Shown: positions 1-64,000 of the stretch, piece after piece | How the letters are laid out: each line of letters begins with the position of its first letter | Position numbering within the stretch: the first letter of the stretch is position 1 | Assembly (NCBI GenBank): GCA_903900155.1 | Contig: CAIUMD010000055.1 | Location: 1-64,000, forward strand | DNA: 64,000 bases | Reading direction: 5' to 3' | DNA from: an uncultured Caulobacterales bacterium | GTDB taxonomy: Bacteria; Pseudomonadota; Alphaproteobacteria; Caulobacterales; Caulobacteraceae | The notes under the pieces: generated by a model | Database searches by the model: none | What the model saw: only the letters and a program-made list of their open reading frames with translations | Told to the model about the DNA's origin: nothing | Program-made: the position numbers and the translations under genes

Positions 1-1
1 C

Positions 2-649
2 TTGCCCCCCACCAACACCAAGGCTCAAATCAACCCAGGACTCTCGTTATCGCTGGATGAGAAATGGGGGTCACGTCACGAGGATGCTCGTCCCACGCTC
101 ACGGTCGGTCAGATGCTGGAGGCGTTCGAGAGCCGCGCGTTCGGGGCCATGCTGCTGGTCTTTGGCCTCTTGAACTGCCTGCCGCTGCCGCCGGGCTCCT
201 CGACCATCCTGTCGCTGCCGATCCTGTTCCTGGCCCCGCAGATCGCCATGGGGGCCGATACGCCCTGGCTGCCGCGCGGCCTGATGGAAAAGCCGCTGAA
301 GCGCAACGACCTGCGCGGCCTGTTCAAGCGCCTGGGTCCGATCGTCCGCAGCATGGAGCTGGTCACCCGTCCGCGCCTGCGACCGATGTTCGCACCCTTG
401 GGCGAGCGGGCCATCGGCGTCGTGTGCACCTTGCTGGCCCTGGTGCTGGTGCTGCCGATCCCCCTGGGCAACCTGGCGCCCGGCGCGACGGTCGCCGTAT
501 TGGCCCTGGCTCTGCTGCAAAGGGACGGCGTTCTGGCGCTGTTGGGCTATCTGATGGCGCTCGGCAGCGGGGCTCTGCTGTTCGTCAGCGCGCACGTTGT
601 CGTGATGGCCGTGCGCAAGCTTCTGGGCGTGTTTTCAGGTCTCGTCTGA
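2..649 (+). CDS. ExoD-family exopolysaccharide synthesis membrane protein (5' end at window edge, start uncertain)
   Basis: ORF with hydrophobic segments and ExoD-like motifs (FESRAFGAMLLVFGLLNCLPLPPGSSTILSLPILFLAPQ). Confidence 0.75.
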   Translation: MPPTNTKAQINPGLSLSLDEKWGSRHEDARPTLTVGQMLEAFESRAFGAMLLVFGLLNCLPLPPGSSTILSLPILFLAPQIAMGADTPWLPRGLMEKPLKRNDLRGLFKRLGPIVRSMELVTRPRLRPMFAPLGERAIGVVCTLLALVLVLPIPLGNLAPGATVAVLALALLQRDGVLALLGYLMALGSGALLFVSAHVVVMAVRKLLGVFSGLV

Positions 650-712
650 GGCTGTCCACAGGCCTTTAAAGCGCCGCTTGACACCCGTCCGGGACAGGCG
701 CGTTGTATCGAT

Positions 713-1345
713 ATGCAAGTCCAAGTCTCCGGCAAGCATGTCGACGTTGGTGAGGCTCTGCGAGTGCGAGTCTCCGACGAAATCGCCCTGAGCATTGGGA
801 AATACTTCGATCGCGGCGGTAACGCCGAGGTCGTGGTCAGCAAGGATGGCTACGCCTTCCGTGTGGATTGCTCAGTCAAATTGGCTTCGGGTCAGCAGCT
901 GATCAGCCATGGCTCGGGAGGCGACGCGCACGCGGCGTTCGACTCGGCCCTGGCCAAGATCGACACCCGCATCAGGCGCTACAAGCGGCGGCTGAAGAGT
1001 CACTCGGCGGCGGCCACGGCCAAGCAGGTCGAGAACGCCGCGATGTTCGTCCTCAAGGCCCCGGAAGTCGACGAGGGCGAGGAGCACGACTGGGATGTGG
1101 AGGCCGACCACCCGACGGGCGCGCCTGCGGCGATGGTCATCGCGGAAACCCAGGCCGCGGTGAAGACAATGACTGTTTCCATGGCTGTCATGGAACTGGA
1201 CTTGACCGCATACCCGGCAATCGTGTTTAGGAACGCCGCCCACGGGGGTCTCTCCGTGGTCTACCGACGTCCAGACGGGAATATCGGCTGGATCGACCCC
1301 GAACGCACGAAGTCGCTGAACGGGCACGGGTCAACCGCGAGCTAA
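713..1345 (+). CDS. hpf: Ribosome hibernation promoting factor (long HPF/RaiA)
   Basis: MQVQVSGKHVDVGEALRVRVSDEI N-terminus and conserved C-terminal domain (VFRNAAHGGLSVVYRRPDGNIGWIDP). Confidence 0.93.
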   Translation: MQVQVSGKHVDVGEALRVRVSDEIALSIGKYFDRGGNAEVVVSKDGYAFRVDCSVKLASGQQLISHGSGGDAHAAFDSALAKIDTRIRRYKRRLKSHSAAATAKQVENAAMFVLKAPEVDEGEEHDWDVEADHPTGAPAAMVIAETQAAVKTMTVSMAVMELDLTAYPAIVFRNAAHGGLSVVYRRPDGNIGWIDPERTKSLNGHGSTAS

Positions 1346-1432
1346 CCGACCATGTCATGGTCGGATGGCGTCGTCGGTGGATCCTCAGCGACGACGCCAA
1401 GGCGGTCGACAACGAGCGAGCGTTAGAAGTCC

Positions 1433-1897
1433 ATGACCATCGGCGATCTTCTGGACCCCGGAGCGGTGGCGCTGCGCGCCGGCGCTCCCGGCAAACGCCA
1501 GGCCCTTTCCATGGTCGCCGTTGTCGCCGCCCGGATCCTGGGCGTCGACGGCTATGCGGCGCTTGAAGGCCTGATCGAACGTGAAGCGGCCGGCTCGACC
1601 GGCGTGGGCGAAGGCGTGGCCATTCCGCACGCGCGCCTGGACGGCCTGGACCGCGTCCGCGCGGTCGTGGTGCGCCTGGACGCCCCGGTGGCCTTCGACG
1701 CCCTCGACGACAAGCCTGTCGACCTTCTGATGGCCCTGTTCGCCCCCCGCGACGCCAATGCCGCGCACCTGCGCGCCCTGGCCCGCGTGGCCCGCATGAT
1801 GCGCCAGCCCGAAATGCGGGCGGCCTTGCGCCAGGCCCGCTCGGCCGACGCCATCCACGTGCTGCTGACGCACGAAGCGACCAGTACGGCGGCTTGA
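1433..1897 (+). CDS. ptsN: PTS IIA-like nitrogen regulatory protein PtsN
   Basis: EIIA-Ntr motif GVGEGVAIPHARLDGL; directly downstream of hpf. Confidence 0.93.
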   Translation: MTIGDLLDPGAVALRAGAPGKRQALSMVAVVAARILGVDGYAALEGLIEREAAGSTGVGEGVAIPHARLDGLDRVRAVVVRLDAPVAFDALDDKPVDLLMALFAPRDANAAHLRALARVARMMRQPEMRAALRQARSADAIHVLLTHEATSTAA

Positions 1898-1901
1898 TTA
1901 A

Positions 1902-2020
1902 TCTGCTCCACCGCGATGCGGGGGAGCTGTCACGAAGTGACTGAGGGGGCTAATGCGGCATAAGCCCAGCTTGCCCCCTCCGGCCCTCTGGGCCACCTCC
2001 CCCGCATCGCGGGGGAGGAG
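1902..2020. repeat. Interspersed intergenic repeat family B (copy 1)
   Basis: CTCC...GCGGGGGAGCTGTCACGAAGTGACTGAGGGGGC...GCCCCCTCCGGCCCTCTGGGCCACCTCCCCCGC; similar to 36519-36628 and 62028-62143. Confidence 0.85.
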
Positions 2021-2029
2021 ATTCTCGAC

Positions 2030-2308
2030 CTAGTGGACCGACACCGGGGCCAGTTCGTGGGCCAGGGCGGCGGCGATCGCGGTGTCGCGGTCGATCATGA
2101 CCGCCAGGCGGGCGCCGTCGGCGCGGCAGACGGCATAGAGGGTCTGGTCAGGCGCCAGGTTGAAGTCCTCCACGCCTTCCGGGACGTCGGCCAGGATCTC
2201 GGCGGCCTTGATCGGCCGGACATAGACGAGATCGGGCGCGCCGAGGGCCGCGAAAGCTTCGCTTGTGAAAAGCCGGTTGTGGTGGGTGTTGGGCGTCATG
2301 ATGACCAC
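2030..2308 (-). CDS. DUF1150 family protein
   Basis: Small ORF (YVRPIKAAEIL..LYAVCRADGARLAVMIDRD) next to hsp20, a common alphaproteobacterial pairing. Confidence 0.85.
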   Translation of the reverse strand: MVIMTPNTHHNRLFTSEAFAALGAPDLVYVRPIKAAEILADVPEGVEDFNLAPDQTLYAVCRADGARLAVMIDRDTAIAAALAHELAPVSVH

Positions 2309-2381
2309 CTCCTTCGATTAGGGAACGCGCCTTGCTCCGGCCGGTTCAGAACCGCGCCGCGAGGGCGAACTCCGCGCGGCC

Positions 2382-2810
2382 TCAGCCCGCGCTGCGGATG
2401 GGAATTCTCTTGATGAGGCGCTCGGGTTCGGGGCGCGCCAGGTCGATGTGCAGCAGGCCGTGCTCCAGGGTCGCCGCGGTCACCTCCATGCCCTCGGCGA
2501 GGACGAAGGTGCGCACGAAGCCCCGGGCGGCGATGCCACGGTGCAGGAAGGCCCGCTCGGCCTCCGAACGGCCGCCGTCGCTGTCGCGCTTGCCGGCGAC
2601 CACCAACTGGCCGCCCTCGACCGTCACCTGCAGCTGCTCGGGCGAAAAGCCGGCCACCGCCAGGGTGATGCGCACGCCGCCGTGATCGGCCTGCTCGACA
2701 TTGTAGGGGGGATAGCTTTCCGAGGCGGCCTTGGCGGCGCGCTCGATCAGGTCTCGGGTGTGTTCGAAGCCCAGCAGGAAGGGGCTGTCGAACATGATGG
2801 TCCGGTTCAT
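2382..2810 (-). CDS. Hsp20/alpha-crystallin family small heat shock protein (MNRTIMFDSPFLLGFEHT start preferred)
   Basis: IbpA-like: YPPYNVEQADHGGVRITLAVAGFSPEQLQVTVEGGQLVVAGKR, C-terminal IPI motif. Confidence 0.93.
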   Translation of the reverse strand: MNRTIMFDSPFLLGFEHTRDLIERAAKAASESYPPYNVEQADHGGVRITLAVAGFSPEQLQVTVEGGQLVVAGKRDSDGGRSEAERAFLHRGIAARGFVRTFVLAEGMEVTAATLEHGLLHIDLARPEPERLIKRIPIRSAG

Positions 2811-2892
2811 CGCGAAGTCCTCGCTCAAAGCGACTTCGTTCGCGGAGATAGACCCGAGGATCGGCGCCGATCCCCGCGACACGCATCAACAG

Positions 2893-2936
2893 ATGGCGAC
2901 CGTGGCCAATCTCTTCAAGAGGTGTGGGCGTTCAAG
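2893..2936 (-). promoter_or_regulatory. Possible sigma-32-type promoter region for hsp20
   Basis: Two CTTGAA boxes on minus strand (TTCAAG at 2914-2919 and 2931-2936 on plus); CGCCAT 15 nt downstream of the proximal box. Confidence 0.4.
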
Positions 2937-2967
2937 AGGATGGAGGAGGCGGGGTCCAGAAATGGAC

Positions 2968-2995
2968 AAGGCCCGGACGTTTCCGTCCGGGCCTT
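2968..2995. terminator. Perfect GC-rich hairpin downstream of tRNA-Ala
   Basis: AAGGCCCGGACG TTTC CGTCCGGGCCTT. Confidence 0.75.
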
Positions 2996-2997
2996 GA

Positions 2998-3073
2998 TGG
3001 TGGAGCTAAGCGGAGTCGAACCGCTGACCTCTTGAATGCCATTCAAGCGCTCTACCAGCTGAGCTATAGCCCC
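2998..3073 (-). tRNA. tRNA-Ala (anticodon GGC)
   Basis: Reverse complement GGGGCTATAGCTCAGCTGGTAGAGCGCTTGAATGGCATTCAAGAGGTCAGCGGTTCGACTCCGCTTAGCTCCACCA folds as a cloverleaf; loop ATGGCAT. Confidence 0.96.
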
Positions 3074-3245
3074 AAATTTCTCGTCGAGAACCTTGCGGTA
3101 ACTCTCGGAAATCATTGGTCTCTTCGGCGTTTCCGACTTGCGTCGCCCTCCGAAGAGGCGCGGAAACTAGTCCGGGATTTTTCGAGGATCAACCCCCTTC
3201 GCGAACTTTTTTCGAGAAAAGTGTCGCACCCCGGAAAACCCCTGT

Positions 3246-3281
3246 GGATAGCCGGTTTCAGAAGCCCGAAACCGGCTATCC
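3246..3281. repeat. Inverted repeat GGATAGCCGGTTTC-N8-GAAACCGGCTATCC (partial relative of family C)
   Basis: 14-bp perfect inverted arms; shares core sequence with copies at 37949 and 60942. Confidence 0.7.
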
Positions 3282-3302
3282 GCCAGGGATCATCCCCGAC
3301 GA

Positions 3303-3872
3303 TTAGTCGTCGTCGCCCTCGCCGGGCAGGCCTTCGATCTCGTCGTCGAGATTGTCGTCGTCGTCCTCGTCCTCCAGGAACGGAACGTCGTCGCCGTCTT
3401 CGTCGTCGGCGAGCTCTTCGTCCTCGGCGAAGTCGACGCCCAGGTCGCCGTCGCCCGACGGCGACGCGGCGCCCGGCTCGGAATCCTCGTCGTCGGACTC
3501 GACGACATCGGCTTCAGCCGCTTCGTCGATTTCCGGCGTTTCGTCGGCTTCATCCTCGTAGCCGTCCTGCTCCTTGGGAGCGACGGCTTCCTTTTCGTCC
3601 TCGGCGTCATAGTCCGGCGTGATCGAACGCGCGCGGACACGACGGGACTTCAGGGCCTCTTCCGGATCGAACTGCTCGCCGCATTTGGGGCAGACGGCCG
3701 GACGACGGTTGAGGTCGTAGAACTTCGATTGGCAGTTGGGGCAGATTTGTTTTGCGCCCAAGTCGGGATTGGCCAAGTTGGCGACCCTTTGATCCTGATG
3801 GGAAAAGCGGCCGGTGACTTGCCATGACGGGAGCCCGCTGTCAAAAGCAAACCCCTTCGCGAAAACCATCAA
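3303..3872 (-). CDS. TIGR02300-type protein (CxxC zinc-binding N-terminus, acidic tail); true start probably inside ORF
   Basis: LGAKQICPNCQSKFYDLNRRPAVCPKCGEQFDPEEALKSRR followed by an Asp/Glu-rich C-terminus. Confidence 0.85.
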   Translation of the reverse strand: MMVFAKGFAFDSGLPSWQVTGRFSHQDQRVANLANPDLGAKQICPNCQSKFYDLNRRPAVCPKCGEQFDPEEALKSRRVRARSITPDYDAEDEKEAVAPKEQDGYEDEADETPEIDEAAEADVVESDDEDSEPGAASPSGDGDLGVDFAEDEELADDEDGDDVPFLEDEDDDDNLDDEIEGLPGEGDDD

Positions 3873-3894
3873 AGACTAAGGAGCCGGTTTCGGC

Positions 3895-5226
3895 ATGTCG
3901 TCGGCTGGATTGAAGAGCGCACCCGCAGGCGCTCTGCGAGGGATCGTGCGGGCCCCGGGCGACAAGTCCATTTCCCACCGATCGATGATCCTGGGCGCGC
4001 TGGCGTCTGGAACCACGACCGTGGAAGGCCTGCTGGAGGGCGACGACGTGCTCGCCACCGCGCGGGCCATGCAGGCCTTTGGCGCGCGGATTGAACAAGA
4101 AGGCGTCGGTCGCTGGCGCATCGAGGGCAATGGCGGCTTCCAGGAGCCGTCGGACGTCATCGACTGCGGCAATGCCGGCACCGGCGTGCGCCTGATCATG
4201 GGGGCGGCCGCGGGTTTTGCCATGTGCGCCACCTTCACCGGCGACGCCTCGCTGCGCGGCCGTCCGATGGGCCGGGTGCTGGATCCGCTGGCCCGCATGG
4301 GCGCGACCTGGCTGGGCCGCGACAAGGGCCGGCTGCCGCTGACCCTGAAGGGCGGCGCGCTGCGGGGCCTGAACTACACCCTGCCGATGGCCTCGGCCCA
4401 GGTGAAGTCGGCCGTGCTGCTGGCCGGCCTGCACGCCGAGGGCGGCGTCGAGGTGATCGAGCCGGAAGCCACCCGCGACCACACCGAGCGCATGCTGCGC
4501 GCCTTCGGGGCCGAGGTGATCGTCGAGGACCGCATTGTCGGCGACAAGACCTTCCGCCATATCCGCCTGCCCGAGGGTCAGAAGCTGACCGGAACGCACG
4601 TGGCCGTCCCCGGCGACCCGTCGTCGGCGGCCTTCCCGCTGGTGGCCGCTCTGCTCGTCCCGGGCTCGGACGTGACGGTCGAGGGCGTGATGCTCAACGA
4701 ACTGCGCACCGGCCTCTTCACGACGCTGCAGGAAATGGGCGCGGACCTGGTGATCTCCAACGTCCGCGTGGCCAGCGGCGAGGAGGTCGGCGACATCACC
4801 GCCCGCTACTCCAAGCTCAAGGGCGTGGTTGTCCCGCCCGAGCGCGCGCCGGCGATGATCGACGAATATCCGATCCTGGCCGTCGCCGCCGCCTTTGCTG
4901 AAGGCGAGACGGTGATGCGCGGCGTCGGCGAGATGCGCGTCAAGGAAAGCGACCGCATCGCGCTCACGGCCAATGGCCTCAAGGCCTGCGGCGTCCAGGT
5001 GGTCGAGGAGCCGGAAGGCTTCATCGTCACCGGGACCGGCCAGCCGCCCAAGGGCGGCGCCACGGTCGTGACCCATGGCGATCACCGAATCGCCATGAGC
5101 CACCTGATTCTGGGCATGGCCGCGCAAGAGGCCGTCTCGGTCGACGAGCCCGGCATGATCGCCACCAGCTTCCCGGGCTTCTCGGACCTGATGCGCGGTT
5201 TAGGCGCCAATCTCTCCGAGGCTTGA
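3895..5226 (+). CDS. aroA: 3-phosphoshikimate 1-carboxyvinyltransferase
   Basis: [45 protein letters not shown]. Confidence 0.97.
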
Positions 5227-5232
5227 GGAGCC

Positions 5233-5323
5233 GAAACCTCGCCCTTCGACAGGCTCAGGGTGAGGTTTCTACTGGAAGGCCTGTCCCATCGTCCTCACCC
5301 TGAGCTTGTCGAAGGGCGAGGAC
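5233..5323. repeat. Interspersed inverted repeat family A (copy 1)
   Basis: GAAACCTCGCCCTTCGACAGGCTCAGGGTGAGG ... CCTCACCCTGAGCTTGTCGAAGGGCGAGGAC. Confidence 0.9.
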
Positions 5324-5341
5324 GGCCGCACGGAGCCAGCC

Positions 5342-5974
5342 ATGGGTTTTGTCATCGCCGTCGACGGGCCGGCCGCTTCGGGCAAGGGCACGATCGCCTC
5401 GCGCCTGGCGGCGGCTTATGGCCTGCCGATGCTGGACACCGGCCTGCTGTACCGCGCCGTGGGTGTGCGGATCCTCAGCGCCGGCGGCGATCTCGACGAC
5501 CCGGCCTTCGCCGAGACCCAGGCCCGCGGCCTGACCCTGGCCGAGCTGGAGAAGCCGGAGGTGCGCACCCGCGCCGCCGGCGAGGCCGCCAGCCGCTGCG
5601 CCGTGCATCCCGGCGTGCGCCAGGCCCTGTTCGACCTGCAGCGCGCCTTCGCCACCCAGGAAGGCGGCGCGGTGATCGACGGCCGCGACATCGGCACGGT
5701 CATCGCCCCCGAGGCGCCGGCCAAGCTTTATGTCACCGCCAGCCCCGAAGTCCGCGCCGACCGCCGCTGGAAGCAACTGGTGGGCCAGGGCGAAAACGTC
5801 ACCTTCGACGAGATCCTGGCCGACATCCGCAAGCGCGACGAGCGCGACGGCGGCCGCAAGGACGCGCCGATGACGCAGGCTGTGGACGCCGTCTTGCTCG
5901 ACACCTCTGAAATGAGTATAGAGCAGGCCTTCGATGCGGCCCGCCGTATCGTCGAGGACGCGCGCGCCCGTTAG
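5342..5974 (+). CDS. cmk: (d)CMP kinase
   Basis: MGFVIAVDGPAASGKGTIASRLA P-loop, IDGRDIGTVIAPEAPAKLYVTAS. Confidence 0.96.
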   Translation: MGFVIAVDGPAASGKGTIASRLAAAYGLPMLDTGLLYRAVGVRILSAGGDLDDPAFAETQARGLTLAELEKPEVRTRAAGEAASRCAVHPGVRQALFDLQRAFATQEGGAVIDGRDIGTVIAPEAPAKLYVTASPEVRADRRWKQLVGQGENVTFDEILADIRKRDERDGGRKDAPMTQAVDAVLLDTSEMSIEQAFDAARRIVEDARAR

Positions 5975-6133
5975 GAACCTTCAGGTTTCGGGGCAAATCC
6001 ACCGCCGACCTCGCCGCGATGAGAGAGAACGTCGCGGGATCGCAGAACCCCAATTCATCTGGAATCCCGAGAACCGCTTTCTCCAGCGGCGCTCGCGACA
6101 GGGCTTCCCCCAACCTAGAGACTAAAGATCAGC

Positions 6134-7843
6134 ATGGCTGACGATATGAGCTTCAACCCGACGCGCGACGATTTCGAAGCGCTGCTGAACGACTCGATGG
6201 GCGGCCGCGACTTCGCGGAAGGCACCGTCGTCAAGGGCAAGGTCGTCGGGATCGAAAAGGACTTCGCCATCATCGACGTCGGTCTGAAGACCGAAGGTCG
6301 CGTCCAGCTGAAGGAATTCGGCGTCGACGAAAACGGCAAGGCTGTCATCAAGGCCGGCGACACCGTCGAAGTCTTCCTGGAACGCCTCGAAAACGCGATG
6401 GGCGAAGCGGTCATCAGCCGCGAAAAGGCCAAGCGCGAAGAAGCCTGGACCCGTCTGGAAGGCGTCTACGCCCGCAACGAACCCGTCATGGGCGCCATCG
6501 TCGGCCGCGTGAAGGGTGGCTTCACCGTCGACCTGGGCGGCGCCTCGGCCTTCCTGCCGGGCTCGCAAGTCGACATCCGTCCGGTCCGCGACGTCGGCCC
6601 GCTGATGGGCAAGGAACAGCCCTTCGCCATCCTGAAGATGGACCGTCCGCGCGGCAACATCGTCGTCTCGCGTCGCGCCATCCTGGAAGAAGCCCGCGCC
6701 GAGCAGCGCACCGAACTGGTGTCGCAGCTGCAAGAGGGTGAAATCCGCGAAGGCGTCGTCAAGAACATCACCGACTACGGTGCGTTCGTTGACCTGGGCG
6801 GCATCGACGGCCTGCTGCACGTCACCGACATGAGCTGGAAGCGCGTCAACCACCCGAGCCAAGTGCTCGCCGTGGGCGACACCGTGAAGGTCCAGATCGT
6901 CAAGATCAACCCGGACACCCAGCGCATCAGCCTCGGCATGAAGCAGCTGCAGTCGGATCCGTGGGATGGCGTTGAAGCCAAGTACCCGGTCGGCGCCAAG
7001 TTCACGGGCCGCATCACCAACATCACCGACTACGGCGCCTTCGTGGAGCTGGAAGCCGGCGTTGAAGGCCTGGTGCACGTCTCGGAAATGTCCTGGACCA
7101 AGAAGAACGTCCACCCCGGCAAGATCGTCTCGACCTCGCAAGAAGTCGACGTGGTCGTGCTGGACGTCGATCCGTCGAAGCGCCGCGTGTCGCTGGGCCT
7201 GAAGCAGGCCCTGGCCAACCCGTGGGAAGCCTTCGTGGAAGCTCACCCGGTCGGCTCGACCGTCGAAGGCGAAGTCAAGAACGCGACCGAATTTGGTCTG
7301 TTCATCGGCCTCGACAACGACATCGACGGCATGGTGCACCTGTCGGACATCGACTGGAGCGCTCCGGGCGAAGAAGCCATGGCGCGCTACAAGAAGGGCG
7401 ACGTGGTCAAGGCGAAGGTTCTCGACGTCGACGTCGAGAAGGAACGCATCTCGCTGGGCATCAAGCAACTGGCCGGCGACCCGATGTCGGGCGACACCTA
7501 CCGCAAGAACCAGACCGTGACCGTCACCGTCACGGAAGTCACCTCGGGCGGCATCGAAGTCCGCTTCGGCGAAGACGACGCCCCGATGACCGCCTTCATC
7601 CGCAAGTCGGACCTGTCGCGCGATCGTCAGGAACAGCGCCCCGAGCGCTTCGCCGTGGGTGACCGCGTCGACGCTCAGATCACCAACGTGGACAAGGCTG
7701 CTCGCCGCGTCTCGCTGTCGATCAAGTCGCTGGAAATGGCCGAAGAGAAGGAAGCCATCGAGCAGTTCGGCTCGTCGGACTCCGGCGCTTCGCTGGGCGA
7801 CATCCTGGGCGCCGCTCTCCGCGAGCGCGCTTCCAAGGAATAG
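6134..7843 (+). CDS. rpsA: 30S ribosomal protein S1
   Basis: Multiple S1/OB repeats (GVVKNITDYGAFVDLGGIDGLLHVTDMSWKRV etc.); downstream of cmk as usual. Confidence 0.98.
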   Translation: MADDMSFNPTRDDFEALLNDSMGGRDFAEGTVVKGKVVGIEKDFAIIDVGLKTEGRVQLKEFGVDENGKAVIKAGDTVEVFLERLENAMGEAVISREKAKREEAWTRLEGVYARNEPVMGAIVGRVKGGFTVDLGGASAFLPGSQVDIRPVRDVGPLMGKEQPFAILKMDRPRGNIVVSRRAILEEARAEQRTELVSQLQEGEIREGVVKNITDYGAFVDLGGIDGLLHVTDMSWKRVNHPSQVLAVGDTVKVQIVKINPDTQRISLGMKQLQSDPWDGVEAKYPVGAKFTGRITNITDYGAFVELEAGVEGLVHVSEMSWTKKNVHPGKIVSTSQEVDVVVLDVDPSKRRVSLGLKQALANPWEAFVEAHPVGSTVEGEVKNATEFGLFIGLDNDIDGMVHLSDIDWSAPGEEAMARYKKGDVVKAKVLDVDVEKERISLGIKQLAGDPMSGDTYRKNQTVTVTVTEVTSGGIEVRFGEDDAPMTAFIRKSDLSRDRQEQRPERFAVGDRVDAQITNVDKAARRVSLSIKSLEMAEEKEAIEQFGSSDSGASLGDILGAALRERASKE

Positions 7844-7871
7844 TCTTCTTCCCTTCACGGGTTGAAGTCAG

Positions 7872-7903
7872 CGGCGGCGGGAGCAATCCCGCCGCCGTTT
7901 TCT
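7872..7903 (+). terminator. Rho-independent terminator after rpsA
   Basis: CGGCGGCGGGA GCAA TCCCGCCGCCG TTTTCTTTT. Confidence 0.9.
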
Positions 7904-7936
7904 TTTGCGTGAAACCCTGCCAAGACTATCTGGAGG

Positions 7937-9925
7937 TTGAGTTTGGGGAGGCTTGGCGTGTTTCAGCGTTTTGCGGCGTTCGCCGCGGTTTCGGTCGTGG
8001 CCCTGTCTAGCGCCGCATGGGCCGACGAGAAGCCCGCCTACGGGCCGCCGGCCAAGTGGGTCCAGGTCGCCGAGATCCCCGCTCCGCCCGCCGACGCCCA
8101 GGCCCCCGCCGTCCAGGCCGTGCTGGACGACACCCAGGCCCTGCTCGGCAAGGACATGCTCACCCACTACAACCGCCGCATCGCGCGGGTGACCAAGCCC
8201 GAGGGCCTGGCGTCAGGCTCCCGCTCGATCACCTGGCAGCCCGAGCGCGACAAGATCACCCTGCACGGCCTGGCGATCATCCGCGACGGCCAGCGCATCG
8301 ACCTCTTGAAGAACGGCGAGGACGTGCTGGTCCTGCGCCGCGAGAAAGACCTCGAGCGCGCCGTACTGGACGGCCGCATGACGGCGACGATCCAGATTAA
8401 AGACCTGCGGGTCGGCGACATGGTCGACTGGTCCTACAGCGTCGAGCGCCACGACCCGATCCTGGGGCCGCGCCTCAGCGACTTCGAACGCATGGGCTGG
8501 GCCGGCGTGGTCGGTCGCCATCGCATCCGCATGTTGTGGCCCGACGGCGTGCCGCTGACCTGGAAGGCCACGGCCGGTTTTCCGGACCCGAAGATCGGCA
8601 AGGCCGACGGGCTGAACCAACTGCTGGTCGACCAGACGGGCGCCATAGCGCCCAAGCCGCCGGCCGGCGCGCCGCTGCGTTTCCAGCGCGTGGGCGAGAT
8701 CCAGGCGACCACCTATCGCGGTTGGGCCGACGTGGTCGCGCCGATGGCGCCGCTTTATGCCGAGGCGGTGACCCTGAAGCCGGACTCGCCGATCAAGGCC
8801 GAGATCGCCGCCATCGCCGCCGCCAGTCCCGACCCGAAGGTCCGCGCCTTCAAGGCCCTGCAGTTGGTCGAGGACAAGACCCGCTACCTGCTGTTGGCCA
8901 TGGGCGACGGCGGCTACAAGCCCGCCAGCGCCGACGAGACCTGGGCCCGGCGCTTTGGCGACTGCAAGGGCAAGACGGCCTTGTTGCTGGCCATCCTGAA
9001 GGGCCTGAACATCCAGGCCGAGCCCGTCGTGGTCTACGCCAGCCCAGCCGCCGACGGCCTGGACCAGCGCGTGCCCTCGGCCAGCCAGTTCAACCACGTG
9101 CTGGTCCGCGCCTTCATCGACGACAAGCCCTACTGGCTGGACGGCGCCCGCACCGGCGACCGGGGCGGCCTCAGCAGCCTGTCGGCGCCGCCGTTCCTGT
9201 GGGGTCTGCCGATCAAGGCTTCGGGCGCGATGCTGGAGCCGATCGTGCAGCAGGCGCCCAGCCGTCCCGACCTGGACGCGACCATGCGCCTGGACGCCTC
9301 GGCGGGCCTGGACAAGCCGGCCAAGTCCGTCGTGACCATGGTCATGCGCGGCGACATGGCCCGACAGATGGCGCGGGTGATCGAGAGCGCGCCGCGCGCC
9401 GACATCGAGCGCAGCTTCCGCCAGAGCTTCTCGTCCTCCAACAGCTGGCTGAAGATCGAGACCCTGGACTGGGCGGTCGCCGACGACGGCGCGGTCACCC
9501 TGACCCTTGGCGGCAATGCCGAGATGGACTGGCGGCTGAACGATGATGTCGGCCTGATGGAATGGCGACTGCCGATGTCGAGCTCGGGCAAGGTCGCCCA
9601 GTTCCCGCGCCGCGAGTCCGGTCCCAATGCCGACGCGCCGTTCGTCACGCCCTTCCCCAGCTTCAAGAGGGCCACGGTCGAGGTGACCCTGCCGAACGGT
9701 GGGGCGGGCTTCACGGTCAAGGGGCCGGTCTATAGCGGCCGGGTCGCCAATATCGACACCACCCGGGTCGCGCAGATCGAGGGGGGCAAGGCGGTCTTCG
9801 TCGAGGCCGACCAGAGCGCCGGCCGCGAACTGCCGTTCGACCAGGCCGAAGAGGCCAACAAGGTGCGCCGCCGGCTGGCCGACCAGCCCCTGATCATCCG
9901 CGCGCCGAAGGCTTCCGTGGGGTGA
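7937..9925 (+). CDS. DUF3857 domain-containing transglutaminase-like protein (secreted)
   Basis: N-terminal signal-like segment; WARRFGDCKGKTALLLAILKGLNIQAEPVVV transglutaminase motif. Confidence 0.88.
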   Translation: MSLGRLGVFQRFAAFAAVSVVALSSAAWADEKPAYGPPAKWVQVAEIPAPPADAQAPAVQAVLDDTQALLGKDMLTHYNRRIARVTKPEGLASGSRSITWQPERDKITLHGLAIIRDGQRIDLLKNGEDVLVLRREKDLERAVLDGRMTATIQIKDLRVGDMVDWSYSVERHDPILGPRLSDFERMGWAGVVGRHRIRMLWPDGVPLTWKATAGFPDPKIGKADGLNQLLVDQTGAIAPKPPAGAPLRFQRVGEIQATTYRGWADVVAPMAPLYAEAVTLKPDSPIKAEIAAIAAASPDPKVRAFKALQLVEDKTRYLLLAMGDGGYKPASADETWARRFGDCKGKTALLLAILKGLNIQAEPVVVYASPAADGLDQRVPSASQFNHVLVRAFIDDKPYWLDGARTGDRGGLSSLSAPPFLWGLPIKASGAMLEPIVQQAPSRPDLDATMRLDASAGLDKPAKSVVTMVMRGDMARQMARVIESAPRADIERSFRQSFSSSNSWLKIETLDWAVADDGAVTLTLGGNAEMDWRLNDDVGLMEWRLPMSSSGKVAQFPRRESGPNADAPFVTPFPSFKRATVEVTLPNGGAGFTVKGPVYSGRVANIDTTRVAQIEGGKAVFVEADQSAGRELPFDQAEEANKVRRRLADQPLIIRAPKASVG

Positions 9926-10036
9926 CGATTAACCGAACCCCGTTCGAGAATCACACGCAACCCCTTGAAGACTCAGCCGTCGTTGGGCAAAGGTCCGCTC
10001 GCGCCTTTCTCCTCCAGAGGCGTTCCGGGGATATCG

Positions 10037-10327
10037 ATGATCAAGTCTGAACTCATCGCCAGGCTCGCGAATGAAAATCCGCACCTGACGCAGAAGGACG
10101 TCGAACGCGTAGTCGGCGTCATCCTGGAGCGTATGATCGGCGCGCTGGAGGACGGCGGCCGTGTGGAGTTGCGGGGTTTCGGGGCCCTGTCGGTCCGCTC
10201 GCGTCCCGCCCGCACCGGCCGCAACCCGCGCACTGGCGAGGCCGTCGAGGTCCGCGCCAAGCACGTGCCGTTCTTCAAGAGCGGCAAGGAGCTGCGCGCC
10301 CGCCTGAACGCCGACGGCGACGAATGA
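10037..10327 (+). CDS. ihfB: Integration host factor subunit beta
   Basis: [26 protein letters not shown]...[28 protein letters not shown]. Confidence 0.96.
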
Positions 10328-10409
10328 CAACAATCGTGACCCGGGGTTGACCCTGGGAGCCGAACGCCCTCAGCTTTCGCGCCTGGTCTAGGGCAGCGAG
10401 GGTTTTGCC

Positions 10410-10826
10410 ATGAGCATGGTCAAGGAATTCCGCGAGTTCATCTCGCGCGGCAACGTCATCGACCTGGCCGTTGGCGTGATCATCGGCGCGGCCTTCAACG
10501 GCATCGTCAAAAGCCTGGTCGACCAGGTGATCATGCCGCCGATCGGCCTGCTGACCGGCGGCCTCGACTTCTCCAAGCTGGAATGGGTGCTCAAGCCCGA
10601 GGATCCGGCGACCGAAGCGGTCGAGAAGGTGTCGATCCAGTACGGCGCCTTCATCAACACGCTGATCCAGTTCTTCATCGTCGCGGCGGTCGTGTTCCTG
10701 CTGGTCAAGGCGGTCAACAGCATCCGTCGCCAGGACGCTGCCGACCCCGCGCCGGCCGAACCGCCGGCCCCGACCCCGCAGGAACTGCTGCTGACCGAGA
10801 TTCGCGACCTGCTGGCTAAGAAGTAA
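10410..10826 (+). CDS. mscL: Large-conductance mechanosensitive channel
   Basis: MVKEFREFISRGNVIDLAVGVIIGAAFNGIVKSLVDQVIMPPIGLL. Confidence 0.97.
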   Translation: MSMVKEFREFISRGNVIDLAVGVIIGAAFNGIVKSLVDQVIMPPIGLLTGGLDFSKLEWVLKPEDPATEAVEKVSIQYGAFINTLIQFFIVAAVVFLLVKAVNSIRRQDAADPAPAEPPAPTPQELLLTEIRDLLAKK

Positions 10827-10832
10827 GGCCCC

Positions 10833-12062
10833 TCAAGTCAGGGAAGCGATCGCTTCCCGCGCCGCCGCCTGGCCCGTCAGCCAGGCGCCGTGGGCGGTGG
10901 AGAAGAAGTTGGGGCTGCAAGCCTCGCCGGCGAAGAACAGGCGCTGCTCCACCGGCGCGGCCAGCACCGCCCGCGCCCCGGCATGGCCGGGCAGGGCGTG
11001 CGAATAGGAGCCGCCGGCGAACGGGTCGGCGGCCCAGTGGGTCTCGGCCATGACGTGGACCTTCGAGCGGATGTCGGATCCGTAGATCTTGGCCAGGCCG
11101 TCGACGGCGAAAGCCGCCGCCGCGCCGTCGCCCTGGCCCTCCAGCGACCGGGCGTGGGCGCCGCCCAAGAACACCTCGATCATCGGCTTGTGCAGCGGCC
11201 TCAGGTGATAGGCCCCGGTCGCGGTGGTGTGCGGGTCGCTGTAGAGCTGGGTCTCGGGCGAGAACATCTCCGGCTCGTCCAGCCGCAGGAACACCTTGTC
11301 GGCCAGGCCCAGCGGCAGGCCGGCGGCGGCGTCAAGCTTGTCGGGCAAAGCGGGCATGAAGCGCAGGGCGCCTTGGGCCAGGATCGTGGTCGGCACGCAG
11401 ATGATCACCGCCCTGGCAGAGACGCTGCCCAGGGCCGTCTCCAGTTCCACGCGCAGACCATCGTGTCGGATCATCGAGACCGGGCAGGACAGGCGCGTCG
11501 TCAGCTTGCCGCCCAGGCCGGCGATGGCCGCGCCATAGCCCTCGGCGACCCGCCAGTTGACCTCGGTGTCCTCGTAGGCGGCGTAGTCGTGCAGCGAGAC
11601 CTGGTCGAACTCGGCCCCGTTGTAGAAGGCGCTGAAGGCGTTCAGCAGCGGGTTCCAGGGACTGCCGGGATCCAGGAGGTCGGAGGCCGGACGATCGGGG
11701 CCGCCGTCGCGGGCCGCCGCCTCGATGCGGGCGTCCACGGCCTGGAAGGCCTCGCCGAACGCGGCGCGCTCCTCGCGGCTGAAGACCGGATTGTCGGCGA
11801 TGTTGGCCCAGGGCGGCGGGGTCTTGTCGACGGTCAGGCCCAGGGCCTCGACGCGTTCCACCAGCGGGTTCACATCCGCTGAGTGCAGCCATTCGCAGCC
11901 CAGGTCGATGGGGCCCAGCGAGGTGTCGATCGTAAGGGCCCGGCCGCCCGGGCGATCGCGGGCCTCGAGCAGGATGCCGGAAAGGCCGCTGGCGGCCACG
12001 GCCTCGGCGGCGGCCAGCCCGGCGGCGCCGGCGCCCACGATCGCGATGTCGACCTCGTCCAT
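10833..12062 (-). CDS. FAD-dependent (flavin mono)amine oxidase family protein
   Basis: VDIAIVGAGAAGLAAAEAVAASG Rossmann motif; C-terminal RLFFAGEACSPNFFSTAHGAWLTGQAAA. Confidence 0.92.
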   Translation of the reverse strand: MDEVDIAIVGAGAAGLAAAEAVAASGLSGILLEARDRPGGRALTIDTSLGPIDLGCEWLHSADVNPLVERVEALGLTVDKTPPPWANIADNPVFSREERAAFGEAFQAVDARIEAAARDGGPDRPASDLLDPGSPWNPLLNAFSAFYNGAEFDQVSLHDYAAYEDTEVNWRVAEGYGAAIAGLGGKLTTRLSCPVSMIRHDGLRVELETALGSVSARAVIICVPTTILAQGALRFMPALPDKLDAAAGLPLGLADKVFLRLDEPEMFSPETQLYSDPHTTATGAYHLRPLHKPMIEVFLGGAHARSLEGQGDGAAAAFAVDGLAKIYGSDIRSKVHVMAETHWAADPFAGGSYSHALPGHAGARAVLAAPVEQRLFFAGEACSPNFFSTAHGAWLTGQAAAREAIASLT

Positions 12063-12097
12063 GAAGCCTCATCGGATCGTGGGAGCTTGGGTTGCCC

Positions 12098-14977
12098 CTA
12101 CTTCTGCAGGCTGGCCGCGTCGAGGTCCAGCTTATCGGCGGCGATCACCGTGGCGTTCGGCGCGACCCTGGCCAGGTCCTCGCCCATGGCCTTGGCGTCG
12201 CCGGCCACGATGACGCTCATCTGGGCCGGGTCGAGATGGGTCTTGGCGAAGGCCTGGACCTCGGCGGGCGACACGGCCTCGACCTTGGCGGCGTAGCTCT
12301 GGATCTCGGTCAGCGGCACGCCGTAGACCGCCAGGTTGCCCAGGATGTTGGCCAGGCCCTCGGAGGTGCCCAGGTCACGGCCGAAGCCCCCGACCAGCAC
12401 CGACTTGCGCGCGGCCAGCTCGCCGGCCGGGGCCGGCTCGGCGGCCAGGCGGGTCAGCTCTGCGCGGGTCAGGGTGACGACCTCGCCGGCCGACGGGTTC
12501 TTGGTCTGCACCCGGGCCGAGAAGCCGCCGAAGCGCCCCTGCGGCGTCAGGCTGGAGCCGGCGCCGTAGGACAGGCCGCGCTTGATGCGGATCTCCTGGT
12601 TCAGGCGCGAGGAATAGCCGACGCCCAGCACCGTGTTGGCGACGATGCCCTGGTAGTAGCCGGGATCGGCGCGGGTGATGGCCGGCTTGGCCAGGGTCAC
12701 GGCCGCCTGGCCGGCGCCGGGCAGGTCGATGACCAGGTTGCGCGGCTTGTAGCCCGTCGGCGCGGCCGGCGCGGCGGGCGGCGGGGTCGTGGGCTTCTTC
12801 CAGCCGCCGAACGCCTTCTCGGCCAAGGCAAAACCGGCTTGGGGCGTCAGGTTGCCGGTCAGCACCAGCACCGCATTGTCCGGACGCCAGTAGGCGGCGT
12901 GGGTCTTGGCCAGGTCCGTGCGCTTGACCTTGGGCAGCGAGCCGGGCGTGCCGCCGGCCACGTGGCCGTAGGCGCTGCCGGCGTACAGCACCGGGCCGGT
13001 GGCGTAGCTGGTCAGGCTGCCGGGGCGCTGGTAGGCGACCGACAGGCTGTCGAGGGTCTCGGTGCGGACGCGGTCCAGCTCCTCGGCCGAGAAGGTCGGG
13101 TGCTGGGCGACGTCGGCCATGATCGCCATGGCCGGGGCGGCGTTGTCGGCCATGACGCTGAGGGTCAGCGAGGCGGCTTCCCAGCCCGAGCCGGCTTCCA
13201 GATTGGCGCCCAGGGCCTCGGTCTCGCGGGCGATCTGGGTGGCCGAGCGGCTGGTGGTCCCTTCCGTCAGCAGTTCCGAGGTCAGGCTGGACGCGCCCGC
13301 CAGGCCAGGAGCATCGCTGCTGGCCCCGCCCTTGACCGTCAGGTCGGCGGTGATCAGCGGCAGGTCGCTGGACTTGGCGACGATGACCCGCAGGCCGTTG
13401 GCCAGGGTCTTTTCGGCCGGGGTCGGCAGCACCGCGGCGATCGGGGCGGCGACGGCCGGGATCTTCTCGCGCTGGCCTTCCGGCGCCAGGGTGGTGACCG
13501 GGCCGTCGTACTTGACCGAGGCGACCTTGGGGACCGGCGGCGTGGCGTCCTTCTCGCCGGCCGGCCTGTCCTTCTCGGCCAGGTAGCGGATCACGGTGCG
13601 GCGGTCGTCGGCCAGGTACTTTTTCGCGACGCGCTGGAGGTCGGCGGCGGTGACGGCCTGCAGCTTGGCCAGGTTGGTGTTGGCGCTGGCGGGATCGCCC
13701 TCGGTCTCCAGGGCATAGCCGATGGCGAAGGCGCGGCCGTCGATCTCCTCGCGGCGGCGCACGGCGTCAGCCAGCAGGCCGGCCTTGGCTTCAGCCAGTT
13801 CGGCGGGCGCAACCAGGCCGTCGCGCAGGCGCGCGACCTGGGCGCGGAGGGCCGCTTCGCCCTGGGCCACGGTCTTGCCGCCGGCCATGACCGCGCCGAC
13901 GTAGAACAGCCCGGGCTGGGCGTTGTTCGGGGCGCTGGAGAACACCGACTGGGCGATCTTCTGGTCGTAGACCAGACTGTCGTACAGGCGCGAGGACTTG
14001 CCGGCCGACAGCACCGCGTCCAGCACGGTCAGGGCCGGCGCGTCCTTGTCGGCGGCGGCCGGGGCCAGCCAGGTGATGGCCAGGGCCGGCAGCGGCACGT
14101 TGGGGCCGTAGGTGTTGACGCTCTTGGGGCCGGTGCGAGCCGGCTCGACCGCCGTGACCTTGGGGATGTCGCCCGCCGGCTTGGCGATCGGCGCGAAATA
14201 CTGGTCGATCAGGGCGTCCAGCTTGGCCTGGTCGAAATTGCCGACGATGATCAGCGCCGCATTGTCGGGGCGGTAGTAGGCGCGGTGGAAGGCCCGCACG
14301 TCGTCCACGGTCGCCGCGTCCAGCTCCTCGATCGAGCCGATGCCCGGGCGCTGGTAGGGGTGGGTGGCGTACGACTGCTGCGGGATCGAGAGGGCGAAGA
14401 AGCGGCCATAAGGATCGGCCAGAACGCGCTGGCGCAGCTCTTCCTTCACGACGTCACGCTCTGAGGCGAACACGCTCTCGTCGATGACCAGGGACTTGAG
14501 GCGGTCGGCCTCGGCCCAAAGCAGGCGCTCCAGGTGGTTGGCCGGCGCGACCTCGTAATAGTTGGTGAAGTCGTCCCAGGTGGAGGCGTTGTTGAAGCCG
14601 CCCACGTCCTCGGTCAGGCGGTCCAGAGTCTCGTTGGGCATGTTGCGCGTGGCCTTGAACATCAGATGTTCGAAGAGATGCGCGAAGCCCGAGCGACCTT
14701 GCGGATCGTCCTTGGAGCCGACGCCGTACCAGACCTGCACCGAGACGTTCGGGGTGGTCGCATCGCGCGAGGTCAGGACCTTCATGCCGTTGGGCAGCAC
14801 GCGCTGCTGGTAGACGATCGGCGGGACCACGATGGCCGAGACGGTCGGCGCGGCGGCGGGGGCCGGCGTCTTGGCCTGGACAGCCGCCATGGCCAGAGGC
14901 GACAGCGCCGTGGTGGAAAGAGCCGCGGCCACGAGGGCCAGCTTGGCGGTGCGGATCATTGCGCGAAGGTCTCCCAA
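12098..14977 (-). CDS. M16 family zinc metallopeptidase (two peptidase M16 halves, secreted)
   Basis: GFAHLFEHLMFK (HxxEH) zinc motif; inactive second M16 domain; signal-like N-terminus. Confidence 0.95.
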   Translation of the reverse strand: MGDLRAMIRTAKLALVAAALSTTALSPLAMAAVQAKTPAPAAAPTVSAIVVPPIVYQQRVLPNGMKVLTSRDATTPNVSVQVWYGVGSKDDPQGRSGFAHLFEHLMFKATRNMPNETLDRLTEDVGGFNNASTWDDFTNYYEVAPANHLERLLWAEADRLKSLVIDESVFASERDVVKEELRQRVLADPYGRFFALSIPQQSYATHPYQRPGIGSIEELDAATVDDVRAFHRAYYRPDNAALIIVGNFDQAKLDALIDQYFAPIAKPAGDIPKVTAVEPARTGPKSVNTYGPNVPLPALAITWLAPAAADKDAPALTVLDAVLSAGKSSRLYDSLVYDQKIAQSVFSSAPNNAQPGLFYVGAVMAGGKTVAQGEAALRAQVARLRDGLVAPAELAEAKAGLLADAVRRREEIDGRAFAIGYALETEGDPASANTNLAKLQAVTAADLQRVAKKYLADDRRTVIRYLAEKDRPAGEKDATPPVPKVASVKYDGPVTTLAPEGQREKIPAVAAPIAAVLPTPAEKTLANGLRVIVAKSSDLPLITADLTVKGGASSDAPGLAGASSLTSELLTEGTTSRSATQIARETEALGANLEAGSGWEAASLTLSVMADNAAPAMAIMADVAQHPTFSAEELDRVRTETLDSLSVAYQRPGSLTSYATGPVLYAGSAYGHVAGGTPGSLPKVKRTDLAKTHAAYWRPDNAVLVLTGNLTPQAGFALAEKAFGGWKKPTTPPPAAPAAPTGYKPRNLVIDLPGAGQAAVTLAKPAITRADPGYYQGIVANTVLGVGYSSRLNQEIRIKRGLSYGAGSSLTPQGRFGGFSARVQTKNPSAGEVVTLTRAELTRLAAEPAPAGELAARKSVLVGGFGRDLGTSEGLANILGNLAVYGVPLTEIQSYAAKVEAVSPAEVQAFAKTHLDPAQMSVIVAGDAKAMGEDLARVAPNATVIAADKLDLDAASLQK

Positions 14978-15041
14978 AGTCGTGGCCCGACCCTAGCACC
15001 GCCTGTCCGGCGGTAAACCTTACCGAGCTGTCATGTGGGCG

Positions 15042-15066
15042 GAACCGAACGGCGCCGTCTGTGTTA
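15042..15066 (+). promoter_or_regulatory. Near-match EcfG/SigT-type promoter upstream of bphO (-10 TGTT rather than CGTT)
   Basis: GGAAC-N16-TGTT. Confidence 0.3.
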
Positions 15067-15121
15067 GAATTGGTCGTCTCGCCCCCTCTGACCGTAGGGT
15101 CGACGCGTATGGGGGAAATGC

Positions 15122-15715
15122 TTGTCTGAGATCTCGCTCCGCGACCGCCTGCGGGCGGCCACTTCCGAAGATCACGCGGCGCTGGACGCCGTAGTGGCGG
15201 GCTGGCGCATCGAGACGCCCATCGGATACGGCGCCTTCCTCAGCGCCTCTTACGCCGCCCTTGCGCCTCTCGAATTGGCCTTGGAAGCCGCCGGCGTCGC
15301 CGAATGGCTGCCTGACTGGCCCCAGCGCGCGCGCCGTTCTGACCTGGCGACGGATCTGGCGGAGCTGGGCCTGGACCTCCCGTCGTTCGAACCGGCAGAG
15401 ATCCCGTCCCCCGAAGCCGCCGCCGGTCTGCTGTACGTTCTGGAAGGCTCGCGCCTGGGCGCCAGGTTCCTGGCCCGCCAGGTCCGCGCCGCCGGCGCCG
15501 GCCTGCCGCTGGCCTATCTGACGCACGGCGAGGGCCAGGATCTGTGGCGATCGTTCCTGGCGTGGCTCGACGCCATACCCAAAGTCGGGTTTCGGACAGA
15601 CGCCGCCGAGGCCGGCGCGCGATATGGCTTCCACTGTTTCTCGGAAGCGTTCGAGAGGCTCGCCCCTTCGTCTGGAAGCCTGAATGTCCGAGCTGGCGCC
15701 CATGTCCGGGTTTGA
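15122..15715 (+). CDS. bphO: Biliverdin-producing (bacterial) heme oxygenase
   Basis: Heme oxygenase-like ORF (LRAATSEDHAALDAVVAGW; AAGLLYVLEGSRLGARFLARQV) overlapping the phytochrome gene. Confidence 0.88.
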   Translation: MSEISLRDRLRAATSEDHAALDAVVAGWRIETPIGYGAFLSASYAALAPLELALEAAGVAEWLPDWPQRARRSDLATDLAELGLDLPSFEPAEIPSPEAAAGLLYVLEGSRLGARFLARQVRAAGAGLPLAYLTHGEGQDLWRSFLAWLDAIPKVGFRTDAAEAGARYGFHCFSEAFERLAPSSGSLNVRAGAHVRV

Positions 15716-18218
15716 GGTCGACCTGACCAACTGCGACCGGGAGCCGATCCATATCCTGGGTTCGGTGCAGCCGTTCGGCTTCCTGCTGGCCGTCAATTCC
15801 GACTGGGTCGTGGTCCACGCCTCGACCACCAGCCTGCGGTATCTGGGCCTGACCCCCGAGGACCTGTTGGGCAGACCCCTGACCCAGGTGATGAGCGGCC
15901 ACGCCATCCACAACATTCGCGGCCGCCTGCAGATCATGCGCGGCGCCGACGCCGTCGAGCGAATGTTCGGCCAGCCCCTCGTCGACGGCGGCGAGGACTT
16001 CGACCTCGCCCTGCACTATTCCGGCCGCCTGCTGATCATCGAGGGCGAGCCCAGCCGGGCCGACGCCCTGATCGAGGCCGCCTCGGCCGTGCGCTCGATG
16101 ACGACGCGCATCGCCGCCCGCCCGACCTTCGAGGAGTTTTGCCACGAGGCCGCCCGCCAGGTCCGCGCCCTGACCGAATTCGACCGGGTCATGGTCTATC
16201 GCTTCAGCCACGACGGCGCGGGCGAGGTGATCGCCGAGTCGGTGCGGCCGGGCATCGGCTCGTTCCTGGGCCAGCGCTATCCGGCCCAGGACATCCCGGT
16301 CCAGGCGCGGGCGCTCTACGAGCGCAACTGGCTGCGGATCATCGCCGACGTCGACGCCGAGGTCTCGCCGATCATCCCGGAAGTCAGCCCCTCGGGTGAG
16401 CCGGTCGACCTGTCGATGAGCATGCTGCGGGCCGTCTCGCCGATCCACATCGAATATCTGCGCAACATGGGCGTGGCCGCCTCGCTGTCGATCTCGATCC
16501 TGCGCGACGGCAGGCTGTGGGGGCTGTTCGCCTGCCACCATTACGCGCCCAAGCACATCAGCTACGAGCGCCGCACGGCCGCCGAGCTGTTCGGCCAGCT
16601 GTTCTCGCTGACCCTGGAGAGTCGCGAGCGCGAGATCGAGACCCGAAAAATGGGCGAGGCCCGCAACCTGCACGACCGCATGATGAACGCGGTGGTCAAG
16701 GCCAATGCCGGAGCCGACAGCCTCAGCCCCTATCTCGACGACCTGTGTCGCCTGGTGCATTGCGACGGCCTGGCCCTGTGGCTGGAAGGGCGCCTGACCT
16801 TGCGCGACTCCACGCCCGACGCCAGCGACGTCCACACCCTGGTGCGGGTGCTGCGCGACAAGGACACCCATTCGGTGTTCACCACCAACGAGATCGCCAC
16901 CCTGCTGCCGTCGGCGGCGGCCTGGACGGGCAAGGCGGCGGGCATGATGGCCGTGCCGCTGTCGCGGGCCCCGCGCGACTACCTGATCTTCTTCCGCAAG
17001 GAGGAGGCGCAGACCGTGGTGTGGGCGGGCAAGCCGGCCAAGCTGGTCCAGGTGGGGCCGCTGGGCGACCGCCTGACCCCGCGCAAGAGCTTCGAGGCCT
17101 GGGAAGAGACCGTGCGCGGCCAGAGCCGCCCATGGACCGCCGTCGAGCGCTCCCTGGCCGAGAGCATGCGCGCCAGCCTGCTGGAGATCGTCTTCCGCCT
17201 GACCGACCTGGCCGACGAAGAGCGCCAGCGCGCCAACCAGCGCCAGGAGCTCTTGATCGCCGAGCTGAACCACCGGGTGCGCAACATCCTGGGTTTGATC
17301 CGGGGCCTGATCAGCCAGAGCCGGTCCGGCGTCGCCAGCGTCGAGGAGTTCGCCGAGGTGATCGGCGGCCGCGTCCAGGCCCTGGCCCGCGCCCACGACC
17401 AGATTACCCGCCATCAGTGGGGACCGGGCGCCCTCAGCGACCTGATCACCGCCGAAGCCGAGGCTTACCTCTCGAACAAGGCCGAGCGGGTGAAGCTGGA
17501 CGGCGCCCCGACCGCCCTGGCGCCCGAGGCCTTCTCGATCCTGTCCCTGGTCATCCACGAGTTGATGACCAACTCGGCCAAGTACGGCGCGCTCTGCGAC
17601 CAGCGCGGCCAGGTGACGATCGACTGGAAGCGCGACGCCAAGGGCGATCTGATCATCGACTGGCGCGAGAAGGACGGTCCGCTGGTCATCCCGCCCACCC
17701 GCCGGGGCTTCGGCTCGACCATCATCGAGCACTCGATCCCGCACGACCTGAACGGCGAGGTCGACCTGGACTACCGCCCCGAAGGCTTCCAGGCCCGCAT
17801 CCGCATCCCCGGCCGCTATGTCACCAGCGAGGGCGTCACCGCCACGGTCAACCAGCCGCGCCGCGCCGACACGCCCGTGCGCGCGCCCGAGAAGATGCTG
17901 GTGCTGGAAGACAATATGATCATCGCCCTCGATCTGGAGGACATGCTGGCCCGCCTGGGCGTCAAGCGGATCACCGTCGCATCCAGCGTCGCCCAGGCGA
18001 TGGACGCCCTGGCCGAAGGCCTGCCGCCGTTCGCGATCCTGGACGTCAATCTGGGCCAGGAGACCAGCTTCCCGGTGGCCGAGGCCCTGCAGGACGCCGG
18101 CGTCCCGTTCGCCTTCGGCACCGGCTTTGGCGACAGCGCCGCGTTCCCGGAGCGGTTCAAGGATGTACCGGTGCTGCAGAAGCCGTATAGCGCCGAGAGC
18201 GTGCGGGCGTTGTTTTAG
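15684..18218 (+). CDS. bphP: Bacteriophytochrome histidine kinase (PAS-GAF-PHY-HWE kinase with C-terminal receiver)
   Basis: LTNCDREPIHILGSVQPFGFLL with bilin-binding Cys; YPAQDIPVQARALY; PRKSFEAWEE; HRVRNILGLIRGL; receiver domain at C-terminus. Confidence 0.95.
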   Translation: MSELAPMSGFEVDLTNCDREPIHILGSVQPFGFLLAVNSDWVVVHASTTSLRYLGLTPEDLLGRPLTQVMSGHAIHNIRGRLQIMRGADAVERMFGQPLVDGGEDFDLALHYSGRLLIIEGEPSRADALIEAASAVRSMTTRIAARPTFEEFCHEAARQVRALTEFDRVMVYRFSHDGAGEVIAESVRPGIGSFLGQRYPAQDIPVQARALYERNWLRIIADVDAEVSPIIPEVSPSGEPVDLSMSMLRAVSPIHIEYLRNMGVAASLSISILRDGRLWGLFACHHYAPKHISYERRTAAELFGQLFSLTLESREREIETRKMGEARNLHDRMMNAVVKANAGADSLSPYLDDLCRLVHCDGLALWLEGRLTLRDSTPDASDVHTLVRVLRDKDTHSVFTTNEIATLLPSAAAWTGKAAGMMAVPLSRAPRDYLIFFRKEEAQTVVWAGKPAKLVQVGPLGDRLTPRKSFEAWEETVRGQSRPWTAVERSLAESMRASLLEIVFRLTDLADEERQRANQRQELLIAELNHRVRNILGLIRGLISQSRSGVASVEEFAEVIGGRVQALARAHDQITRHQWGPGALSDLITAEAEAYLSNKAERVKLDGAPTALAPEAFSILSLVIHELMTNSAKYGALCDQRGQVTIDWKRDAKGDLIIDWREKDGPLVIPPTRRGFGSTIIEHSIPHDLNGEVDLDYRPEGFQARIRIPGRYVTSEGVTATVNQPRRADTPVRAPEKMLVLEDNMIIALDLEDMLARLGVKRITVASSVAQAMDALAEGLPPFAILDVNLGQETSFPVAEALQDAGVPFAFGTGFGDSAAFPERFKDVPVLQKPYSAESVRALF

Positions 18219-19843
18219 GGGGTCAGGCGCCCGCTGTAGCCGAAGATCACCCCGATCCACGGGTGGGCGACCAGCACGCGGAAACGATAGACGCCGTCGC
18301 GGGCGAAGGTGCGGGCGCGCACGCGCGGGGCCCAGGCGGCAGGCAGGGATAGCGGCCCGATGCGCCAGCCCTCGAACATCCACGAGAAGCCGCCGGGATA
18401 GTCCGCGGCGTGGAAGCGAAACGTCAGCGGCCCGGCCGTCTCCTCGAAGGCGTAGGCGTCCTCGCGGACCCGTTCGATGCGCGAGCGGAAGCGGCGGAGG
18501 CCGAACTGCCGGGTCCAGGTTTCGCCGGTCGCGTCGGGCGCGATGCTGACGGTGGTCTCGTGTCGCCCGGGCTCGGGTAGGCCTTGCAGCAGGCGCACCA
18601 GGCGGGCCGGGCCGCCGGCGCCACGTCCGCGCGCCCAGCCGATCAAGGTGCGGGTTGCACCGTCGTGAGCGTGTTGGACCGCCTCGGGCATTGAGAGGAG
18701 GCGCGGTCCCAACGCGCGAGGGAAGACGCCCTCGGCGCGGGGGAAGGCCATGTCGATGCGGGTGCGGATCGGGAAGAGCGCCAGCGGGGCCAGCAGGTCT
18801 TCCAGCGGCAGCAGGCCGACGCAAGGCGTGGCGCGAGGCGGACCGTCCAACCGGTTGTCGAGCAGGGCGCGCAGGATGGCGGCGGCGGGAGATGCGGGCG
18901 TGTTTGGTCCCGCGCCGGCCTCCGCCCACAATCCCCAGCGAGCACGGATCGACTGGCGCTGGGCGTCCTTGCCGACGGCCTCGACGACCATGCCGCCGCG
19001 ATCGGTCCCGAACCGCGCCAGCAGGTCAGCCAGGGCGCCCAGCGGCTTGGCGAAGGGCGCCAGGTCTCGGACCAGGCCCTTGCGCCGCATCCAGCCCAGC
19101 AGCGCCAGGCCGTGGTGGGCGATCGACAGCTCCAGGCCGGCCTCGAAGCGGCCGACATGGCGCGGCTTGTAGCGGCGCGGCAGCAGGTCGAGGTCCGGCG
19201 TCTCGGCCAGGGCGACCCAGCGGCGGCCCAGGCCGGGGAAGAGCTCTTGCCGAGAACCGCTCCAGCCCGGCCGCCGGGTCCAGGCCCCGGTCTCGAACAC
19301 CCGCACCGGCCGACCGGTCCACGAGAAGATCGCCGCGATCACGGATGGGCCGCGCGGCGCGTCGGCGCCGGGCGAGATGGCGGTGGTGACAGCGTCGATG
19401 CGGCTCCAGCCGGCGGTCAGGCGGTCCAGCGCCGCCGTGCTCAGGGCCGGGGTCGAGCTCGCCCCCGTGATCGCCCAGCGGCCCGAGGCGGCGACCGCTT
19501 CCGCCATGTCTTCGGGGAACTGTTCCACAAAAGCCCGGCCGTCGGCCAGGTCGACATAGTGTGCGCCGGCCGCCAGGGCCGCCCTGGCCAGGCGCAGGTC
19601 GCTGGTCTGGAAGGGCCCCGCGGCGTCGACCACGGCGAAGGCGGTGAGGCCCTCGGGCGCTTCGCGGTCGAAGGTCATGATCTCGATCGCCGCCGGGCTT
19701 TCGAGACGATCGCGCAACGCCTCCAGCGGCTCGCGGCGCCGGGCGGCCAGCACCAGGGTGACGTCCGGCCAACGGGCGATCATCGCGGCCAAACGCGCGC
19801 CGAAGACGCCGCTGGCGCCGACCAGGACGATGCGTCTTGTCAT
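18215..19843 (-). CDS. Saccharopine dehydrogenase-like / DUF4166 domain protein
   Basis: N-terminal MTRRIVLVGASGVFGARLAAMIA Rossmann; C-terminal DUF4166-like region; 4-nt overlap with upstream gene. Confidence 0.8.
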   Translation of the reverse strand: MTRRIVLVGASGVFGARLAAMIARWPDVTLVLAARRREPLEALRDRLESPAAIEIMTFDREAPEGLTAFAVVDAAGPFQTSDLRLARAALAAGAHYVDLADGRAFVEQFPEDMAEAVAASGRWAITGASSTPALSTAALDRLTAGWSRIDAVTTAISPGADAPRGPSVIAAIFSWTGRPVRVFETGAWTRRPGWSGSRQELFPGLGRRWVALAETPDLDLLPRRYKPRHVGRFEAGLELSIAHHGLALLGWMRRKGLVRDLAPFAKPLGALADLLARFGTDRGGMVVEAVGKDAQRQSIRARWGLWAEAGAGPNTPASPAAAILRALLDNRLDGPPRATPCVGLLPLEDLLAPLALFPIRTRIDMAFPRAEGVFPRALGPRLLSMPEAVQHAHDGATRTLIGWARGRGAGGPARLVRLLQGLPEPGRHETTVSIAPDATGETWTRQFGLRRFRSRIERVREDAYAFEETAGPLTFRFHAADYPGGFSWMFEGWRIGPLSLPAAWAPRVRARTFARDGVYRFRVLVAHPWIGVIFGYSGRLTP

Positions 19844-20250
19844 TCCTGGATGAACCGCGCCCGCTGCCCCTCTGTCGGGACCATGCAGCGATCCTTCTTG
19901 CCCATCAGCCGGTAGCGGTTTCTGGCGATCCAGTCATAGGCCGCATCCGCAGGCCCCCGCGGCAAGCGATCAATGAGCGCCAGCCACCGCCAGGGCGGGT
20001 CCAGCCGGCGCAGCAGCGCGCCGATGGCGGCGGTCTTGGCCAGGGCCTGGCCGTGGTCGAGGAACAGGAAGCTTTCCGGCGTCTCGGGGTCGATGCCGTG
20101 CTTCAACGCCAGCTCGCGGCCATACGGCGACTGAATAGGCGTAAAGCGGATGACGCCCTTGCGGTCCAGGCGCAGCACCGCCTGCACCGAGCCCGCGCAG
20201 AAATTGCAGACGCCGTCGAACAGCCACAGGCCGTCGGGTTCTTCGCTCAT
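19840..20250 (-). CDS. Thiol-disulfide oxidoreductase DCC family protein (DUF393)
   Basis: LWLFDGVCNFCAGSVQAVLRLDRKGVIRFTPIQSPYG. Confidence 0.9.
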   Translation of the reverse strand: MSEEPDGLWLFDGVCNFCAGSVQAVLRLDRKGVIRFTPIQSPYGRELALKHGIDPETPESFLFLDHGQALAKTAAIGALLRRLDPPWRWLALIDRLPRGPADAAYDWIARNRYRLMGKKDRCMVPTEGQRARFIQE

Positions 20251-20813
20251 CGCCCCTCGCACTCGCGCCGCAGGGCCTTCAGCGAGCTGGGCACGTCCTT
20301 GCGCATCATGGCGCTGATCATGCCGGCGGGAACGGCGAAAGGCGCGCTGGCCCACATGTCGTAGGTGACGCGGGTGCGCAGTCCCCCATCCAGCGGCTCC
20401 AGTCGCCATGAGCCGTCGCAGGCCCGGATGTCGCCGCCGATGCAGGTGAAATGGATCTCGCGATCGGGGGTCAGGGTCACGCGCGAGGTCGAGCGCATTG
20501 TCGGCAGGAAGAAGCTCCAGCGCACCGTGTGCTCGCGGATCTCGGTCCCGTCCGGGGCGCGCGAGACGACGCGGCAGCTCTTGACGCCGGGGCTCATCCG
20601 GGCGGCGCGGTCGCAGTCCAGGATGATGCGGAACACCACGCTGGGCGGGGCGGCGATGTCGACGCTGGCTCGGACCATGCCGCGACCGTGATTGTCGGCC
20701 TGGGCCTCGACCGTGATGCCGTCGCCCTTCAGGTCCCATTCGGCGTCAGCCCGCGCCGGGCCGGCGAGGGTCAGGATCGCGAGAAGGGGAACAAGCCGGC
20801 GCATCACACTCAA
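20247..20813 (-). CDS. SRPBCC family (START-like) protein, secreted
   Basis: Signal-like N-terminus; VRASVDIAAPPSVVFRIILDCDRAARMSPGVKSCRVV. Confidence 0.82.
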   Translation of the reverse strand: MSVMRRLVPLLAILTLAGPARADAEWDLKGDGITVEAQADNHGRGMVRASVDIAAPPSVVFRIILDCDRAARMSPGVKSCRVVSRAPDGTEIREHTVRWSFFLPTMRSTSRVTLTPDREIHFTCIGGDIRACDGSWRLEPLDGGLRTRVTYDMWASAPFAVPAGMISAMMRKDVPSSLKALRRECEGR

Positions 20814-20838
20814 GCTAACGCAGCCGGCTTACCGATGG

Positions 20839-22779
<1,941 letters not shown>

Positions 22780-22911
22780 GCCGTCTACTCCCTTGGTCTT
22801 GTTGCGGCGGAGTTATGCCCGGCGGGGGCAGCGGTGCAAGCAGACCAATGCGGTTTCTTGCGTCAACGCCACGCGAGGTCCAGATGAGAGGCGTATCCTA
22901 GGAGTTTTCCC

Positions 22912-23667
22912 ATGCTGCTCGCGCTTTCCACCTGGTCCGAGATCGAACAACGGCTGAAGACCAGCCAGACCGTTGTCGTGCCGATCGGCTCCAACGAGCA
23001 GCATGGACCGACGGGCCTCCTCGGCACCGACTGGCTGTGTCCGGAGATCATCGCCCACGAGGCCAGCAAGCGGGCGGGCGACAAGATCCTGGTGGCTCCG
23101 ACCTTCAATATCGGCATGGCCCAGCATCACCTGGCCTTCCCGGGCACCATCTTCCTGCGGCCCTCGACCTTCATCGCCGCGATCGGCGACTGGGTGCGGT
23201 CGCTGGGCGCGCACGGCTTTACGCGAATCTATTTCCTGAACGGCCACGGCGGCAATGTCGCCTCGATCGAGGCGGCGTTCTCGGAGATCTATGCCGACTA
23301 CAGCTTCCGCGGGGCCCGCAGCCCCTTCGCCCTGAAGCTGAAGAACTGGTGGGACCTGACCGGCGTCAACGCCCTGGCCAACCGCCAGTTTCCCGTCGGT
23401 CATGGCAGCCATGCCACCCCGTCCGAGATCGCCGTGACCCAGTGGGCCTATCCGGAGACGATCAAGACCACGGCCTATGCGCCGAAGATCGCGCCGACGG
23501 GTCCGATCCGCGAGGCCCTGGACTTCCGCGCCCGCTACGCCGACGGCCGCATGGGCTCGGACCCGGCCCAGGCCACGCCCGAGAAGGGCGGCGAACTGGT
23601 GGACATGGCCGCCAACGCCCTGCTGGAAGACATCGCCGCGTTCGGGGCCGAGAAGGCGCCGGCTTAG
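22912..23667 (+). CDS. Creatininase family protein
   Basis: VVVPIGSNEQHGPTGLLGTDW; FLNGHGGNVASIEAAFSE; GHGSHATPSEIAVTQ. Confidence 0.95.
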   Translation: MLLALSTWSEIEQRLKTSQTVVVPIGSNEQHGPTGLLGTDWLCPEIIAHEASKRAGDKILVAPTFNIGMAQHHLAFPGTIFLRPSTFIAAIGDWVRSLGAHGFTRIYFLNGHGGNVASIEAAFSEIYADYSFRGARSPFALKLKNWWDLTGVNALANRQFPVGHGSHATPSEIAVTQWAYPETIKTTAYAPKIAPTGPIREALDFRARYADGRMGSDPAQATPEKGGELVDMAANALLEDIAAFGAEKAPA

Positions 23668-23678
23668 GCGGTGGGGCC

Positions 23679-23770
23679 GAAACCTCGTCCTTCGACAGGC
23701 TCAGGATGAGGTTTCTTACGGGCCGGCCTCAAAAGTAGTCCTCATCCTGAGCCTGTCGAAGGACGAGGAC
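23679..23770. repeat. Interspersed inverted repeat family A (copy 2)
   Basis: GAAACCTCGTCCTTCGACAGGCTCAGGATGAGGTTTC ... CCTCATCCTGAGCCTGTCGAAGGACGAGGAC. Confidence 0.92.
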
Positions 23771-23776
23771 GGGCCC

Positions 23777-24751
23777 TCAGGCTTCTACCGCGCGCCGCTC
23801 CAAAGCCGGCTGGCCGTGGCGCGCGGCCATGATCTCGCCGATCACGGCCACAGCCACCTCGAACGGCGCCTTGCCGCCCAGGTCGAGGCCGATCGGGGCG
23901 CGCAGCTTGGCCAGGTCGCGGTCGGCCAGCCCGGCCGCCTTCAGCCGCGCCAGCCGCTCGGGCAGTCGCCGCCGCGCGCCCAGCAGGCCGACATAGGGCG
24001 CGGGCGAGGGCAGGGCGGCCAGCAGGGCGGCGTGATCCAGCTCCAGGTCGTGGCCGCAGACGGCGACGGCGGTCCAGGCGTCGAGACCGATCGCCGCCAG
24101 GGCGTCCTCGGCCGCTTCGCGACGATAGGCGACGCCCGGCAGCGGCGGCGGCCGGATCGGGCCCTTGGGCCGCACCAGGGTGGTCTCGAACCCCGACTGC
24201 GCGCCCAGGCTGGCCACCGCCAGGGCGGTCGGGTCGCCGCCCAGCACCACCAGGCGCGGCACGGGTTCATAGCTGCGGCCAAACGACTCAGGCCAGGGCA
24301 GGATAGGGACCGCCGAACAGGCGCGGCGGACGCCGTCGCTGGCCCAATAGGCCGTCCGCCGGACGTCCGCCAGCGCCAGCAGTTCGGCGACGGCCGGATC
24401 GCCGGGCGCAATCTTCTCGACCAGGATCTCGATCCGCGCGCCGCACAGCAGGCGGATGTCCGGCCAGGGACTGCCTTCGCCGTAGATCAGGCGTCGCGGC
24501 TGGCCGTTAGTCAGGCAAGCCCGCGCGTGCGTCTCGACATCGGCCTCGATGCAACCTCCGGAGAGGAAACCCGAAACAATATTTTCGCCGAACACCATCT
24601 GCGCGCCGACCGGACGCGGGCCGCCGCCGCCGAGCGCGACGATCGTGGCGAGGGCGGCCGGACCTCGCAAAAGCCCGGCGGACAAGGCCGGGCGGGCGTC
24701 GTCGGCCAGGCCGTGCATCGGCCAGGCGTCGTCGGAGGGCGTGTCGGTCAT
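23777..24751 (-). CDS. XdhC family protein
   Basis: ALATIVALGGGGPRPVGAQMVF; SGGCIEADVETHARACL; LLGARRRLPERLARLK. Confidence 0.88.
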   Translation of the reverse strand: MTDTPSDDAWPMHGLADDARPALSAGLLRGPAALATIVALGGGGPRPVGAQMVFGENIVSGFLSGGCIEADVETHARACLTNGQPRRLIYGEGSPWPDIRLLCGARIEILVEKIAPGDPAVAELLALADVRRTAYWASDGVRRACSAVPILPWPESFGRSYEPVPRLVVLGGDPTALAVASLGAQSGFETTLVRPKGPIRPPPLPGVAYRREAAEDALAAIGLDAWTAVAVCGHDLELDHAALLAALPSPAPYVGLLGARRRLPERLARLKAAGLADRDLAKLRAPIGLDLGGKAPFEVAVAVIGEIMAARHGQPALERRAVEA

Positions 24752-24844
24752 CGCGGGGATGTTAACGCCTCGGCAAGTTTCCAGAAACCGGATGTTCAAA
24801 CCTTGGCGCGTACCGTTCGCGTCTGTTGGTGTTTTCGCGCACGG

Positions 24845-25729
24845 ATGGCGATGTCCATTTCGGTCACAAAACTCGGTCTGGCGGCGGCCCAGTTCGGCCT
24901 CGACGGCGGTAGCTCGTCGGCGCCGCGCGGTCGTTCGCCTGAAGCCGAAGCGCGCGACATCCTCAATATCGCCGCCCGCGCCCGCCTGTCGGTGCTGGAC
25001 GCCTCTGGCCTGTTCGGCCGCGCCGAGACCCTGCTGGGCGACCTGATCCCGCGCCCGGCGCCATTCCGCATCACATTGGCGACGGCCCGGGCCGATCGCG
25101 GTCCCGACTATGTCGAGGCCGAGGCCCGCGCCAGCCTGCGCCGCATCGGCGTCGAGCGCGCCGATTCGATCGTCGTCCACTCGCCTTCGGAACTGTGCGG
25201 CCCGCACGGCCAGGCCCTGTGGGACCGCCTGCATCGCCTGAAGGACCAGGGCCTGTTCGCCAAGATCGGCGTCGCGGCCCACGCCACCGACGATCCGGTC
25301 GGCGTCGCCCGTCGCTTCAAGCCCGACATCCTGCAAGCCCCGGCCAGCCTGCTCGACCAGCGCCTGCTGGCCGACGGCTCGCTGCAACGCATCGCCGGCA
25401 TGGGCGTCGAGGTGCATCTGCGCTCGATCTTCCTGAACGGCCTGCTGTTCCTGCCGCCCGATCGCGTCCCGGCCCAGCTGAAGGGCGCCTCGGGCCGCCT
25501 GTCGCGCGTGCGCCGGATGATCGCCGAAGGCCGCTCGGACCCGCTCCAGGCCGCCCTGGGCTTTGCTCTGTCGCGCCCCGAGGGCTCGGCCGTGCTGGTC
25601 GGCGTCAACTCGGCCGCCGAACTCTCCGCGGTGGTGGCCGCCGCCTCGAGCCCGCCGCCGGACCTCGACTGGGACGAGATGGCCATCGACGATCCGGTCG
25701 CGCTCGACCCGCGACGTTGGGTCGCCTGA
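24845..25729 (+). CDS. Aldo/keto reductase family protein
   Basis: TKLGLAAAQFG...LDASGLFGRAETLLG..KIGVAAHATDDP..LRSIFLNGLLF..FALSRPEGSAVLVGVNS. Confidence 0.85.
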   Translation: MAMSISVTKLGLAAAQFGLDGGSSSAPRGRSPEAEARDILNIAARARLSVLDASGLFGRAETLLGDLIPRPAPFRITLATARADRGPDYVEAEARASLRRIGVERADSIVVHSPSELCGPHGQALWDRLHRLKDQGLFAKIGVAAHATDDPVGVARRFKPDILQAPASLLDQRLLADGSLQRIAGMGVEVHLRSIFLNGLLFLPPDRVPAQLKGASGRLSRVRRMIAEGRSDPLQAALGFALSRPEGSAVLVGVNSAAELSAVVAAASSPPPDLDWDEMAIDDPVALDPRRWVA

Positions 25730-25757
25730 TCCACCTCTAGAATCACCGGCGACAGTG

Positions 25758-25783
25758 AAGGCGGCTCAACCAGCCGCCTTTTT
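25758..25783 (+). terminator. Rho-independent terminator
   Basis: AAGGCGGCT CAACC AGCCGCCTT TTT. Confidence 0.85.
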
Positions 25784-25896
25784 CGCGCGCCTCGGTGTCC
25801 GCGAATTAAGCATGCTGGTTAGCGACCTATAAGCTTCTGATTCACATCGGTTTTATGGTTCTGGTCTAGCTTGCTTCCGAGATAGGGAGACGCGTC

Positions 25897-26601
25897 ATGA
25901 TCCTCGCCGTCCTGCAAGCCCGCATGGGTTCGTCCCGCCTGCCGGGCAAGTCGATGGCCACCCTTCGCGGTGAGCCGATGATCGTGCGCCAGCTGGAACG
26001 CCTGCGCGGCGCGCGCTGCCTCTCGAAGATCATCGTCGCCACCAGCAACGAGACGGTCGACGACGCCCTGGCCGGCTTCCTGGTCTCGCGCGGCCACACC
26101 GTGCATCGCGGGGCCGGCGCCGACATTCTCGCGAGGATCGCCCGCTGCGCCGAGGCGATCAGCGCGGTCAGCCACGTGGTCCGCCTGAAGGGCGACGCGC
26201 CGTTCATGGATCCGGGGATCATCGACGATGCCGTCCGCATGGCCCTGGCCAGCGGCGCCGACTACACCTCCAACCGCGTGCATCGCACCTTCCCGGCCGG
26301 TCTCGAGGTCGAGGTGATCAAGGCCAATGTGCTGCGCGACGCGGCCGCCGAGGAACGCGACCCGCAGGCCCGCATCTCGCCGACCGCCGCCATCCGCAAC
26401 CAGCCCCAGCGCTGGAGCCAAGCCCACCTGCGCGCGCCGCGCGACTGGTCGCGCCTGGACTGGCGGGTCAAGACCGCCGCGGACCTGGCCTTCGCCCGCT
26501 CGGTCTATGACGCCCTGCATCCGGTCGACCCGGACTTCCGGATGACCGACGTGCTGGACATGGTCGAGAGCCGCCTGGACATCGGCCGCTTCGCGGCCTG
26601 A
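25897..26601 (+). CDS. SpsF-like cytidylyltransferase / glycosyltransferase family protein
   Basis: MILAVLQARMGSSRLPGKSMATLRGEPMIVRQLERLRGA nucleotidyltransferase signature. Confidence 0.88.
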   Translation: MILAVLQARMGSSRLPGKSMATLRGEPMIVRQLERLRGARCLSKIIVATSNETVDDALAGFLVSRGHTVHRGAGADILARIARCAEAISAVSHVVRLKGDAPFMDPGIIDDAVRMALASGADYTSNRVHRTFPAGLEVEVIKANVLRDAAAEERDPQARISPTAAIRNQPQRWSQAHLRAPRDWSRLDWRVKTAADLAFARSVYDALHPVDPDFRMTDVLDMVESRLDIGRFAA

Positions 26602-26621
26602 TCTCCCAGGCTCCAGATACA

Positions 26622-26657
26622 AGAAGGGCGCCGTGCGAAGCCGCGCGGCGCCCTTCT
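26622..26657. terminator. Hairpin between convergent cytidylyltransferase gene and ald
   Basis: AGAAGGGCGCCG-N12-CGGCGCCCTTCT. Confidence 0.7.
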
Positions 26658-26667
26658 GCCCTTGGGG

Positions 26668-27780
26668 TTAGGCCCAGGCCCCGTATGGGTCGACCGAGGT
26701 CTTGCCCAGGGCCTCGGCCACGGCCGGATGGGTCAGCTGGCCGTTGAGGACGTTGAGACCGCGCGCCAGGTGGACATTGGTCTTCAAGGCGTCCAGGCCC
26801 TTGTCCGCCAGGGCCAGGCCGAACGGCAGGGTGGCGTTGCCCAGGGCTTCCGACGAGGTGCGCGGCGCGGCGCCCGGCATGTTGGCCACGCAGTAGTGGA
26901 CGACGCCGTCGACCGTGTAGGTCGGCTCGGCGTGGGTGGTCGGCTTTGAGGTCTCGAAGCAGCCGCCCTGGTCGATCGAGACGTCGACCAGCACCGAGCC
27001 CGGCTTCATCTGCTTCAGGTGCTCGCGACGCACCAGCTTGGGGGCGGCCGCGCCGGCGGTCAGCACCGCGCCGATGATCACGTCGGCCTTGAGGATCTCT
27101 TCCTCCACCGCGGCGAAGGTCGAGTAGCGGGTCAGGATACGGCCCTGATAGAGGTCGTCCAGCTCGCGCATGCGCGGGATCGAGCGTTCCAGCACCACGA
27201 CCTCTGCGCCCAGGCCGGCGGCCATGCGGGCGGCGTTCGAACCGACCACGCCGCCGCCCAGCACGACCACGCGGGCCGGCGGCACGCCGGGCACGCCGCA
27301 GAGCAAGAGGCCCATGCCGCCATTGTGCTTGAGCAGGGTCTCGGCGGCCGAGAACACGGCGATCCGGCCGGCCACTTCCGACATCGGCGCCAGCAGCGGC
27401 AGGCCGCCCTTGACGTCGGTGACGGTCTCATAGGCGATGGCCGCGCAGCCGCTGTTCAGCAGGCCTTCGGTCTGGACCGGATCGGGCGCCAGGTGCAGGT
27501 AGGTGAAGAGGATGTGGCGCGACTCGAGCTTTTCCCACTCGACCTTCTGCGGTTCCTTGACCTTCACGATCATGTCCGCGCCGGCGAAGACGGCGGCGGC
27601 GTCCGGGGCGATGGTCGCGCCGGCCTTGACGTAGACGTCGTCGGCATAGCCGGCGCCGAGGCCCGCGCCCGACTGGACGAGGACGGTGTGGCCGTGACCG
27701 ACATATTCACGGACGGCCGTGGGGGTGAGACCGACCCGGTGTTCGCCCGGTTTGATCTCGGAAGGGACGCCAACGCGCAT
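26668..27780 (-). CDS. ald: Alanine dehydrogenase
   Basis: MRVGVPSEIKPGEHRVGLTPTAVREYVGHGHTVLVQSGAG; VVVLGGGVVGSNAARMAAGLGAEVVVLE. Confidence 0.97.
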   Translation of the reverse strand: MRVGVPSEIKPGEHRVGLTPTAVREYVGHGHTVLVQSGAGLGAGYADDVYVKAGATIAPDAAAVFAGADMIVKVKEPQKVEWEKLESRHILFTYLHLAPDPVQTEGLLNSGCAAIAYETVTDVKGGLPLLAPMSEVAGRIAVFSAAETLLKHNGGMGLLLCGVPGVPPARVVVLGGGVVGSNAARMAAGLGAEVVVLERSIPRMRELDDLYQGRILTRYSTFAAVEEEILKADVIIGAVLTAGAAAPKLVRREHLKQMKPGSVLVDVSIDQGGCFETSKPTTHAEPTYTVDGVVHYCVANMPGAAPRTSSEALGNATLPFGLALADKGLDALKTNVHLARGLNVLNGQLTHPAVAEALGKTSVDPYGAWA

Positions 27781-27899
27781 GATGCTTCCTCCAAAAGCGC
27801 TTTGACCGGGACTGTGCGCTCAAGGAGACGCAGTTTCCCTGGTGATTTCGTGTCTAGAGATCGCTGTCGCGCAGGATTCCTGCGTGCTATGTCATTCAT

Positions 27900-28373
27900 A
27901 TGAAGAAAGCCGCCGTAGAGCTTGATAGTTTCGACCGGAAGCTCCTCCACCTGCTGCAGCGGCGGGGCCGCGCCAGCTATGTGGAAATGGCCGAGGCGGT
28001 GAATCTTTCCGAATCCGCCTGTCTTCGTCGCGTCAAGGCGCTGGAGGAGGCCGGGGTCATCGGCCGCTATGCGGCCGTGATCGACGAGCGGGCCGTGGGC
28101 CTGCCGCTCAGCGTCTTCGTCACCGTCACCCTGTCGTCCCAGGCCGAGAGCGCGCTCAGCGCCTTCGAGAAGGCGATCACCAATGTCCGCGAGGTGGCCG
28201 AGTGCTATCTGATGACCGGCGGCTCGGACTATCTGCTGCGCCTGGTGGTCCGCGACGTCGACGACCTGGAGCGGGTCCACGCCCAGGAGCTGACCCGCAT
28301 CCCCGGCGTGGTCCGCGTCAGCAGCAGCATCGCCATGCGCACGGTGGTCAAGCGCGTCGAACTGCCGCTTTAA
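27900..28373 (+). CDS. Lrp/AsnC family transcriptional regulator (divergent from ald)
   Basis: DSFDRKLLHLLQRRGRASYVEMAEAVNLSESACLRRVKALEEAGVI HTH; RAM domain. Confidence 0.95.
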   Translation: MKKAAVELDSFDRKLLHLLQRRGRASYVEMAEAVNLSESACLRRVKALEEAGVIGRYAAVIDERAVGLPLSVFVTVTLSSQAESALSAFEKAITNVREVAECYLMTGGSDYLLRLVVRDVDDLERVHAQELTRIPGVVRVSSSIAMRTVVKRVELPL

Positions 28374-28446
28374 GGCCCGGGTTAACCGTTTCTGAGCCGT
28401 TGCCGCCTAGCCTCCCGCGCGAGTTCATGCCGCGTCGGGGGACGAG

Positions 28447-29286
28447 ATGGTTTCGAGACGGATCCTGCTGGGGGCTCTGGCCAGCCTCGCCGCGCCGGCC
28501 CTGGCCTTCGCCGAGGGCGATGGTCCGGCCAAGCCCAGCGTCCTGACCCGGAAGGGGCGCCGCACCCGCGCCGCGCTCAAGCACCAGGCTACCGACAAGG
28601 CCGCCTTGGACAAGGCGCTGGCGGGCGTGACGCCGCTGGACGGGACCGCGCCGCCCGCCGCGCAGCCCGCGGGCGCGGCCTCGCCGGCGCCGACCGATGT
28701 CAGCCCCGACGAGGCGCTGGGCCGCCTGAAGCAGGGCAACGCCATCTTCGCCCGCGGCGGCGCCAGCATCGCCTTGCCGGCCGCCGCGCGCCTGGCCGAG
28801 CTGGCCAGGGGCGAGAAGCCGTTCGCCGTCATCGTCGGCTGCTCGGACAGCCGCACCGCGCCGGAGCTGATCTTCGACTGCAATCTGGGCGAACTGTTCA
28901 TCGTCCGCGCCGGCCCGACGGTCGGCCGCGAGGCCCTGGGCGCGATCGTCTATGCGGTCGAGCGCCTCGGGGCCTCGCTGGTCGTCGTGCTGGGCCACAC
29001 CCAGTGCGGTATCGTTGGCGCTGCGGTGGACGTGGCGACCAGGCATGTCGATCCGCGCGGCGCAATGCGCGAGACCCTGCTGCCGATCCTGCCGTCCGTG
29101 CTGGCGGCGCAGGACAAGCATCCGGCCGACCTGCAGGACGCGGCCATGCGCCAGACCACCCGCGATGTCGCCGCTCGCCTCAAGATCGCCGACGGCGTCC
29201 TGGCCGAGCGCCTGGGACAGGGCCGGCTGAAGGTCGTTTCGGCCTGCTATGACCTGGCCGCCGGGGTCGTGGCGTTCGACGCCTGA
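28447..29286 (+). CDS. Beta-class carbonic anhydrase with N-terminal export signal
   Basis: MVSRRILLGALASLAAPALAFAEG; VGCSDSRTAPELIFDCNLGELFIVRAG; LGHTQCGIVGAAVD. Confidence 0.92.
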   Translation: MVSRRILLGALASLAAPALAFAEGDGPAKPSVLTRKGRRTRAALKHQATDKAALDKALAGVTPLDGTAPPAAQPAGAASPAPTDVSPDEALGRLKQGNAIFARGGASIALPAAARLAELARGEKPFAVIVGCSDSRTAPELIFDCNLGELFIVRAGPTVGREALGAIVYAVERLGASLVVVLGHTQCGIVGAAVDVATRHVDPRGAMRETLLPILPSVLAAQDKHPADLQDAAMRQTTRDVAARLKIADGVLAERLGQGRLKVVSACYDLAAGVVAFDA

Positions 29287-29395
29287 TCAAGCTTCGGCAT
29301 TCGCCGTAACACTGTCGTTCGACTGCCGTTGACCCCTGGTCGCGCTTGGGTTCAAGTCCCCTCAAGAACCAGCGCAGATCAGGTGGGAGACACGG

Positions 29396-32300
29396 ATGTC
29401 GACGGACGAGACGCCGCCGGAAGGCGGTCGCGGCCAGGCTTCCCCCAAGACCAATTTGGGCCTCACGGATCGCTGGAACGTCCTTCGCGCCAAGGTCTCA
29501 GAGCATTGGCCGACCGCGCTCAAAGGCCCGGTGGCCATCGCCGTGGCGGCGTCGCTGATCGTCGGCTTCGGCGGCGGCTTCGCGGTCGGCAAGGGCGGCC
29601 TGTTCTTCGGCGGCGGCAAGCCGGCCGGGGCCCAATCGGTCAAGGGCGAGGCCTGGGGCCTGTTCGGCAAGCCGCGCGGCGCCAACGCCCCCCGTCGCGG
29701 CATCCCCAAGCCCCAGGGCTTCGCCGTCTGGCAGACCCGCGTCGACAGCAGCGGCCCCGATCCGCTGGCCTGCATCCGTATGAGCAAGGACCTGGATCCG
29801 TCCAAGTCCTATGCCGACTTCGTGCTGGTCTCGCCGGACCTCGGCCGTCAGCCCTCCGTCCGCGTGAAGGGCGATGAGCTGTGCCTGGGCGGCGTCGGCT
29901 TCACCGATCACCGCATCACCCTGTTGAAGGGCCTGCCCGCCAAGGGCGGCGACACCCTGACCGCCAACGCCGATGTCGACTTCACGTTTGGCGAGAAACC
30001 GCCCTATGTCGGCTTCGCCGGCGACGGCGTGATCCTGCCGCGCGAGGAATCGGACGGCGTCGCCATCGAGACGATCAACGTCCAGACCCTGGCCGTCGAG
30101 GTCTGGCGCGTGCCGGACCGCAACCTGGTGCGCAAGTCGATCTCGGCCCCCGATCCGACCGGCGAGGGCGACTGGGCCGGCGACTATGGCGATGACGCCG
30201 TGGGCGACGACGGCCGCCGCGTCTGGAAGGGCGCGGTGCCGGTGACCGGCGGCGCGACGGGCCAGAAGGCCACCACCGTCTTCCCGCTGGGCGCGGTGCT
30301 GAAGGACATGAAGGCCGGCGCTTTCGTCATCAAGGCGCGCGACGCTTCGGGCGCCCGTGACCCGGATGAGGAGAACGGCGACAACAACCCGGCCCAGGCT
30401 CGCCGCTGGATCGTGTTCACCGACATGGCGCTCTTGGGCTACGACGGCTCTGAGAGCCTGGACGTGGTGGTTCGCTCGCTGAAGAGCGCCAAGACCCTGT
30501 CGGGCGTGCGGGTGGCCCTGGTGGCCGCCGACGGCGAGTCGCTGGCTGAGTCCCAGAGCGACGCCGATGGCCGCGTGCGCTTCCTGCGTCCGCTGCTGAA
30601 GGGCCAGGGCGCCGAGCGCGCCAAGATGGTCATGGCCTATGGGCCGCAGGGGGATCTCGCGGTGCTGGACCTGGACCGCTCGCCGGTCGACCTGTCCAAG
30701 CAGGGCGTGGGCGGCCGCACCGAAGGCGGCGTCGACGGGCGCAGCGTGGCGGCCGATATCGACGGCTACCTCTATGCCGACCGCGGCATCTACCGCCCGG
30801 GCGAGACTGTCCACCTGACCGCCATGGTCCGCGACCGCTTGGCCAAGGCCGTGACCGACCGCAAGGGCGAGGTCATCGTCAAGCGGCCCTCGGGCGTGGA
30901 GTTCAAGCGCTATCCGTTCGGCCAGGCGAACGCCGGCGCCGTGCTGGCCGACATCGCCCTGCCGCGCTCGGCCCCGCGTGGACGCTGGACCGCCGAACTG
31001 CACATCGAAGGCATCGAGGACGCGACCGGCAGCTTGAGTTTCAGCGTCGAGGACTTCGCGCCGCAACGCCTGGCGGTCACCGCCACGGGCCAGGAGTCCG
31101 TTCCGGTCGCGGCCGGCGAGACCCGCAAGGTCGACGTCTCGGCGCGCTTCCTCTATGGCGCGCCGGGCGCTGGCCTGCAGACCCAGGGCGAGGCCCGCCT
31201 GCGCGCCGACACCGACCCGTTCCCGGCCTATAAGGGCTTCGCGTGGGGCGACCAGTCCAAGGCCTTCGACGAGAAATATATCGACCTGGGCTCGACCGTC
31301 ACCGACGGCGAGGGCCGGGCGATCCTGTCGGTCGGGACCACGGACGCGGGCGACACGGCCCAGCCGCTGGTGGCCTCGGTCACGGCCTCGGTGTTCGAGC
31401 CGGGCGGCCGCCCGGTCCGCGAGGGGCTGGACCTGAAGGTGCGCGGCAAGTCGGTCTATTACGGCGTCAAGGTCGACCAGGGCGAGGCCGGCAAGGGCGA
31501 CCCGCCCGTCAGCCTCGACATCATCGCGGTCAACGCCGCCGGCCAGCGCATCGGCGCGACGGCGACCTACACCCTGGTGGCCGAGCGCTGGGACTATGAC
31601 TGGTTCCAGCAGAACGGCCGCTGGCAGTGGCGGCGCAGCAGCCGCGACGCGATCGTGGCCAAGGCGCAGGTCAATATCGGCGCGGGCCAACCGGCCAAGG
31701 TCACCCGCCGCCTGGGCTGGGGCGACTATCGCCTTGAGGTCGAGGGCGCGGACGGCGCGCGCACCGTCACCCGCTTCTCGGCGGGCTGGGGCGCGCCCGC
31801 TCGCGAGGGCGAGGCGCCGGACGTGGTCCGCGTGTCGGCCGGGACCAGGACGTACTCGCAAGGCGACACGGTCGAGATCACCCTGAAGCCGCCCTATGCC
31901 GGCGAGGCCCAGGTGGCCGTCGCCACCGACCGCCTGATCGATCTGAAGACCGTCACGGTCGGGGAGAACGGCGCGACGGTGCGCCTGAAGACCTCGGCCG
32001 CCTGGGGCGGCGGGGCCTATGTGATGGTCAGCGTCATCCAGCCGCGTGACCCGGTGGCGTCGCCCAAGCCGCGCCGCGCCCTGGGCCTCGTCTATGTCCC
32101 GATCGATCCGAAGGGGCGCAAGCTGACGGTGGACCTCGGCACGCCGACAAAGATCGACAGCAAGGCCCCGGTCGAGATCCCGGTGAAGGTGTCGGGCATG
32201 GGCTTTGGCCAGAAGGCCAAGATCACCATCGCCGCCGTGGACGAGGGCATCCTGCGCCTGACTCGCCAAGAGAGCCCCGACCCGGTGAAGTGGTATTTCG

Positions 32301-34471
32301 GCAAGCGGGCCCTGACCCTGAACTACCGCGACGACTATGGTCGCCTGCTCGACCCGAACCTGGGCGCGCCGGCCAATGTCAATTTCGGCGGCGACGAGGT
32401 CGGCGGCGAGGGCCTGACCACCACCCCGATCAAGACCGTGGCCCTGTGGTCCGGCGTCGTCGAGACCGGCCTGGACGGCAAGGCCGTGGTCAAGCTGCCG
32501 GCGGCCGACTTCAATGGCGAGCTGCGCCTCCAGGCCGTGGCCTGGACCGACACCGCCGTCGGCTCGGCGTCCAAGCCGCTGACCGTGCGCCAGCCGGTGG
32601 TGGCCGACCTCAACCTGCCGCGCTTCCTGGCCCCGGGCGACCAGGCCTACGCCACGCTGGAGCTGCACAATGTCGAGGGCAAGCCGGGCGCCTACACCGC
32701 CGAGGCCTTCTCGACCAACGGCCTGAAGGTCGCCTTCAGGAAGGTGTTCCAGCTGATCCTGGGCCAACGCGTCGCCGAGAAGATTCCCTTCCTGGCGCCG
32801 GACGTCACCGGCATCGGCAAGATCGGCTTCAAGGTCGCTGGCCCCGGCTTCCAGACGAGCAAGGACTATCCGATCCAGACCCGCCTGGGCTGGGGCGACG
32901 TGGTGCGCACCACCACCGAGATCCAGAAGCCGGGCGAAAGCTACACCCCGCCCTACAGCCTGCTGTCGGGCCTGGCGGCGGGCGACGTGACGATGCAGGT
33001 CAGCTACTCGCCGATCCGGGGCTTCGACCCCTCGGCGATCGCGGTGGCGCTGCAGCGTTATCCGTACGGCTGCACCGAACAGCTGGTGTCGACGGCCTAT
33101 CCGCTGCTGTACGCCCAGACCTTCTCGAACGATCCCAAGCTGAAACGCACGCCGGCCGCCTTGGCCGGTGCGGTGGGCAAGCTCCTGGATCGCCAGACGA
33201 TGGACGGCGCCTTCGGCCTCTGGCGCGTCGGCGACGGCGAGGCCGATCCCTGGCTGGGGGCCTATGTGGTCGACTTCCTGCTCGAGGCGCGGGCCCAAGG
33301 CATCGCCGTGCCCGACAGCGCGATCGACAAGGCGGTCTCGGCCATGCGCCAGGTCAGCCGGCCGGAAGGCTGGGCCTCGGTCGCCTATCGCATGGAGTAT
33401 CCGGGCTGGTGGGCGTCCAACGAGGACGCCTCCAAGAAGGCCACCGAACGCATGCGCCGCCGCGCCAGCGCCTACGCCCTCTATGTGATGGCCAAGGCCG
33501 GCAAGGGCGACCTGGCCCGCCTGCGCTGGTGGCACGACGTGCAGATGAAGGACGAGGCTCAACCCGTGGCCAAGGCCTATGTGGCGGCCGGCCTGGCCCG
33601 GATGGGCGACAACGCCCGCGCCCGCTCGGCCATGCGCCAGGCGGTTGGCTCGCTGGGCTACAAGGACGAGCAGGACTGGTACCAGTCGCCGCTGCGCGAC
33701 ACCGCGGTGATCACGGCCCTGGCGGCGGAGTCCAACATGATGGACGTCGCCCGCCAGCTGCAAGGCCGGCTGGAGAACGTCAGCAAGGACCCCGACGCCC
33801 TGAACACCCAGGAGCAGGCGGCGCTGCTGCATGCAGCCAACGCCCTGATCCAGGCCTCGGGCCCGATGTCGATCCAGGCGACCGGCACCAACGCCCTGCC
33901 CCCGGCCGGCGGCGCGCCGCGCTGGGCGGTGGGCAAGCTGGCGGACGCCAAGTTCGTCAACACCGGCAAGGGCGTGCTGTGGCGGACGGTGTCCGTGCGC
34001 GGCACCCCGACCTCGGCCCCCGGCGCCACGGCGCAAGGCCTGTCGGTGTCCAAGCGCCTGCTGTCGATGGGCGGCGGCGCGATCGACGCAGGCTCGATCC
34101 GCCAGGGCGACCGGGTGATCGTGCTGGTCTCGGGCAGCAACCAGCAGTCCCGCTCGACCGCCCTGGTGGTCGACGACGCCCTGCCGGCCGGCTTCGAGAT
34201 CGAGACCACCCTGGGCGCTGACGACGCCCAGAACGGTCCGTTCAAGTTCCTCGGGACCCTGACCGCCGCCGACGTCCAGGAAAGCCGCGACGACCGCTTC
34301 ATCGCCGCGCTGGACCTGGAAGGCGGCAAGTCGTTCGCCCTGGCCTATGTGGCGCGGGCGGTGACGCCGGGCAGCTTCTTCCTGCCGGGAACGGTGGCCA
34401 AGGACATGTACCGCCCGGCGGTGGTGGCGCGGTCCGAGGCCTCGCGCGCGACGATCTCGCTGGGGCAGTGA
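29396..34471 (+). CDS. Alpha-2-macroglobulin family protein (membrane anchored, thioester motif)
   Basis: MG2-like DRGIYRPGETVHLTAMVRD; bait/thioester PYGCTEQLVST; N-terminal TM segment. Confidence 0.95.
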   Translation: MSTDETPPEGGRGQASPKTNLGLTDRWNVLRAKVSEHWPTALKGPVAIAVAASLIVGFGGGFAVGKGGLFFGGGKPAGAQSVKGEAWGLFGKPRGANAPRRGIPKPQGFAVWQTRVDSSGPDPLACIRMSKDLDPSKSYADFVLVSPDLGRQPSVRVKGDELCLGGVGFTDHRITLLKGLPAKGGDTLTANADVDFTFGEKPPYVGFAGDGVILPREESDGVAIETINVQTLAVEVWRVPDRNLVRKSISAPDPTGEGDWAGDYGDDAVGDDGRRVWKGAVPVTGGATGQKATTVFPLGAVLKDMKAGAFVIKARDASGARDPDEENGDNNPAQARRWIVFTDMALLGYDGSESLDVVVRSLKSAKTLSGVRVALVAADGESLAESQSDADGRVRFLRPLLKGQGAERAKMVMAYGPQGDLAVLDLDRSPVDLSKQGVGGRTEGGVDGRSVAADIDGYLYADRGIYRPGETVHLTAMVRDRLAKAVTDRKGEVIVKRPSGVEFKRYPFGQANAGAVLADIALPRSAPRGRWTAELHIEGIEDATGSLSFSVEDFAPQRLAVTATGQESVPVAAGETRKVDVSARFLYGAPGAGLQTQGEARLRADTDPFPAYKGFAWGDQSKAFDEKYIDLGSTVTDGEGRAILSVGTTDAGDTAQPLVASVTASVFEPGGRPVREGLDLKVRGKSVYYGVKVDQGEAGKGDPPVSLDIIAVNAAGQRIGATATYTLVAERWDYDWFQQNGRWQWRRSSRDAIVAKAQVNIGAGQPAKVTRRLGWGDYRLEVEGADGARTVTRFSAGWGAPAREGEAPDVVRVSAGTRTYSQGDTVEITLKPPYAGEAQVAVATDRLIDLKTVTVGENGATVRLKTSAAWGGGAYVMVSVIQPRDPVASPKPRRALGLVYVPIDPKGRKLTVDLGTPTKIDSKAPVEIPVKVSGMGFGQKAKITIAAVDEGILRLTRQESPDPVKWYFGKRALTLNYRDDYGRLLDPNLGAPANVNFGGDEVGGEGLTTTPIKTVALWSGVVETGLDGKAVVKLPAADFNGELRLQAVAWTDTAVGSASKPLTVRQPVVADLNLPRFLAPGDQAYATLELHNVEGKPGAYTAEAFSTNGLKVAFRKVFQLILGQRVAEKIPFLAPDVTGIGKIGFKVAGPGFQTSKDYPIQTRLGWGDVVRTTTEIQKPGESYTPPYSLLSGLAAGDVTMQVSYSPIRGFDPSAIAVALQRYPYGCTEQLVSTAYPLLYAQTFSNDPKLKRTPAALAGAVGKLLDRQTMDGAFGLWRVGDGEADPWLGAYVVDFLLEARAQGIAVPDSAIDKAVSAMRQVSRPEGWASVAYRMEYPGWWASNEDASKKATERMRRRASAYALYVMAKAGKGDLARLRWWHDVQMKDEAQPVAKAYVAAGLARMGDNARARSAMRQAVGSLGYKDEQDWYQSPLRDTAVITALAAESNMMDVARQLQGRLENVSKDPDALNTQEQAALLHAANALIQASGPMSIQATGTNALPPAGGAPRWAVGKLADAKFVNTGKGVLWRTVSVRGTPTSAPGATAQGLSVSKRLLSMGGGAIDAGSIRQGDRVIVLVSGSNQQSRSTALVVDDALPAGFEIETTLGADDAQNGPFKFLGTLTAADVQESRDDRFIAALDLEGGKSFALAYVARAVTPGSFFLPGTVAKDMYRPAVVARSEASRATISLGQ

Positions 34472-36516
34472 GGAAACCTGGTGTCGGGGCGATCACCAAG
34501 GGTCTGGTGATCGCCCTCGCCGTCGAGACCGCGCTCTTCACGCTCAGCGCGGTCTTTCCGCCTGACATGACCCGCGCCAGGCACTCTTCGCCGGTCACGC
34601 TGGACCGACGCGGCGCCTGGCTGCGCGCCCTGCCGGTCGAGGACGGGCGGTGGCGGATCCGGGCGGACCTGGCGCGCACCGACCCGACCTTCCAGAAGCG
34701 CCTGATCAAGGTCGAGGACGCGCGGTTCTTCTGTCACCTGGGTGTCGACCCGCTGTCGCTGGTCCGGGCGATCGGCTCGGCGGTGATCCATGGCCGGGTG
34801 ACGTCCGGGGCCTCGACCCTGACCATGCAGACGGCCCGGCTGCTGGAGCCGCGTCCCCGCACGCTCGGCGCCAAGCTGATCGAGATGGTCCGCGCCGTGC
34901 AGCTGGAGTCGCGGCTGTCCAAGCGCGAGATCCTGGCCCTGTACCTGACGCTCGCCCCCTATGGCGGCAATCTGGAGGGCGCGCGGGCGGCCAGTCTCAG
35001 CTATTTCGGCCACGAGCCCTCCAGCCTGACCGACGGCGAGCAGGCCATGCTGATCGCCCTGCCGCAGTCCCCGGAGGCCCGCCGCCCCGACCGCCGCCCC
35101 GAGGCCGCCAAGCGCGCCCGCGCCTCGGTGCTGGAGAAGATGGTCCGCGCGGGCGCGATCAGCCAGGCCGCCGCCTACGAAGCTGAAAACGAACCCCTGC
35201 CGCGCCGCATGCCGTTCCCGGCCCTGGCCTGGCACGTCGCCGGCGAGCTGGCGCGCAAGGCGCCGGCCAGGCAGGCCAGCGTGGTCTCGACCCTGGACGC
35301 CGACCTGCAGAGCCGGCTGGAGCCCATGGCCGCCGCCGTCGCGGCCGCGCAAGGGCCCGACGCCACCGCCGCTATCCTGGTCGTCGAGATCAAGACCAGG
35401 GCCGTCCGCGCCGCCGTCGGTTCGGCCGGTCGCGACCGGGCCGGCGGCTGGGTCGACATGACCCGCGCCCTGCGCTCGCCGGGCTCGGCCCTCAAACCCT
35501 TCATCTACGCCATGGCGATGGACGACGGCCTGCTCGCCGCCGACACCCAGCTGGCCGACAGCGCCACCCGCTTCGCCGACTACCAGCCCGAGAACTTCGA
35601 CCGCGTCTTCCACGACAAGGTCACGGTGCGCGAGGCCCTGGCCCATTCGCTGAACCTCCCGGCCGTGACCACCCTGGAGAAGCTGGGCCCCGAGACCTTC
35701 GCCGGTCGCATCGAGGCCGCCGGGGCGCACCTGGCGCGGCCGAAGGCGCAGCTGAAGGAGGCCGGCCTGGCCTTGGCGCTCGGCGGCGAAGGCGTCACCT
35801 GGCGCGATCTCGTCATGCTGTACGCGGCCTTGGGGGACAACGGCGTCGCCAAGCCTCTGGCCTGGACCGAGGACGAGGCCAAGACCCGCGAGCGGTCCAG
35901 CGGCCATCGCCTGGTCCGCCCCGAGGCGGCCAGCCAGGTTCTGGACATCCTGCGCGAGGCTCCGGCCCCGCGTGGTCGCGCGCCCTCGGCCCTGACGCGT
36001 GGCGGGCCGTCCATGGCCTTCAAGACCGGCACCTCCTACGGCTTCCGCGATGCGGTGGCGGCGGGCGTGGTTGGCGGCTATGCGATCCTGGTCTGGACAG
36101 GCCGGGCCGACGGCGGCGCGCGCGGGGGGCTGACGGGGCGGGACGCGGCCCTGCCGCTGCTGTTCGACGTCGCCGACGCCATTGGGGCCCAGGCCTCGGC
36201 CCCGCGCCCGATCGCGCCGAAGTCGGCGCCGTTGGCGCTGCAGAAACTGCAAGCCGAGCACGCCGGCCCGCGCCTGATCTTCCCGCCCGACGGCGCGTCG
36301 GTGCAGGTCGACGCCCTGGGCTCGAAGGCGCGCGGCCTGGTGCTCGCCGCCGAGGGCGAGGACCTGACCTGGTACGTGGAAGGTCAGCCGCTGGATCCCG
36401 ATCCGGTCAGCGGGCGGGCGATCTGGAAGCCGACGGCGCCGGGGTTCTACAAGCTGGCGGTGGTGGATGCGCAGGGGCGCCGGGTGACGGCGCGGGTGCG
36501 GATCAAGGGGGAGTAG
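34468..36516 (+). CDS. pbpC: Penicillin-binding protein 1C
   Basis: Transglycosylase VEDARFFCHLGVDPLSLVRA, GASTLTMQTARLL; transpeptidase SPGSALKPFIYAMA; 4-nt overlap with A2M. Confidence 0.95.
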   Translation: MRKPGVGAITKGLVIALAVETALFTLSAVFPPDMTRARHSSPVTLDRRGAWLRALPVEDGRWRIRADLARTDPTFQKRLIKVEDARFFCHLGVDPLSLVRAIGSAVIHGRVTSGASTLTMQTARLLEPRPRTLGAKLIEMVRAVQLESRLSKREILALYLTLAPYGGNLEGARAASLSYFGHEPSSLTDGEQAMLIALPQSPEARRPDRRPEAAKRARASVLEKMVRAGAISQAAAYEAENEPLPRRMPFPALAWHVAGELARKAPARQASVVSTLDADLQSRLEPMAAAVAAAQGPDATAAILVVEIKTRAVRAAVGSAGRDRAGGWVDMTRALRSPGSALKPFIYAMAMDDGLLAADTQLADSATRFADYQPENFDRVFHDKVTVREALAHSLNLPAVTTLEKLGPETFAGRIEAAGAHLARPKAQLKEAGLALALGGEGVTWRDLVMLYAALGDNGVAKPLAWTEDEAKTRERSSGHRLVRPEAASQVLDILREAPAPRGRAPSALTRGGPSMAFKTGTSYGFRDAVAAGVVGGYAILVWTGRADGGARGGLTGRDAALPLLFDVADAIGAQASAPRPIAPKSAPLALQKLQAEHAGPRLIFPPDGASVQVDALGSKARGLVLAAEGEDLTWYVEGQPLDPDPVSGRAIWKPTAPGFYKLAVVDAQGRRVTARVRIKGE

Positions 36517-36518
36517 AT

Positions 36519-36628
36519 CTCTCCTCCCCTCTTGGGGGAGGTGGCCCAGAGGGCCGGAGGGGGCAGCTCGGCTCGTACGGAGAAGCCCCCTCAGTCGCTC
36601 CGCGACAGCTCCCCCAGAGGGGGAGCAG
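36519..36628. repeat. Interspersed intergenic repeat family B (copy 2)
   Basis: CTCCTCCCCTCTTGGGGGAGGTGGCCCAGAGGGCCGGAGGGGGC ... CCCCCTCAGTCGCTCCGCGACAGCTCCCCCAGAGGGGGAGC. Confidence 0.85.
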
Positions 36629-36630
36629 AA

Positions 36631-37293
36631 TTACTTCTCGTCCCGCTTCCAGAACGGACGATCCTGCACCACCGTCTCGGCGATGGTCCGCTCATAGTCC
36701 TCGCGGCTGGCGATGCCGATGTTGAGGTCGTTCACCAGGCCGTCGGCCAGCGAATAGACCCAGCCGTGCACGGCCAGCTGCTGGCCGCGCGCCCAAGCGT
36801 CCTGGACGAAGACGTCGGCGGCGACATTGCGCACCTGGCGGGCGACGTTCAGTTCGGTCAGGCGATCGAGCCTGGCGCGCTTTTCCGGGATCTGCTCCAG
36901 CTGGTGCTTGTGCTCGGCGTGGACCTCGCGGATCGGGTGCAGCCAGTGGTCGACCAGCCCCCGGCGCTGGCCGTCGATGGCCGCCGCCACGCCGCCGCAG
37001 CCGTAGTGGCCGACGACCATGACGTGCTTGACCTTCAGCACGTCGACGGCGAACTGGAGCACGGACAGATAGTTGGCGTCCTGCGGCGGGGCCAGGTTGG
37101 CGACGTTGCGGTGGACGAACAGCTCGCCCGGATCCAGGCCGACGATCTCGTTGGCCGGCACGCGGCTGTCGCTGCAGCCGATCCAGAGATATTCGGGACT
37201 CTGCTGGTTTTCCAGGCGCTTGAAGAACTCCGGGTCGATCTGGGTCTTGCTTTTCGACCAGGCGGCGTTGTTGGCTTTCAGGTCCTCAAGCAT
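36631..37293 (-). CDS. can: Carbonic anhydrase (beta class, cytosolic)
   Basis: WIGCSDSRVPANEIVGLDPGELFVHRNVANL; VVGHYGCGGVAAAIDG. Confidence 0.96.
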   Translation of the reverse strand: MLEDLKANNAAWSKSKTQIDPEFFKRLENQQSPEYLWIGCSDSRVPANEIVGLDPGELFVHRNVANLAPPQDANYLSVLQFAVDVLKVKHVMVVGHYGCGGVAAAIDGQRRGLVDHWLHPIREVHAEHKHQLEQIPEKRARLDRLTELNVARQVRNVAADVFVQDAWARGQQLAVHGWVYSLADGLVNDLNIGIASREDYERTIAETVVQDRPFWKRDEK

Positions 37294-37926
37294 CTAGCGC
37301 TCCGGATGATGGTCGGGGTGGGCGGCGGCGATGGCCGGGTGCTTGGCCGCGCGGGCGGCGGCGGCCTGGATCGCCGGGAAGGGCGAAAGATCGACATTGA
37401 AACGGCCGGCGTTGAACACCTGCGGCACGAGCAGGCAGTCGACCAGGCCCGGCGCGTCGCCGAAGGCGAAGCCGCCCGAGTGCTGGGCGACCATGGGCTC
37501 CAAAGCCCGGAAGCCGTCGCTGATCCAGCGCGCGGTCCAGGCGTTGCGGTCGGTCTCGCCGACGCCCAGCGCCGTCAGCTGGCGCTGGACCCGCAGGTTG
37601 TTCAGCGGGTGGATGTCGCAGGCGATGATCTCGGCCATGGCTCGTACGATGGCCCGCTCGAACGGCGAGGCGGGCAGGAGGCGCGGCTCGGGCATCACCT
37701 CGTCCAGCCATTCCAGGATGGCCAGGCTCTGGGTCAGGGGGCGGCCGTCGACCTCGAGCGTCGGCACCAGGGCCTGGGCGTTCAGGGCGCGGTACGCGTC
37801 GCCCTGATGGGCGTTGGCCACCAGGTCGACGGGGCGCAGCTCATAGGGCAGGCCCTTGAGGTTCAGGCCGATGCGCACCCGATAGGGCGCGGCGGCGCGC
37901 TTGGCGCTGTGCAGGACGAGCTTCAC
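37294..37926 (-). CDS. Zeta-class GST-like maleylacetoacetate/maleylpyruvate isomerase (GTG start)
   Basis: VKLVLHSAKRAAAPYRVRIGLNLKGLPYELRPVDLV; LTQSLAILEWLDE. Confidence 0.88.
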   Translation of the reverse strand: MKLVLHSAKRAAAPYRVRIGLNLKGLPYELRPVDLVANAHQGDAYRALNAQALVPTLEVDGRPLTQSLAILEWLDEVMPEPRLLPASPFERAIVRAMAEIIACDIHPLNNLRVQRQLTALGVGETDRNAWTARWISDGFRALEPMVAQHSGGFAFGDAPGLVDCLLVPQVFNAGRFNVDLSPFPAIQAAAARAAKHPAIAAAHPDHHPER

Positions 37927-37948
37927 GGCATTCTTTCTTGTTTGTCGC

Positions 37949-37988
37949 GTGACGGGCGCCGAAACCGGCATCCACTTTCGGCTGTCAC
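37949..37988. repeat. Interspersed repeat family C (GACAGCCGAAAGTGGATGCCGGTTTCGGC type)
   Basis: GTGACGGGCGCCGAAACCGGCATCCACTTTCGGCTGTCAC; core matches 60942-60989. Confidence 0.8.
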
Positions 37989-37994
37989 GCTCTC

Positions 37995-38675
37995 CTAGAC
38001 CACCGTGAATTCGAGACGGCCCACGCCCTCGACCTCGCCGACGACCTTGTCGCCGCTGACGATGGCGGCGACGCCCTCGGGGGTGCCGGTGAAGATCAGG
38101 TCGCCGGCGGCCAGGGTCCACAGCGCGCTGGCCTTGGCGATCACCTCGCCGACGTTCCAGATCATGTCGCCGACCTCGCCGCGCTGGCGCTCGGTTCCGT
38201 TGACCGACAGGGTGACGGCGGCCTCCGGCGCGGGCGCGTCCATCACCCGGATGGCGGTGATCGGGGCGCTTTCGTCGAAGGCCTTGCCGGCTTCCCACGG
38301 CTGGCCCTTGGCCTTGGCCGCGCCTTGCAGGTCGCGACGGGTCAAATCAACGCCGACCGCGTAGCCGAACACGGCCTCCAGGGCCTGCGCGACCGTCAGG
38401 TTCGCGCCGCCGCTCTTCAGCGCCACGACCAGTTCGATCTCGTGATGCAGGTCGCTGGTCGCCGGCGGATAGGCGATTTCGCCTTTCAGCGGTGCGATCG
38501 CGTCGGCGGGCTTGCTGAAGAAGAACGGCGGATCGCGCGTGTCGGCGCCCATCTCGCGGGCGTGGGCGGCGTAGTTGCGGCCGACGCACAGGATGCGGCG
38601 CACCGGGAACGCGGCGTCCGATCCCTCCACCGGGACCGTCGGAATGGCGTGCGGGGGAAAGGCATAGGTCGTCAT
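37995..38675 (-). CDS. Fumarylacetoacetate hydrolase family protein (FAA hydrolase / fumarylpyruvate hydrolase-like)
   Basis: ILCVGRNYAAHAREMGADTRDPPFFFSKPADAI; LIFTGTPEGVAAIVSGDKV. Confidence 0.92.
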   Translation of the reverse strand: MTTYAFPPHAIPTVPVEGSDAAFPVRRILCVGRNYAAHAREMGADTRDPPFFFSKPADAIAPLKGEIAYPPATSDLHHEIELVVALKSGGANLTVAQALEAVFGYAVGVDLTRRDLQGAAKAKGQPWEAGKAFDESAPITAIRVMDAPAPEAAVTLSVNGTERQRGEVGDMIWNVGEVIAKASALWTLAAGDLIFTGTPEGVAAIVSGDKVVGEVEGVGRLEFTVV

Positions 38676-38865
38676 GGCGCCTCCTGTAGACCCAAAAACC
38701 GTACGCCAAAACCCCTGCCAGGATCGACGCCCCAAAGTGGTCGCCGTTCAGAAATCCTGCGGTTGAGGTCTTGGCCTAAATGTTCTTTCACTTGCTCCGG
38801 TCCGCGCCGTCGCGTCATGTCACGGTCGGGATATTGGGCGATCTATAGGGGGCTTTAGGACGCGC

Positions 38866-39744
38866 ATGCTCATCATCGAAAATCTGACTCACGTTTATGG
38901 CAACGGCACGCGGGCCCTGGACGAGGTCAGCCTGACCATTCCGCGCGGCATGTACGGCCTTTTGGGCCCGAACGGCGCGGGCAAGTCGACCCTGATGCGC
39001 ACCATCGCCACCCTGCAGGCCCCGACCTCGGGCCACATCCGTTTCGGCGACATCGACGTGCTGAGGACCCCCGAGGAACTGCGCAAGACCCTGGGTTATC
39101 TGCCGCAGGACTTCGGCGTCTATCCGCGCGTCTCGGCCTACGACATGCTGGACCACATGGCGGTGCTGAAGGGCGTCTCCGGGGCCAAGGAACGCAAGGC
39201 CACGGTCGAGCACCTGCTGAACCAGGTAAACCTGTGGAACGTCCGCAAGAAGGCCATCGCCGGCTTCTCGGGCGGCATGCGCCAGCGCTTCGGCATCGCC
39301 CAGGCGCTGATCGGCGATCCGCGCCTGATCATCGTCGACGAGCCCACGGCCGGCCTCGACCCCGAGGAACGCAACCGCTTCCTGAACCTGCTGGCCGAGA
39401 TCGGCGAGAACGTGGTGGTGATTCTCTCGACCCACATCGTCGAGGACGTTTCGGACCTGTGCCCGGCCATGGCCATCATCTGCGACGGCCGCATCGTGCG
39501 CGAGGGCGCGCCGGCCGAGCTGGTGGGCCAGCTGAAGGGCCGGATCTGGAAGAAGATCATCGACAAGGCCGAGCTGGAGGCCGCCAAGGCCCGCTACAAG
39601 GTCATCTCCACCCGCCTGCTGGCGGGCCGCACGGTCATCCACATCCTGTCGGACGACAATCCCGGCCAGGGCTTCACCCCTGTTGAGGGCGGGCTGGAGG
39701 ACGTCTACTTCTCCACCCTCTCGACCACGCGGCGGGCGGCTTAG
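38866..39744 (+). CDS. ABC transporter ATP-binding protein
   Basis: GLLGPNGAGKSTLMRTIATL Walker A; FSGGMRQRFGIAQAL signature; LIIVDEPTAGLDP Walker B. Confidence 0.96.
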   Translation: MLIIENLTHVYGNGTRALDEVSLTIPRGMYGLLGPNGAGKSTLMRTIATLQAPTSGHIRFGDIDVLRTPEELRKTLGYLPQDFGVYPRVSAYDMLDHMAVLKGVSGAKERKATVEHLLNQVNLWNVRKKAIAGFSGGMRQRFGIAQALIGDPRLIIVDEPTAGLDPEERNRFLNLLAEIGENVVVILSTHIVEDVSDLCPAMAIICDGRIVREGAPAELVGQLKGRIWKKIIDKAELEAAKARYKVISTRLLAGRTVIHILSDDNPGQGFTPVEGGLEDVYFSTLSTTRRAA

Positions 39745-39760
39745 GCGGGGGAGCGGTCTG

Positions 39761-42700
39761 ATGTTTCGCAAGATCGCGGGCTTCGAGCTCCGCTACCAGT
39801 TGAAGTCGCCCGTCTTCTGGGTCGTGGCTGTCATCTTCTTCCTGCTGACCTTTGGGGCGGCGACGATCGACCAGATCCAGATCGGGGGCGGCGGCAACAT
39901 CCACCGCAACGCGCCGTTCGCGATCGCCCAGACCCACCTGATCCTGTCGATCTTCTACATGTTCGTGACCACGGCCTTCGTGGCCAATGTGGTGGTGCGC
40001 GACGACGAGACGGGCTTTGGGCCGATCCTGCGATCCACCCGGGTGAAGAAGTTCGACTATCTGTACGGCCGCTTCACGGGCGCCTTCCTGGCGGCGGCGA
40101 TCTCGTTCCTGGTCGTGCCGCTGGCCATCTGGATCGGCTCGTTCATGCCGTGGCTCGATCCCGAGCGCCTGGGTCCCAACGACCTGCACGCCTATCTGTT
40201 CGCCTATTTCGCCCTGGCCTTGCCGTCGATCCTGCTGACCTCGGCGCTGTTCTTCGCCCTGGCCACGGTGACCCGCTCGATGATGTGGACCTATGTCGGC
40301 GTCATCGCCTTCATGGTGCTGTGGATCATCGCCAACATCGCGCTGGATCGGCCCGAATACGAGAAGATCGCCGCCTATTGGGAGCCGCTAGGCACGGCCG
40401 CCTACGGCCTGGTCGCCAAGTACTGGACGGCCAGCGAGCGCAACAGCCTGGTGCCGCCGCTGTCGGGCGTGCTGCTGTTCAACCGCGTCTTCGTGATCGT
40501 GCTGTCGGCGGTCTTCCTGGTCGCCGCCCATGGCCTGTTCCGCTTCCAGTCGGCTGACCTGTCGGGCCAGCGCAAGGTCAAGAAGAGCAAGAAGGCCGAG
40601 GACGACGCCTCGCCGCCGGCCCTGGCCGGCCCGCTGCCGCAGCCGGTGTTCGACCGCAAGACCGCCTGGGCGCAACTGGTCATGCGCACGCGCCTGGACA
40701 TGGGCCAGGTGTTCAAGAGCCCGGCCTATTTCGTGCTGCTGGCCTTAGGGTTGGCCAACGCCATGGGTTCGCTGTGGTTCGCCACCGAGGCCGGCCGCTA
40801 CGGCGGCGTGCTCTATCCGGTGACCCGCGTGCTGCTGCAGCCGCTGCTGGGCTCGTTCGGCCTGATCCCGATGATCATCGCCATCTACTATTCGGGCGAG
40901 CTGGTCTGGCGCGAGCGCGAGAAGAAGACCCACGAGATCATCGACGCCACGCCCGTGCCCGACTGGGCCTTCGTGGCGCCCAAGACCCTGGCCATTTCGC
41001 TGGTGCTGGTCTCGACCCTGCTGGTCAGCGTGGTGGCCGCCATCGTCAGCCAGGTGTTCCACGGCTATTTCAAGTTCGAGCTGGAAAAGTACCTCCTCTG
41101 GTACGTCCTGCCCCAGGCTGTCGACTGGATCCTGCTGGCGGTGTTCGCCGTGTTCCTGCAGGCGATCAGCCCGCACAAGTTCATCGGCTGGGGCCTGATG
41201 GTGATCTACATGGTCACCACCATCACGTTCGTGAACCTGGGCTTCGAGCACAAGCTCTACAACTACGGCGCGGTCACCGACACGCCGTTCTCGGACATGA
41301 ACGGCCTCGGCAAGTTCTGGATCGGCGCCTGGTGGCTGCGCGCCTACTGGAGCGCCTTCGCCCTGATCCTGCTGGTGGCCGCCTATGGCCTGTGGCGGCG
41401 CGGGACCGGGACCCGCCTCTTGCCGCGCCTGCGCCGGCTGCCGCTGCGCCTGACGGGCGGGGCCGGGATCCTGGCCGGCGGCGCCCTGGTCGCCTTCGTG
41501 GCGCTGGGCGGCTTCATCTACATGAACACCAATGTCTGGAACGACTACCGGACCCGGATCGACGGCGAGAAGTGGCAGGCCGACTACGAAAAGACCCTGC
41601 TGCCGTTCGAGAACACGCCCCAGCCCAAGATCGTCGCCATGACCCTGGACGTCGACGTGCGTCCGCACGAACCCAGCGTCGAGACCAAGGGCTCGTACGT
41701 CTTCGAGAACCGCACGGGCGCGGCGCTGAAGGAGATCCACGTCCGCTTCGACCGCGACCTGCAGGTCAAGGGCCTGTCGATCGAGGGCGCCCGGCCCAAG
41801 AAGACGTTCGAGACGTTCAACTACCGCATCTTCGCCTTCGACACGCCGATGGCGCCGGGCGAGCGGCGCAAGATGAGCTTCATCACCCTGCGGGCCCAGC
41901 GCGGCTTCCCCAACAGCGGCCAGGAGCGCCGGGTCGTCGACAACGGGACCTTCGTCAACAACCTGGAGATCGCGCCGATCCTGGGCATGTCGCGCGATGG
42001 TTTGCTGCAGGACCGCGCCAAGCGCCGCAAGTACGGCCTGCCGCCCGAGCGGCGCATGGCCAAGCTGGGCGATGCGCCCTCCCGCCAGTTCAACGGCCTG
42101 CGCAAGGACGCCGACTTCGTCACCTCCGACATCACCGTCTCGACCGAGGCCGACCAGACGCCGATCGCGCCGGGCTATAAGGTCTCGGACACGGTGAAGG
42201 GCGATCGCCGCATCGCCCGCTTCGTCACCGAGGCGCCGATCATGCCGTTCGTGTCGATCCAGTCGGCCCGCTACAAGGTGGCCGAGGAGACCTACAAGGG
42301 CGTCCGGCTGGCGGTCTATTACGATCCGCAGCACACCTGGAACATCGACCGCATGAAGCAGTCGATGAAGCGCTCGCTGGACTATATGGGGACCAATTTC
42401 AGCCCCTATCAGTTCCGGCAGCTGCGCTTCCAGGAGTTCCCCGACTACGCGCAGTTCGCCCAGTCGTTCGCCAACACCATTCCGTGGTCGGAGGGGATGT
42501 TCTTCATCTCCGACTATCGTGACCCGACCAAGATCGACATGGTCACCTATGTCGGCGCCCACGAGATCGGCCACCAGTGGTGGGCCCACCAGGTGATTGG
42601 CGCCGACCAGCAGGGCGGGGCGATGCTCTCCGAAACCTTCGCCCAGTACTCGGCGCTGATGGTGATGAAGCGCACCTATGGCGAACCGCAGATCCGCCGG

Positions 42701-43348
42701 TTCCTGAAGTTCGAACTGGACAGCTATCTGCGCGCGCGGGGCGGCGACGTCCTGGACGAGCAGCCGCTCTACAAGGTCGAGGGCCAGCCCTACGTCTATT
42801 ATCGCAAGGGCTCGCTGGTCATGTACCGGCTCCAGGACCAGCTGGGCGAGGAGACGGTCAATCGCGCCCTGCGCAAGCTGATCGCCGACCACGCCTTCAA
42901 GGGCGCGCCGTACCCGATCACCACCGACTTCCTGACGATCCTCCGCGCCGAGGCGCCGGCCGACAAGCAGGCCCTGATCACCGACCTGTTCGAGAAGATC
43001 ACCCTGTACGATCTGAAGACCAAGTCGGCGGTGGTCAAGAAGCGCGCCGACGGCAAGTTCGACGTCACGGTCACGGTCGACGCGGTCAAGAAGTACGCCG
43101 ACGGCAAGGGCAAGGAGACGCCGGCCGCGTTGAACGAGACCATGGACATCGGTCTCTTCACCGCCAGGCCGGGCGACAAGGGTTTCGACGCCAAGAACGT
43201 GGTGGCCTATCAGCGCCGGCCGATCCGGTCGGGCGTCCAGACCTTCACCTTCACGACGGCCAAGGCCCCGACCTTCGCCGGCATCGACCCCTACAACACC
43301 GTCATCGACCGCAACGGCGACGACAACACGGTCAAGGTCGGCCCGTGA
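39761..43348 (+). CDS. ABC transporter permease fused to M1 family aminopeptidase domain
   Basis: Multiple N-terminal TM segments; C-terminal VGAHEIGHQWWAHQ (HExxH) M1 motif; adjacent ABC ATPase. Confidence 0.93.
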   Translation: MFRKIAGFELRYQLKSPVFWVVAVIFFLLTFGAATIDQIQIGGGGNIHRNAPFAIAQTHLILSIFYMFVTTAFVANVVVRDDETGFGPILRSTRVKKFDYLYGRFTGAFLAAAISFLVVPLAIWIGSFMPWLDPERLGPNDLHAYLFAYFALALPSILLTSALFFALATVTRSMMWTYVGVIAFMVLWIIANIALDRPEYEKIAAYWEPLGTAAYGLVAKYWTASERNSLVPPLSGVLLFNRVFVIVLSAVFLVAAHGLFRFQSADLSGQRKVKKSKKAEDDASPPALAGPLPQPVFDRKTAWAQLVMRTRLDMGQVFKSPAYFVLLALGLANAMGSLWFATEAGRYGGVLYPVTRVLLQPLLGSFGLIPMIIAIYYSGELVWREREKKTHEIIDATPVPDWAFVAPKTLAISLVLVSTLLVSVVAAIVSQVFHGYFKFELEKYLLWYVLPQAVDWILLAVFAVFLQAISPHKFIGWGLMVIYMVTTITFVNLGFEHKLYNYGAVTDTPFSDMNGLGKFWIGAWWLRAYWSAFALILLVAAYGLWRRGTGTRLLPRLRRLPLRLTGGAGILAGGALVAFVALGGFIYMNTNVWNDYRTRIDGEKWQADYEKTLLPFENTPQPKIVAMTLDVDVRPHEPSVETKGSYVFENRTGAALKEIHVRFDRDLQVKGLSIEGARPKKTFETFNYRIFAFDTPMAPGERRKMSFITLRAQRGFPNSGQERRVVDNGTFVNNLEIAPILGMSRDGLLQDRAKRRKYGLPPERRMAKLGDAPSRQFNGLRKDADFVTSDITVSTEADQTPIAPGYKVSDTVKGDRRIARFVTEAPIMPFVSIQSARYKVAEETYKGVRLAVYYDPQHTWNIDRMKQSMKRSLDYMGTNFSPYQFRQLRFQEFPDYAQFAQSFANTIPWSEGMFFISDYRDPTKIDMVTYVGAHEIGHQWWAHQVIGADQQGGAMLSETFAQYSALMVMKRTYGEPQIRRFLKFELDSYLRARGGDVLDEQPLYKVEGQPYVYYRKGSLVMYRLQDQLGEETVNRALRKLIADHAFKGAPYPITTDFLTILRAEAPADKQALITDLFEKITLYDLKTKSAVVKKRADGKFDVTVTVDAVKKYADGKGKETPAALNETMDIGLFTARPGDKGFDAKNVVAYQRRPIRSGVQTFTFTTAKAPTFAGIDPYNTVIDRNGDDNTVKVGP

Positions 43349-43770
43349 GCGATGCGGATATCAAGATGGACGCAGGCGCGCTGAACGCGTTCCTGCGTCG
43401 CGCCTTTCCCGACATCGATCCCGAGCACATCGCCTCGGTGGTCGAGGTCGGGCCGGGGCGGGCGCTGCTGAAGCTGCCGCATCTGTCGCGGCATCTGCGC
43501 CCCGGCGGCGTGATATCGGGGCCGACCCTGATGGGCCTGGCCGACACGGCGGCCTATGCCGTGCTCCTGGCGCACATCGGCGAGGTGGCCATGGCGGTGA
43601 CCACCGCGCTGAACATCCATTTCCTGAGGGGGTGCCAGCCCGGCGATCTCTACGCCGAGGCGACCCTGCTCAAGCTCGGCCGCCGCATCGCGACGGCCGA
43701 TGTCCTGATGTGGACGGAAGGCCGCGAGCGAGCGGCCGCGAAAGCGACCGTCGCCTACGCCATTCCCTAG
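43345..43770 (+). CDS. PaaI family thioesterase (GTG start)
   Basis: RPGGVISGPTLMGLADTAAYAVLLAHIGEVAMAVTTALNIHFLRGC hotdog-fold motifs. Confidence 0.87.
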   Translation: MSDADIKMDAGALNAFLRRAFPDIDPEHIASVVEVGPGRALLKLPHLSRHLRPGGVISGPTLMGLADTAAYAVLLAHIGEVAMAVTTALNIHFLRGCQPGDLYAEATLLKLGRRIATADVLMWTEGRERAAAKATVAYAIP

Positions 43771-43776
43771 AAGGCC

Positions 43777-44409
43777 TCAGCGCCCTTCCTTGGCCTTGGC
43801 GACGTCCTCGCCGGTGTCGAAGCCCTTCTTCAGGCCTTCGGCCATGTTCAGGTGCTCCTGCACCTTCGGAGCCGTGGCGGCGGCGAAAGCCTTGATGGCC
43901 GGGGTGTCGCCGTCCTGGGCGTAGCGCTGCAGCAGGTTCAGGGCCGCCTGGTGGGCGTCGACCTGGCCGTCGGCGTACTTCTTGTCAAAGTCCTTGGCGT
44001 CGGCCTTGTTCAGGTCGTCCAGCTTGGACTGCATATCCGCCGACAGCATGGTCGGCAGGGTGATCGCGGCGCCCGAAGCGGCGATCGCCGACTTCAGCGC
44101 CTCGCTGGTCTTCATGTGCGCCTTCTCCATGTCCATGGCGAACTTCTTCACCGAAGCGTTGGTCGAGCGCTTGGCCGCGACCTTGGCGGCTTCGATCTCG
44201 AACATGTCGCTGTCGGCGGCCTTCATGGCGAAGACGTCGGCCTTGGTCTCGTCGGCCGGGGTCGGCACGGTGGCGGCGGGGTTGGCGTCCGGCGTGGCGG
44301 CCTGCTCTGCCGGGGTTGCAGCGCCCTTGGTTTCATCGGCCTTCTGGCCGCAAGCGGCGACGCTCAGCGCGGCGATGGCGGCGCCGACAATCAGAAAATG
44401 ACGGGTCAT
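43777..44409 (-). CDS. DUF4142 domain-containing lipoprotein
   Basis: Signal/lipobox-like N-terminus (SVAACGQK); KKFAMDMEKAHMKTSEALK. Confidence 0.85.
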   Translation of the reverse strand: MTRHFLIVGAAIAALSVAACGQKADETKGAATPAEQAATPDANPAATVPTPADETKADVFAMKAADSDMFEIEAAKVAAKRSTNASVKKFAMDMEKAHMKTSEALKSAIAASGAAITLPTMLSADMQSKLDDLNKADAKDFDKKYADGQVDAHQAALNLLQRYAQDGDTPAIKAFAAATAPKVQEHLNMAEGLKKGFDTGEDVAKAKEGR

Positions 44410-44529
44410 GGCTGTCTTTCCCTGGGGTTCTTTTTGTAGAGGAATAAAAGGCGGCGCCGCGGTTCGCCGTCGTGCTCAATAAAACATCACGGGGCCGTGA
44501 ACGGTTCCGATCGACGGGGGATAATCGCC

Positions 44530-45726
44530 ATGACCCAAGGCCCGCTTGCCGGACTGCGCGTGATCGAAATGGGCTCCCTGATCGCCGGACCGTTCTGCGG
44601 CCAGGTGCTGGGCGACTTCGGCGCCGAGGTCATCAAGATCGAGGACCCCAAGGTCGGCGATCCGATGCGCCAGTGGGGGCGCTCCAAGCCCAAGGGGCTG
44701 TCGCCCTGGTGGCCGGTGATCGGCCGCAACAAGAAGTCCGTCACCGTCGACCTGCGCACGGACGAAGGCCGCGACATCGCCCGCGCCCTGATCGCCACGG
44801 CCGACGTGGTGGTCGAGAACTTCCGCCCCGGCGCCCTGGAGAAGTGGGGCATGGGCTATGAGGACCTGGCCAAGACTAATCCCGGCCTGGTCATGGCGCG
44901 GGTGTCCGGGTTCGGACAGACGGGTCCCTATTCGAAGCGCGCCGGCTACGCCCTGGTCGGCGAGGCCATGGGCGGCCTGCGCCACATCACCGGCGAGCCG
45001 GACCGCAACCCGGCTCGCGCCGGCATCTCGATCGGCGACAGCCTGTCGGGCCTGAACGCCGCCCTGGGCGTGATGATGGCCCTGCACGCTCGCCAGCGCA
45101 CCGGCAAGGGCCAGGTTGTCGACACGGCCATCTATGAGAGCGTGCTGACGGTGATGGAGAACCTGATCACCGAATACGACCTCACCGGCTATGTCCGCGA
45201 GCGCTCCGGCGCCGTGCTGCCCGGCATCGCGCCGTCCAACGTCTACCCGACCAGGAGCGGCGAGCTCGTCCTGATCGGCGCCAACCAGGACACCCTGTTC
45301 AAGCGTCTGTGCGACCTGATGGGCCGGCCCGACCTGGCCGAGGACGTCCGCTATCGCGACCATGCCGCGCGCGGCGCCCACCAGCATGAGCTCGACGCCC
45401 GCATCGCCGCCTGGACGGCCGACCAGGACATCGACGACCTGCTGATCAAGCTTCAGGACGCGGGCCTGGCGACGGGCCGGATCTACCGCGCGCCGGACAT
45501 GATCGACGACCCGCAGTTCGTGGCGCGCGAGTCGATCGTGACCGTGGCCCATCCGGTGTTTGGCCAGCTGAAGATGCAGAATGCCTTCCCGAGGCTGACG
45601 GAGACGCCCGGCGGCGTGCGGTGGCCGGGACCGACGCTGGGGGAGCATACCGAGGCGGTGCTGACCGAGGTCGTGGGGATGAGCGCCGAGGCGGTCGAGG
45701 GGCTCAGGACACGCGGCGTGATCTGA
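44530..45726 (+). CDS. CaiB/BaiF family CoA-transferase
   Basis: GPLAGLRVIEMGSLIAGPFCGQVLGDFGAEVIKIEDP. Confidence 0.95.
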   Translation: MTQGPLAGLRVIEMGSLIAGPFCGQVLGDFGAEVIKIEDPKVGDPMRQWGRSKPKGLSPWWPVIGRNKKSVTVDLRTDEGRDIARALIATADVVVENFRPGALEKWGMGYEDLAKTNPGLVMARVSGFGQTGPYSKRAGYALVGEAMGGLRHITGEPDRNPARAGISIGDSLSGLNAALGVMMALHARQRTGKGQVVDTAIYESVLTVMENLITEYDLTGYVRERSGAVLPGIAPSNVYPTRSGELVLIGANQDTLFKRLCDLMGRPDLAEDVRYRDHAARGAHQHELDARIAAWTADQDIDDLLIKLQDAGLATGRIYRAPDMIDDPQFVARESIVTVAHPVFGQLKMQNAFPRLTETPGGVRWPGPTLGEHTEAVLTEVVGMSAEAVEGLRTRGVI

Positions 45727-45732
45727 GGGGCC

Positions 45733-45826
45733 GTCCTCGTCCTTCGACAGGCTCAGGATGAGGACTGCTTTTAGCTCGGCGCATCATTAGAAACCTTATC
45801 CTGAGCCTGTCGAAGGACGAGGTTTC
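45733..45826. repeat. Interspersed inverted repeat family A (copy 3)
   Basis: GTCCTCGTCCTTCGACAGGCTCAGGATGAGGAC ... TTATCCTGAGCCTGTCGAAGGACGAGGTTTC. Confidence 0.92.
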
Positions 45827-45833
45827 GGGCCCG

Positions 45834-46280
45834 TTACAACCCCATCCGGAAATACACCACCCGCTCGGTCTCCTCGAACCCGACCGCCTGGTGAAATGCG
45901 TGGCTTTCGGCGTTATCGGCCAGCGCATCCGAGGCCAGTTCGGCACACCCCATCGCCCGGCCCCAGTCGGCGACCGCCGCGCACAGCGACCGTCCGACCT
46001 CGGCCTTGCGATAGGCCGGCCGCACATACAGCCCCTCGATGAACGCCACCGGCGAGGTCTCGCAGCCGTTGACATAGTCGTGGCGCAGGGCGGCCTCGAT
46101 GAAGCCGGCGATCGCGCCGTCCGGCGTTTCGGCGACGAAAGTCGCGAAGGTCTCGGGCTGCTCCAGCGTCTGCGCGGCCTCGGCGCGATGCTCGGCGGCC
46201 GAACTCTCGTCCGGCCACAGGTCGAAGCGCAGCTGCGCCCAGGCGTCGAGGTCCTGCGGACAAGCCGGCCGAATGATCAT
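45834..46280 (-). CDS. GNAT acetyltransferase resembling AAC(6')-I type aminoglycoside acetyltransferases
   Basis: DLDAWAQLRFDLWPDES..EHRAEA..FIEAALRHDYVNGCETSPVAFIEGLYVRPAYRK..ASDALADNAESHAFHQAVGFEETERVVYFRMGL. Confidence 0.85.
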   Translation of the reverse strand: MIIRPACPQDLDAWAQLRFDLWPDESSAAEHRAEAAQTLEQPETFATFVAETPDGAIAGFIEAALRHDYVNGCETSPVAFIEGLYVRPAYRKAEVGRSLCAAVADWGRAMGCAELASDALADNAESHAFHQAVGFEETERVVYFRMGL

Positions 46281-48115
46281 GCCCGCCCCGTGACCCCGGC
46301 GACCGCCCGGGCGATCTGGTGGACGTTGTAGGGCTTGCGCACGATCGGGGCGTCGAAGCCCATCGGGGCGGCCTTGTCGGCATAGCCGGTGGCGAACACG
46401 AACGGGCGGCCGATGGTGCGCAGGATCTCGGCGACCGGGGCCACCGACTGGCCGTTCAGGTCGGCGTCCAGCACCGCCACGTCGAACGGCAGCTCGACCA
46501 TCGACAGCGCTTCGCTGAGTTCGGCCGCGCAGCCGACCACCTCGACGCCGGCGTCTTCCAGGCCCGCTTCCAGCTCCAGGGCGAGCAGCAGGCTGTCCTC
46601 GACGATCAGCACCTTCAGGCCCGCTATGGCGCCCGGACGGACGGTCTCGTCGGCGGCGACCACGGTCTCGACGATGCGTTCGGGGGCGACCTGGGCCTCT
46701 TCGACCAGCGGGGCGTCGGCCAGGGCCTCGGCCGCGCCCTGGATCATCGCCGTGACGCCGCTGGGCTTGTAGGTGATGTGGGCCGAGCCGCCCAGTTCGC
46801 GGCCGGCGACGTCCTCGATCAGGGTGGCGCCGAAGCCCTTGGTCGCGGGCGCGACGGCCGGCGGACCGCCGGTCTCCAGCCACTCCAGCGCGAAGCCGCC
46901 CTCGGGCGTACGCCGCCAGACGACCTCGACCTTGCCGTTCTCGGTCGACAGCGAGCCGTAGCGCACGGCGTTGACCGCCAGCTCGTGCAGGGCCAGCGAC
47001 AGGGCGGCCGCCGCGCGGGGCGTCAGGAACATCTCGGGCCCGTCCCAGCGGGTCTGGGTCGGCGACAGGCCGCCCAGCTCGGCGGCGGCGATCCGCGCCA
47101 GGGTCGCGCCGCGCCAGCGGGCGGCGCTGAGCAGGTCGTGGGCCGAGCTCATCGACTTCAGCCGCGCGGCGAAGGTCTTGAGGAACACGTCCAGCGAGGC
47201 CGACTTGCGGGCCGACTGGGCCGCCACCGACTGGACGACGGCCAGCAGGTTCTTGATGCGGTGGTCCAGCTCGGCGACCAGGTTCTCGCGCTGGGCTTCT
47301 TCGGCCTTGCGCTCGGTGATGTCCTGGACGACGCCGATCAGATAGGCCGGCTCGTTGTCCGCCCCCATCACGATCACGCCCGAACCATGGTTCCAGGTCT
47401 CGCGGCCGTCAGGGCCCGGCGGTCGGCGATATTCGATGTCGTAGCGGCCTGTTTCCTTCAGCTGGCCGTTGATGAAGTCCGGCGCCCATTCCTTGTCTTC
47501 GGGGTGCAGGTAGTCGAACAGCACCATCCCGTTCTCGCCGGGCGCCTCGCCGGGCTCGATGTTCGAGATCTTGGCCAGGCGGGGGCTGACCTTGATGACG
47601 TCGCGTTTGATGTCCCACTCGAACTCGCCGAAATTGGCGGCCGAGATGGCCAGCTCCAGGCGCTCGCTCTCCAGGTTGGGGGAGGTGCAGGGCTTGGCCG
47701 CCAAGCCGGTTGCGGCCAGGTCCGCCAGGTCCTCAAGGGCGGCCAGATCCTCGTCCGAGGCGGGGCCGGCCAGGCCGGGGCCCTCGACCACCAGGGCGCC
47801 GATCGCATGGCCATGGACGTCGCGGACGGGGACGGCCAGGCCGACGGGGCCGTTGGCGGCCACCACCTGGGCGGCCAGGTCGCCGTCGCGCGGCGCCTCG
47901 GGGCCGGCATAGCCGACATAGGCCTTGCGCCAGACCCGGTCCTTGTCGACCAGGGCGAGGGCGGCCTTAGGGGCGTCGAACAGCTTGGCCGCCAGACGGG
48001 CGAAGCGCAGGAACTGCGGCGCGTTCGTCGCGCCGTCCAGGATGTCCAAGGCCTTCAAGGCGTTGAGACGGGCGGCTTCCTGACTGTCGTCGGTGACGAT
48101 GGGGGCGTCCTCCAT
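46277..48115 (-). CDS. HWE-family sensor histidine kinase with GAF, PAS and C-terminal receiver domains
   Basis: ENLVAELDHRIKNLLAVVQSVAAQSAR; C-terminal VLIVEDSLLLALELE receiver-like segment. Confidence 0.93.
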   Translation of the reverse strand: MEDAPIVTDDSQEAARLNALKALDILDGATNAPQFLRFARLAAKLFDAPKAALALVDKDRVWRKAYVGYAGPEAPRDGDLAAQVVAANGPVGLAVPVRDVHGHAIGALVVEGPGLAGPASDEDLAALEDLADLAATGLAAKPCTSPNLESERLELAISAANFGEFEWDIKRDVIKVSPRLAKISNIEPGEAPGENGMVLFDYLHPEDKEWAPDFINGQLKETGRYDIEYRRPPGPDGRETWNHGSGVIVMGADNEPAYLIGVVQDITERKAEEAQRENLVAELDHRIKNLLAVVQSVAAQSARKSASLDVFLKTFAARLKSMSSAHDLLSAARWRGATLARIAAAELGGLSPTQTRWDGPEMFLTPRAAAALSLALHELAVNAVRYGSLSTENGKVEVVWRRTPEGGFALEWLETGGPPAVAPATKGFGATLIEDVAGRELGGSAHITYKPSGVTAMIQGAAEALADAPLVEEAQVAPERIVETVVAADETVRPGAIAGLKVLIVEDSLLLALELEAGLEDAGVEVVGCAAELSEALSMVELPFDVAVLDADLNGQSVAPVAEILRTIGRPFVFATGYADKAAPMGFDAPIVRKPYNVHQIARAVAGVTGRA

Positions 48116-48250
48116 GATTCGACCTTAGACCCGCTTCGCGTTTGGCGCGAGCCGGTTTGGGCCCACTTTTGTCGGCCCCCTATTTTTGTCTGGCCTTTGG
48201 CCCGGGCTGTGGATTCCCGTGTGGTGAAGCTTGTCGACCTTGAGTATCTT

Positions 48251-48276
48251 GGAACCGCAGCGCTAAGCTCGGCGTT
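48251..48276 (+). promoter_or_regulatory. EcfG/SigT-type promoter
   Basis: GGAAC-N17-CGTT upstream of 48333. Confidence 0.75.
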
Positions 48277-48332
48277 GACGGGGCGCAGCTTCAGCGCCTC
48301 CAGTTTAGGTCGGTCGCGTCGCGAACCAGGAG

Positions 48333-48686
48333 ATGATCATGCCCGCCAGTTCCACTGCCGCCGCCAAGGAAGCCGAGAAGGCCAAGAGCGCCACCCTGGA
48401 AGCCGTCGAGCACGCCGAGCGCAGCTTCGCTCAGGCCGCCGACGCCGCTCGGGTCCAGCTGACCGAAGCCGCCAAGCGCGTCGAGAAGTCGGTGACCGAG
48501 GGCTTCGAGACCCTGCGCGCCCAGAGCCGCGCCTATACCGACACCGCCGGCCAGCAGCTGGAGGACGCCCAGCGCTACGCCAGCGAGCGCATCCGCGAAC
48601 GTCCGATCACCGCCACCCTGGCCGGTCTCGGCGTCGGCGTGCTGATCGGCCTCCTGCTCTCCGGCGGCCGCAGCAACAACCGGTGA
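48333..48686 (+). CDS. Small amphipathic protein with C-terminal TM/glycine-rich segment (DUF883/ElaB-like)
   Basis: AggAG ribosome binding site; coiled N-terminus and RERPITATLAGLGVGVLIGLLLSGGR C-terminus. Confidence 0.8.
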   Translation: MIMPASSTAAAKEAEKAKSATLEAVEHAERSFAQAADAARVQLTEAAKRVEKSVTEGFETLRAQSRAYTDTAGQQLEDAQRYASERIRERPITATLAGLGVGVLIGLLLSGGRSNNR

Positions 48687-49084
48687 TCTTCGAAAAGACC
48701 CTGATGACGCTGGCGGCGGCGGCGGCGATCGCCGCCGCCGCGGCGGTCGGCGTCGTGTCCGCCGCCTTCGCGGTCTATGCCGTGCTGGTCCCGCTGGTCT
48801 CGCCAGCGGGCGCCGCGGCGATTGTCGCGGCCGTCGCCGCGCTGATCGTCGCCGTCGCCGGCATGATCGCCGCCCGCAAGGTCGAGGGCAGCCGGAACGC
48901 GCATCACAACGCGCCGCCGCAGGCTGGTTTCGACATGACGGCGAAAGTCGTCGAGATCGTCCGTGACCGCCCGATCGTCTCGATCGGCATCGGCCTGGCC
49001 GCCGGGATCTTCGCCCTGAAGAACCCGACCCTGACCGCCGCGGTCGCCAAGGCGTTCCTGGACCCGAAGCCGCCGCAACGCTGA
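48683..49084 (+). CDS. Phage-holin-family/DUF1469-like membrane protein (GTG start)
   Basis: 4-nt overlap with upstream ORF; two hydrophobic segments; VRDRPIVSIGIGLAAGIFALKNP. Confidence 0.7.
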   Translation: MIFEKTLMTLAAAAAIAAAAAVGVVSAAFAVYAVLVPLVSPAGAAAIVAAVAALIVAVAGMIAARKVEGSRNAHHNAPPQAGFDMTAKVVEIVRDRPIVSIGIGLAAGIFALKNPTLTAAVAKAFLDPKPPQR

Positions 49085-49108
49085 TGGGGCGTTATTGGAA
49101 CGACCGAC

Positions 49109-49135
49109 CGCCGCCGGGCTCGCTCGGCGGCGTTT
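49109..49135 (+). terminator. Terminator-like hairpin
   Basis: CGCCGCCGGG CTCGC TCGGCGGCG TTT. Confidence 0.6.
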
Positions 49136-49312
49136 CTGCGCCTTAGATTTCTCTTCAGATTTTGGGGAAGCCCCAATTTTCAAAGGGAATTTCTCAACTA
49201 AAGTTGAGCGCTCCGGACCGCTTTAAAAGCTTACGCTTTGGCTCCGCGCGTTCTAGATGCCTTCCGCGCGTTCCCTTCCTCTCCATGGGAACGCCTTCCC
49301 CATGGAGTGATC

Positions 49313-49933
49313 ATGACGTACTCGCTGCCGGACCTGCCCTACGCCTATGACGCGCTGGAGCCGACCATCTCGGCCAACACGCTGCGCTTCCACCACGACA
49401 AGCACCACGCCGCCTATGTCACGGCCCTGAACGGCCTGCTGAACGGCGACGACCAGGGCTCGCTGGAAAACGTCATCAAGGGCGCCGGCCCGGGCAAGGT
49501 GTTCAACAACGCCGCCCAGGCCTGGAACCACGCCTTCTTCTGGGACGGCCTGTCGCCGACCAAGACCGCCCCGGGCGCCGACCTGGCCGCCGCCATCGAG
49601 AGCACCTTCGGCGGCCTGGACGCCCTGAAGGAAAAGTTCGTCGCCGAGGGCGTCGGCCATTTCGGCTCGGGCTGGGTGTGGCTGGTCTCGGACGCCTCGG
49701 GCGCCCTGAAGATCATCTCGACCCACGACGCCGAGAGCCCGGTCACGCAAGACCTGACCGCCCTGGTCGTCGCCGACGTCTGGGAGCACGCCTACTATCT
49801 GGACTACCAGAACCTGCGGAAGGGCTTCCTGGAAGCGGTTTTCGACAACCTGATCAACTGGACCCTCGCCGACAGCCAGTATGCGGCCGCCAAGTCGGGC
49901 GCCCAAGGCTGGGCCTATCCGGCCCCGACCTAA
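49313..49933 (+). CDS. sodB: Superoxide dismutase (Fe type)
   Basis: YSLPDLPYAYDALEPTISANTLRFHHDKHHAAYVTALNGLL; VWEHAYYLDYQNLR. Confidence 0.97.
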   Translation: MTYSLPDLPYAYDALEPTISANTLRFHHDKHHAAYVTALNGLLNGDDQGSLENVIKGAGPGKVFNNAAQAWNHAFFWDGLSPTKTAPGADLAAAIESTFGGLDALKEKFVAEGVGHFGSGWVWLVSDASGALKIISTHDAESPVTQDLTALVVADVWEHAYYLDYQNLRKGFLEAVFDNLINWTLADSQYAAAKSGAQGWAYPAPT

Positions 49934-49953
49934 GGTTTCGGCCTAAGGTTCAC

Positions 49954-49978
49954 GGAACGCCCGGGAGTCGTGGGCGTT
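49954..49978 (+). promoter_or_regulatory. EcfG/SigT-type promoter
   Basis: GGAAC-N16-CGTT upstream of 50022. Confidence 0.75.
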
Positions 49979-50021
49979 GTTTCCAAGCGAGACAACAGCC
50001 CCGACTTTTCCGGAGGAACCC

Positions 50022-50198
50022 ATGCTGAACTGGGCCGTGACCTTCCTGGTGATCGCTCTGATCGCCGCTCTGCTGGGCTTCACCAGCATCGCGGGCGCCG
50101 CGATCGGGATCGCCAAGATTCTGTTCTTCGTCTTCCTGATCCTGTTCGTGGTGTCACTGGTTGCTGGCGGCCTCCGCGGACGCGGCGCGCCGCGCTAG
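50022..50198 (+). CDS. DUF1328 small membrane protein
   Basis: [47 protein letters not shown]. Confidence 0.92.
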
Positions 50199-50221
50199 GC
50201 AGGACCGATATCGAACCGACG

Positions 50222-50254
50222 AACGGCGCGGCCTTCTAGGCCGCGCCGTTTTCG
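50222..50254. terminator. Likely bidirectional terminator between convergent genes
   Basis: AACGGCGCGGCC TTCTA GGCCGCGCCGTT TTCG. Confidence 0.8.
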
Positions 50255-51039
50255 TTTCGGCGGTCGAAGGCCCAGGTGCGCCAAACATCGAACTTGCCGC
50301 GCTCATAGGCCATGGCCGCCACGCGCACGCAGTGGGGCTCGACCTCGATGACGTTGAAGCCGGGCGCGGCGCCGCGCTCGCGGTGGGACAGGGTGCCCGA
50401 ACCGACCGCATGGGTCCGACCGTCGCCGAACGGGATGGCGGTGACGAACGGCAGGTGGATATGGCCCGACAGGATGACGTCGGCGCCGGCGGCCACGAAG
50501 CGATTGGCCGCGTCGACCCCGCCATGCACCTTGGCGGTCATCGGCCCGCCCAGGATCTCCATCAGCGGGTGATGGCAGACCACCACCCGCAGGTCGCCGG
50601 CCGGCGCAGCTTCCAGCTCGCGGACGACGCGGCGGATCTGGCCGTGCGACACCGCGCCCTTCGACCAGTTCCAGCGTGCTTGAGCCACGCGGGCGCTATT
50701 GAGCGAGGCCACCGTGATGCCCGGCGCGCGCCAGGAGGCTCCGTCCTCGTCGCCGAATCGGTCTTTGAAACGGCCCCAGCCGCGGGTGAACCGCGCGAAG
50801 AGCTCGGCGGGCCCGACGAAGGGCGTGTCGTGATTGCCCGGCGCGACGATCTTGGGATCGGGCAGGCGTTTCAGCCAGGCCGCGGCCGCGTCGAACTCGG
50901 GGACCTTGCCGTCCAGGGTCAGGTCGCCGGCGGCGATGACGAGATCCGGCGCGGCCGCGACGATCCAGGCTGCGGCCGCCTCGACGGCTTCCTGGTTCTC
51001 GCCGCCGAAATGGATGTCGGAGACCTGGACCAGTTTCAT
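50236..51039 (-). CDS. Metallophosphoesterase
   Basis: MKLVQVSDIHFGG; DLVIAAGDLTLDG; VAPGNHDTPF; VCHHPL; LSGHIHLP. Confidence 0.94.
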   Translation of the reverse strand: MKLVQVSDIHFGGENQEAVEAAAAWIVAAAPDLVIAAGDLTLDGKVPEFDAAAAWLKRLPDPKIVAPGNHDTPFVGPAELFARFTRGWGRFKDRFGDEDGASWRAPGITVASLNSARVAQARWNWSKGAVSHGQIRRVVRELEAAPAGDLRVVVCHHPLMEILGGPMTAKVHGGVDAANRFVAAGADVILSGHIHLPFVTAIPFGDGRTHAVGSGTLSHRERGAAPGFNVIEVEPHCVRVAAMAYERGKFDVWRTWAFDRRNENGAA

Positions 51040-51044
51040 GGACT

Positions 51045-51902
51045 TCAGGCTTCGTCTCGCGGGACCAGGGCGCGGAAGGCCTTGGGGCGGAAGCGGATCG
51101 AGACCTCGGGATCCAGCCTGGCCGGCTCGCCGTCGAAGATCGCCGGGATCCGCCCGCGCGCCCAGACCTTGCCCACCCGGCAACGGCCGACCGACACCGA
51201 GGGGTCCTCGCGCCACTGTCCCCGCGCGGCGTTGAAGCCCAGGCGGAAGATATCGAGCGCGCCCGAAGGATCCATGGCGGCGGCCTCCAAGGCGCGTTCG
51301 TCGGCGTCCAGGGCGCTGGAGACCAGCGGGCACATCAGGGTCAGGGCCTCGGCCTTGTCCTTGGGGCGGCCGTCCAGGGTGAAGCGCAGCCGGCCGGAGA
51401 AGGCGTTGCGCAATGCGCGGCGGGCGCGGGCCACGGCGATGGCGGCGCGGCCCTCGCGGGCGGCCTCGCGGGCCGTGGCCCACAGGGCGGGGCTGCCCAG
51501 GATGGCGGCGACGAAGAACAGGCGACCGCCCACTTCACCGCCCGAGATCATCCTGGCCTCGCCGCCGTCCAGGCAGGCCTTCATCGCGGCCTGCCAGTCG
51601 CGTTCGCCATAGATGGCGCGGGGCAGCATGTTCATGGTGCCGCCGGGCAGGGGCGCGATCAGCGGACCATCGGGACCGGCCAGCTCGGCCGCGCCGCGCG
51701 CGGTGCCGTCGCCGGCCAGCACCAGCACCGCGTCCGGCGCGCCGTCGATCACAGAACGCAGGCATTCGCCGATCTCGCCCGGCGCCGGCGCGTGGACCAC
51801 GCCCTTGACCCCGTACTCGGCGAGCAGCCGTTCGGCGATTTGCGGCGCATCGGGGCCGACGGATCCCGAAGCTGTATTGGCGATGACGTCGATGCGCTTC
51901 AC
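51045..51902 (-). CDS. Diacylglycerol kinase (lipid kinase) family protein (GTG start)
   Basis: RIDVIANTASGSV; VLVLAGDGTARGAAELAGPDGPLIAPLPGGTMNMLPRAIYG. Confidence 0.92.
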   Translation of the reverse strand: MKRIDVIANTASGSVGPDAPQIAERLLAEYGVKGVVHAPAPGEIGECLRSVIDGAPDAVLVLAGDGTARGAAELAGPDGPLIAPLPGGTMNMLPRAIYGERDWQAAMKACLDGGEARMISGGEVGGRLFFVAAILGSPALWATAREAAREGRAAIAVARARRALRNAFSGRLRFTLDGRPKDKAEALTLMCPLVSSALDADERALEAAAMDPSGALDIFRLGFNAARGQWREDPSVSVGRCRVGKVWARGRIPAIFDGEPARLDPEVSIRFRPKAFRALVPRDEA

Positions 51903-51934
51903 GCAGCGTCCCCCTTCGTGAAATTCGGGGAGGC

Positions 51935-51960
51935 AACGGCTCAAGCTGAACCATGGTTCC
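51935..51960 (-). promoter_or_regulatory. EcfG/SigT-type promoter for lipid kinase-metallophosphoesterase operon
   Basis: Minus strand GGAAC-N17-CGTT (plus AACG 51935, GTTCC 51956). Confidence 0.7.
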
Positions 51961-51971
51961 GTTCACGAAAC

Positions 51972-51996
51972 GGAACCGTCGCCGCCGGGAGTCGTT
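51972..51996 (+). promoter_or_regulatory. EcfG/SigT-type promoter
   Basis: GGAAC-N16-CGTTT upstream of 52038. Confidence 0.75.
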
Positions 51997-52037
51997 TGCT
52001 CGACACGGGGACAGGAAGTTCGGATCGGAGAGCCAAC

Positions 52038-52382
52038 ATGAAGATGACCATGATCGCCCTGATGGGCGTGGGCGTGCTGGCCTCGGCCTGCACCTCGACC
52101 GGCAATGTCGAACGCAACGCCGCCGGCGGCGCCGCCCTGGGCGCGCTGGCGGGCGCGGTGATCGGCAACAATGTCGGCAGCGGCAGCGCCGGCAGCGGCG
52201 CCCTGGTCGGCGCGGCCATCGGCGGCACCGTCGGCGCGGTGAAGGGCTGCAGGGAAGATGGCGGTTGCGGCTCGACCTCGGCCAACCGTCGCCAGTACTA
52301 TGACGAGCGCGCGGGCCGTTACTACTTTTACGACTCCCGCAGCGGTCGCTATTATTGGGAAGACGGCGCGCCCCGCTACTAA
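52038..52382 (+). CDS. Glycine-zipper lipoprotein (17 kDa antigen-like)
   Basis: Lipobox VLASAC; GGAALGALAGAVIGNNVGSGSAGSGALVGAAIGGTVGAVKG. Confidence 0.87.
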   Translation: MKMTMIALMGVGVLASACTSTGNVERNAAGGAALGALAGAVIGNNVGSGSAGSGALVGAAIGGTVGAVKGCREDGGCGSTSANRRQYYDERAGRYYFYDSRSGRYYWEDGAPRY

Positions 52383-52410
52383 CCAGCGGTTCGCGACGAC
52401 GTCCCAAATG

Positions 52411-52440
52411 AAGGCGATCGGCTAAGCCGGTCGCCTTTCT
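52411..52440 (+). terminator. Rho-independent terminator after glycine-zipper gene
   Basis: AAGGCGATCGGC TAA GCCGGTCGCCTT TCTT. Confidence 0.7.
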
Positions 52441-52466
52441 TGTGTTCGCAAGCTTCGGAGGGTGGA

Positions 52467-52931
52467 ATGAAAAAGACGACGATCATCGCCTTGGGCGGCG
52501 CCATGCTGGCCTTGGGGGCCTGCGCGCAGACCCAAGGTCCCTGGCGCACGCTGCGCAAGCCCGTGGCCGCCGCCGCGCCTGTCTGCGACAATTTCCAGTC
52601 CTCGGTCTATTTCGAGCAGGACAGCGCGGCCCTGACCAAGGAAGCGCGCATGGTTCTGGCCGGCGCCCAGACCCAGGCGCGCGGCTGCGCGGTGAAATCG
52701 GTGCGGGTGCTGGGCCTGGCCGACGCGGTCGGCGCCCCGCAGGCCAACCTGGCCCTCTCCAAGCGCCGCGCCGAGACGGTGACGGGCGCCCTGGCCAAGG
52801 TCGGCTTTGCCAAGGTCGATATCGACGCGGTCGCCGCGGGCGACGCCGGCGCGCTGGCCGCCTCGGGCGCGGCCAATCCGCTGCGCCGCCGGGCGGACAT
52901 CCTGTTCGAGTTGGCGCCGCCGGCGAACTGA
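52467..52931 (+). CDS. OmpA family lipoprotein
   Basis: Lipobox MLALGAC; SSVYFEQDSAALTKEARMVL ... LALSKRRAETVTGAL ... NPLRRRADILFEL. Confidence 0.85.
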   Translation: MKKTTIIALGGAMLALGACAQTQGPWRTLRKPVAAAAPVCDNFQSSVYFEQDSAALTKEARMVLAGAQTQARGCAVKSVRVLGLADAVGAPQANLALSKRRAETVTGALAKVGFAKVDIDAVAAGDAGALAASGAANPLRRRADILFELAPPAN

Positions 52932-52947
52932 CGGCGAACTGATCCTG

Positions 52948-52979
52948 TCGCCCTCCCAAGCGTGCGCTTGGGAGGGCGA
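52948..52979. terminator. Perfect palindromic hairpin downstream of OmpA-family gene
   Basis: TCGCCCTCCCAAGC GTGC GCTTGGGAGGGCGA; no T-run. Confidence 0.5.
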
Positions 52980-52987
52980 AGAGCAAC

Positions 52988-53103
52988 GAAGAAAGCGGAC
53001 CGGGAACCGGACCGCTGGAGTTCGCATCAACCAAGGGGGGTGCGAAGGCGGCAGACTGGCTATCGCCAGTCTCAAGTCGGGGGGGCGTCGCCGCCTTCGC
53101 AAT
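52988..53103 (-). ncRNA. gsrN: GsrN-like SigT-dependent small RNA (ends approximate)
   Basis: SigT-type promoter immediately upstream on minus strand; 12-bp stem (53041-53052/53090-53101) enclosing inner 8-bp stem and exposed C7 tract; 3' hairpin AGCGGTCCGG-TTC-CCGGTCCGCT followed by TTCTTCGTT. Confidence 0.78.
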
Positions 53104-53108
53104 GTAGA

Positions 53109-53133
53109 AACGAGAGATCGCGCGAAGGGTTCC
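53109..53133 (-). promoter_or_regulatory. EcfG/SigT-type promoter for GsrN-like sRNA
   Basis: Minus strand GGAAC-N16-CGTTT (plus AACG 53109, GTTCC 53129). Confidence 0.75.
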
Positions 53134-53200
53134 CGCTTTGCGCGCTTTTTTTGCCTGTTTCTTTTTGACGATTTTCGTGTGTTTCGAGGCTCTGGAATCC

Positions 53201-53225
53201 GGAACGACGGCGACGGCAAGACGTT
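53201..53225 (+). promoter_or_regulatory. EcfG/SigT-type promoter, divergent from sRNA promoter
   Basis: GGAAC-N16-CGTT upstream of 53273. Confidence 0.75.
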
Positions 53226-53272
53226 GAAATGTCAGGCGGACACGTTGTTCGCCGGGGCAGGGGAGCAACGTC

Positions 53273-53461
53273 GTGATCCGGACATATATGGCCGAACATG
53301 GCGGTACGGTTTTCGTTTCGACGCCGAGCCAGCGTCAAAAAAGGATGCGTTCGCGGATCATGGCCCTGGTCGTGATCGCCGCGGTCGGCGCCTCGGCCGG
53401 GATGGTCCAGGCGTTCAATGACCGCGACCGTGCGGCCGCCGCCAACATGTGGACGCCATAG
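53273..53461 (+). CDS. Small hypothetical protein with hydrophobic segment
   Basis: 62-aa ORF between a SigT-type promoter and a second small ORF. Confidence 0.55.
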   Translation: MIRTYMAEHGGTVFVSTPSQRQKRMRSRIMALVVIAAVGASAGMVQAFNDRDRAAAANMWTP

Positions 53462-53474
53462 GAGGTATGACATC

Positions 53475-53735
53475 ATGCCCGCCGATATTCATCATTCCAG
53501 CGCGCCTGAACGTGCGCCGCGCCTGAACGCCACCCGCGCCCGCCAGGGGCGCTGGGGCAAGCACGTGTTCTGGGTGCTGATCGTCTCGACGATCCTGGCC
53601 GCCATCGCCCTGTTCGGCGCCTGGACATACCGCGCCGGCGATCTGGCCGCGGTCGAGGTCAACAACGGAGCGAAGACGCCGGCCGAGGCTCAGCGGTACG
53701 ACACGCCGCAAGCGCCGGTGAAGCAGGCGCCTTAG
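53475..53735 (+). CDS. Small hypothetical single-TM protein
   Basis: GGAGG RBS upstream; TM segment HVFWVLIVSTILAAIALFGAWTY. Confidence 0.75.
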   Translation: MPADIHHSSAPERAPRLNATRARQGRWGKHVFWVLIVSTILAAIALFGAWTYRAGDLAAVEVNNGAKTPAEAQRYDTPQAPVKQAP

Positions 53736-53758
53736 GGCTTTAGCATCGTCTGAAAGGG

Positions 53759-53789
53759 GCGGCTTCCGAGAGGGAGCCGCTTTTTTCAT
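53759..53789 (+). terminator. Rho-independent terminator
   Basis: GCGGCTTCCGAGAGGGAGCCGC TTTTTT. Confidence 0.85.
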
Positions 53790-53817
53790 GCGCTAAAGCA
53801 CATCCGCCCAACGAAAA

Positions 53818-53842
53818 ACGGCCTCCCTTTCGGAAGGCCGTC
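53818..53842 (-). terminator. Terminator downstream of phyR
   Basis: Minus strand ACGGCCTTCCGAAAGGGAGGCCGT TTTTC. Confidence 0.8.
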
Positions 53843-53867
53843 TCGGGGATCATTCGGGAGAAACCGC

Positions 53868-54671
53868 CTACGCGGCCTTGGTCTGGCTGCGGCGCGGGTG
53901 GAAGAACAGGGCCTGGCCGATCGCCGCCTTCACCGTTTCCGGCTGGAAGGGCTTGGTGATCAGGAAGGTCGGTTCCGGGCGCTCGCCGGTCAGCAGGCGC
54001 TCGGGGAAGGCGGTGATGAAGATCACCGGCACGTCCATGCGGCCCAGGATATCCTTGACCGCGTCGATGCCCGACGAGCCGTCGGCCAGCTGGATGTCGG
54101 CCAGAACCAGGCCCGGCGTGGCGCGGGCGACGGCGTCGACCGCTTCCCCGCGGGTGGCCGCGATGTCGATGACGTCGTGGCCCAGTTCCTTGACCAGGGC
54201 CTCGATATCGGCGGCGATGACCGGTTCGTCCTCGATGATCAGGACCTGGGTGGCCAGTTCGGCGTCGATCTCGGCCTGGGCGTCGGCGATCAGCCGTTCC
54301 ACCTCGCCGAAGTCGCAGTCCAGGATCTGGGCCGCCTCGGTGGGCGTGAAGCCCTCGAGCGCGGTGAGCAGGAAGGCCTGGCGCGACCGCGGGGCGATTC
54401 GCATCAGGCGTTGGGCGGCGTCATCCCCACCCGTCACGCCGTCTTCACGGCGGGCTTCCAGCTGGGCGCCGGAGCTGAGCCAGATGGCGTGGAACACGCG
54501 ATACAGCGCCACGCGCGGCGAAAGGTCGGCGTCCAGCGAGCGCTCGCCGGCGGCCAGGGCCTCGAGCGCCACGCGGACATAATGATCGCCCGTCGTCTGG
54601 TCGCCGGTCAGGGCGCGGGCGTAGCGGCGGATATACGGCAGATGCGGCGCCAGCCGAGCAAGAAGACTCAT
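53868..54671 (-). CDS. phyR: General stress response anti-anti-sigma response regulator PhyR
   Basis: Sigma-like N-terminal domain (MSLLARLAPHLPYIRRYARALTGDQTTGDHYV) plus C-terminal receiver (VLIIEDEPVIAADIEALVKELGHDV). Confidence 0.97.
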   Translation of the reverse strand: MSLLARLAPHLPYIRRYARALTGDQTTGDHYVRVALEALAAGERSLDADLSPRVALYRVFHAIWLSSGAQLEARREDGVTGGDDAAQRLMRIAPRSRQAFLLTALEGFTPTEAAQILDCDFGEVERLIADAQAEIDAELATQVLIIEDEPVIAADIEALVKELGHDVIDIAATRGEAVDAVARATPGLVLADIQLADGSSGIDAVKDILGRMDVPVIFITAFPERLLTGERPEPTFLITKPFQPETVKAAIGQALFFHPRRSQTKAA

Positions 54672-54706
54672 GACCCCTCCCGATGCGGTGTCTTCGAAAA
54701 TCACTA

Positions 54707-54732
54707 AACGAACGGCAAAGCTACGCCGTTCC
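54707..54732 (-). promoter_or_regulatory. EcfG/SigT-type promoter for phyR
   Basis: Minus strand GGAAC-N17-CGTT. Confidence 0.75.
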
Positions 54733-54809
54733 GTCGAAGTCCGATAACGCCCCCTCAACTGAGCGGTTCCGCGAACAACAGAATTTTGACATCCTATGCC
54801 CAAGCTTAT

Positions 54810-54834
54810 GGAACTCGCTACGGAAAGCCACGTT
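54810..54834 (+). promoter_or_regulatory. EcfG/SigT-type promoter for nepR-sigT-phyK
   Basis: GGAAC-N16-CGTT. Confidence 0.85.
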
Positions 54835-54877
54835 GTCGTCTGGCGGAAAGACATTCGGCCAAAGGGGGCGGACGCCG

Positions 54878-55090
54878 ATGCAAATGCAGTTCGGTGTCGA
54901 GGACATGATCGAACACGTACCCATGGAAGATAAACGCAAGAGCGCCGCGGCGCTGGATGAAGCCCGTCTGCGCCAGCAGGCGATCGGCGTGAAGCTGCGC
55001 CAGATGTTCGACGAGGTCGTCAACGAGCCGGTGCCGGATGAATTCCTCGACATCCTCCGCAAGGCCGAGCCGCCGGCGGGAGGTCGCTGA
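54878..55090 (+). CDS. nepR: Anti-sigma factor NepR
   Basis: AIGVKLRQMFDEVVNEPVPDEFLDILRK NepR core; adjacent to phyR and sigT. Confidence 0.95.
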   Translation: MQMQFGVEDMIEHVPMEDKRKSAAALDEARLRQQAIGVKLRQMFDEVVNEPVPDEFLDILRKAEPPAGGR

Positions 55091-55092
55091 GC

Positions 55093-55698
55093 ATGAGCGA
55101 ACCGCAAGTCGGCCGCTCGCCGCCCGACCCCGCCCGCGACAACCAGTTCAAACGTGAGCTGGTCACGCTGATCCCGCATCTGCGCGCCTTCGCCCGCACC
55201 CTGACTGGTGATCCCACCGCCGCCGACGACCTGGCGCAGGACGCCATGATGAAGGCGTGGGACGCCCGTGCGTCGTTCCAGCTGGGCACCAACATGAAGG
55301 CCTGGACCTTCATGATCCTGCGCAATCAGTTCTATTCCGAGAAGCGCCGCAGCTGGCGCCAGAGCCAGCTGGACCAGGAAGCCGCCGAGCGGACCCTGGT
55401 GGCGGTCGACGATCCCGAGGCGCCCGTGGCTCTGGACGAGCTGCGCCTGGGCCTTGGCATGCTGCCGGCCGAACAGCGCGAAGCCCTGATCCTGGTCGGG
55501 GCCGGCGGCTTCGCCTACGAGGAGGCGGCCGAGATCTGCGGCTGCGCCGTCGGCACGGTGAAGAGCCGGGTCAGCCGCGCCCGCCGGGCGCTGCAGGCCA
55601 TTCTCGAGGCGGGCGCCTATGATCGGGACGGCGGGTCGGCGAGCGACGCCATGCACGCCATCCTGGCCGACGCGGAGCGGTTGAGCTCCCTGCGGTGA
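55093..55698 (+). CDS. sigT: ECF sigma factor SigT (EcfG family)
   Basis: FKRELVTLIPHLRAFARTLTGDPTAADDLAQDAMMKAW; GGFAYEEAAEICGCAVGTVKSRVSRARRAL. Confidence 0.96.
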   Translation: MSEPQVGRSPPDPARDNQFKRELVTLIPHLRAFARTLTGDPTAADDLAQDAMMKAWDARASFQLGTNMKAWTFMILRNQFYSEKRRSWRQSQLDQEAAERTLVAVDDPEAPVALDELRLGLGMLPAEQREALILVGAGGFAYEEAAEICGCAVGTVKSRVSRARRALQAILEAGAYDRDGGSASDAMHAILADAERLSSLR

Positions 55699-57389
55699 AT
55701 GCCCTCGCCGGCCGCGCCGCGCAGGCCGTAACCTCCATCCGCGTTCGCCTGGCCGTGGCCGTGGTCGTGGCCTTGCTGCCCGTGCTGCTGCTCGGTATCG
55801 CGCAGTCGATCTTCGCCTTCCGGGCGGAGGCCGATGCGCGCCGCCAGAGCCTGGAGCTGGCCGCCGGTCACAGCGCCACCCTCGCCCGCTACAATATCGA
55901 AGCCGCCGGGGTGTTGCTGCAGACCCTGGGCCCCGGCTCGGTGGGCCTGGAGTGCGCCCAGCGGCTGGCCGATGTTCGCGCGCGGCTTAACGGCTATGCC
56001 AATCTGATCCGCTTCGACAGCCGGGGGCGGGTGGCCTGCGCGGCCGCCACCACGCCCTATGACGTCCAGCGCGGCGCACGGCCGTGGTTCCAGTCGCTGC
56101 GCAACGGGGCCAAGATGGTGGTCGCCGCCGATCCCGGCGCGGTCTATGCCAATGAGCCGGCGGTGTTGGCCGCCGTGCGCGCCGGCGCGCCCGAGCGCTT
56201 CGACGGCGCCATGGCGGCCGTGCTCACCCTCGGCGACCTGAAGCTGGAGACCGCCAGCCGCTTCATGCCCGGCGGCGCCGAGGTGGCCCTGGCCGACAGC
56301 AACGGCCGAATCTTCGCCGCCACCGACCCCAAGGCCTTCGAAGCGGTCTCCGCGCGTTGGCGCCAGGAGGCGGCCAGGGATGGCTCGGCCTTGTGGACGG
56401 GTCGCGACCTGGAAAAGCGCGAACGCAACTACTCGGCCGCGCCGTTGGTCGAGGACAATGTTTTCGTGGTGCTGTCCGCGCCGACGCCCGGCCTGGTGTC
56501 CTGGGCCTGGATCAATCCGATTTCGCGGATGATGTTGCCGCTGCTGGCCTTCTTCATGGCCCTGGCTGCGGTGCTTTGGGTCGCCGAGCGCGGCGTGGTG
56601 CGTTGGATCGTCTATCTGCAACGCGTCGCCGCCATCTACGCCCGCGGCCGTTTCTCCGTGCGGCCTTTGCAAGCCGAGCGCGCGCCGCCCGAGATCCGCG
56701 AACTGGCCAACACCCTGGACGCCATGGCGGGCGCGATCGTCACCCGCGACGCCTCGCTGATGGACAGCCTGGCCGAGAAGGACGCGCTGATGCGCGAGAT
56801 CCATCACCGGGTGAAGAACAACCTGCAGATCATCACCTCGCTGCTCAACATGCAGCAGCGGGCGCTGGCGGATCCGGCGGCCAAGGCGGCGATGAACGAC
56901 ACGCGCCAGCGGATCACGGCCCTGGCCCAGATCTATCGCGCCCTCTACCAGGGGCCGGACCTCAAGCGGGTGGACCTGCGGCCGTTCCTGGAGGAGCTGA
57001 CCGCCCAGCTCCTGGCCAACGACATGACCACCTCGCCGCTGGTGCGGACCGAGGTGCACGCCGACCCGCTGGTCATCGATCCCGACCGCCTGGCGCCGAT
57101 CGCCTTGTTCGCGGTCGAGGCCATCACCAACGCCCAGAAGCACGCCTTCGGTCCCAATGGCGGCAAGCTGGAGGTCGGCTTCCACGTGCGCGGCGAAGAG
57201 GCCGAGCTGTCGATCAGCGACGATGGTCCCGGCGCGGCCGAAAGCCTGGGCGGCGGGGTCGGCCGCACCCTGATGACCGCCTTCGCCCGCCAGCTGCGCG
57301 GCAAGGTCACGTTCGAGAGCCACGAGCCGCGCGGCCTGACGGTGCGGCTGATTTTCCCGACGCCGCAAGCCTTGAACGCGGCCGCTTGA
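55695..57389 (+). CDS. phyK: Sensor histidine kinase PhyK (HisKA_2 type; GTG start)
   Basis: N-terminal TM and extracytoplasmic region; MREIHHRVKNNLQIITSLLNMQQRAL; position next to sigT. Confidence 0.93.
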   Translation: MNALAGRAAQAVTSIRVRLAVAVVVALLPVLLLGIAQSIFAFRAEADARRQSLELAAGHSATLARYNIEAAGVLLQTLGPGSVGLECAQRLADVRARLNGYANLIRFDSRGRVACAAATTPYDVQRGARPWFQSLRNGAKMVVAADPGAVYANEPAVLAAVRAGAPERFDGAMAAVLTLGDLKLETASRFMPGGAEVALADSNGRIFAATDPKAFEAVSARWRQEAARDGSALWTGRDLEKRERNYSAAPLVEDNVFVVLSAPTPGLVSWAWINPISRMMLPLLAFFMALAAVLWVAERGVVRWIVYLQRVAAIYARGRFSVRPLQAERAPPEIRELANTLDAMAGAIVTRDASLMDSLAEKDALMREIHHRVKNNLQIITSLLNMQQRALADPAAKAAMNDTRQRITALAQIYRALYQGPDLKRVDLRPFLEELTAQLLANDMTTSPLVRTEVHADPLVIDPDRLAPIALFAVEAITNAQKHAFGPNGGKLEVGFHVRGEEAELSISDDGPGAAESLGGGVGRTLMTAFARQLRGKVTFESHEPRGLTVRLIFPTPQALNAAA

Positions 57390-57394
57390 TTTCC

Positions 57395-57419
57395 GGAACC
57401 CAGCTTCGCCGCTGGCGTT
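57395..57419 (+). promoter_or_regulatory. EcfG/SigT-type promoter
   Basis: GGAAC-N16-CGTT upstream of 57482. Confidence 0.75.
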
Positions 57420-57481
57420 CTCTGGAGGCACTTATTTACACGCGCCCCTGCTCACGGACCGGGGCCATTGCGGAGAAGACC

Positions 57482-57616
57482 ATGCGTAAGCTCGTGATTA
57501 TCGCCGCCGCCCTGGCGTCCCTGTCGGTCGCGGCCTGCAACACCGTCGAAGGCGCCGGCAAGGACGTCTCGTCGGCTGGCCGCGCCGTCAGCGACACGGC
57601 CAAGGACGCCAAGTAA
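57482..57616 (+). CDS. Entericidin A/B family small lipoprotein
   Basis: MRKLVIIAAALASLSVAACNTVEGAGKDVSSAGRAVSDTAKDAK. Confidence 0.93.
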   Translation: MRKLVIIAAALASLSVAACNTVEGAGKDVSSAGRAVSDTAKDAK

Positions 57617-57641
57617 GGCGTTTCGACCTCCTGATTGCGAG

Positions 57642-57672
57642 AGGCCCGCCGGTTCCGCCGGCGGGCCTTTTG
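57642..57672 (+). terminator. Rho-independent terminator
   Basis: AGGCCCGCCGG TTC CGCCGGCGGGCCT TTTGTCTTT. Confidence 0.88.
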
Positions 57673-57786
57673 TCTTTCAGCCGCCAACGAACTGTTTCGT
57701 CATTGCAACCTAGAGGCGGTTATCCGCCATCGGACTGAAAACTTGCGCGCTCAAGCTCTCGGCATAGATCGAGGGGATCGAGGCGC

Positions 57787-58878
57787 TTGTCCGCCAACAA
57801 CACCATCTTCGTGCACAGCGGCTGGCGCTGCTCCAGCACCTATGTGTGGAGCCGCTTCCGGGCGCTGCCCGGCGTGCGCGCCTATTACGAACCCTGGCAC
57901 GAGCAACTGGCGCGGGTGACCGCCCTGACCATCAACGCCGAGACCCCCGACAACAGCGGCCTGCGCCATCCGGGCGGGACCGATCCTTATCTCAAGGAGT
58001 TCGAGGTCGTGCTGGACCCGGCGGGGGGGCTCAAGGGCTTCCAGGCCGGCTACGCCCTGGACCGCTTCTGGATCGAGCCCGAGGCCAGCGACCTGGGCCA
58101 GCAGGCCTATGTCGAGGGCCTGATCGGCGCGGCCCGCGAGCGCGGCGAGACGCCGGTGCTGGCCTGCTGCCGCACCCTGGGCCGCGTGGGCTGGCTCAAG
58201 CGGCGGTTCGGCGGATTCCACGTCATGCTGGTGCGCGATCCCGTCCAGCAGTGGCTGTCGTTCTATTCGCTGCGCAAGCGCCCCCGGCCGACCTATTTCG
58301 AGCTCTGCCACTACGTTCTGCTGTCGGAGATGGCGGGGGCCGAGGACCTGTCGCGCACGCTGCTGGGCCAGGACTTCGCCGGCGAAGGCTCGCTGGACCA
58401 GCGCCTGGCCGCCGTGCGCGGCCGCCTCAAGCGCGCCCCGGCCAGCGTCTCGTTCCAGGCCTTCCTGGCGGTGTGGCTGCGCTCGTATCTGAAGGCGTTG
58501 CCCGAGGCTGACCTGGTCGTCGACGTCGACCGCCTGGCCCGCGACCAGGCCTATGCCCGCGAGGTCGAGGCGGCGATCGAGGCCGGCTGCGGCCTGCGCC
58601 CCGACTTCTCCGACTGCCGCGCCCCGGCCCCGCACGGCATCGCCCCGCCGGTGCAGTGGCGCAAGGCCGCGCGCGAGGTGGTCGACCTGATGGACCTGCA
58701 CGGGGCGATCGTGGGCCGGGAAGCCCACCCGATCCTGTTCCGCAAGCTGGCCCCCGCCTTCGCGGCGGTGACGCCGGCGCCGGTCAGCGGCGTGAAGAAG
58801 CTGGAAGAGGCCGTCGGCGGCCTGTTCGGCGGCGCAGCGGTGACCCGCGCCCCCGCGAAAGCCCCAAGGGCGCGCTAG
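57787..58878 (+). CDS. Putative sulfotransferase-like protein (TTG start possible)
   Basis: N-terminal TIFVHSGWRCSSTYVWSRFRALPGVRAYYEPWHE resembles a 5'-PSB loop; FHVMLVRDPVQQWLSFYSLR resembles a 3'-PB motif. Confidence 0.65.
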   Translation: MSANNTIFVHSGWRCSSTYVWSRFRALPGVRAYYEPWHEQLARVTALTINAETPDNSGLRHPGGTDPYLKEFEVVLDPAGGLKGFQAGYALDRFWIEPEASDLGQQAYVEGLIGAARERGETPVLACCRTLGRVGWLKRRFGGFHVMLVRDPVQQWLSFYSLRKRPRPTYFELCHYVLLSEMAGAEDLSRTLLGQDFAGEGSLDQRLAAVRGRLKRAPASVSFQAFLAVWLRSYLKALPEADLVVDVDRLARDQAYAREVEAAIEAGCGLRPDFSDCRAPAPHGIAPPVQWRKAAREVVDLMDLHGAIVGREAHPILFRKLAPAFAAVTPAPVSGVKKLEEAVGGLFGGAAVTRAPAKAPRAR

Positions 58879-58895
58879 CGCGCCCGTTCTCGAAA

Positions 58896-59729
58896 CTATG
58901 CCGCCGCGGCGGTTCGCACGGACGGATCGCGCAGGTAGATCCCGGTCTCGCCCGGCGCGGCCGACAGCATGTCGTCCATCTCGCCGATATCGTCTTCCGG
59001 ATCGACCACCAGCACGCCGTCGTTCGGCAGCAGCGCCGTCAGCGCCTGAACCACCTTGCTCCGCAGCGACGCGTCCATGCCGCGCAGCACGCCGCGCAGC
59101 AGGATGACGTCGAAGCGCCCCATGACCGACAGGTCGGCCAGCAGGTTGATCCGCTTCCAGCGCACCATCTGGCGGATGCGCGGCGAGATCGCCCAGGTGT
59201 CGTCGTGATTTTCGAAATACTTGATCAGGAGCCGGATCGGCAGGCCGCGCTGGACCTCGAACTGGGTGTAGATCCCGGCCTGAGCCTTTTCCAGCGAGCG
59301 CTCGGAGAGGTCCGAACCGAAGAATTCGAAGCGCGTGCCGGTCGCCAGGCCCGTCGACTCATTGGCGGCCATGGCGATCGAATAGACCTCCTGGCCGGTG
59401 GCGCAGGCGGCGCTCCAGATGCGGATCGGGGCTTCGCGGCGGCGCTGCGACAGGGCGGGCAGCACGTTGTCGCGCAGCTGGGCGAAGGCCTCGCGGCCGC
59501 GGAAGAAGGTGGTCTCGCTGCGACACAGGGCCTCGACCACGGCCCAGATCAGGCGTTCCTCGCGCTGGGCGCGCAGGGCCGCGATCAGGGCGTCGATCGA
59601 ATCGTAGCCCTCGCGCCGCGCCAGCGGCGAGAGACGGCTCTCGACCAGATAAGGCTTTTCGGTCTCGACCCGCGCGCCGGCGCGGGCGCGGCCCAGGGCC
59701 GCCAGCAGGTCCATGTCCTCGGGCGTCAC
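58896..59729 (-). CDS. cheR: CheR-type protein-glutamate methyltransferase (GTG start)
   Basis: CRSETTFFRGREAFAQLRDNVLPAL; RIWSAACATGQEVYSIAM; DVILLRGVLRGMD. Confidence 0.93.
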   Translation of the reverse strand: MTPEDMDLLAALGRARAGARVETEKPYLVESRLSPLARREGYDSIDALIAALRAQREERLIWAVVEALCRSETTFFRGREAFAQLRDNVLPALSQRRREAPIRIWSAACATGQEVYSIAMAANESTGLATGTRFEFFGSDLSERSLEKAQAGIYTQFEVQRGLPIRLLIKYFENHDDTWAISPRIRQMVRWKRINLLADLSVMGRFDVILLRGVLRGMDASLRSKVVQALTALLPNDGVLVVDPEDDIGEMDDMLSAAPGETGIYLRDPSVRTAAAA

Positions 59730-60103
59730 AGCAGACCCGCCTCGGCGAACTTCGCCTCGATGATGTCGCCGTCGAACGGCTTCATGATGTACTCGTCCGC
59801 CCCGGCCTCGAGGGCGGTGCGGATGTGGTCGACGCTGTTCTCGACCGTGCAGAAGACGACCTTGGGCGCGGTTCCGCCCGGTTCGCCGCGCAGCTGGCGC
59901 AGGAACTCGATGCCGTTCATCACCGGCATGTTCCAGTCGAGCAGCACCGCGTCGGGCATGGCCGCGCGGCACCACGCCAGGGCCTCCATGCCATCGGCGG
60001 CCTCGGCGATCTCGAAGCCGATGTCCTCGAGGACTCGGCGGGCGACCTTGCGGATCACCCGGCTGTCGTCGACCACCAGACAGGTCTTCACGGCATGCTC
60101 CAA
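59726..60103 (-). CDS. Single-domain CheY-like response regulator
   Basis: CLVVDDSRVIRKVARRVLEDIGFEIAEAADGMEALAWC; AVLLDWNMPVMNGIEFLRQLR; DEYIMKPFD. Confidence 0.95.
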   Translation of the reverse strand: MEHAVKTCLVVDDSRVIRKVARRVLEDIGFEIAEAADGMEALAWCRAAMPDAVLLDWNMPVMNGIEFLRQLRGEPGGTAPKVVFCTVENSVDHIRTALEAGADEYIMKPFDGDIIEAKFAEAGLL

Positions 60104-60208
60104 ATCAGACCGTCATCGTGCGAGCGGTCTGGTTAAGGAGCGGTTTGCCGAACCTCAGTTTGGGGTGCGGCAAATGTAACTTTTATGGCAGAGCTTGTGC
60201 CGGAACCC

Positions 60209-60886
60209 CTAGGCGGGAACCCAAGCCGCGATGCTGGCGCGCTCTTCGCCGATCTCGACGGCGATCTGGCCGCCGGCCGCGCGGACCAGGGCGTTCAGAT
60301 AGGCCGCCTGGACCCACGGACCGCCCAGGCCCTCGGCGAGCGGCTCGCCCTTCAGGCCGGCCAGCACCTCGGGACGCAGGCGGGCGCGGGGGCCGGCCGC
60401 GTCGGCGATGATCGAGAACCGGCCGTCGGCGGCCACGCCCTTCACCGTGGCCACGCCGCCGGCCGGCAGGGCGCTGGCGGCGATCTGGGCGATGTTGAGG
60501 ATGGCGCGCGAGGACGGTTTGTTCATCGCCTGCGGCTCGATCTGCCAGTCCAGCGTCGGGCGCACGTGGGCGAACACGCCCTGGGCCAGCTTTTCCAGCT
60601 CGCGCGAGTCGAAGTTCTCGGCCGAGGCCGAGGCGCCGAACGCCACGCGGGTGAATTGCAGCAGGTCCGCCAGCTTGCGGGCCGACGAGGCGATCAGGCC
60701 CATGGCGTCGTCGCGCATGTCCTGGGCGGCCGGATCGTCCAGCAGGTCCAGGCCCGAGACGATGGCGCTGGCCGGACTGATGAAGTCGTGGCACAGGCGC
60801 GCGGCCAGCATGGCGGCGAAGTCGGGGCCTTGGACGTCGGTTTCGGGCGACGAAGGGGCCGGGGTCTCGGAGATAGTGTCGGTCAT
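60209..60886 (-). CDS. chpT: Histidine phosphotransferase ChpT
   Basis: FAAMLAARLCHDFISPASAIVSGLDLLDD phosphotransfer motif with degenerate ATPase-like domain; next to cheY/cheR. Confidence 0.93.
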   Translation of the reverse strand: MTDTISETPAPSSPETDVQGPDFAAMLAARLCHDFISPASAIVSGLDLLDDPAAQDMRDDAMGLIASSARKLADLLQFTRVAFGASASAENFDSRELEKLAQGVFAHVRPTLDWQIEPQAMNKPSSRAILNIAQIAASALPAGGVATVKGVAADGRFSIIADAAGPRARLRPEVLAGLKGEPLAEGLGGPWVQAAYLNALVRAAGGQIAVEIGEERASIAAWVPA

Positions 60887-60941
60887 GGCGGCGAACTCTG
60901 CCGTGATTTGAGGCTTTGGCAAACTGGGCGGGTCCTCTCGA

Positions 60942-60989
60942 AAGGCCGATAGCCGAAAGTGGATGCCGGTTTCGGCGGCTATCGGCCTT
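60942..60989. repeat. Interspersed repeat family C copy upstream of chpT
   Basis: AAGGCCGATAGCCGAAAGTGGATGCCGGTTTCGGCGGCTATCGGCCTT. Confidence 0.85.
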
Positions 60990-60994
60990 CCAAG

Positions 60995-61048
60995 AAAAAA
61001 TCGGGCCTGTTTGTTCCGTTCCAGATTTCATCTGGAACGGACAGGCCC
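60995..61048 (-). terminator. Intrinsic terminator on minus strand upstream of chpT
   Basis: Minus strand GGGCCTGTCCGTTCCAG..CTGGAACGGAACAAACAGGCCC followed by GATTTTTTC. Confidence 0.7.
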
Positions 61049-61061
61049 TAGGAAAGCGCCC

Positions 61062-61250
61062 GTGATCGATCCGTTTCTAGAACCCGGCGTTTTGGTGCGC
61101 CACCCCGGCCAGCCCGACTGGGGCCTGGGCCAGGTTCAGTCCGTGATCGGACACCGCGTGACCGTCAATTTCGAAGAGGCCGGCAAGCAGACCATCGACG
61201 CCTCGCGCGTGCGGTTGGAATTCGTCGGCGACGACCCCCGGGGACAATGA
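61062..61250 (+). CDS. DUF3553 domain-containing small protein (GTG start)
   Basis: FLEPGVLVRHPGQPDWGLGQVQSVIGHRVTVNFEEAGKQTID. Confidence 0.85.
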   Translation: MIDPFLEPGVLVRHPGQPDWGLGQVQSVIGHRVTVNFEEAGKQTIDASRVRLEFVGDDPRGQ

Positions 61251-62020
61251 TGACCGAGAATCTCGCCGATTGGGGCCGCGCCCTCGCGAAAATCACCGAA
61301 GAAGCCGCCGCGGTCATCCTGCCGTTCTGGAAGACCGAGCTGGCCGTGGCCCAGAAGGCCGACGAAAGCCCGGTCACCGAGGCCGATCGCGCCGGCGAGC
61401 GCCTGATCCTGGCGCGTCTGGCCGAGCTCTATCCCGACGTGACGGTGATCTCCGAAGAGCACGCCAGCGAGTTCGGCACGCCGGACGAGGTCGGCTCGCG
61501 CTTCTTCCTGGTCGACCCGGTGGACGGCACCAAGGCCTTTGTGCGCGGCGATCCCAACTTCACGGTCAATATCGGCCTGATCCAGGACGGCGTTCCGGTC
61601 GCCGGCGCCGTCTGCGCTCCGGCCACGGGCGAGGTCTGGTTCACGACTGCCGAGGGGACGATGAAGCGCACCGGCGTCGATGGGGCCGAGGCTCCGGCCC
61701 GCGTGCGGCCTTGGCCGACCGGCCAGGCCCTGGGCCTGGTCAGCCACACCATGCGCGAGGAAAAGGCCGCCGAGCTGGCGACCGAATACGGCTTCGACCT
61801 GCGCAGCCCCATGGATAGCTCGATCAAGATGTGCCGCATCGCCGAGGGTTCGGCCGACATCTATCCGCGTCATGGCCCGACGTCGGAGTGGGACACCGCC
61901 GCCGCCCATGCGGTGCTGGTCGGCGCCGGCGGCCGCTTCACCCAGCCGGACGGCTCGCCGTTCCTGTATGGCAAGGCCGATCAGGCTTTCCGCAACGGCT
62001 GGTTCGTGGCGCGCAGCTAG
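61247..62020 (+). CDS. cysQ: 3'(2'),5'-bisphosphate nucleotidase / inositol monophosphatase family
   Basis: PVTEADRAGERLIL; ISEEHAS; FFLVDPVDGTKAFVRG; GPTSEWDTAAAHAVLVGAGG. Confidence 0.9.
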   Translation: MMTENLADWGRALAKITEEAAAVILPFWKTELAVAQKADESPVTEADRAGERLILARLAELYPDVTVISEEHASEFGTPDEVGSRFFLVDPVDGTKAFVRGDPNFTVNIGLIQDGVPVAGAVCAPATGEVWFTTAEGTMKRTGVDGAEAPARVRPWPTGQALGLVSHTMREEKAAELATEYGFDLRSPMDSSIKMCRIAEGSADIYPRHGPTSEWDTAAAHAVLVGAGGRFTQPDGSPFLYGKADQAFRNGWFVARS

Positions 62021-62027
62021 TTCTAGA

Positions 62028-62143
62028 TCCTCCCCCAAGCGGGGGAGGGGGTCCGAAGGACCGGAGGGGGAAGTCCTGCCGCCCCCGCCTCTTCCCCCTC
62101 CGTCGTCTCTTCGAGCCGACACCTCCCCCGCTAGGGGGAGGGG
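62028..62143. repeat. Interspersed intergenic repeat family B (copy 3)
   Basis: TCCTCCCCCAAGCGGGGGAGGGGGTCCGAAGGACCGGAGGGGGAAG ... CTTCCCCCTCCGTCG...ACCTCCCCCGCTAGGGGGAGGGG. Confidence 0.85.
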
Positions 62144-63012
62144 CTAGCCTCGTCCGCGATCGCTTCCGGCGGCGTCGTCAGGATCGTGCCGACCGAAGCG
62201 GCGACGATGGCGGCGATGGCCAGCCATTGGGCGGCCGACAGATGCTCGTGCAGGATCACGAGGCCCGCCAGGGCCCCGACCGCCGGCTCGGCGCTCAGCA
62301 TGACGCCGAAGCTGCGCTTGGGGATGCCGCGCAGGGCGATCATCTCCAGCGAATAGGGGATGGCGCTGGACAGCACCGCCACCACCAGGCCCAGCGCGAT
62401 CAGATGCGGCTGGAACAGGGCCGCGCCCGCCGTGACGAGGCCCACCGGCGTGACGATCAGCGCCGCCGTGGTCATGCCCAGGGCCACCGAGCGTCCGGCG
62501 TGCAGGTGGCCGATCCGCTTGCCCAGGATGATGTACAGCGCCCACAGCACCGCCGCGGCGCAGGCGAAACCCACGCCCACCGGGTCCAGATGCTTGGCCC
62601 CCGGCTCGATCGGCAGCAGCAGAACCAGGCCCAGCACCGCCAGGCCGATCCAGACGAAGTGGATCAGCTTGCGCGAACTGGCCACGGCCAGGGCCAGCGG
62701 ACCGCAGAACTCGATGGCGATGGCCAGGCCCAGCGGAATGGTGCGCAAGGCCATGTAGAACATCAGGTTCATCAGGCCGACGGCCGCGCCGTACAGCGCG
62801 ACCTTTCCGAGGTCGGCCTTCGAGATCGGATGCCGCCACGGCCGCCAGACCATCAGCAGGATCAGCGCCGCGAAGAACACCCGGTAGGCCGTGACGCCCT
62901 GCGCGCCGACCAGCGGAAACAGGCTCTTGGCGAAGGAGGCGCCCACGCAGAGGGTGACGATGGCCCCGAACAGGGCGGCGTAGGGCGGCAGGCGCGGACG
63001 GGAAGCGGGCAT
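62131..63012 (-). CDS. EamA/DMT family transporter (RhtA-like)
   Basis: About 10 hydrophobic helices; SSAIPYSLEMIALRGIPKRSFGVMLSAEPAVGALAGLVILHE. Confidence 0.92.
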   Translation of the reverse strand: MPASRPRLPPYAALFGAIVTLCVGASFAKSLFPLVGAQGVTAYRVFFAALILLMVWRPWRHPISKADLGKVALYGAAVGLMNLMFYMALRTIPLGLAIAIEFCGPLALAVASSRKLIHFVWIGLAVLGLVLLLPIEPGAKHLDPVGVGFACAAAVLWALYIILGKRIGHLHAGRSVALGMTTAALIVTPVGLVTAGAALFQPHLIALGLVVAVLSSAIPYSLEMIALRGIPKRSFGVMLSAEPAVGALAGLVILHEHLSAAQWLAIAAIVAASVGTILTTPPEAIADEASPSP

Positions 63013-63076
63013 GGGCCGCTTTTAGGGACGCTTGCCTGCTCACGCTAGTTGGGCGGGTCGTTCACGACGACGGCGG

Positions 63077-63358
63077 CTACCCGATCCAATCCTCGCTGGC
63101 GTGACGGACGCGCTGGATGAAGATGTCGGAGCCGTCCAGGCGGTAGAGGATGATATGGCTACGAAAAGGGGTGGACGCGTGATCCGCGTTCCAGCTCGGT
63201 GCGCTCTGGCGCCGCGAACGGGAATTGCGAGAGAAGCTCGAAGGTGCGTTCGAGGCCTTCATGGTAGCGTTCGGCTTGATCGACGCCGAACATCTCCACG
63301 CCCGAAAGTAGATCTGGACAACGTCCTCTTCGGCCTTGCGGCTGAGCCTATACGCCAC
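63077..63358 (-). pseudogene. ParE-family toxin, apparently with two compensating frameshifts
   Basis: N-term MAYRLSRKAEEDVVQIYF and C-term RSHIILYRLDGSDIFIQRVRHASEDWIG in one frame; middle GVEMFGVDQAERYHEGLERTFELLSQFPFAAPERTELERGSRVHPF in another. Confidence 0.75.
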
Positions 63359-63593
63359 GGCCGACCCTGCGGCGCGACTCGGCCAGGATCTCGCTCATGG
63401 ACTTGTCGCTAGGGCCGCTGTCTTCGGCTTCGTCGATGAGGCGTTGCAAGGCCGAGATCTTGTCGGCGCGTTCCTGATCGCGTCGGATCAGGTCGCGAAC
63501 ATAGTCGCTGGCGTTGCTGTAGCGACCGGTTTCGGTCTGTTCCTCAACCCATTCCTTCATCGCAGCGGGAAGGGAGACGTTCATCGTGGCCAT
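63348..63593 (-). CDS. ParD-family (ribbon-helix-helix) antitoxin
   Basis: MATMNVSLPAAMKEWVEEQTETGRYSNASDYVRDLIRRDQERADKI. Confidence 0.93.
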   Translation of the reverse strand: MATMNVSLPAAMKEWVEEQTETGRYSNASDYVRDLIRRDQERADKISALQRLIDEAEDSGPSDKSMSEILAESRRRVGRGV

Positions 63594-63679
63594 GGCGTAT
63601 CTCTGGCCAAAGAATGGCATATTTTGCCAAATTTTGCCATGGGGTTGGGCGGGCAGGCCACCCAACCCCATGAAAGCTT

Positions 63680-64000
63680 TTACTTCTTCACCCAGCCGCC
63701 ATCCAGCGGCTTCCAGAACTGCCCCGGCGCCATCTTGGCGTAGAGCTGCTTGGCGGTGGCCTGGCCGGCCGCTTCAGGGGTCGCGCCGGTCTTGGCGGCG
63801 ATGTCCTTGTAGGCGGCGGCGCGGCCGGTGTTGATCTCGGCGACCGAGGCGCGCAGGCCAGCGTCGCCGCCGGCCACGATGCCCAGATAGCCATCGGCCT
63901 GCTCGCCCACCGTGCCGGCGGCCTTGCCGGCGTCGACGGCGGCCTTGGCGGCGGCCGATTGGGCGAAGGCGGGGACGGACACGGCGGCGAGGGAGAGGCC
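63680..64000 (-). CDS. YdbL/DUF1318 family secreted protein (5' end truncated by window)
   Basis: Signal-peptide tail LSLAAVSVPAFAQSA; DGYLGIVAGGDAGLRASVAEINTGRAAAYKDIAAKTGATPEAAGQATAKQLY. Confidence 0.82.
   Translation of the reverse strand, partial: GLSLAAVSVPAFAQSAAAKAAVDAGKAAGTVGEQADGYLGIVAGGDAGLRASVAEINTGRAAAYKDIAAKTGATPEAAGQATAKQLYAKMAPGQFWKPLDGGWVKK

Follow-up and report, generated by a model that had tools for sequence, protein, structure and literature searches.

Between the OmpA-family gene and the small ORF that starts at 53273 of the window (the whole 64,000-nt stretch analysed, from an uncultured Caulobacterales bacterium), the minus strand almost certainly carries gsrN at 52995-53100, and this is the best explanation as a whole. 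The gene encodes a small RNA (sRNA) that belongs to the general stress response of Alphaproteobacteria. The element is considered a GsrN ortholog because of a covariance model match, a fold with covariation, the promoter, the conserved loop, the locus and a katG target site. It is an ordinary ortholog, since its kind, its mechanism and its place beside the stress locus in Caulobacter have all been published before; homologs adjoining that locus were described in Caulobacter, Brevundimonas and Phenylobacterium (eLife 2018, PMC5869019). The initial annotation had proposed an unannotated GsrN-like stress sRNA on this strand. Kind and strand are borne out, but the family is not new, being already present in Rfam (RF01529, CC3552) and, with homologs beside the stress locus, in the literature (PMC5869019).

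A scan against all Rfam families matched positions 53098-52997 of the minus strand to RF01529 with 86.1 bits and an E-value of 2e-12, the cut-off (gathering score) being 50 bits. The match is full length (model positions 1-106) and is the single one in the whole 4.94-Mb genome. CC3552 was equated with GsrN by comparing sequence numbering, not by citing the paper that first described CC3552 (Landt et al. 2008). GsrN is an RNA of about 100 nt, has 106 positions in deletion notation, shows internal 5' ends mapped at C53/T54 and T64 and holds six C's in its 5' loop, of which seven nucleotides pair with the first seven of the katG mRNA (PMC5869019). The copy in L186, a 4-Mb C. crescentus-like genome of the same genus, has C53, T54, T64 and six C's when numbered from the G of GCGAAGG. 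Among the target stretches tabulated for GsrN (PMC5869019), 17 of 20 are complementary to the L186 loop over at least 7 nt and an 18th is complementary to the L186 terminator. Judged by these sequence comparisons, RF01529 is the family to which C. crescentus GsrN belongs; the window RNA is 87% identical to the L186 copy over 110 nt. The Rfam entry CC3552 is thereby tied to GsrN, a link of potential use to annotators.

The gene is preceded on the minus strand by an EcfG/SigT-type promoter, GGAAC-N16-CGTT(T), at 53133-53108 (GGAAC 53133-53129, 16-nt spacer, CGTT 53112-53109). The motif had been noted before with its end at 53109, whereas its fifth T is at 53108, one base further. The start of the transcript had been placed near 53103. 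Alignment to the GsrN numbering favours 53100 as the likely 5' end, since the same start in the near relative L186 puts C53, T54 and T64 where the GsrN ends were mapped, and the predicted RNA would from there be about 106-116 nt long, counted through the terminator tail. The structural parts listed in the initial annotation were all recovered on the minus strand, no more than one or two bases from the coordinates given there. The 12-bp outer stem P1 is formed by TGCGAAGGCGGC (5' arm, 53101-53090) and GCCGCCTTCGCA (3' arm, 53052-53041), the latter including the counterpart of the GsrN cleavage site mapped around C53/T54, where this RNA may be cleaved as well. The C-rich target-binding loop GACGCCCCCCCGACTTGA (53089-53072) exposes a C7 tract at 53085-53079, the C's of which are predicted to be mostly unpaired. 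The inner hairpin P2 (53072-53053) has an 8-bp stem, in which AGACTGGC (53072-53065) pairs with GCCAGTCT (53060-53053). Directly after the outer stem follows a linker (53040-53027) that is variable among homologs and starts with the second C tract, a C6 at 53040-53035. The intrinsic terminator (53016-52985) consists of the hairpin AGCGGTCCGG/CCGGTCCGCT at 53016-52994 and a U-rich tail to 52985; in this copy its stem has one U-U mismatch and the U tail is interrupted, which counts against the reading as gsrN.

A candidate katG target site, the search for which had been suggested in the initial annotation, was found in this genome. The predicted 5' end of its katG leader carries GUCGGGGG, which complements the loop over 8 nt and is located 49 nt upstream of the katG GTG start and at the same distance from an OxyR-like box as in relatives. 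A first scan of 150-nt katG leaders without an anchor was uninformative; anchoring on the OxyR-like box made the signal clear. GUCGGG or a longer site lies 29-32 nt downstream of the box in 10 of 19 OxyR-box-like leaders, with 0.4 expected from shuffles and a maximum of 3 in 2000, although these katG sequences are related and do not count as independent; two C. crescentus-like leaders have GUCGGGG at the equivalent place. By itself the katG duplex is no more than moderately unusual, 3% of shuffled leaders being as good. Taken together, these sequence patterns indicate that the GsrN-katG pairing is likely conserved here. A genome-wide search for loop complements (13 nt, one mismatch) gave six sites besides gsrN, below the reversed-pattern control, and yielded no targets.

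It is unlikely, though conceivable, that this GsrN ortholog has lost its control of katG in the present species and works through other G-rich targets. In favour of this view, the loop hardly varies although a katG match is present in only 56 of 75 genomes of the genus, 9 of the 19 OxyR-box-like leaders have no 6-nt site at the expected place, and many RNAs co-purify with GsrN in C. crescentus (PMC5869019). However, katG is kept in this genome, with an 8-nt complementary site at a position equivalent to that of the proven C. crescentus site, which argues for GsrN still acting on katG. Several katG genes of the genus (L146, L154-L182) have neither an OxyR-like box nor a GsrN site, which suggests that katG falls into two regulatory types in the genus.

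Folding of the 121-nt minus strand gave a minimum free energy of -57.7 kcal/mol, compared with -38.3 +/- 3.3 for 200 shuffles, none of which was as low (z = -5.85). Among 93 distinct homologs, 96.4% of cells are paired in the proposed structure and changes on both sides occur in 20 of its 29 pairs, a covariation reached by none of 500 shuffles and one that collapses with shifted partners or structures. The covariation expected of the stems if they are real is hence present: compensatory changes are found in six of the 12 pairs of P1, where 99.6% of cells are paired, in six of the eight pairs of P2 and in eight of the nine terminator pairs. RNAalifold predicted identical helices when no structure was supplied. 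The stems and the linker vary across the 93 homologs, and the loop is near-invariant. Since part of this set was picked by a pattern that includes both promoter and loop, these two features are best judged on 30 covariance-model homologs for which neither was required: the loop is present in all 30 and the strict promoter in 27, these 30 are the matches with the highest scores and come largely from one other genus, so that weaker members may show more variation.

Strong hairpins between two genes could also mark a structured DNA or RNA element other than an sRNA gene, for instance a repeat, a long terminator, or a sequence that serves the OmpA-family gene as leader or attenuator. We consider this highly improbable: the OmpA-family gene lies on the opposite strand, so the element cannot be its leader, the element is single copy in the genome, it is preceded by a conserved promoter, and its most conserved part is the unpaired loop. 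That the minus strand encodes a small protein here, for which it could be said that mechanical ORFs cross the region, can practically be dismissed, as the homologs show single-base insertions in the C tract, variable linker length and compensatory stem changes, which fit an RNA and not a protein.

The surroundings agree with a role of gsrN in the general stress response. Nearby lie phyR, encoding the anti-anti-sigma response regulator (53868-54671, minus strand; Pfam PhyR_sigma2 and PhyR_sigma-like), nepR, encoding the anti-sigma factor (54878-55090, plus strand, start codon set by eye; Pfam NepR on the longer frame 54683-55087), ecfG/sigT, encoding the general stress sigma factor (55093-55698, plus strand; Pfam sigma-70 regions 2 and 4, and position after nepR), and a sensor histidine kinase gene, PhyK-like by position (55695-57389, plus strand; Pfam HisKA_2). 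Here phyR-nepR-ecfG lies 0.8-2 kb from gsrN, its usual place, a proximity that is typical and not universal in the family. PhyR is placed and oriented alike relative to gsrN in 109 of 123 gsrN loci, most of the others being truncated where a contig or locus ends. In the C. crescentus-like genome L186, the small ORF, the glycine-zipper lipoprotein gene and the diacylglycerol-kinase-like gene remain around gsrN and the stress genes are absent, which suggests that the stress locus moved and gsrN stayed; such a move would explain why C. crescentus has been described as the exception.

Divergent from gsrN is a conserved 62-aa ORF (53273-53461, plus strand) with a probable single membrane helix, for which searches of Pfam and NCBIfam gave no match. 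A second EcfG-type promoter, GGAAC-N16-CGTT, lies upstream of it (53201-53225, plus strand) and was found in all 18 loci checked. The ORF is kept beside gsrN in 20 loci, is conserved in Caulobacter and still adjoins gsrN in C. crescentus-like genomes without phyR nearby. Tentatively, and with considerable doubt, gsrN and this ORF could be read as one conserved EcfG-controlled unit with back-to-back EcfG-type promoters. In that case the membrane protein encoded by the ORF may share a pathway with GsrN, since the pair stays together even where phyR-nepR-ecfG lies elsewhere. Ten GGAAC-N15-17-CGTT sites occur in the window, at 48251-57419, with about 1.2 expected from shuffles; several of them precede stress-type genes, namely an ElaB-like gene, an OsmB-like lipoprotein gene, nepR-ecfG, phyR and a small lipoprotein gene after the kinase. 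The segment 48251-57419 may thus represent a general-stress regulon island.

RF01529 matches were obtained in 279 of 390 Caulobacteraceae genomes, and all matches in the order-wide and class-wide samples fall in this family as well. The RNA appears, from these screens, to be restricted to Caulobacteraceae and to track PhyR: in a sample of 109 genomes, tallied by hand and uncorrected for kinship, gsrN is present in 58 of the 75 that have a strong PhyR versus 2 of the 34 others. There are 17 Caulobacteraceae genomes (e.g. G179, G187, G198) with a strong PhyR and without an RF01529 match, in which divergent GsrN copies may have escaped the stricter filters. An apparent second RF01529 copy in four genomes of another genus of the family scored about 36 bits, below the cut-off; the two that were read lack the C-loop motif and the EcfG promoter, and these copies were taken as chance or decayed matches.

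By analogy with C. crescentus, stress would lead to phosphorylation of PhyR, which would draw NepR off EcfG/SigT, and SigT would then transcribe gsrN from its GGAAC-N16-CGTT promoter. In the resulting RNA of about 106 nt, the 12-bp stem and the inner hairpin would hold the C-rich loop open for pairing with G-rich stretches of target mRNAs, including GUCGGGGG at the predicted katG mRNA 5' end, which would raise KatG as in C. crescentus. The gene, its fold with covariation, the promoter motif, the locus and the complementary katG site were obtained here. Processing near nt 53 to a stable 5' isoform and stabilisation by Hfq are predicted from C. crescentus; the sequence around the cleavage site is conserved.

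Compared with known systems, the element matches the full-length RF01529 model and differs from it in nothing of substance; the Rfam name makes no mention of GsrN. GsrN-like EcfG-dependent sRNAs have been proposed in Rhizobiaceae, where an EcfG promoter, a nearby stress locus, an exposed loop and a similar fold are reported (PMC5869019); likened by this published description, they differ in that RF01529 finds none outside Caulobacteraceae in the sampled genomes. This work confirms that one more Caulobacter-type species has a known stress sRNA and leaves the understanding of the system unchanged; beyond the 2018 paper, it backs the structure by formal covariation, charts the distribution across the family and shows a katG site whose position is conserved. 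With C. crescentus GsrN (CCNA_R0081) the RNA shares the EcfG-type promoter, the 106-nt length class, the 5' stem with C-rich loop and inner hairpin, the terminator hairpin and the complementarity to the katG leader (PMC5869019), whereas its loop has seven C's instead of six, its katG site comprises 8 nt instead of 7 nt, and its gene adjoins phyR-nepR-ecfG, which is distal to gsrN in C. crescentus.
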